45,641 nt of DNA from an uncultured Methanobrevibacter sp. (GTDB taxonomy: Archaea; Methanobacteriota; Methanobacteria; Methanobacteriales; Methanobacteriaceae), in NCBI GenBank assembly GCA_900314605.1, contig OMVX01000007.1, positions 1-45,641 on the forward strand, in the 5' to 3' direction. The notes under the pieces are model-generated. The model was given only the letters and a program-made list of their open reading frames with translations. It was not told the origin of the DNA and made no database searches. The translations under genes were made by a program, and so were the position numbers. Shown in pieces: positions 1 to 45,641 of this stretch; positions within the stretch are counted from its first letter, which is position 1; each line of letters starts with the position of its first letter.

Positions 1-144
1 ATCTATATTTAATAGTTGTACTTCATAGTATTTAAATTTACAGAATAAATAACAGAAAAAAAATTATAAAAAAAGTAAGTTTGTGTCCCACCCTCAAAAT
101 AAAAGAAAAAAATTTAATAATAAAAAATATATGATGTGATAATA

Positions 145-1336
145 ATGGGATTGTTTGATAAATTTAAAAAACCAAAATGGGAAAATGAAGACCCAGAAAA
201 AAAGAATAGAAGGTATTAAAGAATTAGATGACCAGGAAATATTGCTTAATATAGCTAAAAAAGATAAAATTAAAAATGTTCGAAAAGAAGCTGTAAAAAA
301 GATAACAAACCAAACTGAATTATATAATATAGCAAATAACGATAAAGAGGATATTATTCGTGAAGAAGCATTTGAGCATATTACAGATGAAAATTTATTA
401 ATGGAATTGGCTAATCATTCAGTTAAATTTGATATTGCAGCATCTAGAAAATTAACTGATCAATTAGAAGAAAAAAATAAAGAAGATTCTCTAATAAAGA
501 TAGTGCAAAATAAAGAAAATATATTTTATCTTCGAGAATACGCAGCAGAAAAAATCACCAACCAAGAAGTATTATTAAACATAGTTAAAAATGATTCTGA
601 TACAAAAGTTCGTAAAAATGCATTAAATAATATTACAAATCAAAAATCACTAATAGAATTACTAAGTGATGCTGAATTTGATTTAGAAAAAGAAACCCTT
701 GAAAAAATCACCGACCAAGACGTATTAATAGAAATAGTATTGAATAATCAATCTAAATTTTATAGACAAGGAGCAATCCCTAATATAACAAATCAGGAAG
801 TATTAGTAAAGATTGCATTAACTGACAGTGACTATGAATGTCGAGAAATTGCAATATCTACTTTAACAAATATTAATGCATTTGAAAAACTAAATAATGT
901 CACATCCAGTTTATATGATGTTGAAAATTATGGTGCAATTATAATTGAAAAAAGTGGTAATATTGTAACTGGAAAAGAGAATATTTTTAATAATTTAAAA
1001 AGGACTGACAGTTCAAATATGCATGTTGAATCTCCATCAGATGCAGTATTAATAAGTATAGACTTTACAGAAGAAAGTGGAGATTTATCAAAGTACTTTT
1101 ATAAGAAAATTATAACAGGCCATGGTTTAGGAGATTTAGAAATTAAAGAAGATTACCTTTTTAAAAATTTAAAATTCCTTATAGTTCAAGGTATCAATGA
1201 TAAAGTAACTAATATTGATGGAATGTTTAATGGATGTCCTAATCTAATTGAAATTAAAGGATTAGAAACATGGGACGTTAGTGGTCTTTCTGATAAAACA
1301 TATTATAATGATATTTATAATAAATATAAAAATTAA
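145..1336 (+). CDS. HEAT-like repeat protein with BspA-like C-terminal segment, apparent frameshift near the start
   Basis: The product consists of eight or nine degenerate repeats of about 26 residues (pattern L-x2-IA-x-ND-x4-VR-x2-A-x2-KI-x-D/N), which form HEAT-like helical scaffolds, then about 130 residues of other sequence. The last 30 residues (MFNGCPNLIEIKGLETWDVS) resemble one DUF285/BspA-type repeat. ATG at 145 has an archaeal Shine-Dalgarno GTGAT at 136-140 and encodes MGLFDKFKKPKW, matching the start of the paralogue at 7111-8925 (MGFKDLFKPKYE). That frame stops at 217-219. The repeat frame is open from a TTG at 155 with no convincing ribosome site. Removing one A from the seven-A run at 197-203 joins both frames into a protein aligned with the paralogue. 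The gene is therefore frameshifted, phase-variable, recoded, or carries a sequencing error. A scaffold role for protein binding is inferred; partners are unknown. Confidence 0.75.
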
Positions 1337-1386
1337 TCATATAATGTGAATTTAAGGATTAATATATAAATTATTATCTAAAACCC

Positions 1387-1827
1387 TTAAAAATTAAAAT
1401 TATTTGACTTTAAAAGTTTAGATGTAATAAGGGTTAATTTACCTTCCCCATCTAATTTTTTAATTTCCTCTTTAGAAAAATATCCATAATCTGTATGTTC
1501 ATTACTTAATTGAATTTCTCCTTCATCAAGTATTCCAGACATAGCTAAATTAATAGATTGAATATTCTGATTGTTTTTACAAGATTTAAAAGTATATTCA
1601 CATGCAGAATAAAAACCTAATAATTTAATATTCAAATTTGTTTCTTCAAATACTTCCCTTTTTAATCCTTCATCAAAAAATTCGTCTTTTTTAACTTTTC
1701 CACCTGGAAACTCCCATTTTCCAGGGTCATGAAACCTTTTATTTGGCCTTTGAAGAAGTAGTAATTTATCATCTTTTTTAGAAATTAATCTCACAGAAAG
1801 CCCAAAGCCTATTTTTTCCTCATCCAT
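1387..1827 (-). CDS. Nudix hydrolase (MutT-like)
   Basis: This is a 146-residue Nudix protein with a complete Nudix box in its first half: G-x5-E-x7-REVFEE-x-N-L, beginning at GKVKKDE and ending at the REVFEET helix. The glutamates bind the divalent metal that drives hydrolysis of nucleoside diphosphate derivatives. The size and the N-terminal ISKKDDKLLLLQRP strand fit the MutT/NudG group that cleans oxidised or unusual nucleotides, but the substrate cannot be read from the sequence. The start is ATG at 1827, with a strong ribosome site GGTGAT (complement of 1831-1836). The gene lies 15 nt after the stop of the methyltransferase-like gene on the same strand, so the two are probably co-transcribed. 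It converges with the repeat-protein gene ending at 1336. Confidence 0.9.
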   Translation of the reverse strand: MDEEKIGFGLSVRLISKKDDKLLLLQRPNKRFHDPGKWEFPGGKVKKDEFFDEGLKREVFEETNLNIKLLGFYSACEYTFKSCKNNQNIQSINLAMSGILDEGEIQLSNEHTDYGYFSKEEIKKLDGEGKLTLITSKLLKSNNFNF

Positions 1828-1842
1828 AATATCACCAAATAG

Positions 1843-2784
1843 TTATACAAAAATTACTTCCTTACATATTTTTAAAAGATTCTCTCTAAAAGAATCAATA
1901 TTAACCCCCGGAAATGCATCTATAATACCGATATCATATTTTTCATCAATTAAATTTACTAAATCATTTAAATCTTCATTATATATACTATATTTATCCT
2001 CAGGGATTTGATTTATTTTTAAATTAAATTCTGTTGTTTCTACAGCTTTTTTATAAATATCATTAAACAGAACAAAGCTAGCATTTGATTTTAATCCATA
2101 TATTCCAAGGGTTCCAGGTCCACACATTCCATCAATAATCCGAGGATTATCATATTTATTTAAAATCTCCTGGACTTGATTGATTTTACCTTGATTTTTT
2201 CTTGGAAATTCAATATGTAGTTTAGATTGTTGTTTATAAATAACAATATCTGCTACAGACGTATTTAGAATATCTACTCTAACATCACAACCAGCTAAAA
2301 GTTTATATTCTTCAATTTCACTATTAGAATCTAATTGACCAATAGTTAATTTAGGATTGCCTCTAATAACACCTTTAACTTCATGAACTTCATCTACAAT
2401 GATTTCTGCAACAGCTTCATTAATATCTTCTAAAATTAAAACTAATGTATTATCTGATAGCATTGGAGTTTCTTCAAGATATAAACCAGGAGTGATTAAA
2501 GGAATACCTACCCTTCGAAGTGAAGCTAAAGATTCTTTAAGTATGCCCTGATTAATTAGTATTTTAATAACATGTGAAAGTACAATATCAAGACTTCTCC
2601 TACCGCAGGAAGGACATTTTGCATAATCTGAATCTAAATCATCTAAATTTAATTGACGTTTAAGCGGTGTTGCTTTTTTAAGCTCAATAATATTACAATC
2701 AACACATGGACTGTAAAAATCATTAATATTAGCTGAAATATCATCAAACTCTTTAAAACAATTCTGACTACAAAAACATTTCAT
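1843..2784 (-). CDS. Zinc-binding, Rossmann-fold methyltransferase-like protein
   Basis: The protein has 313 residues from the ATG at 2784; a TTG three codons earlier is also open but less likely. The N terminus is cysteine-rich (MKCFCSQNC, then SPCVDCN, then KCPSCGRRS near residue 60), suggesting one or two zinc sites. The C-terminal third contains IIDGMCGPGTLGIYGL, followed by a strand ending in FND and later DIGIIDAFPG. This order resembles a class I S-adenosylmethionine-dependent methyltransferase: glycine loop, acidic end of strand 2, then a motif IV equivalent. The usual DPPY/NPPY catalytic motif is not present; DAFPG stands in its place. It may methylate RNA or protein, or may have lost activity. 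The Nudix gene follows 15 nt downstream. I do not recognise a characterised homologue. Confidence 0.65.
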   Translation of the reverse strand: MKCFCSQNCFKEFDDISANINDFYSPCVDCNIIELKKATPLKRQLNLDDLDSDYAKCPSCGRRSLDIVLSHVIKILINQGILKESLASLRRVGIPLITPGLYLEETPMLSDNTLVLILEDINEAVAEIIVDEVHEVKGVIRGNPKLTIGQLDSNSEIEEYKLLAGCDVRVDILNTSVADIVIYKQQSKLHIEFPRKNQGKINQVQEILNKYDNPRIIDGMCGPGTLGIYGLKSNASFVLFNDIYKKAVETTEFNLKINQIPEDKYSIYNEDLNDLVNLIDEKYDIGIIDAFPGVNIDSFRENLLKICKEVIFV

Positions 2785-2881
2785 AATAATCAATTTATTA
2801 ATTATAATTATTATTTTTTTTTAAAAATAAATGGTGAAAATATTAAATATTAAAACTATTTCATTAAAAAAAAAAAAAAAA

Positions 2882-3250
2882 TTAATCTAACTTTTTAGTG
2901 AATTTACATTCTGGATAATTAGAACAACCTAAAAAATCACCAAACTTACCCTCAATCTTCCTCAAACCACCACCACACTCAGGACAAGCACCAAAATCCT
3001 CACCTTCATCATCATCCAAATTAAAAGTATAACGACAATCAGGATAATTAGTACAACCTAAAAAATCACCATAATAACCGTGTATTAGTCTTAAAGGAAA
3101 ACCGCACTGAGGACAATCACCATGGTCTGAATTAACATCTTTAGAAAATCTGCATTCTGGAAAATTAGTGCATGCTAAAAATTCACCATTCTTACCTTCA
3201 ACTATTTTTAAATCTCCCCCACATTTTGGACATTTTTCTTCAGATTTCAT
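2882..3250 (-). CDS. Triple topoisomerase-type zinc-finger protein
   Basis: This is a 122-residue protein made almost wholly of three zf-C4_Topoisom units. Each has CPxCG near its start and C-x4-YPxC or C-x4-FPEC near its end: CPKCGGDLKIVEG..CTNFPEC, CPQCGFPLRLIHG..CTNYPDC and CPECGGGLRKIEG..CSNYPEC. In bacterial topoisomerase I such fingers lie C-terminal to the catalytic domain and bind single-stranded DNA. Here there is no topoisomerase domain, so the protein may be a free DNA- or RNA-binding accessory. I chose the ATG at 3250, because a TATA-like box (TATATAAT on the minus strand, near 3270-3278) sits about 25 nt before it, typical of a leaderless archaeal transcript. The frame is open 16 codons further upstream (to 3298), but those residues do not belong to a finger. 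Confidence 0.85.
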   Translation of the reverse strand: MKSEEKCPKCGGDLKIVEGKNGEFLACTNFPECRFSKDVNSDHGDCPQCGFPLRLIHGYYGDFLGCTNYPDCRYTFNLDDDEGEDFGACPECGGGLRKIEGKFGDFLGCSNYPECKFTKKLD

Positions 3251-3334
3251 AAAAAAATATTTAGTTTTTACTATTATATACTTTCTTTTAAAAATCAATA
3301 AATTAAAAAAATAAAAAAAATGAAGTTAGTAAAG

Positions 3335-3991
3335 TTAATATAAGCTTCCACCAGTATATTCATTTTCTTCTGTGTAAATTCTAATTAATCTATCTACAAC
3401 ATCCTCATACATTAACCTATATCCAATAGCACCATTACCATCTTTCATTTCAACATTGTTAAGATTTTTATCAGCAGCTTTACTACTATTGTTTATTATA
3501 TACCACATTCCATGAGGAGTGTAAATAAATAATGAACCAAATCCTTCAGATCTTCCATTTTTAAAACTATCATCAGGGTCATATATTTTAGTTGAATGAA
3601 TAGCGAGACGACTTAAATCCTGAGCAGGTTGTGTTCCTCCTTTTTTAAATAAAACTTCAAGCCATTCAAAAGTCTGGTCTTTAAGTTGTGCTTTTTTTAA
3701 TGGATCTTTAAATGCTTCTTCTACCTTTTTATTACGTTTTTCAAGAGTGTCTTCAATACCTAATATTTCTTCAATTTTAGAAACATCACTTTCAAGACAT
3801 CTCCACCCTTCAGGTCTTCCAGTAACTTCAGTAATACCATTGACAAAATCTTTTCTACCATATCTTTTCATATATGGCTTAATTTTTTCAAAATCATCAT
3901 CAGGTATCCTCTGATTTAAACCATACAAATAACCTAAGCCATTAGCATCATAACATTTTGTCTCTAATTTTAATGGTTTTTTATCTGCCAT
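3335..3991 (-). CDS. Hypothetical protein, 218 aa
   Basis: I do not recognise this family. The protein is soluble, 218 residues, with no signal peptide, membrane segment or cysteine cluster. Visible elements are DANGLGYLYGLNQRIPDDDF near the N terminus, a lysine/glutamate-rich helix around residues 75-110, and a C-terminal aromatic and glycine-rich part (EGFGSLFIYTPHGMWYII, then GAIGYRLMYEDVVDRLI). The start is ATG at 3991 with a strong ribosome site, GGTGATT, nine to fifteen bases upstream, so it is clearly a translated gene. It is transcribed on its own, with about 85 nt to the zinc-finger gene and a divergent neighbour at 4153. No function is proposed. Confidence 0.75.
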   Translation of the reverse strand: MADKKPLKLETKCYDANGLGYLYGLNQRIPDDDFEKIKPYMKRYGRKDFVNGITEVTGRPEGWRCLESDVSKIEEILGIEDTLEKRNKKVEEAFKDPLKKAQLKDQTFEWLEVLFKKGGTQPAQDLSRLAIHSTKIYDPDDSFKNGRSEGFGSLFIYTPHGMWYIINNSSKAADKNLNNVEMKDGNGAIGYRLMYEDVVDRLIRIYTEENEYTGGSLY

Positions 3992-4152
3992 CTAATCACC
4001 AATTCTTTTAATAAATAAAATATATTAAACTTTAATTATTAAATATATTATATATTCAAATATTTAAATGAATTAAATAGTAAATTAAACTAATAAATGG
4101 CCAAACACGAAAAATTGATTAAACTGAAAATAAATGCATAAAATACAGGGAT

Positions 4153-5094
4153 ATGATGATAATTAATGTAGGTGGAAGAACAGACATAGTCAACTATTAT
4201 ACTCCATGGCTATTAAATAGACTTAAAGAAGGATATGCATATTCTAGAAATCCTTTTGTAAAAGAAAATGTATACTGCTTAAGTCTGAAACCCGAAGATG
4301 TTGATTGTCTCTTGTTCTGCTCTAAAAATTACACCCCTATATTAAATCATATTGGAAGGATAAATAAGAAGTATCATATATTATGTCATTATACAATTAC
4401 CTGCTATGGTAAGGACATTGAACCGAAAGTTCCTTCCATATATCAATCCATCAAGATATTAGAAAAATTATCAAAAATTGTTGGTAAAAATAAAATCCTA
4501 TGGAGATATGATCCAATACTTCTAACTGAAAAATATACTGTTAGAAAACATTTGGAAACTTTTGAGTATATAGCTAAAAGGATTACACCATTAATTAATA
4601 GATGTATCTTTAGCTTTGTAGATATGTATAAGAAAGTGGAAGAAAATATGCCTGAGATAATTCCATTTACTGTAAAAGATAAAGAAAACTTATTGAAAGG
4701 AATTGGTGAGATATCAAAAAAATATAATCTTTATACACAAAATTGTGCATCAAATGAAAACTATGAAAAATATAATATTCATAGTGGAAGCTGTACAACA
4801 AGAGAAATATTAGAACAGACACAAAATGCATTTTATAAAAATGTTAATGGGACTGGAATTAGAGAAAATTGTCATTGTATTCCATCAAGAGATATTGGTG
4901 CTTATAATTCTTGTTTAAGTGAATGTAAATATTGTTACGCAAATAGAAAGCCAGAAATTCCTAAAAAAGTTATTAAACTCCATGATGAAAAATCAGAATT
5001 ATTACTTGGACATCTAAAAGAGAATGATAAACTTATTGAAACAGATGTAATAAGATATATTGAACCTAATCAAAAAACTTTATTTGACTTTTAA
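4153..5094 (+). CDS. DUF1848 family protein, possible iron-sulphur enzyme
   Basis: The 313-residue product matches the DUF1848 pattern: an N-terminal strand ending in GGRTDIVNYYTPWLLNR, then YSRNPF, then LSLKPEDVDCLLFCSKNYTP, and in the middle WRYDPILL. Near the C terminus is a cysteine cluster: CHCIPSRDIGAYNSC, then ECKYCYANR. C-x3-C-x2-C spacing with an aromatic in the last interval resembles the iron-sulphur loop of radical SAM enzymes, but it lies at the C terminus rather than the N terminus; a cluster here is an inference. The family is found in anaerobic bacteria and archaea and its reaction is not known to me. Translation may begin at either of two adjacent ATGs (4153 or 4156). The 3' end converges on the gene ending at 5272. 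Confidence 0.85.
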   Translation: MMIINVGGRTDIVNYYTPWLLNRLKEGYAYSRNPFVKENVYCLSLKPEDVDCLLFCSKNYTPILNHIGRINKKYHILCHYTITCYGKDIEPKVPSIYQSIKILEKLSKIVGKNKILWRYDPILLTEKYTVRKHLETFEYIAKRITPLINRCIFSFVDMYKKVEENMPEIIPFTVKDKENLLKGIGEISKKYNLYTQNCASNENYEKYNIHSGSCTTREILEQTQNAFYKNVNGTGIRENCHCIPSRDIGAYNSCLSECKYCYANRKPEIPKKVIKLHDEKSELLLGHLKENDKLIETDVIRYIEPNQKTLFDF

Positions 5095-5271
5095 GGCGTC
5101 TGTAAAAGTCTAAAACTTATTTTAAAAATCTTCAAAATCATAATTTGAAAAATAAATGAATAAAATATGAAAAAAATAATGGGTAAAATTCTTTAATTAT
5201 AAAAAAAATGTTTAAAAGTATATGAATCCTTAACTATTTCAGAATTAACCTATATTATCAAATGTATCTGT

Positions 5272-6348
5272 TTAATTTAATAACTCTTGTTTTTTCTTTT
5301 GAAATTCTTCTTCTGTAATAATTCCGGATTCTTTTAGTGAGTAATATTCTTTAATTAATTCTATTTTATCTATTTCTGAAGGTTCTGCTTCCTCTATGTT
5401 AAATGCTAAAATCTCACTAATCCAAACATTATTAAGGTCTTTAGAAAAAATATTAAGATAATTATTAGTTATTGCATGATAATCTTTTAAATAGTAAATA
5501 TTTTCCGATAAGGATTTAGTTAATAAATCTGCGAAATAATTATCACATATTTTAAGATTTATCATCTCTTTATCTGATTTAATATAAATAAAATTATTTT
5601 CCTCTGTAATCTCCTCTATTTTACTAAAATTAATTATTGTTTTTAAATCATTTTCTCTGATTTCCAATCGATTATCTTTAATGCTCAATATTACATTTGT
5701 TGTATCTTTAACGTTTTCTTGAACTTGGATAGGAACCTGTTTTTCTACAGTTTGCATTTCAGTTTTAACACCACTTGTTCCTGCTAAGCCAATTAAACCA
5801 AAACCTAAGGTAGCAGCACCTTTTACTAAACCACCATGTTTTTGTTTAACAACAGGGATTTCTTCTGTAATTGTTTTCATTTGGGTAGTTGTAATAGTTT
5901 TTGAACCATTTTCTCGAATAAATGGAACTCCATCTTGATTCAAGTCAGTGATTACTATTTTTTTAGAATATTCAAATAAAAGTTCATATTCTTTATCTAA
6001 AAGTTTATTCTGATGGTTATTATTTGATATTTCATCTTTAATTAATTCATCAATACTGCTTTTGTCATGATTTTCTTTAATAAATGATTGAATTTTATTA
6101 ATTTGACCAATAGTGAATTTATTTTCAGAAAATATATTATTTAGATCTTCAGATGAATAAATAGACATATCATTGCTTTCATCATATTGAGAATAGATAA
6201 TTTTATTCTCACTAGAGGTAATGGGAGAATAATTTAAATCATTTGAATAAGATTCAACTCCAAAATCATTAACTTTTAATTTAGTTCCACAATTAATGCA
6301 GAAATTAGATACAGAATCATTTTCAAAATTACAATTTGGACATTTCAT
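5272..6348 (-). CDS. Zinc-ribbon protein with C-terminal SHOCT domain
   Basis: This is a 358-residue three-part protein. Residues 1-25 form a zinc ribbon (CPNC-x12-CINCGTKLK). The middle contains a glycine-rich hydrophobic stretch near residues 170-190 (KGAATLGFGLIGLAGTSG), which could touch a membrane, followed by beta-rich sequence resembling the short PH-like domains that often accompany SHOCT proteins. The last 30 residues are a SHOCT domain (ELIKEYYSLKESGIITEEEF), a short helical hairpin used in oligomerisation. The zinc ribbon closely resembles that of the 89-residue protein at 6746-7015. The gene is divergent from the DUF2085 gene, the two starts being about 65 nt apart, so they may share control. 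The function is unknown; a membrane-associated regulatory or stress role is only a guess. Confidence 0.8.
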   Translation of the reverse strand: MKCPNCNFENDSVSNFCINCGTKLKVNDFGVESYSNDLNYSPITSSENKIIYSQYDESNDMSIYSSEDLNNIFSENKFTIGQINKIQSFIKENHDKSSIDELIKDEISNNNHQNKLLDKEYELLFEYSKKIVITDLNQDGVPFIRENGSKTITTTQMKTITEEIPVVKQKHGGLVKGAATLGFGLIGLAGTSGVKTEMQTVEKQVPIQVQENVKDTTNVILSIKDNRLEIRENDLKTIINFSKIEEITEENNFIYIKSDKEMINLKICDNYFADLLTKSLSENIYYLKDYHAITNNYLNIFSKDLNNVWISEILAFNIEEAEPSEIDKIELIKEYYSLKESGIITEEEFQKKKQELLN

Positions 6349-6382
6349 AATATATATTATTAATTTAAGATATTAATAAATT

Positions 6383-6390
6383 TTATATAA
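6383..6390 (+). promoter_or_regulatory. TATA box for the DUF2085 gene
   Basis: TTATATAA lies 24-31 nt before the ATG at 6414, the distance expected when the transcript starts at or next to the start codon. No ribosome site is visible between them, which fits leaderless translation. Confidence 0.5.
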
Positions 6391-6413
6391 TTTATACAAC
6401 AAAGATTTAATCA

Positions 6414-6749
6414 ATGAAATATTCTAAATTATTATGTCATAGAATGCCTGAAAGGTCTTTTCATTATAAAAACCATCAATTCCCTGTTTGTGCAAGATGT
6501 ACAGGATTTTACACAGGTTTGGCAATATTTTTAATTTATAAATCCCTATTCCCCATTAACTATACAATTACTTTATTTATAATTTCAATAATATTACTTA
6601 TTCCAACGTCAATTGATGGATTTACACAATATTTAGGGTTAAGAGAAAGTAATAATAAGTTAAGATTTATAACTGGTTTAATTGGCGGGATTGGTTTAAT
6701 AATACTTTTTAAAATAATTTTAAAAATAATCTACGGAGTTTTTTTATGA
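6414..6749 (+). CDS. DUF2085 family small membrane protein
   Basis: The 111-residue protein carries the DUF2085 signature: [18 protein letters not shown] followed by [11 protein letters not shown]. This gives one Cys-His near the N terminus and a C-x2-C pair at the first membrane segment. Three hydrophobic helices follow (about residues 33-52, 54-72 and 88-108). The conserved C-H, H and C-x2-C residues suggest a metal or cofactor site at the membrane face; the biochemical role of this family is not known. The downstream zinc-ribbon gene begins at 6746, its ATG overlapping this gene's stop by four bases (ATGA), so the two products are translationally coupled. The divergent SHOCT gene lies 65 nt upstream. 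Confidence 0.85.
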
Positions 6750-7015
6750 AATGTCCAAATTGTGAAACAGAAAATGAAGACAGTGCTAAATTTTGTAGAA
6801 CATGTGGTATAAATTTACAGGAAAATTATACTTTTGAAGAAAAAAAAGAAGAAAAAAAATATGTCACCACAGTTGAGAATATAAATGATAGAGAATATAA
6901 TAGGAACAATAGCAATAATACTTATAATGAGACGAGTAATAGTTCTTCCAGTTGGTGGGTTTGCTGTATTTGTTTAATAGGTATATTTATAATATTTGCA
7001 ATATTTTCTCATTAA
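6746..7015 (+). CDS. Zinc-ribbon protein with C-terminal membrane anchor
   Basis: The 89-residue protein has an N-terminal zinc ribbon (CPNC-x12-CRTCG), a charged and then Asn/Ser-rich linker (residues 28-67), and a single C-terminal hydrophobic helix ([18 protein letters not shown]). This is a tail-anchored arrangement with the ribbon facing the cytoplasm. Its ribbon is similar to that of the SHOCT protein at 5272-6348, so the two may have arisen by domain sharing. It overlaps the DUF2085 gene by four bases and is almost certainly co-expressed with it. A complex of the two membrane proteins is plausible but not shown. The substrate or partner is unknown. Confidence 0.8.
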
Positions 7016-7110
7016 TATTATAACTTAAAGTAAAATAATAGGATTTTTCTAATTCAACAGCTGTGGAATAAAAAAAGATACAAATTTAATTTTGTATCCT
7101 GTTAATTTTT

Positions 7111-8925
7111 TTAATCTGAATTATTTAGCATATCTAATTGTTTTTTAGCAGCTTCTCTAATTGGATAAACTGAATATGCTTTATGAATATTTCCATCATC
7201 ATCCATTCTTTCTTCATAATCATTCCTTATTGAATCATTATCACGTATATACTTTAAATTATCTATGTTATTCATGTATTTTACTGCATTTTCACGTTCT
7301 ACTTTCTTTCCATTTTTAGCTATATCAAATAATAAATCTTCTTGAATAGTAGAATCTTCAATCATTAGTATAATATCAATATCTTTAAATTTATTAGCAA
7401 TATTTATGATGGTATCTTGATTTAAATTAGCCTTTTCAACAGCTGCCTTACGTACAAATGGACTAGAATCATTTTTAGCAATGTCTTCTAAAACAAATTC
7501 ATCAGTAATCTTTTTAACAGCAGCTTCACGAACAAATGGACTAGAATCATTTTTAGCATTATAAATTAAAGTAGAATCACCACTAATTTTTTCAAAAGCA
7601 GCTTCACGAACAAATTCATTTTCATCATTTTTTGCAATATCTACTAAAATAATCTCATCACTAATTTCTTCAACTGCACGTTTTCGAACCGAAGCTTCAG
7701 AGGCATTTTTTGCAATATCTATTAAAATTGACTCATCATGAATTTTACTAACAGCTTGACAACCTTTTTTCCAAATATCACTATTTTTTGCAATATCTGC
7801 TAAAACAGACACATCATCAACCATTTCAATAGCTTCTTTATAAGAATATTCATAAGAGCCATAAATAGTTTCATGTGGACAAGTTTTTGCAATAAATTCT
7901 ATACTAAGTTTATTATAAGCTTTTTCACGACAAGGAGTTAATATATGATTTTGAGAAATATTATATAAAATAGGCTCAGATTCAATATTTTCAATAGCTT
8001 CATCAGTAATATCCTTATAATTTGCATTTATTGCAATATTTCCTAAAATAGATTCATCACTGATTTTTTTAAGAGCATTTTGACGAACAGAATAATCAGA
8101 ATCATTTTTAGCAATATATGTTAAGGTAGTTTCATCATTAATCTTTTTAACTGCATCTCTTCGAACATACTCATCCTCATTATTTTTAGCAAGGTCAATT
8201 AAAATTGACTCATCATCTAGCATATCCACACAATATTCATAAATATTTGGATTAGATTTACCAATTTCCATTAAAAGGGAGGAATCATTAATTTTTTTAA
8301 CTGCTTTAGCAGATACTGAATCTGTTTTAGAATTTTTTACAATTTCAATTAAAATTTTTTCATCATTAATCTTTTCAACTGTTTTTAAACCAATATTATC
8401 ATTAGAAGCATTTATAGCAATATCACTTAAGAGAGTATCATCATTAATTTTTTCAAGTGCTTTATAACCAATATCTGTACTAGGAGTGTTTTTTGCAATA
8501 TCTGCTAAAACAGATGTAGTTCCAATATTATTTATAATAATATCAGCAAATTCATCATTTTTACACTCTTTTCCAATATTTGCTAAATAAGATTCATTAT
8601 CTTTAATTTTTTCAATGGCTTTTAAACGAACATCTTTAGATTGGTCTTTATCTTTAGCAATATTAAATAAAATATCTTTATCATTAATATTATTTGTAGC
8701 TTCTAGTCTAACCTCACCTGAAAGAAGTAAATCATTATTAGCAATATCAGCTAAAACAGCATCTGAATTAACCTTTTTTACAGCTTCTAAACGAACTCTC
8801 CAATTTTTATCATTTTTTGCCATATTGGTTATTATTTCCTGATCATCTAATTCTTTTAATGATTCTATTCTCACTTTATAGTCGCTTTGTTCATATTTTG
8901 GTTTAAATAAATCCTTAAATCCCAT
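7111..8925 (-). CDS. HEAT-like repeat protein, about 20 repeats
   Basis: This 604-residue protein is built almost entirely from about 20 tandem units of 26 residues, with the pattern L-x2-IAKND-x4-VR-x2-AV-x-KI-x-DE. Such units fold into paired helices that stack into a solenoid for binding other proteins. There is no signal peptide or membrane helix, so it is cytoplasmic. The N terminus (MGFKDLFKPKYE) matches the out-of-frame N terminus of the gene at 145-1336, making the two paralogues. Units near residues 460-515 are almost identical (AKNDSSPFVR twice), showing recent repeat duplication. Start ATG 8925 follows GGGATATT. The family resembles leucine-rich-variant and HEAT repeat proteins; the binding partner is unknown. 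Confidence 0.85.
   Translation of the reverse strand: MGFKDLFKPKYEQSDYKVRIESLKELDDQEIITNMAKNDKNWRVRLEAVKKVNSDAVLADIANNDLLLSGEVRLEATNNINDKDILFNIAKDKDQSKDVRLKAIEKIKDNESYLANIGKECKNDEFADIIINNIGTTSVLADIAKNTPSTDIGYKALEKINDDTLLSDIAINASNDNIGLKTVEKINDEKILIEIVKNSKTDSVSAKAVKKINDSSLLMEIGKSNPNIYEYCVDMLDDESILIDLAKNNEDEYVRRDAVKKINDETTLTYIAKNDSDYSVRQNALKKISDESILGNIAINANYKDITDEAIENIESEPILYNISQNHILTPCREKAYNKLSIEFIAKTCPHETIYGSYEYSYKEAIEMVDDVSVLADIAKNSDIWKKGCQAVSKIHDESILIDIAKNASEASVRKRAVEEISDEIILVDIAKNDENEFVREAAFEKISGDSTLIYNAKNDSSPFVREAAVKKITDEFVLEDIAKNDSSPFVRKAAVEKANLNQDTIINIANKFKDIDIILMIEDSTIQEDLLFDIAKNGKKVERENAVKYMNNIDNLKYIRDNDSIRNDYEERMDDDGNIHKAYSVYPIREAAKKQLDMLNNSD
7454..7558 (-). repeat. Internal direct repeat in the HEAT-like gene
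   Basis: A 27-nt sequence is present identically at 7454-7480 and 7532-7558. The copies are 78 nt apart, exactly 26 codons or one protein repeat. It encodes the shared AKNDSSPFV segment and marks a recent in-frame unit duplication. Confidence 0.85.
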
Positions 8926-9124
8926 AATATCCCTTTTTGTATCTATTATTTTATTAATTATTTTTCTTAATTTTAGCTTTTGCTTATATATTTCTTTTTT
9001 GATTTGAAACTTTTATAAACTGAAGAAAATCAAAATTATTATTAAATATTAATATAATTGTCTTTTTTTATATACAAATTTTTATTGATAATCTTTTCAT
9101 AAAGAAATTAAGATGTAAAACATG

Positions 9125-9138
9125 TCATAATATTATGA
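9125..9138. promoter_or_regulatory. Candidate operator for the ArsR/SmtB repressor
   Basis: TCATAATATTATGA is a perfect 14-bp palindrome that ends 10 nt before the TATA box of the metal-efflux operon. ArsR/SmtB repressors bind AT-rich inverted repeats at their own promoters. Binding here would compete with TBP/TFB. The assignment is inferred from position and symmetry only. Confidence 0.45.
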
Positions 9139-9148
9139 TATAACAATA

Positions 9149-9156
9149 TTTATATA
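9149..9156 (+). promoter_or_regulatory. TATA box of the metal-efflux operon
   Basis: TTTATATA precedes the repressor ATG at 9200 by 44 nt. This leaves a leader of about 20 nt that contains the ribosome site GTGAT at 9191-9195. Confidence 0.5.
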
Positions 9157-9199
9157 GGATGATATTAATATAAAAATTATAAAATTTAATGTGATAAAA

Positions 9200-9583
9200 A
9201 TGACAGACAAAAATAATCTTGAAAAAAGAGATGATGATATTTGCGAAATAATGGACCCACATGAAGATGTTATCGAAAGAATGAAAACTCATATGATAGA
9301 TGATGAAAAATATCAGGAATTAACAGAGTTTTTTAAAATATTTGGTAACTCTACAAGATTAAAAATAATCTCATTACTTTCATTTGAAGATTTATGTGTT
9401 TGTGATATTTGTGAAACATTAAATTTAAACCAGACAACAGTTTCAAATCAATTAAGAATTTTACGTGCAAATAACATAGTAAAATATGAAAAAGAAGGTA
9501 AAATGGCAAGATACTCACTTACAGACCTTCACATAGAAATGATATATAAAATTGGTTTAGAACATGCCTTAGAAGAAAAATAA
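9200..9583 (+). CDS. ArsR/SmtB family metal-sensing repressor
   Basis: The product is a 127-residue winged-helix repressor. The DNA-recognition helix is TTVSNQLRILRANNIV and the wing is YEKEGKMARYSL. Two metal sites are visible. The alpha-3 type has Cys66 and Cys68 in DLCVCDIC, as in CadC, with Cys15 available from the N terminus. The alpha-5 type is D-x-H-x10-H-x2-E in the last helix (TDLHIEMIYKIGLEHALEEK), the exact SmtB zinc spacing. In this family, metal binding releases the repressor from DNA. I place the start at ATG 9200, since the open frame's earlier GTG (9191) is part of the Shine-Dalgarno GTGAT. The ATPase gene begins 12 nt after the stop, so the repressor should control its own operon. 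The likely signals are Cd, Zn or Pb. Confidence 0.93.
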   Translation: MTDKNNLEKRDDDICEIMDPHEDVIERMKTHMIDDEKYQELTEFFKIFGNSTRLKIISLLSFEDLCVCDICETLNLNQTTVSNQLRILRANNIVKYEKEGKMARYSLTDLHIEMIYKIGLEHALEEK

Positions 9584-9595
9584 AAGGTGTTGTAA

Positions 9596-11893
9596 ATGAA
9601 AGATAATAAATGTTATGACTCTGATTGTAACGAAGAAGAATGTTATGATCCTAAACATTATAATTATATTTGCTTTAATCCTGATTGTGACGATGTTCCC
9701 TGCAAAAACAATGAGCATTATAAAAGAGAACTATTACATGAACATCAAAAAAACACCGATTTTGATGTATATGATCATAGAGAAGATATTGACTATAGTG
9801 AAGATGTTGAAATAAGTCTCTGTGGATGTTCAGATTGTGATGATGATAAAGATAATCATAATCACAGTCACGACCACGATCATCATCATGACCACGACCA
9901 TGAACATGATGACGAATGTAATTGCAATCATCACAAAGAGGACAATAAAAATAGCACCAATGATAATAATGAGGATGATGATGAAGAAGAAGAATTACTT
10001 GCTGAAGGCAAACCATTAATTTATAATAGGCCTATTCAAATTATACTAAGTAGTGGAATATTGTTTATTATAGGACATATTTTAGAAATAATCTCATTTA
10101 ATCCAACAATAACCAATACAATTTTTATAATTAGTGCTTTAATTGGAGGATATCAAATTGCAATTTCAGCATATAAGTCTTTAATCAAAAAACATACTAT
10201 TGGACCTTCACTACTTATGTGTATTGCATGTGCAGCATCATTTATAATAGGACATCCTGAAGAAGGTGCAGCAGTTGCATTATTATACTTTATTGCAGAA
10301 TTCTTAGAAGATTACTCAGAACATAGAGCAAAACACTCCATAAAATCATTAATGGAAATTGCACCAGATACAGCATGTGTAAAAGATGGTGATGCAGAAA
10401 AAATCATTCCTGTTGATGATGTTAACGTTGGAGATGTAGTTATTGTAAAACCTGGAGATAAAATCCCTCTTGATGGTTATATAAGTCAAGGCTCCTCATC
10501 TATAAATCAAGCATCAATTACTGGTGAAAGTTTACCAGTACATAAAGACGTTTCAGATGAAGTATTCTCAGGAACTGTAAATGAAGAAGGATATTTGGAA
10601 ATTGTAGTAACCAAAAAAGCAAAAGATTCTGTAATCAGCAAAATCGTAACATTAGTTAAAAGGTCCCAACTTCACAAATCAGAAACAGAAACATTAGTAG
10701 ATAAAATCGCAAAATATTATACTCCAATAATGATTCTAATATCTGTCTGTGTTGCATGTATTCCACCATTACTATTTAATGGTAACTGGAATATCTGGAT
10801 TTATAAAGCACTTTCAATCATGGTAATCTCATGTCCATGTGCATTTTTAATTTCAACCCCTGTAGGTATGGTCTCATCCATTACAGCTGCAACAAAAAAA
10901 GGAGTTTTAATTAAAGGAAGTTCATATGTTGAAGAAATGAGAAATATTAAAGCTGTAATTCTTGATAAAACCGGAACCTTAACTGAAGGTAAATTAGTAT
11001 TAAGTAAAATTGAAGTAAAAAATGAAGAATTTACTAAAGAGGAAATAATAAAAATATTAGCATCCCTTGAACATAACTCTTCACATCCTATAGCAAAAGC
11101 AATTTTAAACTACGCTGATGAAAATAATATTTCATATGAAGAAATTACAGACTTTAAAAATGTTGCTGGAAAAGGTATTGTAGGATTTTTAAATGGTGAA
11201 GAATATTATGCTGCTAATGAATCATTAATTGAAGGATCTGAATTTAACATATCCAGAGAGGAAATTAACAACTATTCCAGAAAAGGAGAAACAATAATCT
11301 GTCTTGGAAATTCCAAAAGTGTAATTGGAATAATAACTGTAAGTGATAAGATAAGAGACGGTGCAGGAGATGTTATATCTGACCTTAAAAATCAAGGTGT
11401 TAAAACAGTTATGCTTACAGGAGACAATAAACTTGCAGGAGAGAAAGTAGCAAATGAACTTGGTTTAGATTATGTTTATACTGACTTACTACCTGAAGAT
11501 AAATTAAATCTTCTAGATACAATTCGTAATAAATTTGGTGATGTAGCTATGGTAGGAGATGGAATAAATGATGCACCTGCACTTGCAAGGGCAAATATTG
11601 GAATTGCAATGGGAGCAGCAGGTTCTGAAGTTGCTATTGAAACAGCGGATGTTGCATTAATGCAAGATGATATTTCTAAATTACCATATCTATTTACATT
11701 AAGTAGAAAAACTATGGGTATTATCTCCCAGAACATTACACTTGCAATTACTATAAAAATCCTATTTGTAATACTTGCAACACTCGGATTAATCACATTA
11801 ATGATGTCTGTAGGAATAGGAGATTTAGGTTTAACATTACTTGTAATTTTAAACTCATTTAGAATTAGTAGGGTTAAAGATCCTTTATTCTAA
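9596..11893 (+). CDS. Zn/Cd/Pb-exporting P1B-type ATPase with a Cys/His-rich N terminus
   Basis: The 765-residue pump has all core P-type motifs: TGES (309-312), CPC in the membrane helix (413-415), DKTGTLT with the phosphorylated Asp457, the HP motif of heavy-metal ATPases (497-498) and GDGINDAP (from 654). The CPC motif followed by STPVGMVSS, and GDLGLTLLVILNSFRI at the C terminus, fit the Zn/Cd/Pb subgroup (CadA/ZntA) rather than copper pumps. The usual ferredoxin-like HMA domain with GMTCxxC is missing. In its place are about 140 residues rich in Cys, His and Asp. Residues 6-41 carry Cys or His at every fifth position, then a CGCSDC motif and a long His/Asp tract follow. A ribosome site AGGTG (9585-9589) sets the start. 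It is co-transcribed with the repressor. Confidence 0.93.
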   Translation: MKDNKCYDSDCNEEECYDPKHYNYICFNPDCDDVPCKNNEHYKRELLHEHQKNTDFDVYDHREDIDYSEDVEISLCGCSDCDDDKDNHNHSHDHDHHHDHDHEHDDECNCNHHKEDNKNSTNDNNEDDDEEEELLAEGKPLIYNRPIQIILSSGILFIIGHILEIISFNPTITNTIFIISALIGGYQIAISAYKSLIKKHTIGPSLLMCIACAASFIIGHPEEGAAVALLYFIAEFLEDYSEHRAKHSIKSLMEIAPDTACVKDGDAEKIIPVDDVNVGDVVIVKPGDKIPLDGYISQGSSSINQASITGESLPVHKDVSDEVFSGTVNEEGYLEIVVTKKAKDSVISKIVTLVKRSQLHKSETETLVDKIAKYYTPIMILISVCVACIPPLLFNGNWNIWIYKALSIMVISCPCAFLISTPVGMVSSITAATKKGVLIKGSSYVEEMRNIKAVILDKTGTLTEGKLVLSKIEVKNEEFTKEEIIKILASLEHNSSHPIAKAILNYADENNISYEEITDFKNVAGKGIVGFLNGEEYYAANESLIEGSEFNISREEINNYSRKGETIICLGNSKSVIGIITVSDKIRDGAGDVISDLKNQGVKTVMLTGDNKLAGEKVANELGLDYVYTDLLPEDKLNLLDTIRNKFGDVAMVGDGINDAPALARANIGIAMGAAGSEVAIETADVALMQDDISKLPYLFTLSRKTMGIISQNITLAITIKILFVILATLGLITLMMSVGIGDLGLTLLVILNSFRISRVKDPLF

Positions 11894-12375
11894 TTTTAAT
11901 TTTACAATTAAATTAATATTTTTTAAATAAATCTTTATATTTTATTCTTTTTAATATATTTTTTTAATTAATTTTTTTGTTTTTTGAAATGAATCTATTG
12001 ATATATTTTTTTAATCGATATGTTTAATTGGATATTGCTTATTTGATTGTATAATGCTTCTTTTAATTAAAGTTCTTTTATTTCTCTTTTTAAATTTTAA
12101 ATAAAATAATTATACATAAAATAAACACATTTTTTTAATTATTAAATTAATTTTAATTAATTTAAAATATTAGATATATATGAATTTAAAGTTTAATAAT
12201 ATCAAAAACTAATATAATAAATAATTAATAAATAATTAAGATAAAAGTTTAAGGTAATTATAAAATAGTTAGATATTTTAAAAAAAATAATCCACTTAAA
12301 ATAATAGAAATATTTTGAATATTATTATTTTTAAAAACTATTTATATTTAATTTATAAAAGATTAGAGGAAGAAT
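11894..12375. other. Intergenic region, 482 bp
   Basis: Beyond the T runs at its left end, this AT-rich stretch shows no open frame with a ribosome site and no clear RNA structure. A TATA-like CTATTTATATTTAA lies near 12339-12352, upstream of the next gene. Confidence 0.5.
11928..11985 (+). terminator. T-rich terminator after the metal ATPase
   Basis: Several T runs follow the stop codon, including T7 at 11959-11965, T7 at 11972-11978 and T6 at 11980-11985. Archaeal RNA polymerase stops at such oligo-T tracts without needing a hairpin. Confidence 0.5.
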
Positions 12376-12744
12376 ATGGTTAAGTCAAGAATATATCTTG
12401 GAACCTTTTTAATAATAGTAATAGAACTATTTCTAGCGAAATATTCTAGTATTGGCCTATTGTTAATAGGTTTAATTATAGGATTATCCAGCGAAAAAGT
12501 CCTTGAAGGAGCATATGCTGCAGGAGCAAGTGGTTTTTGGGGAATTTTAATCTGTGATATACTATTTATAATTAATATTAAATTTTTAGGATTAAGCTTA
12601 CAGCCTATTTTAGGAGGATTTAATGGTTTTACAGTGTCTGGAAATAAAAGTTACTTACCCATATTTTATGCATTACTCTCAGAAACTATTTCTATTGCTA
12701 TAGCGGGAGCAATTGGAGCTATAATAAGAAAGGTGATTGGATGA
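12376..12744 (+). CDS. Small membrane protein, 122 aa, first of a pair
   Basis: I do not recognise this family. It is highly hydrophobic, with four likely membrane helices (about residues 5-22, 25-40, 52-72 and 96-118) and many small residues (GAYAAGASGFWGIL, SIAIAGAIGAII). The N terminus is positively charged (MVKSR), as expected for cytoplasmic orientation. A purine-rich GAGGA about six nt before the ATG at 12376 serves as ribosome site. The stop overlaps the ATG of the next gene (ATGA, 12741-12744), so the two membrane proteins are coupled and probably form one complex. Transport or membrane organisation is possible, but nothing in the sequence shows a substrate. Confidence 0.75.
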   Translation: MVKSRIYLGTFLIIVIELFLAKYSSIGLLLIGLIIGLSSEKVLEGAYAAGASGFWGILICDILFIINIKFLGLSLQPILGGFNGFTVSGNKSYLPIFYALLSETISIAIAGAIGAIIRKVIG

Positions 12745-13205
12745 AAGTAGTTGAAGATTTACATGATTTTGATTATAGTGTCTTTATAATTGGAACAGCA
12801 ATATTTGTACTTTTACCGGTTATTGCTATAAAAACTGGAATAGAGATATTAACTGCATTTGCAGCTATAGGACCATTTTTTATCGGATACAAATCTAAAA
12901 ATTATAGGGGAGCATTTTCTGTTGCAGGACTTTCAAGTATTTTCTTATGGATAGCTATAATATACGGTGCTCTTGGACAAATAGTAGATATTAACTTAAA
13001 TCCCTACTTATTAAATACCCTTTTATTGATCGTATTAATATTTGTTGGAGGATTTATTGGATCAATGGGGCAGTTATTTAAAGTAAATAGAACTTCAGCA
13101 ATTGAAATGGCAAATAAAAATAAAAAAGGAACTAAAAATGTTAAAAACCAAGTAAAACCAATAGAACAGGGATATAAAAAAGTCTTGAAGAAAATCAAAA
13201 AATAA
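12741..13205 (+). CDS. Small membrane protein, 154 aa, second of a pair
   Basis: I do not recognise this family. It has four hydrophobic helices (about residues 13-30, 33-48, 58-78 and 88-110) and a strongly basic C-terminal tail of about 40 residues (ending VLKKIKK) that should lie in the cytoplasm and could contact nucleic acid or acidic lipid head groups. It is translated from an ATG overlapping the stop of the preceding membrane protein. The pair has its own promoter region and no enzyme gene beside it. It is a clear coding gene of unknown function. Confidence 0.75.
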   Translation: MKVVEDLHDFDYSVFIIGTAIFVLLPVIAIKTGIEILTAFAAIGPFFIGYKSKNYRGAFSVAGLSSIFLWIAIIYGALGQIVDINLNPYLLNTLLLIVLIFVGGFIGSMGQLFKVNRTSAIEMANKNKKGTKNVKNQVKPIEQGYKKVLKKIKK

Positions 13206-13353
13206 GCTCTTGAAAACTATTACAGTAGTAATTTTAGGTAACTGATTAAATAACTATTAATAAAGTACTTGATAAATAAACAAATAAATTAAATACAAAA
13301 TAAATATTTAAATAGTATAATAAAATATATCATTTATAGATATAATAATAAAA

Positions 13354-13363
13354 TTTATAAATA
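13354..13363 (+). promoter_or_regulatory. TATA box for the BASS transporter gene
   Basis: TTTATAAATA lies 21-30 nt before the ATG at 13384, with no ribosome site between, indicating a leaderless transcript. Confidence 0.45.
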
Positions 13364-13383
13364 CTATTTTTATAATTTAATTT

Positions 13384-14334
13384 ATGAAAAGACTGGTTAA
13401 ATTAATAGAGAATTATTATTTTATACTAATTATAATTAGTGTAGTCATTGCTTTTATAAATCCTAATACCTTTAATTGGGTATTGGAAAAGTTTATGGGA
13501 ATAAATATAATAAATGTCCTTTTAGGTGTAATTCTATTTGGGATGGGTACTACATTAAAGGCTGAACACTTTGTAAATGTGTTTAAAAGACCTAAAGAGA
13601 TATTGTTAGGGGTCTCTGCACAGTACTTGATAATGCCCCTATTAGCTTTAACAATTGCAAGTTTATTTTCTTTAAATGAAGCTTTAACCGTTGGTCTTGT
13701 CCTTGTTGGAACAGTTCCAGGAGGAACAGCATCTGATGTTATAACCTTCCTTGCAAAAGGGGATCTAACATTATCAGTATCGCTTACTGCAGTTTCCACA
13801 GTTATTTCACCAATTCTAACTCCAATCATTACATTTATTTTAATTGGAAATGCTATTTCATTTTCTGTAACAGACATGTTCATTTCCACACTTCAAATAG
13901 TAATTATTCCAATTGGATTAGGTTTGTTACTTAATTATAAATTTTCAGACTTTTGTGAAAAATTAAAAGATTATTTACCTACAGTTTCCTCTATTGTAAT
14001 TGCAATAATCGTTGCGGGAGTAGTTGGATCAAATAAGGAAGCTATAATCTGTTCATCCATAATAATAATTTTAGTAATAATTTTACAATATTTCCTTGGA
14101 ATGGCATTAGGAATTATAATTGGTTATTTATCTGGAATGAAACGTAAACAAATTATTACAATTGCCATAGAAATCTGTTTCCAAAATTCAGGATTATCTA
14201 CAAGTCTTGCTAAATCACATTTTCCTACTTTAACTTTAGCTACCGTGCCAGGAGCCTTGTATTCTGTATGGCAAAACTTTGCAGGGTCTATTATAGCTTA
14301 TATATTCACCCGCTATTTTGCTAAAGAAGAATAA
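13384..14334 (+). CDS. BASS-family (bile acid:sodium symporter-like) transporter
   Basis: The 316-residue integral membrane protein has about nine or ten helices and the family's hallmark segments: LFGMGTTLKAEHF in the first third, GTVPGGTASDVITFLAKGD (the sodium-site crossover region) and EICFQNSGLSTSLA (the second crossover with its conserved Glu and Gln-Asn). Known relatives carry bile acids in animals, and pantothenate precursors (PanS) or other organic anions in bacteria, usually driven by sodium. The substrate here cannot be assigned. A small metabolic anion such as pantoate or a keto acid is more likely than bile acid uptake, though the latter cannot be excluded for a gut organism. The transcript appears leaderless. 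It converges with the MFS gene. Confidence 0.88.
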   Translation: MKRLVKLIENYYFILIIISVVIAFINPNTFNWVLEKFMGINIINVLLGVILFGMGTTLKAEHFVNVFKRPKEILLGVSAQYLIMPLLALTIASLFSLNEALTVGLVLVGTVPGGTASDVITFLAKGDLTLSVSLTAVSTVISPILTPIITFILIGNAISFSVTDMFISTLQIVIIPIGLGLLLNYKFSDFCEKLKDYLPTVSSIVIAIIVAGVVGSNKEAIICSSIIIILVIILQYFLGMALGIIIGYLSGMKRKQIITIAIEICFQNSGLSTSLAKSHFPTLTLATVPGALYSVWQNFAGSIIAYIFTRYFAKEE

Positions 14335-14462
14335 TCTGTTATTCTTTTTCATATTGTTGTGATAAGGAGTTATTATACATCCTTTAATCGAAAATTTTGA
14401 AAAATAATATAAATAAATGTAAAAAATATAGGATATTGAAAATAAAATAAAAAATAATTTCA

Positions 14463-15590
14463 CTATACTGCATTAGGATAAGTTTTAATTCTGATTAAAA
14501 CAAATGGAATAGCTAAAACCATCATAATTATTGAACCGATGAAAATATAATTTATATAAGTATTATCAATAATTATACCTCCAATGACAGTTCCAATAAA
14601 TATAGCCAAATTACACATTAATAAAAATATACCATTTGCAAATTCTGGAGATTGTCTAACAGATGAGGTAACCCAATACTGTGAAACAGTATATGCTGAC
14701 CCATCAAAGATTGAAAAAAGCATCAATGCTAAAAACTCATAAAATGGTATTTCAACAAATAAATTCAATATAAACATTACAATTGCAAAACCAACTGGAT
14801 AGAAAAACACTGCCTTTTTAGCATCACGTTTAATTGCATATCCACTTAAAGAGGTTCCAATTATAGAAATTAATCCCATTAAAAATAGAGTAAAGAAGAG
14901 CATTTCTCCATTAATTTCTGTAACTCTTGAAAGATATGTTGGAATGTGATTATAAGTAATACTGATACCTATTATCATAAAGAGAACATAGATTATAGAA
15001 TATAAAAACAATTTGGATTTTGCATGGCCTATTTGCACAATGACAGGTTCTTTATTCCCTTCAAAATTAGGTATAAATAGGATAGTTGCAATTAAAGCAA
15101 TAGAATTTATCAGACAGAACCAAAGCATAGTCCACTGATATCCGAAATTAAACCCTAAGTATGTAGTAATAGAAAGACCTAAAATACTTCCTGCTGATAT
15201 TCCTAAAACAACTTTATTTGTATTATCAGGATCTATTTTACCTATAATTGTTAATGCTGCACTGATAGCAATAGGATATAAAATAGCTGGTATTACTCTA
15301 AAAATTAATCCTACAAAATAATTAGTTATAAACATTTCGATTAAATTGCATAATGCAGTAACAAAAAGAATTATCATAATGATTTTCTTTTTCTCAAATC
15401 TTGAAAATAAGGCAGGAGTTATTAAACTAGAAACACCTAAGACTCCAGCGAAAATACTTGCAAATATACTAGCAACAGTAAATGAAACATGGAAATAAAT
15501 TTGAATTCTAGAAATGATTCCAACTAAACTCAGCATTGTAGACATTGCAAAGCATACCAAGGATAAAGACCAAATTATTTTTTTAACCAT
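14463..15590 (-). CDS. Major facilitator superfamily transporter
   Basis: The 375-residue polytopic protein has 11-12 hydrophobic helices in two halves. The loop after helix 2 (TPALFSRFEKKKIIM) corresponds to the MFS motif A between helices 2 and 3. The opening SLSLVCFAMSTMLSLVGIIS and GLSITTYLGFNFGYQWTMLW in helix 5 resemble the drug:proton antiporter/AraJ group. The substrate is unknown. I use ATG 15590 rather than the TTG one codon earlier. A TATA box at 15612-15623 on the minus strand lies about 27 nt upstream, so the transcript is probably leaderless. Its 3' end meets the BASS gene tail to tail across about 130 bp. Confidence 0.85.
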   Translation of the reverse strand: MVKKIIWSLSLVCFAMSTMLSLVGIISRIQIYFHVSFTVASIFASIFAGVLGVSSLITPALFSRFEKKKIIMIILFVTALCNLIEMFITNYFVGLIFRVIPAILYPIAISAALTIIGKIDPDNTNKVVLGISAGSILGLSITTYLGFNFGYQWTMLWFCLINSIALIATILFIPNFEGNKEPVIVQIGHAKSKLFLYSIIYVLFMIIGISITYNHIPTYLSRVTEINGEMLFFTLFLMGLISIIGTSLSGYAIKRDAKKAVFFYPVGFAIVMFILNLFVEIPFYEFLALMLFSIFDGSAYTVSQYWVTSSVRQSPEFANGIFLLMCNLAIFIGTVIGGIIIDNTYINYIFIGSIIMMVLAIPFVLIRIKTYPNAV

Positions 15591-15611
15591 CAATATTTAA
15601 TTTATTAAATT

Positions 15612-15623
15612 ATTTATATAAAT
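15612..15623 (-). promoter_or_regulatory. TATA box for the MFS transporter gene
   Basis: ATTTATATAAAT is symmetric and lies 22-33 nt before the ATG at 15590 on the minus strand. The spacing matches a leaderless archaeal promoter. Confidence 0.45.
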
Positions 15624-16102
15624 TTTATGTAAAATACTATGGTTAATTTGGTAAATATATCTTTAATAAGTAAATTAATAGATTAATATGAAAAAAAGCT
15701 AAAAATGTAAATGAATAAATATATTAAAATATAAATAAAAGAAAATCCTTCTAAATATGCAAATTATTAATTATTTAGTAATAATATACTATGTTAATAA
15801 AGTTACGATTTTTTAAAGAAAATTCTCTACTAAGTAAAAACCAACACTCATAATAGAAATTTAAAAAGTATTTTATAGGGTTATTTTTAATAAGATGTAT
15901 TCTAGAAAACCATGTTAATAAATTAAATCAAAAAGAATAAATTAAAAAAAAGTTTATTTTATTGAAAACTTTAAAAAAAATAAAATTATAAAAAAATGAT
16001 AAAATAGTAGTAAAATAAATTAGTAATCTAAAAGGGCAAAAGTATTAGAAAAAATAAGAAAATTATTCTACATTTCCCTTCAAGACTAGAATTTTAAATA
16101 AG
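15624..16102. other. Intergenic region, about 480 bp
   Basis: This is AT-rich sequence between the MFS promoter and the 3' end of purP. Long A runs on the plus strand (for example near 15945 and 15973) read as T runs downstream of purP on the minus strand and could end its transcript. I found no gene, RNA or strong repeat. Confidence 0.45.
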
Positions 16103-17194
16103 TTACGTAATTATTTTATCTAATTGATCTGTTTCAATAGCTTTTTTAATTTCAACAGAAATTCTTCTACCCATACTCATACCTTCACCATATTTAAGGT
16201 GAGTGTAAGCAGAACCTTCCATAAATGTATTAGTACCACCATCTGTCCTTGCACTAGTTTCAAATACTACAAGTTCAAGATTATCATTTACAAGAGTTTG
16301 TAAACAGAATGGACCATTCATACCAGGTGCAACTAATTCTTTAGCACTTTCAACTAATTTATCACCTAAATCAAAGACCTGTGTAAGTAATGATTCTCTT
16401 ATAACAACAGGATGATTACCAGTAACAACATAAGAAGGGGATAACTCAAGAGCTAATTGGTCTTTTGCAGGCATTCTTACTAAACCATCAATACTTGATT
16501 CATATCTACTATCCATACCCATTAATTCAACTTCATCATTTAATGCAGAGTAGAAATAGTGTATACAGTAGTTACAACCTGAAACATATTCTTCAATATG
16601 TGCCTGTGGAACATCCTCATCTTCTAACCATCCACGACTTTTCATAGAATCTATTTTTTCATTAAATTCTTCAGTACTAGAACAGATAAAGTAACCTCTT
16701 CCTCCTCTTGCACCTGGGAATTTAACCATTACTTCCCTATCTATTTCATCTGGACCTGAGAATTTTTGTGGAATTCTTAATTTACCATTTACAAGCAATT
16801 TTCTTTCCAAATCTCTTTCAGCTTCCCATCTTAAAATATCACGGTTACCGAACATAGGAACATTAAACTTATCTTCAACATTATCTAGTCCTGCATAAGC
16901 TACAAAAGATCCATGTGGAACAACAATAGCATTCATATCACGGAGCTTTTGTTGAACATCTTCATTAACCATGTCTTTAAATTTATCAACCATAATAAAT
17001 TCATCAGCTACAGAAAAACGTTCATAAGGAATTTCCCTACCTTTTTCACATACAATAGCAGTACGGAACCCTTCTAATTTAGCACCATGTAAGATATGTA
17101 AAGAAGTATGACTACCTAAAGTAGCAATAGTAATATTTTCTTTATCATATCCATCCAATATCTCTAAAATATCTTCTTTTTTTATTTCTCCCAT
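16103..17194 (-). CDS. purP: PurP, formate-dependent FAICAR synthetase
   Basis: The 363-residue enzyme matches archaeal PurP along its length: [20 protein letters not shown] at the N terminus, [46 protein letters not shown] and [20 protein letters not shown] with [16 protein letters not shown] near the end. It is an ATP-grasp enzyme that formylates AICAR using free formate and ATP, giving FAICAR, ADP and phosphate. It replaces the folate-dependent step of PurH in methanogens, which lack tetrahydrofolate. A strong ribosome site (AGGAGATT) precedes the ATG at 17194. The gene stands alone between two long intergenic gaps. The identification is secure at family level; PurP paralogues (PurO-linked or uncertain types) exist in some archaea. 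Confidence 0.95.
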
Positions 17195-17532
17195 CTTAAA
17201 AATCTCCTTTTAAAATAAAGATATAAAATTAATTATGTAATTTAAAACATATAATATTTTTTATTAATAATTCATTTAAATTTAAGATAGTTAAAATAAG
17301 AAATAAGAAAAATAATGAATTATCATACAAAATATAATTTAAAACTAAAATTATTAAGAAAATTTAGTTTGATAATGTAAAAAAAAATCTTAAAATTAAT
17401 TTAAGACCATTTAAATTTAAAAACTCTATATATTTAAAAATAAAAATATTAATAATAATTATAATTAATATGTAAAAAAATTAAAAAATGAATATTAAAG
17501 GACTTTATATTAAATAATAAATGGTGGTTAAA
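17195..17532. other. Divergent intergenic region, 338 bp
   Basis: This separates purP (minus) from the phosphodiesterase (plus). It holds the purP ribosome site, a TATA-like TTTTATATC on the minus strand near 17220, and the ribosome site GGTGG at 17523-17527 for the rightward gene. Nothing else is recognisable. Confidence 0.45.
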
Positions 17533-18060
17533 ATGTTAATCGGATTAATATCTGACACACACATTCCAAAGCGAAGTGGAAAAATACCAGAAAAAGTTTT
17601 TGAAGCTTTTAATGATGTAGATTTAATTTTACATGCAGGTGATTTAGTAAGTAGCGAAGTAATAGATGAATTAAAGAATATTGCCCCTACATATGCTGTT
17701 CGAGGAAATATGGACCCTCCAACAATAGAAGATCTTCCTCCATTTAGAGTTTTAGAAATTGAAGGAATAAATGTTGGAATAACTCATGGAGTAGTTTATC
17801 CTAAAGGAGATATAGATAAACTATATTATATTGCAAAAGAATTAGATGTGAAAATCTTAATTAACGGACATACACATAGACCAAAAATAGAAACAATGAA
17901 TGACATATTATTTGTTAATCCAGGTAGTCCTACTAATCCTCGATTATCAGATCCGACAGTTATGCTAATGAAGATTGAAGATGGTAATGTAGATATTGAA
18001 GCTATAAAAGTAGGTAAACCTACATGTGCTGCATTAAATTTTAAACCCCCTGAAAAATAA
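17533..18060 (+). CDS. YfcE/MJ0936-type metallophosphodiesterase
   Basis: The 175-residue single-domain calcineurin-like phosphoesterase has every metal motif in order: SDTHIPKR, HAGDLV, RGNMD, THG, NGHTHRP and NPGSP. Family members use two divalent metals (Mn or Ni in the archaeal MJ0936) to cleave phosphodiesters such as bis-p-nitrophenyl phosphate; the cellular substrate is not established. I chose ATG 17533, because the ATG at 17521 opens a frame whose next codons (GTGGTT) form the ribosome site GGTGGTT. The rRNA methyltransferase gene starts 17 nt after the stop, so the two are co-transcribed, hinting at an RNA-related setting but no more. Confidence 0.92.
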   Translation: MLIGLISDTHIPKRSGKIPEKVFEAFNDVDLILHAGDLVSSEVIDELKNIAPTYAVRGNMDPPTIEDLPPFRVLEIEGINVGITHGVVYPKGDIDKLYYIAKELDVKILINGHTHRPKIETMNDILFVNPGSPTNPRLSDPTVMLMKIEDGNVDIEAIKVGKPTCAALNFKPPEK

Positions 18061-18077
18061 TATAGTGTTGTGATTAA

Positions 18078-18698
18078 ATGGGCAGTAGATGGGAAATGGA
18101 AAGAAAAAAGGACCCTTACTATAAAAGGGCAAAAGCTGATGATTATCGTTCAAGAGCCTCATATAAACTTAAACAATTAGATAAAAAATATAAAATTATT
18201 AGAAAAGGAGATACTGTTGTCGACTTAGGTGCTGCTCCTGGTGGATGGTCACAAGTTGCAATGGAAAAGGTTGAAGAAGAAGGTATTGTTGTATCTGTTG
18301 ACTTAAACCGTATTAAACCATTAGATGGAGAGAATTTCTATAGAATTCGTGGAGATTTTACTGATGAAAATGTGCAAAATAAAATTAAAAAAATAGTTGG
18401 AGGGCATACGAAAGTTCTTATATCTGATGCATCACCAACTCTTACGGGAATAAAAGATATAGACCATTTAAGAAGCATTGACCTAATTGAAAGTGTTATA
18501 AGTATAGGAGATAATATTCTTGAAGATAAAGGAAATATTGTAATTAAAGCATTTCAAGGAGAAGAATATAAAAATTTAATTGATAAATTAAAAAAGAAAT
18601 TTAAAGTTTTAAAAACAACTAAACCTCCATCCTCTCGTAAAAAAAGTTCTGAAATGTATATTATAGGGCTTGGTTTTAAAAGACCTAAAAACAAATAG
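18078..18698 (+). CDS. rlmE: RlmE/FtsJ-type 23S rRNA 2'-O-methyltransferase
   Basis: This 206-residue class I methyltransferase is of the FtsJ family. In E. coli RlmE methylates U2552 in the A loop of 23S rRNA, at a late step of large-subunit assembly. The SAM loop is VVDLGAAPGGWSQVA, and the K-D-K-E catalytic set is present: Lys in RASYKLKQLD, Asp in SDASPTLTG, Lys in IVIKAFQGE and Glu in SSEMYIIGLGF. No C-terminal TRAM domain is attached, unlike some archaeal homologues. The ribosome site GTGAT lies just before the ATG at 18078. It is the second gene of a two-gene unit with the upstream phosphodiesterase. Confidence 0.95.
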   Translation: MGSRWEMERKKDPYYKRAKADDYRSRASYKLKQLDKKYKIIRKGDTVVDLGAAPGGWSQVAMEKVEEEGIVVSVDLNRIKPLDGENFYRIRGDFTDENVQNKIKKIVGGHTKVLISDASPTLTGIKDIDHLRSIDLIESVISIGDNILEDKGNIVIKAFQGEEYKNLIDKLKKKFKVLKTTKPPSSRKKSSEMYIIGLGFKRPKNK

Positions 18699-18754
18699 TG
18701 TTCAAAAAAAAGAGTATAAAATAGAAATAATATTAAACTTAAAAAGAAAAAAGT

Positions 18755-19162
18755 TTAGGAAGTATAATTATTTATAGTTTCCCGACAAATTTTTATTTGT
18801 TTTGATGCAATATCAATCCGATCATTAACTTCATCGGCAGATTTACCTGCGGCTAATGCACTTTCAACATCATCAACATCACTTTGAGCTCTTGCTAATT
18901 GAAGTCTTACATCATCATAACGATTATCAGCAATACTGTCTGAAGATGAATTAAATTGAGCTTCTAATGAAGTATAATTTGATTTTAAATCAGCTAATTC
19001 ATCATATTGATTTCCTGAAGACACACCAGTAGTTATTCCAGAAGAAATTAAACTAAAACCAATATAAGCGACCACAACAATTGTTGCAATGATTAATATT
19101 ATACCTATAACTGAAACAAACATGGATGTAGATTTAAACAAACTTAATCTTGATTTTCTCAT
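18755..19162 (-). CDS. Membrane-anchored coiled-coil protein, 135 aa
   Basis: The protein has a basic N terminus (MRKSRLSLFKS), one long hydrophobic helix (residues 15-42), and an outward-facing polar domain of about 90 residues predicted as two amphipathic helices (DELADLKSNYTSLEAQF and RYDDVRLQLARAQSDVDDV). The composition suggests a short helical hairpin or coiled coil outside the membrane. No catalytic motif is visible. The ribosome site GAGGACT precedes the ATG at 19162. It is convergent with rlmE and divergent from mcm. I know no characterised homologue. Confidence 0.75.
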   Translation of the reverse strand: MRKSRLSLFKSTSMFVSVIGIILIIATIVVVAYIGFSLISSGITTGVSSGNQYDELADLKSNYTSLEAQFNSSSDSIADNRYDDVRLQLARAQSDVDDVESALAAGKSADEVNDRIDIASKQIKICRETINNYTS

Positions 19163-19566
19163 AAATAGTCCTCAAATTCATAATAATTTAAAAAAAAAAT
19201 CTAGTAGTAAATAAAATATTAATAAAATATATTATTTTACCTATTTATTAAAGTTTCGATAATAAAGCAAATCATATTATTTAAAAATTTATGATTAAAA
19301 ATTAGAAGATATATTATATTAAAAGTTCTATGAAATTGGTTAATAAATTAAAAAAAATTAAATGTTTAAAAAAGTATATAATATTGTAAAAATAATTTAA
19401 TTATTATATAATAAAATATAAAATAATATAATAAAAAATTAAAATGAATATAATAATTAGAAATAAAAATAACACTTATTAAAACTATAAATATAAAATA
19501 CGGTCCTAAAATCCGAAAATTTTAAAATAAATATTTTTTTATATAGTGAAAATCAATGTAAATACA
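19163..19566. other. Divergent intergenic region, 404 bp
   Basis: This very AT-rich spacer lies between the membrane protein and mcm. It contains the mcm promoter at its right end. No other gene or structured RNA is seen; I found no convincing origin-type repeats beside mcm. Confidence 0.45.
19537..19545 (+). promoter_or_regulatory. TATA box of mcm
   Basis: TTTTATATA is centred about 26 nt before the ATG at 19567, which supports that ATG as the start of a leaderless message rather than the GTG at 19546. Confidence 0.5.
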
Positions 19567-21567
19567 ATGAATTCTAACGAAAAATTAAATACAACCATTA
19601 CAAAATTTGAGGAATTTTTCTCAACACAATACAAAGATGAAGTTTTTGATGCATTAGAACAATATCCTGATGAAAGATCAATTACAATAAACTATAATGA
19701 GTTAGAAATGTTTGATCCGGATTTAGCAGACCATTTAATTGATGCACCAGAAGATATTATTAAATCAGCACAAACTGCAATCAAAAATATTGACCCTCTT
19801 GCACAGAATGCTGATTTAAATGTAAGAATAAGTAATCTTACAAATATTATCCCTCTTAATATATTACTCAGTAAATATATTGGAACCTTTGTCTCATCAG
19901 ATGGTATTATTAGAAAAACTGATGAGATAAGGCCTAGAATTGAAACAGGAGTATTTGAATGTAGAGGTTGTATGAAAAAATACGAAGTTGAGCAAACATC
20001 TCAAAATCATATTATTGAACCTTCAATGTGTCCTAACTGTGGAGGACGTACATTTAGATTACTTCAGGAAGAGTCATATTATATTGATACACAAACTGCA
20101 CGTATGCAAGAACCTTTAGAAAACTTATCTGGAGGTACTGAACCTAAACAAATGTTAATGATACTTGAAGATGATTTAGTCGATGAGTTAAATCCTGGAG
20201 ATAAAGTTAGAATTACAGGAACTCTAAAAACTTTTAGAGAAGAGCGAAGTGGTAAATTTAAAAACTTCATATATGTAAATCATATAGAACCACTTGAACA
20301 GGAATTTGAAGAATTAAAGATTAGTGAAGAAGATGAAGAACAGATTCTTGAACTTTCTAGAGACCCTCATATTCATGAAAAGATTATTCAATCTACCGCA
20401 CCATCAATTAGAGGATATAGGGATGTAAAAAAAGCTATTGCACTTCAATTATTTGGAGGATCTGCAAAATTATTAGAAGATGAAACACGACTAAGAGGAG
20501 ATATCCATATACTTATTGTAGGAGACCCAGGTATTGGTAAATCCCAAATGCTTAAATATGTATCTAAACTTGCACCAAGAAGTATTTATACAAGTGGTAA
20601 AGGAACTACCGGAGCAGGTTTAACTGCGGCAGCTGTTAGAGATGAACTTGGAGGATGGTCCCTAGAAGCAGGTGCACTTGTTCTTGGAGACCAAGGAAAT
20701 GTATGTGTTGATGAGCTGGATAAAATGCGCTCAGAAGACCGTTCTGCACTTCACGAAGCTTTAGAACAACAAACTGTTAGTATTGCAAAAGCAGGTATTA
20801 TGGCAACATTAAACTCACGTTGTTCTGTTCTTGCAGCAGCAAACCCTAAATTTGGTAGATTTGACCGATACAAAGCTTTAGCAGAACAAATTGAATTGCC
20901 ACCACCAATTCTTTCTCGTTTCGATTTAATATTTATTGTTGAAGATAAACCTGATGTAAAAAACGATTCAGAATTAGCTAAGCATATTCTTAAAATACAC
21001 CAGGAAAATTCTGTTGAATATGTAATTGAACCTGAACTTTTAAGAAAATATATTGCATATGCTCGTAAAAATTCTAATCCAACACTTACTGATGAAGCAA
21101 TGGAAGTTCTAAAAGAGTTTTATGTTTCTACAAGAAATAGTTCTACAGAAGAGCAAGGCCCAGTTCCTATAACAGCAAGACAATTGGAAGCAACTATACG
21201 TTTAGCTGAAGCTTGTGCAAAAATAAGATTAAAAGAAGAAGTTGAAGCAGAAGATGCTGATGCAGCTGTAAAACTTCAATTAGCATGTCTTAAAGAAGTT
21301 GGTCTTGATCCAGATAGTGGTCAGATTGATATTGATAAGGTAGAAGGAAGAACACCAAGTTCAGATAGAGAAAAAATGAATAAAGTAACTGAAGAGATTG
21401 GAAATATGCAAGAAGAATATGGAGACCAAGCTCCACTTCAAGCTTTATTAGATAGACTTAAAGAGAAATATAATATTAGTGAAGAAAAAGCTGAACAGCT
21501 TATAAAAAATTTAAGACAAAAAGGAGTTATTTATGAACCAAGTCATGGATATCTCAAAAGGTCATAA
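19567..21567 (+). CDS. mcm: MCM replicative helicase
   Basis: The 666-residue protein has the same length as the Methanothermobacter MCM and aligns with it almost throughout. Residues 1-240 hold the N-terminal hexamerisation region, including a zinc ribbon (CRGC-x20-CPNCGG) and the OB fold with the DNA-binding hairpin. The AAA+ domain has Walker A (GDPGIGKSQ), Walker B (VCVDELDKM), sensor 1 ([11 protein letters not shown]) and the arginine finger in SRFDLIF. A C-terminal winged helix ([19 protein letters not shown]) ends the protein. It unwinds DNA 3' to 5' at the replication fork with CMG partners. I chose ATG 19567 over GTG 19546 because of the TATA position and the family length. Confidence 0.97.
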
Positions 21568-21736
21568 TTGAAAAAAAATTACTTCAAAATTATTATTAAT
21601 AATAATTATATTAATATCTGAACAAAGAGTAAAGATTTAATTATATCTTAGGTGTAAATTCTAAATAAATATCTAAATTAGTATAAGTTATATAGAAATT
21701 ATTATACTTTAGGGTATAATTTAAAAGTTGATTTAT

Positions 21737-23422
21737 ATGAAATTACTCTTAAAATTTATTTTCAAACATAATTGGAAAAAAATATTATTAATAACTATTT
21801 TATCAATAATTATTGTTCAATGCCAAATATATATTCTTGAACATGCAGCAATAATAGTGATTTTAGTTAAAAATGAGACTATTCCTGGGTTTATACCTCT
21901 TTTATATAGGTTATGTTTTGTTATTATCATATCCATTATTAATACGTTGATTGTTTCATATTTATCTGTTTTAGTTACTTCTAATGCTGCCTATTATATT
22001 AAAAAAGAAATTTTTAATATTTTAATGGAATTTGATACTTTTGAGGAATTTACTAAAGTTAACTTTTCAGGATTGCTAAGCAGAACAATTAGAGGTGTTG
22101 ACACTATACAATATTTTATATTAATTCTAATTAAAAGAGTTTTAATACTAATTATAGCTTCAATTTTAGTTGGATATGAGTTATATTGTATAGATTATAA
22201 ATTTGCCATAATTTTTACAATATTCATGATTATTACAGTTTTAATATTTTCATATAAATTAAACACTCTAGCAAATATGTATTTTAAAGTTAAAAAAATA
22301 AATGGTAGATTAAATAAGTTATTTAGAGAAAAACTTCTAACCCTAAAGTTAGTTAAGGCATATTCAAAAGAAGATACTTCAAATAAAATTTTTAAAAAAA
22401 CTATTGAGGAATCATATACTGAAGGATATAAATTCAAATATAAATTAAGTTACATTTATTACTTAATAATATTAGGGCATATTAATATTCTTATATTTAT
22501 TGCATTATTTTTAATATTATTTGACCTAGGCAAAAGTAATGGAATGGATATATTTATGATGTTATTGTATGTAATATATTGGGTAAATAAATTTAGTTTT
22601 ATTTTACCTCTTGTTACTATACATCCATTAGCTTACACATCAGCAAGACGTATTGAAGAAGTATTAGTTTTAAAAAATAAATCCTCAGATGCTCCTAAGT
22701 TAATAAAAGAAAATGAATTTGACGGAATAGAATTTAATAATGTTTCAGTGACTATTTCAAATAGAAAAATATTATCAAATATTTCTCTAAAAATTCCTAA
22801 AAATTCAAAAACATTAATTGTTGGGCCTATATCTTCTGGTAAAACAACTTTAATGTATTCCTTAATAGGTTTTCATAAAATAGATTCTGGAAAAATATTA
22901 ATTGATGGTTATAATATTAATTCAACAAATTTAAACGAAAAAATTAGTTTAACTCCTGAAAGACCAATTTTATTTAAAGACAATGTTTTAGAAAATATTA
23001 GATTAGGAAAAGATTCTATTAGTTATGAAGATGCCCGCAAGATATGTGATGAAGTTTTATTTGAAAAAGAATTATCATTTGAAGTAAATGAATATGGAAA
23101 TAATTTAACAAATGAATCAAAACAAAAACTATCCATTGTTCGTGCATTGACCCATGATAGAGAATATTATATTTTTGATAATTCAACCTCCTTTTTAAAT
23201 CCCACATCAAAACATATTATTAAAGAAAAAATTATAAGAATGTTAGATAATAAGACTCTTATATTTGTAGGTAATGACTTTGATGATTGTTTAAAAATGG
23301 ACAATATTATTGTTTTAGATAATGGTTTGGTTGTTGATAGTGGAAAGCACAACGAATTAATTAAAACATGCCAAATTTACAAAAAATTATTCGAAGAATA
23401 CAGAGGTAATTCAAATGTCTGA
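21737..23422 (+). CDS. ABC half-transporter with degenerate ATP site, subunit 1
   Basis: This 561-residue exporter-type half-transporter has six membrane helices (to about residue 310) fused to a nucleotide-binding domain. Walker A is intact (GPISSGKT, 363-370). Other motifs have decayed: the Q-loop Gln is Glu (TPERPILF), the signature LSGGQ is LTNES (457-461), the Walker B Asp481 remains but the catalytic Glu is Asn482 (IFDNSTS), and the switch His is lost (VGNDFDD). Subunit 2 begins inside its last codons (overlap 23415-23422), so they form a heterodimer. Its Walker A would face the preserved signature of subunit 2. The protein may bind ATP without normal hydrolysis. TTG at 21728 is open, but the ATG is preferred. 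The substrate is unknown. Confidence 0.85.
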   Translation: MKLLLKFIFKHNWKKILLITILSIIIVQCQIYILEHAAIIVILVKNETIPGFIPLLYRLCFVIIISIINTLIVSYLSVLVTSNAAYYIKKEIFNILMEFDTFEEFTKVNFSGLLSRTIRGVDTIQYFILILIKRVLILIIASILVGYELYCIDYKFAIIFTIFMIITVLIFSYKLNTLANMYFKVKKINGRLNKLFREKLLTLKLVKAYSKEDTSNKIFKKTIEESYTEGYKFKYKLSYIYYLIILGHINILIFIALFLILFDLGKSNGMDIFMMLLYVIYWVNKFSFILPLVTIHPLAYTSARRIEEVLVLKNKSSDAPKLIKENEFDGIEFNNVSVTISNRKILSNISLKIPKNSKTLIVGPISSGKTTLMYSLIGFHKIDSGKILIDGYNINSTNLNEKISLTPERPILFKDNVLENIRLGKDSISYEDARKICDEVLFEKELSFEVNEYGNNLTNESKQKLSIVRALTHDREYYIFDNSTSFLNPTSKHIIKEKIIRMLDNKTLIFVGNDFDDCLKMDNIIVLDNGLVVDSGKHNELIKTCQIYKKLFEEYRGNSNV

Positions 23423-25034
23423 AATGCGTCCAACAAAAGATTTAATTAAAAAAATACTAGAATTACTTTCTGAATTTAGAAAAGAATTAATTTTAACTAT
23501 TATTCTATTTATTATATCAACATTCGCCCTAGTTTATGCTCCCAAACTTTTAGGTAAAATAATAAACTCTATTTTATACTATTATTTTTATAAAACCCCT
23601 TTTTCTATTGAAGAAAACTTTTATACATTAATATATATTACTATACTTTACATAATAGGTTATTTACTTAACATTCCCATAAGTCGGATAATGGCTAAGG
23701 TAAATGAAAAAATTACAGCAAACCTTAAAATCGCATTATATGATAAACTAAATTATTTAACTCCAATTGTCTTTAGTGAAGAGTATTCTGGTGATATTTT
23801 AAGTAAATTAAATAAGGATGTAGCAAATATAAAATCCTTTATAAATAAAACAATAATACTATTCTTATCTGATATCTTAATGATCATTTTTGTTTATTTA
23901 GCATCTTTAACTTTAAATTTCCATTTATCCATAGTATTTATCGTTATTATTCCATTTTATATTTTACTTATGTATATAAACTATAAAAAATCCATAAAAC
24001 ATTATAAAATAAATCAGGATGATTTAAGTGAACAAATGGGCCTTATAGGCGATTATTTACCTAATCGTTTATTACTTAACATATATGATACTAAAAATTA
24101 TTCTAAAAAACAGTTCAATATTGTAAATGATAAACAGAATAATAGTTTTTTAAAATCTAGATATTATGCTGGATTTTCAGAACCAGGAACTTCCTTATTG
24201 GCTTATATTGTACAAATATTTACATATGTTTATGGAGGATACTTATTATCCAAGGGAATAATTGATATAGGAACATTTACCACATTTTCTTTGTATGTGA
24301 AAATGTTTAAACGACCATTCCTATCACTCAGCGGAACATTTAACCCAATCAAAACTGGACTTTCAAGTTTTAATAATGTTTTAGATATTTTAGAGTATCC
24401 AACAGAAACCAATGAAAATTTACCAAGTTTAAATAAAAACCAAGTAAAAGGAGAATTAGAATTTAAAAATATTAACTATAATAATATTAAAAACTTAAAT
24501 TTTAAAATAAGACCCGGAGAAATTGTAAATATTAACGGAGAGTACAGAAATAATTTAATAAATCTTTTATTAAGTTTTAAAAAGGTTCCATATGGAGAAA
24601 TCCTTCTAGATGGTGAAAATATTAATAATTATAACTTAAAATCATATAGAAATATTTTTGGTATTTGTTTTGATGATGATTGGATATTAAATAGTAGTGT
24701 TTTTGATAATATTGCATATGGAGGAGACGATATAAGTTTAGAAGAGGTAATTAAAATCTCTAAAACCATAGGACTTGATAATTTAATTGAAAAATTTCCA
24801 GAAAAATATGACACAATAATATCAGAAGATTTCCGAAATTTCAGTAGCGGAGAAGCTAATTTAATTTGTATTGCAAGAGCAATAATATCTAATCCTAAAA
24901 TACTAATTTTAAATTATCCTAATGCCCTATCAAATCAAAAATTAATGGAAATCAGTAAAAATAGAACTACAATATTTTTAACCTCAGACAATGGCCAGAT
25001 TGAATTTGCAGATAAAACCATTAACATTGATTAA
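23415..25034 (+). CDS. ABC half-transporter with degenerate ATP site, subunit 2
   Basis: This 539-residue partner of the preceding subunit has the same layout: six membrane helices and a C-terminal nucleotide-binding domain. Its losses complement those of subunit 1. Walker A is destroyed (GEYRNNLI at 375-382, with no GK[ST]), Walker B reads ILILNYP so both acidic residues are gone (Asn500, Tyr501), the Q-loop Gln is Asp (CFDDDWIL) and no switch His is seen (LTSDN). The signature is the best-kept motif (FSSGEANL, 476-483). It can therefore complete only the ATP site built on subunit 1. The composition is extremely rich in Ile, Asn, Lys and Tyr. It is translated from an ATG overlapping the stop of subunit 1 by eight bases. 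Confidence 0.85.
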   Translation: MSEMRPTKDLIKKILELLSEFRKELILTIILFIISTFALVYAPKLLGKIINSILYYYFYKTPFSIEENFYTLIYITILYIIGYLLNIPISRIMAKVNEKITANLKIALYDKLNYLTPIVFSEEYSGDILSKLNKDVANIKSFINKTIILFLSDILMIIFVYLASLTLNFHLSIVFIVIIPFYILLMYINYKKSIKHYKINQDDLSEQMGLIGDYLPNRLLLNIYDTKNYSKKQFNIVNDKQNNSFLKSRYYAGFSEPGTSLLAYIVQIFTYVYGGYLLSKGIIDIGTFTTFSLYVKMFKRPFLSLSGTFNPIKTGLSSFNNVLDILEYPTETNENLPSLNKNQVKGELEFKNINYNNIKNLNFKIRPGEIVNINGEYRNNLINLLLSFKKVPYGEILLDGENINNYNLKSYRNIFGICFDDDWILNSSVFDNIAYGGDDISLEEVIKISKTIGLDNLIEKFPEKYDTIISEDFRNFSSGEANLICIARAIISNPKILILNYPNALSNQKLMEISKNRTTIFLTSDNGQIEFADKTINID

Positions 25035-25443
25035 AATAATATCCAAAATATAATTTCTCAAAATATCGAATTGAAAAAAAACTGTTTCAAATTTATAAAT
25101 ATTATATTTAGATTTGTAAAAAAGAAGGATTTAATATGGTTTAAAGATATAATAAAGGATATGAATTCCAATATAAATTAAGTAATATCATTTAATTTAT
25201 TAAATATACATATTGAAAACTCGAATATCCTGTAAAAAACAATGAAAGAAAATATATTCAAAAAATTTATCAAAAACATATAAAAAATAAGAATGAAAAT
25301 AGAAAAATGACTTTTAACAGGAGTTATGTTAAAACTGAATTATTTAAAAATAAAATACAAATTAAAAACTATCACAAAAGTTTTTAAAAGAGCCATTAAA
25401 GAATAGGTTAAGTATTTATATTTAAATCCTAATATTTACTAAT
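25035..25443. other. Intergenic region, 409 bp, with ABC-like fragment, repeat and promoter
   Basis: Near 25154-25184 is a stretch of about 31 nt almost identical to 22421-22451 in ABC subunit 1. Copy A of a dispersed intergenic repeat spans 25274-25391, and a TATA-like TTTATATTTAAA lies at 25415-25426 for the next gene. Stop codons are frequent in every frame, so no intact gene is present. Confidence 0.5.
25274..25391 (+). repeat. Intergenic repeat, copy A
   Basis: It shares an ordered series of blocks with copy B at 26871-26980: AAACATAT, AAAATAGAAAA, GACTTTTAACA, AAATTAAAA and AAGTTTTTAAAAGA. Spacing is similar over about 115 bp. The two copies flank the phosphoesterase gene in the same orientation. 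Confidence 0.55.
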
Positions 25444-26586
25444 ATGAATCCAATAGATTTTTTTACATTAAGTTATTTTGGAAGATATTATATAATAGCC
25501 ATAATATTAGGAATAATTATTGGAGTATACACATTATTTAGAGTTTATTTTGCATTGAATGATTTTAAATTATTAAAAATTAAAAAAATTATTATAAGTA
25601 CAGTAATTGCAGTTTTGGCCTTTGTTACTATGTTAAATGGGTGGTCAGATGCAGCAATATTTATTTCATATTTATTTTTCGCTTCAATATTAGCAGACCT
25701 TATCAGATTAGTTTGGAAATATTTGTTAAAAGATAAATATTTGAAATTAATTCCAAGATTGCATAAGAAAGGAATTTTAGCATTTATAATTTTCACTATT
25801 ATAATAATAAACGGTTTTTATGGAATGAGCCATATAGATCAGACAGAATATAATTTAACAACAAATAAAATTGGTAATAACTCATATTCTATTTTATTTA
25901 TCAGTGACGTTCATTATAATCCAGATAAGAACCCCCAATTAATAAAAGAAAGTATTTCCAAAATGAATGAATTAAAACCAGATATTGTTATTTTAGGGGG
26001 AGATATTGTTGATGAGAGAACACCCAAAGATAGTATGAAAGAAATAATTAAGGAATTAGGATCTATTAATTCGACCTATGGCACATATTATATTTATGGA
26101 AATCATGACAAGCGACCAGATACTGAATTCTGCGAAAATGGAAAGAGAACTTTCACGGATAAAGAACTTAATCAAGCAATTACAAGTAGTGGAATAAAAA
26201 TATTAGAGGATAAAAAAGTAATAATTAATGATGACTTGGTTTTAATAGGTAGAGAAGACAGAAATCAAAATAAATTTACTGAAAGGGCTAACATCACAGA
26301 TATGCTTAATAAAAGTGATTATTCTAAATATATAGTGGTTTTAGATCATCAACCTATACCCAAACAGGAAGATTTAGGAGACGGAATAGATTTACAACTT
26401 TCCGGCCATACACATGGAGGACAAATATTTCCATTTAACCTCTTTCAAGAATTAAATCATATTTACAATTATGGTATATACAAACACCATACTATGACCC
26501 TGATTGTCTCTTCAGGTTTAATAGGTTCTGGATGGCCAATGAGAAATGAAGGAAAATGTGAATATGTTTTAATTAATATAAATTAA
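25444..26586 (+). CDS. Membrane-anchored calcineurin-like phosphoesterase
   Basis: The 380-residue protein has four N-terminal hydrophobic helices (about residues 14-37, 48-66, 68-92 and 110-128) and a metallophosphoesterase domain from about residue 145. The metal motifs are complete: ISDVHYNP, GGDIVDE, YGNHDKR, LDHQP and SGHTHGGQIFPF. The arrangement matches the YaeI/LpxG-like group, whose bacterial members hydrolyse lipid-linked pyrophosphates or phosphodiesters at the membrane. In an archaeon the substrate would have to be a polyprenyl or CDP-linked lipid intermediate, or something else; this is inference. A TATA-like element at 25415-25426 suggests a leaderless transcript. It sits between two copies of an intergenic repeat. 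Confidence 0.88.
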   Translation: MNPIDFFTLSYFGRYYIIAIILGIIIGVYTLFRVYFALNDFKLLKIKKIIISTVIAVLAFVTMLNGWSDAAIFISYLFFASILADLIRLVWKYLLKDKYLKLIPRLHKKGILAFIIFTIIIINGFYGMSHIDQTEYNLTTNKIGNNSYSILFISDVHYNPDKNPQLIKESISKMNELKPDIVILGGDIVDERTPKDSMKEIIKELGSINSTYGTYYIYGNHDKRPDTEFCENGKRTFTDKELNQAITSSGIKILEDKKVIINDDLVLIGREDRNQNKFTERANITDMLNKSDYSKYIVVLDHQPIPKQEDLGDGIDLQLSGHTHGGQIFPFNLFQELNHIYNYGIYKHHTMTLIVSSGLIGSGWPMRNEGKCEYVLININ

Positions 26587-26801
26587 ATCTATCAAAATAC
26601 GAAAATTAAAAAAATGAATTAACCCTTTTCAAAATTCAATTATTCCAAATATATATTCAAACATTTTAATAATTCTTTTTTAATATTATACATTATTTAA
26701 TCTATTATTTTTTAATGAGATAATATATAAAAAAATACTCTAAAAACTAATTTAGAAAGAAACAATTATCGAAATTTATGATTCTATAAATTAATAAATA
26801 A

Positions 26802-26826
26802 CAGATATTTAATAGTCTAATATCTG
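26802..26826. other. Perfect 8-bp stem-loop
   Basis: CAGATATT and AATATCTG are separated by nine bases (TAATAGTCT). No T run follows directly, so it does not look like a terminator. It could belong to a small RNA or a leader, or be a protein site. Confidence 0.35.
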
Positions 26827-26870
26827 CTCAACAAGAATAAAATAGAAAATACTCCTAAATAAAGTTTTTA

Positions 26871-26980
26871 AAACATATGAAAAGAAAAACAAAATAGAAA
26901 ACGACTTTTAACAAGCCCATGATAAACTAAATGATTAAAAATAAATGAAAATTAAAATTATCAAGTAAGTTTTTAAAAGA
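26871..26980 (+). repeat. Intergenic repeat, copy B
   Basis: This is the partner of copy A (25274-25391), with the same blocks in the same order and orientation. It lies about 150 nt upstream of the aIF2-beta start. Confidence 0.55.
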
Positions 26981-27126
26981 CATCCAAACTCTAAAACAAT
27001 AAATATTAATAAATGATTAAAATCATAATTATATTATTATATTTTTTTATAGAACATTGAGTATAATATATTAAAAAAAATTAAAAATCAAAATTATATT
27101 TAATAACTAAAAGAGGATTGATATTT

Positions 27127-27534
27127 ATGGATGAATATGAAGAATTATTAGATAGGACAATATCCCAATTACCTCCAGAAGTTTTTGAATCTAAAAGGTT
27201 TAAAATACCTAAAGCATACTCTGATATTCAAGGAAATAGAACTTTTATCAAAAATTTCAAAGATGTTGCAGAAAAATTAAACAGAGACCCACAACACTTA
27301 TTAAAATTTTTACTTAGAGAGTTAGGTACTGCAGGAAATTTAGAGGGACAAAGAGCTATACTTCAAGGAAAATTTACACACTATTTAATTAATGAAAGAA
27401 TTGAAGATTATGTTGATAAATTTGTTATCTGCCAAGAATGTAACAGGCCAGATACTATTATTGTAAGAGAAGATAGAATATTCCAATTAAAATGTTTAGC
27501 TTGTGGTGCAAGAGCTCCACTTAAACCATTATAG
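27127..27534 (+). CDS. Translation initiation factor aIF2 subunit beta
   Basis: The 135-residue protein has the archaeal aIF2-beta pattern: an N-terminal helix ([13 protein letters not shown]), a central alpha/beta domain with [36 protein letters not shown] and LQGKF, and a C-terminal zinc ribbon with two CxxC pairs ([20 protein letters not shown]). With the alpha and gamma subunits it delivers initiator methionyl-tRNA to the small ribosomal subunit. I start it at ATG 27127, preceded by GAGGATTGAT, rather than the TTG at 27118, which lies within that ribosome site. A hairpin and T8 run end the transcript just after the stop. Confidence 0.95.
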
Positions 27535-27542
27535 ATTTATTT

Positions 27543-27572
27543 AAAAATATTAATTTTATTAATATTTTTTTT
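27543..27572 (+). terminator. Hairpin plus oligo-T terminator after aIF2-beta
   Basis: An 11-bp perfect stem (27543-27553 with 27559-27569) with a five-base loop runs into eight T residues (27565-27572), nine nt after the stop codon. It would separate the aIF2-beta transcript from nmd3. Confidence 0.6.
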
Positions 27573-27648
27573 ATCAACAGATGGAATCAATTAAAAGCTT
27601 AAATCAATGAATATTAATTAATGGATTATGTTAAATTGATGTGTTTAT

Positions 27649-28716
27649 ATGTTTTGTCCAGAATGTGGTAGTTCTCATAAGGAAATGATTGGTAATATCT
27701 GTATTGACTGTTTTTTAAAAGATTATCATTTTTTAGAAATACCTGAAAATATTAAAATTACAGTATGTAAACACTGTAATGCCAAATATTATAAAGGAAA
27801 TTGGATTGATGAAGATATACCTGAAGAAGAAATCATTTACCGTGCACTTGAAGATAATATTCAAATTGATGATATGATAGAAAATGAAATTATTGATTTA
27901 AATATTATTCAAATGAGAGGAACAATAGCAGAATGTACCATTGATGGAGTGGGAAACTTTAAAGACAGAGAACTTAGAGAACATTATAACACTAATGTTC
28001 AGATTAAACATGCAACCTGTCCCACTTGTTCTAAAAGAGCTTCCGGATATTATGAAGTTGTAATACAACTAAGAGCAGACGAAAGAGAACTTAGTGATGA
28101 TGAAAAAGATAAAGCTAATGAAATAATATATAATGTCTTAAATAAACAATTTAAAAAAGATAAATTAGCATACCTTCATGAAAAAGCCATATTAAAAGAG
28201 GGTATAGACTATTATATTGGTTCATATAAATCTGGAAAAAAAGTTTTAAATTCCTTAAAAAACCATTTTGGAGGAATAAGTAAAGAATCTCCAAGACTTA
28301 TATCTGAAGATAAATCTACTGGAAAAAGACTATACAGAATATGGATTTCGTTAAGACTTCCAAAATATGAAATTGGAGACATAATTAAATTCCAGGACAA
28401 AATAGGAGAAATATTATATATTAACCAAGACAAAACAGTTGCAGTTGATATTAAAAAACATCAAAATTTTTCAATTTCCTGGGTAAAATATGAAGATGTA
28501 GAGATAATCGAAAAAAAGGAGGAGATTCAGAAAACCTCCGTAATATCTAAATCTCCATCTATTCTTGAAATTTTAAATCCTGAAGATTATTCTGCATATG
28601 ATATAAAGATGAAAGAAGAATATGGAAATTTCAATATTGGAGATGAAATTAAGGTTATAAAAATCAATGAAGAATTTTTCCCACTTATTGATAAAACAAA
28701 CGAAAATAATAAATAA
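27649..28716 (+). CDS. NMD3-family ribosome export/assembly protein
   Basis: The 355-residue archaeal NMD3 homologue has paired zinc ribbons at the N terminus (CPECGSSHKEMIGNICIDC, then CKHC and later CPTCSKR), followed by an eIF5A-like and a beta-rich region (IWISLRLPKYEIGDIIKF). In eukaryotes NMD3 binds the 60S subunit at the inter-subunit face and takes it out of the nucleus. In archaea the role must be late large-subunit assembly or anti-association, which is inferred. The protein lacks the long eukaryotic tail with nuclear transport signals. It lies between aIF2-beta and tyrS, a translation neighbourhood. The ATG at 27649 is preceded by TTGATGTG, a weak ribosome site. Confidence 0.92.
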   Translation: MFCPECGSSHKEMIGNICIDCFLKDYHFLEIPENIKITVCKHCNAKYYKGNWIDEDIPEEEIIYRALEDNIQIDDMIENEIIDLNIIQMRGTIAECTIDGVGNFKDRELREHYNTNVQIKHATCPTCSKRASGYYEVVIQLRADERELSDDEKDKANEIIYNVLNKQFKKDKLAYLHEKAILKEGIDYYIGSYKSGKKVLNSLKNHFGGISKESPRLISEDKSTGKRLYRIWISLRLPKYEIGDIIKFQDKIGEILYINQDKTVAVDIKKHQNFSISWVKYEDVEIIEKKEEIQKTSVISKSPSILEILNPEDYSAYDIKMKEEYGNFNIGDEIKVIKINEEFFPLIDKTNENNK

Positions 28717-28828
28717 TCAATAATAAATCCAAATTAAGTTTATCTATTACTAGATTATAAATTAATCAAAATTATATTAATAAGACACATTAAAACCAAT
28801 GTTAATTTAAAAAAAAGGGATTAAGAAT

Positions 28829-29782
28829 ATGGAAGATAAAATAGCTAAAATTAAAGAAGGTACTGTAGAAGTAATTGATGAAAACGAATTAAAAGAAATA
28901 TTAGCTAAAGATAAGCCTATAGCTTACACCGGATATGAACCTTCTGGAAAAATTCATTTAGGACATGCAATTACTATAATGAAATTAAAACAATTAGAAT
29001 CACTTGGTTTTAAAATCAAAATATTACTTGCAGACTATCATGCATTTTTAAATGGAAAAGGAACAGTTGAAGAAATAGCTGAAACTGCAGAATATAATAA
29101 AAAATGTTTTAAAGCATTAGGTCTTATAGAAAATACAGAATATATATTAGGATCTGAATTTCAAACCAAAGGAGAATATACAAATAATGTTTACCAGTTA
29201 GCAACTTTAACAACTTTAAAAAGAGCAAGAAGAAGTATGGATATGGTGAGCAGGGAAGATGAAAATCCTAAAGTGGCAAGTACTATTTATCCATTAATGC
29301 AAACTGCAGATATGGCTGCATTAGAATGTGATATTGCTCTTGGAGGATTAGAGCAAAGAAAAATACAAATGTTAGCAAGAGAAGGACTTCCTAAACTTGG
29401 ATTAAAAGCTCCAGTATGTATTCATACACCATTATTACATGGACTTGATGGTGATGATAAAATGTCTTCAAGTAAAGGTAACTTTATTGCGGTAGATGAT
29501 AGTGAAGAAGACATTAAAACGAAAATTAAACAAAGTTACTGTCCTAAAGGAGAAATTGAAGGAAATCCTTTAATTGAAATAGCTGAACACTTTGTTTATC
29601 CATTTGAAGATAAATTAATTATTGAAAGACCTGAAAAATTTGGTGGAAATCTTGAACTATCTAAGGAAGAATTACTTAAAATATATAGTGAAGGAAATTT
29701 ACATCCAATGGATTTAAAAAATGCTATAACCAATTATATGATTGAATTTTTAAGACCTGTAAGAAAATATATGAATAAATAA
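28829..29782 (+). CDS. tyrS: Tyrosyl-tRNA synthetase
   Basis: The 317-residue class I synthetase is of the archaeal/eukaryotic short type. The HIGH motif appears as HLGH in [16 protein letters not shown], and KMSSS is intact in [10 protein letters not shown]. Tyrosine-pocket segments ([32 protein letters not shown]) are in place. There is no C-terminal S4 domain, as expected for archaeal TyrRS, which recognises a C1-G72 tRNA. The ribosome site GGGATT precedes the ATG at 28829. A small gene and exonuclease VII genes follow on the same strand with gaps of 65, 21 and 73 nt, so they may be partly co-transcribed. Confidence 0.96.
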
Positions 29783-29847
29783 TCTTATTATCATTAAATG
29801 ATTAAATGAAATATATTTAATTTAGATTATTAAAATAAGGTGGTAAA

Positions 29848-30051
29848 ATGGATTATGAATTAAAACTTCCAAATGGTGTTGGAGAGGTAATGCTTGCAAA
29901 AGCTTATGAAAAATTCGATGTTGAATTAAAACAATCTGAATATGGTCCCTCCTTAATTGGATCAGAAGAAGAACTAAAAAAAGCTCAAAAGTTCCTCTAC
30001 GATGAAATGGAAAAAAGATTAAATGAAATTGGTAGTAGGCAAGAAAAATAA
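29848..30051 (+). CDS. Small hypothetical protein, 67 aa
   Basis: The protein is acidic to neutral, with a beta-type start (MDYELKLPNGVGEVMLAKAY) and a long charged C-terminal helix (SEEELKKAQKFLYDEMEKRL). It has a perfect ribosome site, AGGTGG, before the ATG at 29848, so it is very likely translated. It lies 21 nt before xseA, and translational coupling is possible. I do not recognise the family. A role linked to exonuclease VII or to tRNA charging is suggested only by position. Confidence 0.75.
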   Translation: MDYELKLPNGVGEVMLAKAYEKFDVELKQSEYGPSLIGSEEELKKAQKFLYDEMEKRLNEIGSRQEK

Positions 30052-30072
30052 ATATTTATTTTTTTGATTAAT

Positions 30073-31470
30073 ATGAAAGAGGAATATATAACTGTTTCCC
30101 AATTAACAGCCCATATTAAAAGAACATTAGCTCAAGATTTAGAGCTTAAAAAAGTATATCTTAAGGGAGAAGTTTCTAATTTTAAACAATATCCTAGTGG
30201 ACATTGTTATTTTACTCTAAAAGATGAAAAAAATCAGATTAGTGCAGTAATGTTTTATTCAAGTGCAAGACATCTTAAATTTAAGGTAGAAAATGGTATG
30301 AATCTATTGGTACATGGAAAAATAGATTTTTATCCAAAACAGGGAAAAACTCAAATTAGAGTTTTCAAAATTTTTGAAGATGGAACTGGGGATTTACATA
30401 TTCGATTTGAACAATTAAAAAAGAAACTTAAAAAAGAAGGTCTTTTTGAAGATGAACATAAAAAAGCAATTCCTAAATATCCAAATAAAATTGGGGTAAT
30501 TACTGCAAGTAATGGTGCAGCAATAAAAGATATTATCAGTACTATTAAAAGAAGATGGCCATTTTGTGAAATCTTAGTCTTTCCTACATTAGTACAGGGA
30601 GAAGAGGCTCCACCAAAAATTGTAAGTCAACTTAGAAAAAGCCAGAAATATGATATTGATGTTATAATTCTTGGTAGAGGTGGTGGAAGTATTGAAGATT
30701 TATGGGCATTTAATGAAGAATTAGTTGCAAGAGAAATTTTCCACTGTAAAATTCCAGTTGTTAGTGCTGTAGGTCATGAAGTAGATTTTACAATAGCTGA
30801 TTTTGTAGCGGATGACCGGGCTGCTACTCCTACAGCTGCAGGTGAGAAAGTTGTACCAGATTATAAAAATGTTAAAGATGATTTAGAACATTTAAACATT
30901 AGACTTAATAAAGCCGTTTCAAATAAACTTAACTATTACACTGAAAGACTAATAAATATTCAAAAAAGGTCAGTGTTTAAAAACCCTGAAAAGATTTATC
31001 AACATAGAGAAATGGATTTAGATTTTCTTAAAAACCGTTTAAATAATTCAGGTAATAGTTTAATAAACCATAAGGAAAACAAATTATATAGTTTAAAAAA
31101 CTCATATATTTTAAAAAATCCATATGTTTTAATTGATAAAAAACAGATACAATGTGAAAATCTTGCTCGTCAGATAACCTATAAGTCTGAAAATATTACT
31201 AAAGATAAAGAGATGAAATTAACAAAAATCAAAGAATCATATTTAATAAAAAATCCAAATCATATTATAAATATTAAAAGTCAAAAATTTATAAAACTTT
31301 TCAATAAATTAGAAGTATTAAACCCACTGTCAACTTTAAAAAGAGGTTATACATTAGCAAAAAAAGATGGACACTATATTTCTAAATCAAAAGATCTTAA
31401 AAAAGGAGATAAATTAGAAATTGAGTTTAGTGATGGTAAAATTAATACAGAAGTATTAGATAAAAATTAA
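30073..31470 (+). CDS. xseA: Exodeoxyribonuclease VII large subunit
   Basis: The 465-residue XseA has an N-terminal OB fold (VYLKGEVSNFKQYPSGHCYF, residues 1-100) that binds single-stranded DNA. The catalytic domain includes IGVITASNGAAIKDI, GRGGGSIEDLWAFNEE, PVVSAVGHEVDFTIADFVAD and the motif RAATPTAAGE. A long coiled-coil region (residues 260-400) follows, where small subunits dock, ending in LSTLKRGYTLA. With XseB it cuts single-stranded DNA from both ends. The enzyme is typical of bacteria and rare in archaea, so its presence suggests transfer. I start at ATG 30073, the earlier TTG at 30064 having no ribosome site. All motifs are intact. Confidence 0.95.
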   Translation: MKEEYITVSQLTAHIKRTLAQDLELKKVYLKGEVSNFKQYPSGHCYFTLKDEKNQISAVMFYSSARHLKFKVENGMNLLVHGKIDFYPKQGKTQIRVFKIFEDGTGDLHIRFEQLKKKLKKEGLFEDEHKKAIPKYPNKIGVITASNGAAIKDIISTIKRRWPFCEILVFPTLVQGEEAPPKIVSQLRKSQKYDIDVIILGRGGGSIEDLWAFNEELVAREIFHCKIPVVSAVGHEVDFTIADFVADDRAATPTAAGEKVVPDYKNVKDDLEHLNIRLNKAVSNKLNYYTERLINIQKRSVFKNPEKIYQHREMDLDFLKNRLNNSGNSLINHKENKLYSLKNSYILKNPYVLIDKKQIQCENLARQITYKSENITKDKEMKLTKIKESYLIKNPNHIINIKSQKFIKLFNKLEVLNPLSTLKRGYTLAKKDGHYISKSKDLKKGDKLEIEFSDGKINTEVLDKN

Positions 31471-31543
31471 AAAAATATATTTTAAATTAAAAATAATTTT
31501 ATTAAATTGGATAAATGATAATTAAAATTTTAGAGGGGTTATT

Positions 31544-31801
31544 ATGGCAAATTATGAAACTTTAGATGTGCATAATCAGAAAATGGAAGAAAATAGCTTT
31601 GAAGAGAACTTAAAAGAATTAGAAGAAATTGTTTTAAAATTAGAAAACGGTGAAGTTCCTTTAGATGAAGCTATAAATGAATTTCACAAAGCTATGGTTT
31701 TAGTTAAATCATGTGATGATAAACTAAATGATGCAAAAGATTCAATTGCAAAACTTGTAAAGGATAATGAAAATATTATTGATTTTAATGTTGAAGAATA
31801 A
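31544..31801 (+). CDS. xseB: Exodeoxyribonuclease VII small subunit
   Basis: The 85-residue XseB has the classic SFEENLKELEEIVLKLENGE and LDEAINEF segments forming a helical hairpin. Several copies bind the coiled-coil arm of each XseA. Compared with the bacterial norm (about 70-80 residues), it carries about 17 extra N-terminal residues and an acidic tail. The ribosome site AGAGGGG lies just before the ATG at 31544. The 73-nt gap from xseA and same orientation fit an operon. Having both subunits argues that the archaeal exonuclease VII is functional. Confidence 0.92.
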   Translation: MANYETLDVHNQKMEENSFEENLKELEEIVLKLENGEVPLDEAINEFHKAMVLVKSCDDKLNDAKDSIAKLVKDNENIIDFNVEE

Positions 31802-31846
31802 TTCACATCAATTTATTCTACAAAATCATAATATTTTATAAAATAA

Positions 31847-32440
31847 TTATTTAATTATACTACTTTTACAAATACCTAAAAGTGGAGCTACTTCATTTTT
31901 AATATCCTTTGCTACCATATTTGGACCTTTATTTCCATCAATTATTTTAAAATTATCATTTCTTTTTGCAAGCTCAAGATAATTTTCTTTAACACATGAT
32001 AAAAATTCTTCATTTTCAAATTCATCAGTTTCACCAGATCTAGTAACTGATGTTTTCAAATCCAAATCTAATAAAAAAACAAGATCCGGAATTTTAGCAT
32101 ATTTATTTAACTCTGCAATCCAATCAACAGGGTCTTGATATGCTAAACTTGAATAAAATGACCTGTCACTAAGTATAATCTTATTTTCCTCTTGAAGTTT
32201 ATTGATTTTATTCATTAGTAATACTCTATCTGCTGCAAAAAGTAAACCTAAAGTTTTTTGCATATAATCAGAGGTTGCATATTCATCTTGTAAGAATTTT
32301 CTAATTAACTGGCCAATCTCACTATTTGTTGGTTCTAAAACTGTTTCAACCTGAAATCCATTAGACATTAACCATTCTTTTAATAATTCTATTTGAGTAG
32401 ATTTACCTGCTCCATCTATACCTTCTAAAACAATATACAT
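31847..32440 (-). CDS. tmk: Thymidylate kinase
   Basis: The 197-residue dTMP kinase makes dTDP from dTMP with ATP. The P loop is EGIDGAGKSTQ at residues 7-17. EPTNSEIGQLIR contains the nucleotide-binding region and the conserved Arg, and SDRSFYSSLAYQ is the DR(Y) motif, here with Ser in place of the usual Tyr. The lid region is short. The ribosome site GTGGT precedes the ATG at 32440. Its end converges with xseB across 45 bp. It is probably transcribed alone, divergent from the first U32 gene. Confidence 0.93.
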   Translation of the reverse strand: MYIVLEGIDGAGKSTQIELLKEWLMSNGFQVETVLEPTNSEIGQLIRKFLQDEYATSDYMQKTLGLLFAADRVLLMNKINKLQEENKIILSDRSFYSSLAYQDPVDWIAELNKYAKIPDLVFLLDLDLKTSVTRSGETDEFENEEFLSCVKENYLELAKRNDNFKIIDGNKGPNMVAKDIKNEVAPLLGICKSSIIK

Positions 32441-32629
32441 TCTACCACATTTTAAAATAATTAATTGAAATTAATAATATTTAATTCTATAAGAAGTATT
32501 TATAAAATTCAGTTATAATTATTTAATTAATTAAAACTAAATATTTAATCATATTATATTTACAATAGTATTTTTAATTTATTATAAATAAATGATATAA
32601 TATTCCCAGTATATTATAGGAGAAAGTAA

Positions 32630-35236
32630 ATGAATCTTAAGGAATTACTTGCACCTGCAGGTTCTTACGAGATATTTAGAATTGCAATTAATGCAGGAGC
32701 AGATGCAGTTTATCTAGCAGGTCATCGTTATGGTGCAAGAGCATTTGCTCAGAATTTTACATCTGAAGAACTTGAAAAGGCAGTAGAATATGCTCATCTT
32801 AATGGTGCTCAAATACATGTTACAGTTAATACTTTAATTAATAATTCTGAAATTATCCCTGTTTTAAAATATCTTCACTATCTTTACAGGATTGGTGTAG
32901 ATGCAGTTATTGTACAGGATTTAGGTATTGTTAATATTGCTTCTAAATTTATTCCAAATCTTGAAATACATTCTTCAACACAAATGACTATAAGAGATTA
33001 TGATAGTATTATTTGGGCATATAATAATGGAATTAAACGTGTAATTCTTCCTCGTGAAATGAGTGTTGATGAAATTAGAAGAATCCATAAAAATCTTATT
33101 AAAGATAATATTCCTATGGATTTAGAGGTTTTTGGACATGGATCTTTATGTTATTGTTTAAGTGGGAAATGTTATATTTCATCTTTTAATAATGGAAGAA
33201 GTGCTAATCGTGGAGCATGTACACAGCCATGCCGTAACCAATATAGAATCAGATATAATAATCGTACAGTTACCAGAGGATGTTTAATATCAACCCATGA
33301 TCTTGCAACATACAGTAATCTTAAAGAAATTTCAGATGCAGGAGTCTGTTCTATTAAAATTGAAGGACGTCTAAAATCTGAAGATTATGTTGGAACAATT
33401 GTACATTCCTATAGAAACATGTTAGATATTATTAAAAAACATGAAGAAAATAAGCTTAACTCTGAAAATAAAGAAGAAATAATAATTGATGGTAAAAAAG
33501 AAACCGAAATTATTGAAGAGTTAAAATATGATTTAGATTTAGCATTTAATAGGTATTATACTAATGGTTATATTTCAAATGATTCTCCAGGAGATGTTAT
33601 GGGTAGACTTAATTCATATCATCAGGGTATATACATTGGTGAGATTATTAATATTGAAGGAGAACTTATTACAATTGATACAAGAAAAAAACAACATCCT
33701 GTAACCCTTCAAAATGGAGATGGAATTGGATTTAAATATCATGGAAAAATAAAAGGAATTTATATTGATAATATTGTAAAACAGACAGATACAGAAATTC
33801 AATTAAATACTACAAGAGATATTCGTGTTGGAAGTGAAGTTTATTTAAGTTATTCAAAAGAAGCACATGATAAACTTAAAAAATACAATAAAGATCTAAT
33901 CAGATCAACATATCCTATTACTATCAATTTAAAACTTGATGAAAACAGACATTTAACTGGAAATATTCAGTTTAAACTAGAGGATGAAAAAATCGAATTT
34001 GATTATACCTCAGATTATACTCTTGAAGAGGCAATTAAAAAACCTGTTACATCAGAGGATATTATAAAACAAATGTCTAAAACTGGACAAACTCCCTTTT
34101 ATATTGAACAAATTGAAGTGGAAGAGATAAAGGATAATCTGTTTATACCTACAAGTAAACTTAATCAGATGAGAAGAGAAATTTTAGATAAAGCATCTGG
34201 GCTAGTTCTAGAATACTTTATCCCACCAGAGGATGAAGTATCTTCTATAAAAAAGGAAATTAAAAAATACGGTAAAGATTATAAAAGTAGAGGTAAACTT
34301 TTAGAAGAAACATACAAAAATTACCAGAAGAATTATAATAATTATATTGGTTTAAGTGTTTATGTTGATAACCTTGATTTATTAAAAGAGGTATGTAAAT
34401 ATCCGATTATTAAAGTATATTATGATCCTTCATTTAATTATCAAAGCTCAAAAGATTATTTTAATAATATTTCAAAAGAATTAGAAAAAGCATTTAACAT
34501 TGCTGAAGGTGTAGAGCTAGTGTGGGTTTTATCATCCTTTATATCTCAAAAGGATATTGCTAAATCCAATAAAGTACTTGAATCTCTTAAAAATAAAGGA
34601 GTAACCATTGGAGTTATGTCTGATTCACCAGGAATTGGAGATATATTTGATTGTAATGTTTATGGTCATCATAACCTTAATGTATGGAACAGTTATACTG
34701 TAGAACTATTAAAAAATAGTGGTTTTAAAGGCCTTACATTATCTAATGAGTTATCCCAAAAAGAAATTAAAGAATTATTATTTAGAGTAGAAGATAAAGA
34801 TTATCCTCTTGAATTATTAGTTCATGGAAACCTTGAACTTATGACAAGTAAAGATGATTTTTCTAAACTTAATGAAGGTAAAGATTTAGAACTTAAAAAT
34901 AATAAAGATTATGTAACATTAGAAGATAAAAAACGTAAATTAAAACTTAAAATAAGATTTGATTATAATAAATTCAGCCACTTCTTCAATAAAAACTGTT
35001 TATCCCTAATAGATGAGATGGAAACTATTAAACAAATGGGCCTTACAAATATTGCCCTTGATTGTAGATTTTCATCTACACAATATGTATCTAATATTTT
35101 ATCTCTCTATCTACAAGCAATTAATGAAGAAGCAGATTTAGAATCACTTAAAAATACAATATCCAAATTATCCCAATCCCCATTAGATAATGGTAATTTT
35201 ATTGATGGTAGACGACTTGAAGATAAAAATTATTAA
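32630..35236 (+). CDS. Large U32-family protein, copy 1
   Basis: The 868-residue protein starts with a U32 barrel (LLAPAGSYEIFRIAINAGAD; HSSTQMTIRD; RVILPREMS) and the four conserved cysteines in CYCLSGKCYISS and RGACTQPCRNQY. In recent U32 work such cysteines bind an iron-sulphur cluster. The middle part (about 290-560) includes a DUF3656-like region. The last third (LELLVHGNLELMTSKDD) looks like a second U32-type barrel without cysteines. Bacterial relatives RlhA and TrhP hydroxylate 23S rRNA cytidine or tRNA uridine; UbiU/UbiV act in quinone hydroxylation. RNA hydroxylation is a better guess than the old peptidase label. The ribosome site AGGAG precedes the ATG at 32630. It is paralogous to the gene at 35795. 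Confidence 0.88.
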   Translation: MNLKELLAPAGSYEIFRIAINAGADAVYLAGHRYGARAFAQNFTSEELEKAVEYAHLNGAQIHVTVNTLINNSEIIPVLKYLHYLYRIGVDAVIVQDLGIVNIASKFIPNLEIHSSTQMTIRDYDSIIWAYNNGIKRVILPREMSVDEIRRIHKNLIKDNIPMDLEVFGHGSLCYCLSGKCYISSFNNGRSANRGACTQPCRNQYRIRYNNRTVTRGCLISTHDLATYSNLKEISDAGVCSIKIEGRLKSEDYVGTIVHSYRNMLDIIKKHEENKLNSENKEEIIIDGKKETEIIEELKYDLDLAFNRYYTNGYISNDSPGDVMGRLNSYHQGIYIGEIINIEGELITIDTRKKQHPVTLQNGDGIGFKYHGKIKGIYIDNIVKQTDTEIQLNTTRDIRVGSEVYLSYSKEAHDKLKKYNKDLIRSTYPITINLKLDENRHLTGNIQFKLEDEKIEFDYTSDYTLEEAIKKPVTSEDIIKQMSKTGQTPFYIEQIEVEEIKDNLFIPTSKLNQMRREILDKASGLVLEYFIPPEDEVSSIKKEIKKYGKDYKSRGKLLEETYKNYQKNYNNYIGLSVYVDNLDLLKEVCKYPIIKVYYDPSFNYQSSKDYFNNISKELEKAFNIAEGVELVWVLSSFISQKDIAKSNKVLESLKNKGVTIGVMSDSPGIGDIFDCNVYGHHNLNVWNSYTVELLKNSGFKGLTLSNELSQKEIKELLFRVEDKDYPLELLVHGNLELMTSKDDFSKLNEGKDLELKNNKDYVTLEDKKRKLKLKIRFDYNKFSHFFNKNCLSLIDEMETIKQMGLTNIALDCRFSSTQYVSNILSLYLQAINEEADLESLKNTISKLSQSPLDNGNFIDGRRLEDKNY

Positions 35237-35375
35237 AAAAAGATGTTGTTTAAGAATTTAAAATAAAATATATAATTTATTATTATTTAAAATAAATTAA
35301 AAAAGAATTATCTGACAAATATGATTAAAAAAAAATATTAAAAATTCAAAAACTTTAAATACTCATAAATTATTC

Positions 35376-35385
35376 TTATATATAT
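35376..35385 (+). promoter_or_regulatory. TATA box for the small gene between the U32 genes
   Basis: TTATATATAT lies about 25 nt before a ribosome site AGGTG (35395-35399) and the ATG at 35406. It is one of the clearest promoters in the window and implies separate expression. Confidence 0.5.
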
Positions 35386-35405
35386 CAAATTAGTAGGTGT
35401 TTAAA

Positions 35406-35657
35406 ATGACAGACTTAGATAAAGATACTGAAGCAAAAATTTTAGAAATTGTGAAAAAATACCGTAAAGAAGAAAACTACCAATTAAATTATCTTATAAC
35501 CGATGATAATGTAATTACATTCTTTTCTTCAATAAATATTGGTAAAACAATTACTGCTGAAGATTTAGCAACTATTGCAGAAATTCTTAATGGAGAATTT
35601 ATTGGTTTTAAAATTGTTAATCAGGAATACAGATTTTCTTTTAACTTAAGCCAATAA
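35406..35657 (+). CDS. Small hypothetical protein, 83 aa
   Basis: The soluble 83-residue protein has a helix (TEAKILEIVKKYRKEE), a beta strand pair (YQLNYLITDDNVITFFSS), an acidic helix (TAEDLATIAEIL) and a final strand pair (GFKIVNQEYRFSFNL). The alternating pattern suggests a compact alpha/beta domain. There are no cysteines. ATG 35406 follows AGGTGTTT; an upstream in-frame GTG at 35397 is part of that ribosome site. It sits between two U32 paralogues with its own promoter, so it could be an unrelated gene or a partner. I do not recognise a family. Confidence 0.75.
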   Translation: MTDLDKDTEAKILEIVKKYRKEENYQLNYLITDDNVITFFSSINIGKTITAEDLATIAEILNGEFIGFKIVNQEYRFSFNLSQ

Positions 35658-35794
35658 TATAAAATAAGAATAGTAAAATAAAATAAAAAAATAAATTGAT
35701 TATTTCATAAAATCTATTAAATAATAATATTAAATATTAATTTTATTAATTAATAGATTTCTTTTTTTAAATTTAAAATTTTAATGGGATTTAA

Positions 35795-38395
35795 ATGAAA
35801 ATACCCGAGTTATTAGCTCCTGTTGGAAACATGAATCATCTTAAACTTGCTGTTTATAATGGTGCAAGTTCTATTTATTTAAGTGGAAAAGAATTCGGAG
35901 CAAGAAAATTTGCACAAAATTTCACCCTTGAAGAGATAAGGGAAGCTGTAAACTTTGCACACCTTTATAATGTAAAAGTCTATGTAACTGTAAATATTTT
36001 AATAAAAGAAAGTGAACTTGAAACTGTAATAGATTATATAATAGAATTATATAAAATTGGTGTAGATGCAATACTAGTTCAAGATATTGGACTTATTAAA
36101 ATAATAAGAGAAATTCTTCCGAATTTTAAGATTCATGCTTCAACCCAAATGAATATTCACAATAAAAAAGATATTGACTGGGCTAAATCTCAAGGTATTA
36201 AAAGAATAGTCTTATCTAGGGAATTAAGTCTTAGTGAAGTTAAAGAAATTACAAAGTATGCTCATCAAAATAATATGGAATGTGAAATATTTGCACATGG
36301 AGCATTATGTTACTCATATTCTGGCTGTTGTCTTATATCTTCATATATTGGAGGTAGAAGTGGTAATAGAGGAAGATGTGCCCAGCCATGTAGACAAGAA
36401 TATAGTCTAAATTTTGAAAATGGTCCACTACTCGATGAAAATTTCTTAAAAGAAAGTGAAAGTAAATATTTACTATCCCCAAAAGACCTTTCATTATATG
36501 AAGAGTTAAATAAAATACTTTTTTGTGACTCCTTAAAAATAGAAGGTAGAATGAGAAGTGAAGAATATGTCTCTATTGTAGTAGGTAAATACAGACAGGC
36601 ACTAAATAAAATAAGACATAATAAGAATATTCCTACAAGTGAAGAATTATCCCTTGTTTTTAATCGGAAATTTACAAGAGGACATCTTTTAGACAGACCA
36701 GAAAAAATTATGAATTATAAAAAACCTTCAAACAATGGATTATTTATTGGAAAAGTAGTTGAATTTAATGGAAAAAACAGTATAAAAGTTAAATTAGAAA
36801 GTAAAACTGTTCCTGAAAAAGGAGATGGAATATTAATAGAAGGTAAAAGTATAGATGAAAAATCTCCTGACAGTTATGGATTTGAACTATCAATAGACCC
36901 TCACTTTGACAATCAACTACTGGTTTTAAAAACTATACGTGAAAATAAAAATATTGATATAAAAATTAATAAAGATTCTAAAGTCTATATTTCAAAAAGA
37001 AAAGAAATTTCAAATAAATTAAAACAAGCCCTTAATGGTGAAAATCACAGTTATAAAAAATCTATATTAAATATAAACTTTAATATTGATAAAAACAATT
37101 ACCCCACAATTAAAGGACATCTTAAAATTGGAAATGGTAAGATTATTGAATTAAAATATACAGGGTCTGAACAATGGGAAACTGCTAGAAACAGACCTGT
37201 AGACAGTTCTAAAATAAAAGAAAACTTTCAAAAAATAGATAATCTGCCATTTTATATTGAACATATTAATATTAATTATAAAGAAAATTTATTTACACCA
37301 ACAAGTAGTCTTAATCAACTAAGACGGGAATTTTATAAAAAATTATGTGAAAAAATCGAAAATTCCTATATTCCTCAAGATTCTGATAAAATTAAAATTA
37401 ATTATAAAAAATTTAAAGATAATTTCTACAAAGACAAATACAATAGTTTAAAAGAAAGCACTAATGAACATAAATCTTTATCAGTTTATATTAATAGTTT
37501 AGAGAGTTTAAAGAAAATAGATGAAAACTTAAACATTAATAGAGTTTATTTAGAAATTCCTGATTATGATAAAAATATTCTATTTAAAGATTATAAAAGC
37601 CCATTTAATATAAACTATTGTGTAAACTTCCTTAAAGAAGCATCTAATTTAAGTAGAGATAAAAACTATGAACTTGTATGGAAATGGCCAGATATTGCAA
37701 ATAAAGAAACATTAAATGGCCTTTTTAAAGTTTTAGGAATATTATCTAAATTTTCAATGAATATGAATATTATGTGTTCTACACTTGGAGTAATTGATGT
37801 TTTAAAAACAGAAGAGAGAAAATTGTATGGACCATCTTATTTAAATGTTTATAACCACGAAACAATAAAAAATTTAGATAAATTTAATGTTTTAACAGTC
37901 TCCTCCGAACTATCAAAAGAAGATATACTTGTATTAGCTAAACATACGAATTTAAATAAAATTGAGATGATTGTTGGAGGAATTGTTGAATCAATGATAA
38001 GTAAAAAGCCAATATTTGCAAAAAATGATATTAAAAAATTAAAAAAAGATTTGAATATTAAAATTACAAAAGATACTGATATTAACTTATCTATAAAAGA
38101 TATAAATAATCACTATTATCCTGTTAAAGGAAGTATTACAAATGATATAATTATACTTTATAATAAAAACTTATCCTTAATCAATGAAATGAATTATTTA
38201 AAATCTATTGGTATTTTAAATTTTGCAGTAGATTTAAGATGGGAAACAGATGAGAATATTAGTAAAATAATTACTTTATTTAATGAATCAATTTACAAAG
38301 ATTTAGATGATAAAAACTTAAATGAATTGAATAATAAATTAAATAATTATTATTTTAAAACAACTGATTTGAATTTTAATAAAACTCTTAAATGA
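35795..38395 (+). CDS. Large U32-family protein, copy 2
   Basis: The 866-residue paralogue of the protein at 32630 has the same order of domains. The N-terminal barrel begins LLAPVGNMNHLKLAVYNGAS, contains HASTQMNIHN and the cysteines CYSYSGCCLISS and RGRCAQPCRQEY, and ends with the LKIEGRMRSEEYV segment. The middle and final third (IEMIVGGIVESMISK) are more divergent and richer in Asn, Lys and Ile. All four cluster cysteines are kept, so both copies should be active, probably on different sites. The ribosome site GGGATTT precedes the ATG at 35795. Tandem placement points to an old duplication. The exact substrate, possibly rRNA or tRNA, is not readable. Confidence 0.88.
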   Translation: MKIPELLAPVGNMNHLKLAVYNGASSIYLSGKEFGARKFAQNFTLEEIREAVNFAHLYNVKVYVTVNILIKESELETVIDYIIELYKIGVDAILVQDIGLIKIIREILPNFKIHASTQMNIHNKKDIDWAKSQGIKRIVLSRELSLSEVKEITKYAHQNNMECEIFAHGALCYSYSGCCLISSYIGGRSGNRGRCAQPCRQEYSLNFENGPLLDENFLKESESKYLLSPKDLSLYEELNKILFCDSLKIEGRMRSEEYVSIVVGKYRQALNKIRHNKNIPTSEELSLVFNRKFTRGHLLDRPEKIMNYKKPSNNGLFIGKVVEFNGKNSIKVKLESKTVPEKGDGILIEGKSIDEKSPDSYGFELSIDPHFDNQLLVLKTIRENKNIDIKINKDSKVYISKRKEISNKLKQALNGENHSYKKSILNINFNIDKNNYPTIKGHLKIGNGKIIELKYTGSEQWETARNRPVDSSKIKENFQKIDNLPFYIEHININYKENLFTPTSSLNQLRREFYKKLCEKIENSYIPQDSDKIKINYKKFKDNFYKDKYNSLKESTNEHKSLSVYINSLESLKKIDENLNINRVYLEIPDYDKNILFKDYKSPFNINYCVNFLKEASNLSRDKNYELVWKWPDIANKETLNGLFKVLGILSKFSMNMNIMCSTLGVIDVLKTEERKLYGPSYLNVYNHETIKNLDKFNVLTVSSELSKEDILVLAKHTNLNKIEMIVGGIVESMISKKPIFAKNDIKKLKKDLNIKITKDTDINLSIKDINNHYYPVKGSITNDIIILYNKNLSLINEMNYLKSIGILNFAVDLRWETDENISKIITLFNESIYKDLDDKNLNELNNKLNNYYFKTTDLNFNKTLK

Positions 38396-38452
38396 TGATA
38401 TATTAAAAAAAAAGAAGTATTAAATTAAAAAAGAAAATAACTCACTATTTTT

Positions 38453-39196
38453 TTAAACTTTGTTAACTGAACTTTCATTTACTGGGAAAGTGAAATAGGT
38501 ATCTGGATAGGGTTCATTTTCCAAAGTGAAATGCCACCATTCTTCATCTAGAGGTTTAAATCCATGGTCCATCATTGCTTCACGAAGTATCATACGATTT
38601 TTATACTGTTGGTCTGTAATGTTTTTATAATCCGGATGGCTTCTTTCACCGAAATAATCAAATGTTCCTCCCATATCAACTTCATTACCAGTTTTCATAT
38701 TAAATAAAGTTAAATCAACGGTACTTCCCCTACTATGACCTGAATAATTAGCGATATATCCTTTATCAAATAATACTGATTTATCAAGCTCAGGATAGAA
38801 ATATTCCCTCATTCTATCATCATTTGTATCATTAGCCCATCTTTCAAAATGATTAACTGCTTTTTGAGGACGATAAGCATCATATATTTTTAATCTATAT
38901 CCTTTTTTAGCTAAATCGTCACTTACTCCCTTAAGAGCTGTTGCCGCTTCTTTTGTTAAAAGGGCAGTTGGCTGTTCATACCCATCAATTCTATCACCTA
39001 CAAAGTTATAGGTGGAATAATATCTAATCTCTAAAATAACATCTGGATCTATATCCGTAAGAACTACAAAATCAGATGAATTATTTGAAAGCTTAAATTC
39101 ATTATTCTCTGTATTATTAGTAGAAGATGCATTAGCTACTCCTATAACACTGATTATTATCAATAAGCTCAAAACCATTAAAACTTTATTTTTCAT
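38453..39196 (-). CDS. Secreted VanX-like D-alanyl-D-alanine dipeptidase (M15D)
   Basis: The 247-residue protein begins with a signal peptide (residues 1-24, cleavage likely after ANA). The zinc-peptidase body has the VanX motifs: DIDPDVILEIRYYSTYNF, the transition-state arginine in YDAYRPQKAV, zinc ligands in SGHSRGSTVD (H and D) and EWWHF (catalytic Glu and third ligand). VanX and Ddp enzymes cleave D-Ala-D-Ala from the bacterial wall pathway. Methanobacteriales make pseudomurein with only L-amino acids, so a host role in the archaeal wall is unlikely; attack on bacterial wall fragments or a related dipeptide is more plausible. The ribosome site AGGAG precedes the ATG at 39196. Two direct repeats lie upstream. 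Confidence 0.9.
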   Translation of the reverse strand: MKNKVLMVLSLLIIISVIGVANASSTNNTENNEFKLSNNSSDFVVLTDIDPDVILEIRYYSTYNFVGDRIDGYEQPTALLTKEAATALKGVSDDLAKKGYRLKIYDAYRPQKAVNHFERWANDTNDDRMREYFYPELDKSVLFDKGYIANYSGHSRGSTVDLTLFNMKTGNEVDMGGTFDYFGERSHPDYKNITDQQYKNRMILREAMMDHGFKPLDEEWWHFTLENEPYPDTYFTFPVNESSVNKV

Positions 39197-39241
39197 ACTT
39201 GGACTCCTAAATTGACAGTTTAGTATATAATTAAAGTTATC

Positions 39242-39318
39242 CTAATAATAATTTATTTAAATAATAAATATAGTTATTAATTCTCTATTTTTCTAATAAT
39301 AATTTATTTAAATAATAA
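39242..39318. repeat. Pair of identical 26-bp direct repeats upstream of the VanX-like gene
   Basis: The same 26 bases occur at 39242-39267 and 39293-39318, 51 bp apart. Each contains the 12-bp palindrome TTATTTAAATAA. They fill the space between the flavodoxin stop and the VanX-like promoter, so they may be regulatory or a simple local duplication. Confidence 0.8.
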
Positions 39319-39843
39319 TTATAATTTATTAATCCAAATTTGAACTTTATCTTTAGAAATAGATGCTTCTGCCCCCTTAATAGAAAGAGGGTCTTTAATT
39401 GTAGCAGAAGGTGCATATTTTTTTATAGATGAAATACTTGTACCTAAACCACTGCCTTCGCTAGTACAGAAAGGATATATAATCTTTTCATTAAAATTGT
39501 TTGAATCAAGGAAAGTAGCAACTACCATAGGTATAGTTCCCCACCAATTAGGATAACCTAAAAAGATAAAATCATAATCATTTAGATTATTTATATTTTC
39601 TTTTAATTCAACCATAACATTATTTTCTAATTCTTCTTTAGCTTCTTCAATACATTTAAAATAATCTGGAGAATATTCTTTTACACTGTCTATTATGAAA
39701 ATATCCCCATCAGTAAATTCCTGAATAAACTCTGCAATTATTTCTGTATTTCCCTTTTCAAGGTTTTTAACATCACCATTTACATAATTTTCTCCACGGC
39801 GAGAATAATATGCAATTAATACTTTTTTATCATCGAAATTCAT
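39319..39843 (-). CDS. Flavodoxin-family protein
   Basis: The 174-residue protein has the flavodoxin fold. It starts with the FMN phosphate-loop strand (VLIAYYSRRGENY), contains the isoalloxazine-contact segment FLGYPNWWGTIPMVV and ends with FCTSEGSGLGTSI. The arrangement fits the Flavodoxin_4 group common in anaerobes. It probably carries electrons or reduces a small molecule in the cytoplasm. The phosphate loop lacks the usual T-x-T-G pattern (SRRGENY), as in many members of that group. The ribosome site GTGAT precedes the ATG at 39843. The VanX-like gene follows on the same strand 122 bp downstream, but no functional link is known. Confidence 0.9.
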   Translation of the reverse strand: MNFDDKKVLIAYYSRRGENYVNGDVKNLEKGNTEIIAEFIQEFTDGDIFIIDSVKEYSPDYFKCIEEAKEELENNVMVELKENINNLNDYDFIFLGYPNWWGTIPMVVATFLDSNNFNEKIIYPFCTSEGSGLGTSISSIKKYAPSATIKDPLSIKGAEASISKDKVQIWINKL

Positions 39844-40056
39844 AAAATCACTTATTATTGATTAATTTTTAAAAAATTTTTTAAATATTTAATAAACTAC
39901 TAATTAATTATCATTAATATAATTTATAAATTTAAATATTAGTTTTCAACTACTCCCAAAAAATAAATATTTATAATAATATTAAAAATAAAATTATTTT
40001 ATAAAGAATTTTAAAAAAAAATTTAAAATAACGGTAATTTAGTAGGATTGTATCTA

Positions 40057-41979
40057 ATGAAAAGTGAAGTTAAATTACAAGATATTAAAGGTGTTGGAGA
40101 AAAACTGGCAAATAAAATCCTTCATGAACTTGGTGGAGAAGAAGAGCTAAATAGAATTGTAGAAAATATGGAACTTGAACGAATAAGTTCTATTGAAGGA
40201 ATTTCTCAAAGAAAATCTGTAGAAATTTTAAATCAGCTTTTAGGAAATCCAAAACAGGATTTTTTAAAAAGTGAAAAAGCATATCAGATATACTCAGAAA
40301 TTATTGAAAAAATATTGGCTTATACTAATACTGAGTATTCTAAAAATAGAATTCTCCTTTTAAGTCCTATAAAAGATAAAGAAAAAATCGAAAACCATAT
40401 TGATTTTGTTATGAAAGCAAAGGAAAAAGTTCAAAACCTCCCAATTAAAGAACTTAGAAGTTTAATGAAAAATATTCATGAACCTGTTGATGTTAAAGCT
40501 AATTATGATTCTGGAAAAGTTATTATTGTAGAAAATGAAGAAGATAATGCTTATCTTACAGAAATTGGTCTAAACCAATATTATCCTATTATTACCGCAA
40601 CTGATTCTCCAAGACTTGCTGAGGAAATAAGTAATTATGAACTTATATTTTATGTGTATTCAGAGGGTTTTATTGATTTTGGAGAATTAAGTAATTTAAT
40701 TATGTTAAATATAGATTCTCCTAAGGAAGAAATTGTACCGGATATCCTATTAAATTATTTTAATACAAACCGAGAATTATTCAATAATGTTTGTGAAATT
40801 AGAAAAATTTTAAATCTTAAGACTAAACTTAATGCTATCAATCCAATTCTTGATAATATTAATATTCTTGAGAAAGAAAATGTGGATATTGATAAGATTG
40901 TAAATGAAGTTAAAGTTTATGGGGATAAGAAGATAAAAAGTGAGATAAAAAATATTGATCTTGAAGGAGATGAAGTTCTTGATTTATTAAATCATGAGAT
41001 GCCAAGTAAACTTGAAGATATATTTGACGACATTTTAAGTAAATTGACAGATATGATTTATGAAAAAACTTCAATTAATTTTGATCCCTTCCTAAAAAAA
41101 TATCCTCTTGAAATAGATGAAAGTGAACTTCAAAGAGTTAAAAATGAAATAGATTCTAAACGTGAAAATAATTTATATGATATGAAAATTGAAGCATCCA
41201 AACAATTAGCATCAATTAGAGATGAAGTAGAAGAGGAAGTTTTAGAGATTATTAAATTTGACCTTGAATTTGCACTTGGAATCTTTGCATATGAATATGA
41301 TTTACATCCACCAGTATTATCTGATGAGATAAAACTTAAAGGAATGCTTCATTTAGACCTTGCACTGAAAGATCAAGATAAAATCCAGAAAGTTGATTAT
41401 GAGCTTACAAAAAAAGAAAATATAGCATTACTTACAGGAGCAAATAGTGGAGGAAAAACAACCCTTCTTGAAACAGTTAGCCAAATTTCAATAATGACAC
41501 AAATGGGGCTTCCAGTATGTGCTGAACATGCAGAAATAATTATTCTTGATGAATTATATCATTTCTCTAAAAAAAGGTCTCTTGATGCAGGAGCATTTGA
41601 AAGCTTTTTAAAAGTATTTATGCCAATAGTTACAACAGAATCACAAAAATTAGTATTGCTTGATGAACTTGAAGGAATAACAGAACTTGAAGCTGCTGTA
41701 AAAATAATATCAAGCTTTATTGAAATAATTGAAAAAACTGATTCCTTTGGAATAATTGTAACACATATGGCTAAAGAATTAACCCAATATACAAATGTTC
41801 GTGTTGATGGTATAGAAGCTAAAGGATTAGATGAAAATTATGATTTAATAGTGGATAGAACTCCAAAAATGCATTATTTAGCACGTAGTACACCTGAACT
41901 TATTTTAAAAAGAATTTATGAAAATTCAAAAGGTAATTTAAAAGAGGTATATGGAGAAATACTTAAAAAATTTGAATAA
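40057..41979 (+). CDS. MutS-family ATPase with N-terminal helix-hairpin-helix region
   Basis: The 640-residue protein begins with helix-hairpin-helix sequence (IKGVGEKLANKILHEL, then ISSIEGISQRKSVEIL, residues 8-65). A long helical lever and clamp region follows, then a C-terminal MutS ATPase: Walker A (LTGANSGGKTTLLE), the DELYHFSKKRSLDAGAFESF segment, Walker B (LVLLDELEGITELEAA) and the switch region IIVTHMAKEL. The mismatch-recognition domain of MutS1 and the Smr nuclease of MutS2 are both absent. HhH motifs bind DNA non-specifically, often at junctions, so a role at branched or recombining DNA is inferred. I use ATG 40057 over TTG 40048. Confidence 0.87.
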   Translation: MKSEVKLQDIKGVGEKLANKILHELGGEEELNRIVENMELERISSIEGISQRKSVEILNQLLGNPKQDFLKSEKAYQIYSEIIEKILAYTNTEYSKNRILLLSPIKDKEKIENHIDFVMKAKEKVQNLPIKELRSLMKNIHEPVDVKANYDSGKVIIVENEEDNAYLTEIGLNQYYPIITATDSPRLAEEISNYELIFYVYSEGFIDFGELSNLIMLNIDSPKEEIVPDILLNYFNTNRELFNNVCEIRKILNLKTKLNAINPILDNINILEKENVDIDKIVNEVKVYGDKKIKSEIKNIDLEGDEVLDLLNHEMPSKLEDIFDDILSKLTDMIYEKTSINFDPFLKKYPLEIDESELQRVKNEIDSKRENNLYDMKIEASKQLASIRDEVEEEVLEIIKFDLEFALGIFAYEYDLHPPVLSDEIKLKGMLHLDLALKDQDKIQKVDYELTKKENIALLTGANSGGKTTLLETVSQISIMTQMGLPVCAEHAEIIILDELYHFSKKRSLDAGAFESFLKVFMPIVTTESQKLVLLDELEGITELEAAVKIISSFIEIIEKTDSFGIIVTHMAKELTQYTNVRVDGIEAKGLDENYDLIVDRTPKMHYLARSTPELILKRIYENSKGNLKEVYGEILKKFE

Positions 41980-42041
41980 TAATTATAATTTAGTTCTAAT
42001 CACTGATTGTACAAAATGATGAAACTATCAAAAAAAAATAC

Positions 42042-42506
42042 CTAATCAAAAATATATTTATCTACTAAATGTAGGTGGCCTTCTTCGCAATAAGGGCAGT
42101 TATCAAAATTCCATACTGAATCAATACTGCCTCCACATTTAGAACAGTGTCTATATTCATTATTAGCTTTTTTAGGAACATTAGGATCAATAATTTCTGA
42201 ATAAATTAAAATATTATCATGAATAGATACTTTTTTTATTAAATCATAAACCTCATCAAGTTCTAAATTACTTTTATTGTCAGTTATATCATATTCTGTT
42301 ACAAATTCCTTACACTCTTTACAATACCATACTAAAATAAAACCTGAAATTAAAGATGCAGTTTTAGCCCTTGAAGTCATTATTCTTAAAGAATCTTCAA
42401 TAATTTCGGTTAAATCATCATTAAAATAAAAGATCCTATCTACATGTTCATATTGAAAATTACATTTATCACATAAAAATAAAGAATATTTGCTCATAAT
42501 TATCAT
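42042..42506 (-). CDS. Zinc-ribbon protein, 154 aa
   Basis: The soluble protein has three cysteine pairs that could form two zinc ribbons: CDKCNFQYEHVDRI at the N terminus with CKECKEFV near residue 87, and CSKCGGSIDSVWNFDNCPYC near the C terminus. The middle is helical with many acidic residues. The first ATG is at 42506 and a second in-frame one at 42497; the second has TGAT five nt upstream and could be the true start. It converges with the MutS-like gene. I do not recognise a named family. Nucleic acid or protein binding through the ribbons is likely but not shown. Confidence 0.72.
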   Translation of the reverse strand: MIIMSKYSLFLCDKCNFQYEHVDRIFYFNDDLTEIIEDSLRIMTSRAKTASLISGFILVWYCKECKEFVTEYDITDNKSNLELDEVYDLIKKVSIHDNILIYSEIIDPNVPKKANNEYRHCSKCGGSIDSVWNFDNCPYCEEGHLHLVDKYIFD

Positions 42507-42863
42507 TTATTAGTTTATACTTAATAATTAAAATATTTGAAAATTAAAATAAGTCATTAATAGGTTTTAGTAAAATCTAATTAAACGATTTCATTAAATT
42601 TAATTTAATATTAAATATTTTTTAATTTTTTAGATGTATTTCTATACAAAACTATAATGATTTTTCTTAAATATATTCATATTTCATCTTCAAATATAAT
42701 AAAAAAACTTTAGATATTATAAAAATAAAATAAGCATATTTATAATAGTAAAATATTTAAAATCATAATAAACTATTTAAATAAAAACCAATAAAAATTT
42801 TAAAGTACACTATTAAAAAAAAAAAAGAATATTATTTTTTATAAAAATTAATGGAATCATAAT
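42507..42863. other. Divergent intergenic region, 357 bp
   Basis: This AT-rich spacer lies between the zinc-ribbon gene and the M14-like gene. Beyond TATA-like runs, which are common in such AT-rich sequence, I see no gene, repeat or structured RNA. Confidence 0.45.
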
Positions 42864-43646
42864 ATGAAGAAGAGTAATAAATTAGTAATACTTATTATTA
42901 GTTTAACAATATTCGCCATAATAGGAACAGGATTTGTATCATTAGTTGATGATGGAACTATTGTACTTCATCCTAATACACAATATTTAAATGATGCTAA
43001 TAATCATTTTGATGAACTTATGGAAAAAATTACAGGAAAACCACATGATAAATCCATAATTGGTTATAATGATAATGGTACTGTACATAAATATATTATG
43101 GGAAATACTTCTTCAAATAATACAGTAGTGGTAATACTTGGAGTCCATGATTTAGAAAGTGGAATTCATAATGCGACAAATAAAACTATAAAAGAATTTA
43201 CTGATGGAAAACAATTACATAAGAAATATGTAGTATACTTTGTTAAAATAAATCATGATCATCCATATTATGATACCACAGAATATAATACTAACAGACA
43301 CATGGGAGAAATGTTAGCTTATAAATATATAGTGCCAGATGTTAGTCAATATTCACCTAGTCTTGTAGTTGATATTCATGAAATGGAACCTTATTTTGAT
43401 GAAACTACCTTCTTACTTGCAATAAGTGATGATGCACAGAGTGAACAGGAATCTGTTAAATTAGCAAAAATGATTGGTGTAAAACAGCATCCTGATTTTA
43501 GTGAAGGAACAAGTCCTAAATGGGTAACTGTACCTATTAAAAATCAAGGTTACCTAACAATGCTATTTGAAGTTAACCAAGGTTATACAAAAGAACAAAA
43601 AGAGGAATATGCTCGAAAACTTGTAACTGCACTCGATAATTTTTAA
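42864..43646 (+). CDS. Membrane-anchored M14-like zinc peptidase candidate
   Basis: The 260-residue protein has one N-terminal hydrophobic helix (residues 7-28, signal anchor or signal peptide) and an extracellular domain. It shows the spaced residues of M14 carboxypeptidases: the zinc pair H95-x2-E98 in GVHDLESG, Asn144-Arg145 in NTNRHMGE (the substrate-carboxylate pair), the third zinc ligand His172 in VVDIHEMEP, and a candidate catalytic Glu236 in TMLFEVNQGY. The order and distances fit a short M14-type fold, but overall similarity to known members is low, so this is inference from motifs. A likely role is trimming peptides at the cell surface, possibly pseudomurein cross-links. It is followed by a T7 run at 43663-43669. 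Confidence 0.65.
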   Translation: MKKSNKLVILIISLTIFAIIGTGFVSLVDDGTIVLHPNTQYLNDANNHFDELMEKITGKPHDKSIIGYNDNGTVHKYIMGNTSSNNTVVVILGVHDLESGIHNATNKTIKEFTDGKQLHKKYVVYFVKINHDHPYYDTTEYNTNRHMGEMLAYKYIVPDVSQYSPSLVVDIHEMEPYFDETTFLLAISDDAQSEQESVKLAKMIGVKQHPDFSEGTSPKWVTVPIKNQGYLTMLFEVNQGYTKEQKEEYARKLVTALDNF

Positions 43647-43662
43647 ACATTAATAATTATCC

Positions 43663-43669
43663 TTTTTTT
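43663..43669 (+). terminator. Oligo-T terminator after the M14-like gene
   Basis: Seven T residues occur 17 nt after the stop codon, the simple form of archaeal terminator. Confidence 0.45.
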
Positions 43670-43721
43670 ATTGGCCTTGAAAAAAATGCTAAAATTAAAT
43701 ATTATACATTATCATAATTTA

Positions 43722-43738
43722 GAGATAAAAATTATCTC
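43722..43738. other. Short perfect stem-loop
   Basis: GAGATAA and TTATCTC are separated by AAA. The hairpin lies about 110 nt before the UbiB-type gene and upstream of its TATA box, so it may be an operator or chance. Confidence 0.3.
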
Positions 43739-43819
43739 CCTTATTTTATGTAAAAAACAATAATTAATATTTTTTAAAAATAAATCAACTATTTTTCAAA
43801 TAAAATTAAACAATTATTA

Positions 43820-43825
43820 TTTATA
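43820..43825 (+). promoter_or_regulatory. TATA box for the UbiB-type kinase gene
   Basis: TTTATA lies 25-30 nt before the ATG at 43850 with no ribosome site between, consistent with a leaderless transcript. Confidence 0.4.
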
Positions 43826-43849
43826 CAATTAATTATAAAGATTAAACTA

Positions 43850-45493
43850 ATGAAAATTAGGATTAATACAAATTGGAAAACTGTTAGTAGATTTAACGAA
43901 ATTGTTAAAATCTTTAGAAAATATGGTTTTGGCAAATTTATAGGGCAAAGTGGTGTAAATAGATACAATCCATTTACTAAAAAGAAAATAGACCCTTATA
44001 ACGAAATGATAGATGAAGATTTTCCAGAACGTTTAAGATTAATGTTTCAAGAGTTAGGAACAACATATATTAAACTTGGACAATTATTAAGTACCAGACC
44101 AGATATTGTTGGAACCAATATTGCTAAAGAACTTACAAAACTTCAAGATAATAATCCTCCTGTCGAATTTAATGAAATTGAAGAAGTCATAGAAGAGGAA
44201 CTTGGAGACAGTATTTCTAATTTGTTTAAAAATTTTTCAAAAGAACCTATAGCAACCGCTTCAATAGGACAAGTTCATGAAGGATACTTGATGACAGGAG
44301 AACATGTTGCAATTAAAGTTCAAAAGAAAGGTCTTGAAACCTTAATTGAAACTGATTTAAAGATTATGCATTTTATCTCAAAACAAATTGATAAACGTAT
44401 ATCTAAAGCATCAATATATAATATTCCAGCAATTGTTGATGAATTTGAAAGAACAATCCACAAAGAAATAGACTACAATATAGAATTAAGGAATATGAAA
44501 CATTTAGAATATGATTTAAGAAATAATAATAAAATACATATTCCAAAATCTTACTCTGAATACACTACTACTAAAGTTTTAACAACTGAATATATTGATG
44601 GATTAAAATTATCAGAAGTTATTGAAAGTGATGATCCTAAATATAATAAGCCTCTTATTGCAAAAAGAGGAGTAAACGCTTATTTTGAACAAATATTTAT
44701 TAATGGATTTTTCCATGCAGACCCCCATCCAAGTAATATAATTATTGAAGAAAATAATGTAATTTGTTTTATTGATGAAGGAATGATGGGAATACTTGAC
44801 GATAAATTTAGAAAAGAACTTGCAGAATTAATGATATACTTTACAGAAGAAAATATTGAAGGTTTAATCAAACAATTAATATATATGGAAATTATTCCCG
44901 ATACAGTTAATATGAAAGTATTAAGAAGAGATTTAACTGATTTATTTAGTAAATATTATGGTACTGAATTAAAACGTATGACTCAAGCAATTGAAGATTT
45001 AATCAAACTTATGAAAAAGTATAATGTTAGATTACCATCTGAATTTGTTTTAATGGCACGTGGAATAAGTATGATTGAAGAGTTAGGTTTAAAATTAGAC
45101 CCTGAAATAGATATTGTAACTATTTTAAGACCTATTGCTCGAAGAATGATTACGAAAAGATATTCTCCTTCAAGGTTATTTAAATTATTTAGAGGAAATT
45201 TATTTGATATAGAACACTTATTTAATGTACTTCCTGGACGTCTTAATAATATTATATATAAAATTGAAGAAGGAGAAATAAAAGTACAAATTGAAATCTA
45301 TAAATTAGATCGAATTGCAACAAGAATTTCCCTAGCACTTATTATATCAGCATTACTTATTGGATCTTCTCTTGCAATGTTAATTGATGTTGGACCTACC
45401 TTATTTGGTATGCCTTTACTCGGTTTTATCGGGTTTTTCATAAGCTTTATTTTAAGTATAATGACTGTAATTGAATATAGAAGAGAAGATTAA
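43850..45493 (+). CDS. UbiB/ABC1/COQ8-type atypical kinase
   Basis: The 547-residue protein has the UbiB core: the KxGQ helix (TYIKLGQLLSTRPDI), the Ala-rich loop in ATASIGQVHEG (normally A-x-A-S-x-x-Q-V-H), the ATP-binding lysine in VAIKVQ, the catalytic-loop equivalent FHADPHPSNI, and the metal Asp in CFIDEGMMG, where DFG reads DEG. Two C-terminal membrane helices (about 490-512 and 518-540) anchor it. Bacterial and mitochondrial relatives support quinone synthesis through ATPase activity. This organism is not expected to make ubiquinone, so a role in isoprenoid lipid handling is more likely, by inference. The transcript looks leaderless from the TATA box at 43820. Confidence 0.92.
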   Translation: MKIRINTNWKTVSRFNEIVKIFRKYGFGKFIGQSGVNRYNPFTKKKIDPYNEMIDEDFPERLRLMFQELGTTYIKLGQLLSTRPDIVGTNIAKELTKLQDNNPPVEFNEIEEVIEEELGDSISNLFKNFSKEPIATASIGQVHEGYLMTGEHVAIKVQKKGLETLIETDLKIMHFISKQIDKRISKASIYNIPAIVDEFERTIHKEIDYNIELRNMKHLEYDLRNNNKIHIPKSYSEYTTTKVLTTEYIDGLKLSEVIESDDPKYNKPLIAKRGVNAYFEQIFINGFFHADPHPSNIIIEENNVICFIDEGMMGILDDKFRKELAELMIYFTEENIEGLIKQLIYMEIIPDTVNMKVLRRDLTDLFSKYYGTELKRMTQAIEDLIKLMKKYNVRLPSEFVLMARGISMIEELGLKLDPEIDIVTILRPIARRMITKRYSPSRLFKLFRGNLFDIEHLFNVLPGRLNNIIYKIEEGEIKVQIEIYKLDRIATRISLALIISALLIGSSLAMLIDVGPTLFGMPLLGFIGFFISFILSIMTVIEYRRED

Positions 45494-45552
45494 ATTTTTA
45501 AAAACTAACAAGAATTGAATATTTAAAGATATTAGCAAAAAATTATAGTGTT

Positions 45553-45641
45553 TTACCAAATGTTTGTACCCAAATATTCATCCACCCATTTTTCGTAGAA
45601 TGATTTTGAATCGACTATTTGATAATATTTTTCTTTAAATA
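45553..45641 (-). CDS. Partial gene, C-terminal end only
   Basis: An open frame enters from the right edge and ends at TAA (45553-45555), giving the last 28 residues (including YYQIVDSKSFYEKWVDEYLG). The mixture of charged and aromatic residues looks coding, and the other minus-strand frames have stops or worse composition. Too little is present to name a family. It would converge with the UbiB-type gene across about 60 bp. Confidence 0.5.
   Translation of the reverse strand, partial: FKEKYYQIVDSKSFYEKWVDEYLGTNIW

Follow-up and report, generated by a model that had tools for sequence, protein, structure and literature searches.

We report that the heavy-metal ATPase encoded in the window (the whole 45,641-nucleotide stretch of uncultured Methanobrevibacter DNA analysed here) begins with eight Cys and His residues set at every fifth position, and we propose, with a probability of roughly 0.6, that they form a small, unnamed cytosolic domain for Zn/Cd, with two Cys3His sites, and that this domain would either sense metal or deliver it to the pump. 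Metal binding by this domain, its stoichiometry, the identity of the metal and a part in sensing or delivery are what we infer from the sequence, whereas the array itself can be read directly from the N terminus of the protein, MKDNKCYDSDCNEEECYDPKHYNYICFNPDCDDVPCKNNEHYKRE..., and its parts are as follows.

9596-11893, forward strand: P1B-type heavy-metal ATPase of 765 residues, class P1B-2 (Zn/Cd/Pb) by its residues, without an HMA domain.
9611-9721, forward strand: periodic domain, two 20-residue units of the form C-x4-C-x4-C-x4-H-[YF]-x3, with eight putative ligands at period 5.
9611-9670, forward strand: unit 1, residues 6-25, with C6, C11, C16, the invariant P19 and H21.
9671-9730, forward strand: unit 2, residues 26-45, with C26, C31, C36 and H41.

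The order C,C,C,H,C,C,C,H at residues 6-41, which the initial annotation had placed at 9611-9721, proved exact by codon coordinates, the codons starting at 9611 (C6), 9626 (C11), 9641 (C16), 9656 (H21), 9671 (C26), 9686 (C31), 9701 (C36) and 9716 (H41). A period-5 run of eight arose in 0 of 200,000 trials when the first 51 residues were shuffled with their ten Cys and His residues kept, which places the domain beyond chance; conservation is the stronger evidence. Since a search by spacing pattern would have been circular, homologues were collected by profile from all fetched loci, with the pattern forming no condition of the search. This yielded 90 distinct domain sequences that align over 45 columns with 0 insert columns and no indels, and the spacing, whose absence from close orthologues had been named beforehand as a possible refutation, is thus kept. 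C11, C16, P19, H21, C26, C31, C36 and H41 are invariant in 90/90 homologues and C6 is present in 88/90, both exceptions being first copies of doubled domains from Methanosphaera. The ligand codons differ only synonymously (TGT/TGC and CAT/CAC; C16, for instance, is TGT in 67 and TGC in 22), while overall identity to the window drops to about 40-50% as non-ligand positions diverge at constant spacing. Besides P19, the conserved non-ligand residues are Y7, Y/F22, I25, L46 and L47. This constancy, set against the His-rich spacer behind the domain, which varies from 74 to 268 residues, shows strong purifying selection on the eight residues and on the distances between them.

The two halves of the domain are homologous, as the reading of the array as two copies of a 20-residue unit had implied: hhalign aligns unit 1 with unit 2 at a probability of 98% (E 2.5e-13), and outside the ligands the units share 26% identity as against 10% with columns shuffled, a value as high being reached in 7 of 5000 shuffles. 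In several genomes unit 2, too, shows every element of the unit-1 signature, proline included. In Methanosphaera the whole 40-residue domain is tandemly doubled to give four units (L049, L084, L149, L150, L151 and L153), with the first cysteine of the first domain copy lost in L049 and L149. These sequences are most simply read as a domain built up from the 20-residue unit, and this reading speaks for a predicted ligand pairing with one Cys3His site in each unit.

With regard to distribution, the first 50 residues were matched in 88/139 Methanobacteriaceae genomes, in records named Methanobrevibacter, Methanosphaera and related uncultured Methanobacteriaceae, and a DNA signature of the single unit recovered the same 88/139 genomes plus one clear chance match elsewhere (G044:C2); a reversed control pattern gave one match across the 139 family genomes. 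Within these 139 genomes the domain is therefore restricted to this ATPase, the one chance match aside. The ATPase family itself is more widespread, being present in 117/139 genomes, and its identity to the pump of the window falls into two bands, about 55-100% and 43-50%. In a tree of 49 ATPase cores, 25/25 domain-bearing rows fall to the same side of a branch supported at 100/99, and the deepest row of that clade, L147, has the domain. The domain arose once.

Several MAGs of the clade at first seemed to be without the domain, an absence explained by contig ends within His-rich repeats, and two apparently split genes of 340 residues (L090 and L093) turned out to be N-filled assembly gaps. MAG contigs ending within the His/Asp/CxC repeats include L048, L054, L058, L063, L071, L206, L207 and L208 among others, and as a result automatic annotation will often split this gene or miss its N-terminal domain. 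Searches outside the family, each run without an in-group positive control, gave no domain in the phylum of an Asgard (Helarchaeota) locus (L092; 227 genomes), none in that of L098 (296 genomes), and two marginal matches, both spurious, in that of L100 (299 genomes). Neither plasmids and phages searched by tblastn nor a viral collection scanned with the profile gave a significant domain match, and eight viral contigs with the eight-ligand pattern were set aside as low-complexity, repeat or stop-containing frames with no relatives.

The pump that carries the domain is itself conventional. It scores 603 bits against TIGR01525 (cut-off 346) and 504 bits against TIGR01512 (cut-off 313.5) in NCBIfam, its closest solved structure is ZntA (4umv, E 2.5e-111), and DKTGTLT at residues 457-463 marks the P-type core. 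CPC at 413-415 (within ISCPCAF, 411-417), K721 and D743 line up with ZntA 4umv, and we take a CPC in TM4, a Lys in TM7 and an Asp in TM8 to be the marks of class P1B-2. By its residues the protein is thus a P1B-2 Zn/Cd/Pb pump, with transport itself predicted. Two further features follow the periodic domain, both present as the initial annotation had described.

9821-9838, forward strand: CGCSDC motif, residues 76-81, with C76, D80 and C81 invariant in alignment A1.
9860-9934, forward strand: His/Asp-rich tract, residues about 89-113, of very variable length among orthologues.

In relatives the motif reads CGCPDC or CNCDDC and is often repeated directly ahead of the first membrane helix, and across homologous loci the spacer from the periodic domain to the membrane part measures 74-268 residues and contains 11-90 His. 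Opposite the His/Asp tract, on the reverse strand at 9675-10016, there is an open frame of 113 residues rich in His, Tyr and Asp, which is most likely a mirror of repetitive GAT/CAT codons and not a gene.

A Pfam scan found no HMA domain (CxxC) in the ATPase, as had been noted. The further suggestion that the periodic domain replaces a missing HMA domain did not survive comparison with the sister clade, where pumps without the periodic domain have irregular tails rich in Cys, His and Asp, and where the same scan found no HMA domain in ten of them; a replacement of HMA in this lineage is therefore not supported. Judging by these sequences it was probably added to a metal-rich tail, or became ordered from one. 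The pump of a horse-faeces archaeon (L095:3284-4979), which was not placed in the tree and is 68% identical to the pump of the window in its best segment, is without the periodic domain and has kept the His tract and a CGCPDC motif. This suggests that the domain is not strictly needed. The gene is also apparently frameshifted after about residue 379 of the open frame. In one sister-clade pump, L201 (G102:C105), the N terminus YCHDEECHDDFCSDEECHDDCRDDHCHEVGCSC has cysteines mostly at five-residue spacing, including the C-x4-C-x4-C-x4-C stretch YCHDEECHDDFCSDEEC, which is perhaps an independent step towards period-5 geometry outside the domain clade.

Upstream of the pump lies a gene whose stop is 12 nucleotides from the ATPase gene, giving a two-gene unit.

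9203-9583, forward strand: ArsR/SmtB-family metalloregulator, the frame being also open from a GTG at 9191.

The regulator matches PF01022 (E 9.6e-16) and NF033788 (80 bits, cut-off 55) and aligns with SmtB (1r1t, E 1.8e-17), with CadC (1u2w, E 2.5e-15) and also with CzrA. We located in it both the CadC-like cysteines of CEI and CVCDIC and an SmtB-type alpha5 motif, D-x-H-x10-H-x2-E; we take CVCDIC to be the metal-ligand segment of CadC (alpha3N) and D-x-H-x10-H-x2-E the alpha5 zinc ligands of SmtB, and this combination points to Zn/Cd/Pb sensing. An ArsR gene is found upstream in 131/135 loci with enough upstream sequence, these loci being partly redundant. At four doubled-domain loci (L084, L149, L151 and L152) there is no ArsR gene within 700 nucleotides upstream. 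Further upstream in the window, the reverse strand at 7111-8925 encodes a 604-residue protein of degenerate HEAT-like repeats (DIAKND..VR..AV.KI.DE..L).

How might such a system work? A rise in metal would cause the CadC/SmtB-like repressor, whose gene lies directly upstream, to release the operon. Each unit of the periodic domain would bind one Zn2+ (or Cd2+/Pb2+) through its own three Cys and one His, and the domain would form the ordered portion, of high affinity, within an extended N-terminal region that collects metal, in which it is followed by the His/Asp-rich tract, as the looser part, and then by the CGC(P/S)DC motifs by the first membrane helix. The metal-filled domain might then relieve an inhibition of the pump or hand its metal to the membrane site. 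A function of this kind is proposed on the precedent of other P1B-ATPases, where N-terminal metal domains are either required if the enzyme is to be fully active or sense metal in autoinhibition, and where, when loaded, they raise activity by delivery or by lifting autoinhibition (PMC11970713). In plant HMA4 the CCxxE and di-Cys sites bind Zn at nanomolar affinity, and its Cys sites count for more than its His stretches (PMC6255694).

Alternatively, the domain might be purely structural, holding two Zn permanently for folding and docking on the ATPase or on another protein (e.g., in autoinhibition), with no sensing or handover. The rigid spacing together with P19, Y7, Y/F22, I25, L46 and L47 does resemble a folded core, unlike the irregular sister tails, and docking by metal-dependent tails has precedent (PMC11970713). 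Yet the domain is found on a metal pump only, beside other Cys/His-rich segments, and has no link to a second partner protein, so that we consider a solely structural role unlikely. A different possibility is that the N terminus is a disordered chelating tail such as the sister clade has, its period-5 spacing having arisen as a side effect of the expansion of short repeats and of recent shared descent. The remainder of the N terminus does expand and contract freely, the sister pump L201 has its own C-x4-C-x4-C-x4-C stretch, and AlphaFold2 confidence is low (pLDDT 52 and pTM 0.25 for 84 residues; pLDDT 64 and pTM 0.29 for 51 residues with 87 sequences), the models, too uncertain to resolve the ligand geometry or to count against a fold, holding little beyond a helix behind the domain at about residues 44-52. 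That the spacing never changes and the ligands almost never do while non-ligand positions diverge, unlike in the adjoining tract, that the ligand codons change only synonymously, and that the domain is retained in L147, the deepest member of the clade, together make such a tail decidedly improbable.

A third possibility, that the domain belongs to a known small zinc family and has diverged within it, was approached through AZUL and the CCCH fingers. AZUL zinc ligands follow C-x4-C-x4-C-x28-C, and AZUL (PF16558) was considered because its ligands include C-x4-C-x4-C and because 5/26 members of the family match it weakly in Pfam (best E 0.075). Against one human AZUL sequence, confirmed against 6u19, hhalign gave a probability of 0.7% over 8 columns, and 0/60 family genomes exceed the Pfam cut-off. 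CCCH fingers are spaced C-x(4-15)-C-x(4-6)-C-x3-H, and the best Pfam match of this kind was Nab2-zf4, in one member at E 3.4; the last spacing of the domain is x4, not x3, in 90/90 homologues. A C-X4-C-X4-C-X3-H finger, one residue off the domain pattern, has been reported in soybean (PMC13025927). With no match in a PDB sequence search and none by Foldseek, the latter telling little given the low-confidence AlphaFold model, a hidden AZUL or CCCH finger has a very slim chance of being the answer. A match to a named zinc domain had been set beforehand as another possible refutation, and none came up.

We return to the proposed Zn/Cd-binding domain, which would serve the pump as sensor or loader. 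The bolder claim that it represents a new type of small metal domain, with strictly period-5 ligands, duplicated Cys3His units and a fold that differs from those of known zinc fingers, acting as the sensor or loader of gut-methanogen P1B-2 pumps, is one to which we would give even odds. It is still debated whether the N-terminal metal domains of P1B-ATPases hand over metal, detect it or keep the pump closed (PMC11970713). A 40-residue, sequence-defined domain that arose once on a pump without HMA, and that can be compared with sister pumps free of it, offers a small test system supplied by nature. Pfam and NCBIfam would moreover gain a family for which they have no entry, from Methanobrevibacter and Methanosphaera, which rank among the main methane producers in the guts of humans and ruminants.

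The initial annotation knew of no described metal-binding domain with this pattern, and within the libraries searched this stands: the domain alone gave no significant match in Pfam, NCBIfam or PHROGs, 26 or 87 relatives gave only weak matches in Pfam/NCBIfam, and domain profiles gave no significant match in the PDB, where a retro-GCN4 peptide (1c94, E 0.66) matched the C-terminal helix only. A text search across 5.39 million openly available papers for C-x4-C-x4-C-x4-H as written, or in compact spelling, found neither, and other spellings would escape it.

Comparison with known systems places the domain among several partial likenesses. Like it, the AZUL domain of UBE3A (PF16558) has ligands, there for zinc, spaced C-x4-C-x4-C over a short stretch, but its fourth ligand is a distant Cys, whereas here a His follows five residues on and the pattern restarts at once; AZUL has no duplicated unit and no significant profile similarity to the domain. 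CCCH (C3H) fingers such as those of Nab2/TZF also set three Cys and one His within about 16-20 residues in tandem, but end in x3-H and belong to an eukaryotic RNA-binding context, as compared to x4-H and no profile match here. The HMA domain (CxxC, ferredoxin-like) of ZntA/CadA/CopA shares the cytosolic N-terminal position and the probable role at a Zn/Cd pump, with one CxxC in about 70 residues as against eight period-5 ligands in 36 residues and two predicted sites. The His-/Cys-rich tails of P1B-2 pumps, in the sister Methanobacteriaceae as in the di-Cys tails of plant HMA2/HMA4, likewise hold ligands in a cytosolic extension, and the pump of the window also has a His/Asp tract of this kind; such tails are loose, variable repeats, while the domain has fixed spacing and conserved non-ligand residues. 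The N-terminal metal-binding domain of LpCopA likewise combines a small metal core and a flexible tail and is a proposed metal sensor, although it has one trigonal sulfur site for Cu/Ag that uses CXXC and Met, is without C-x4 periodicity, and has its tail and core in the reverse order (PMC11970713). Set beside these systems, and within the libraries searched, the domain is an undescribed, lineage-restricted element, one that probably binds metal, on an otherwise ordinary Zn/Cd pump.
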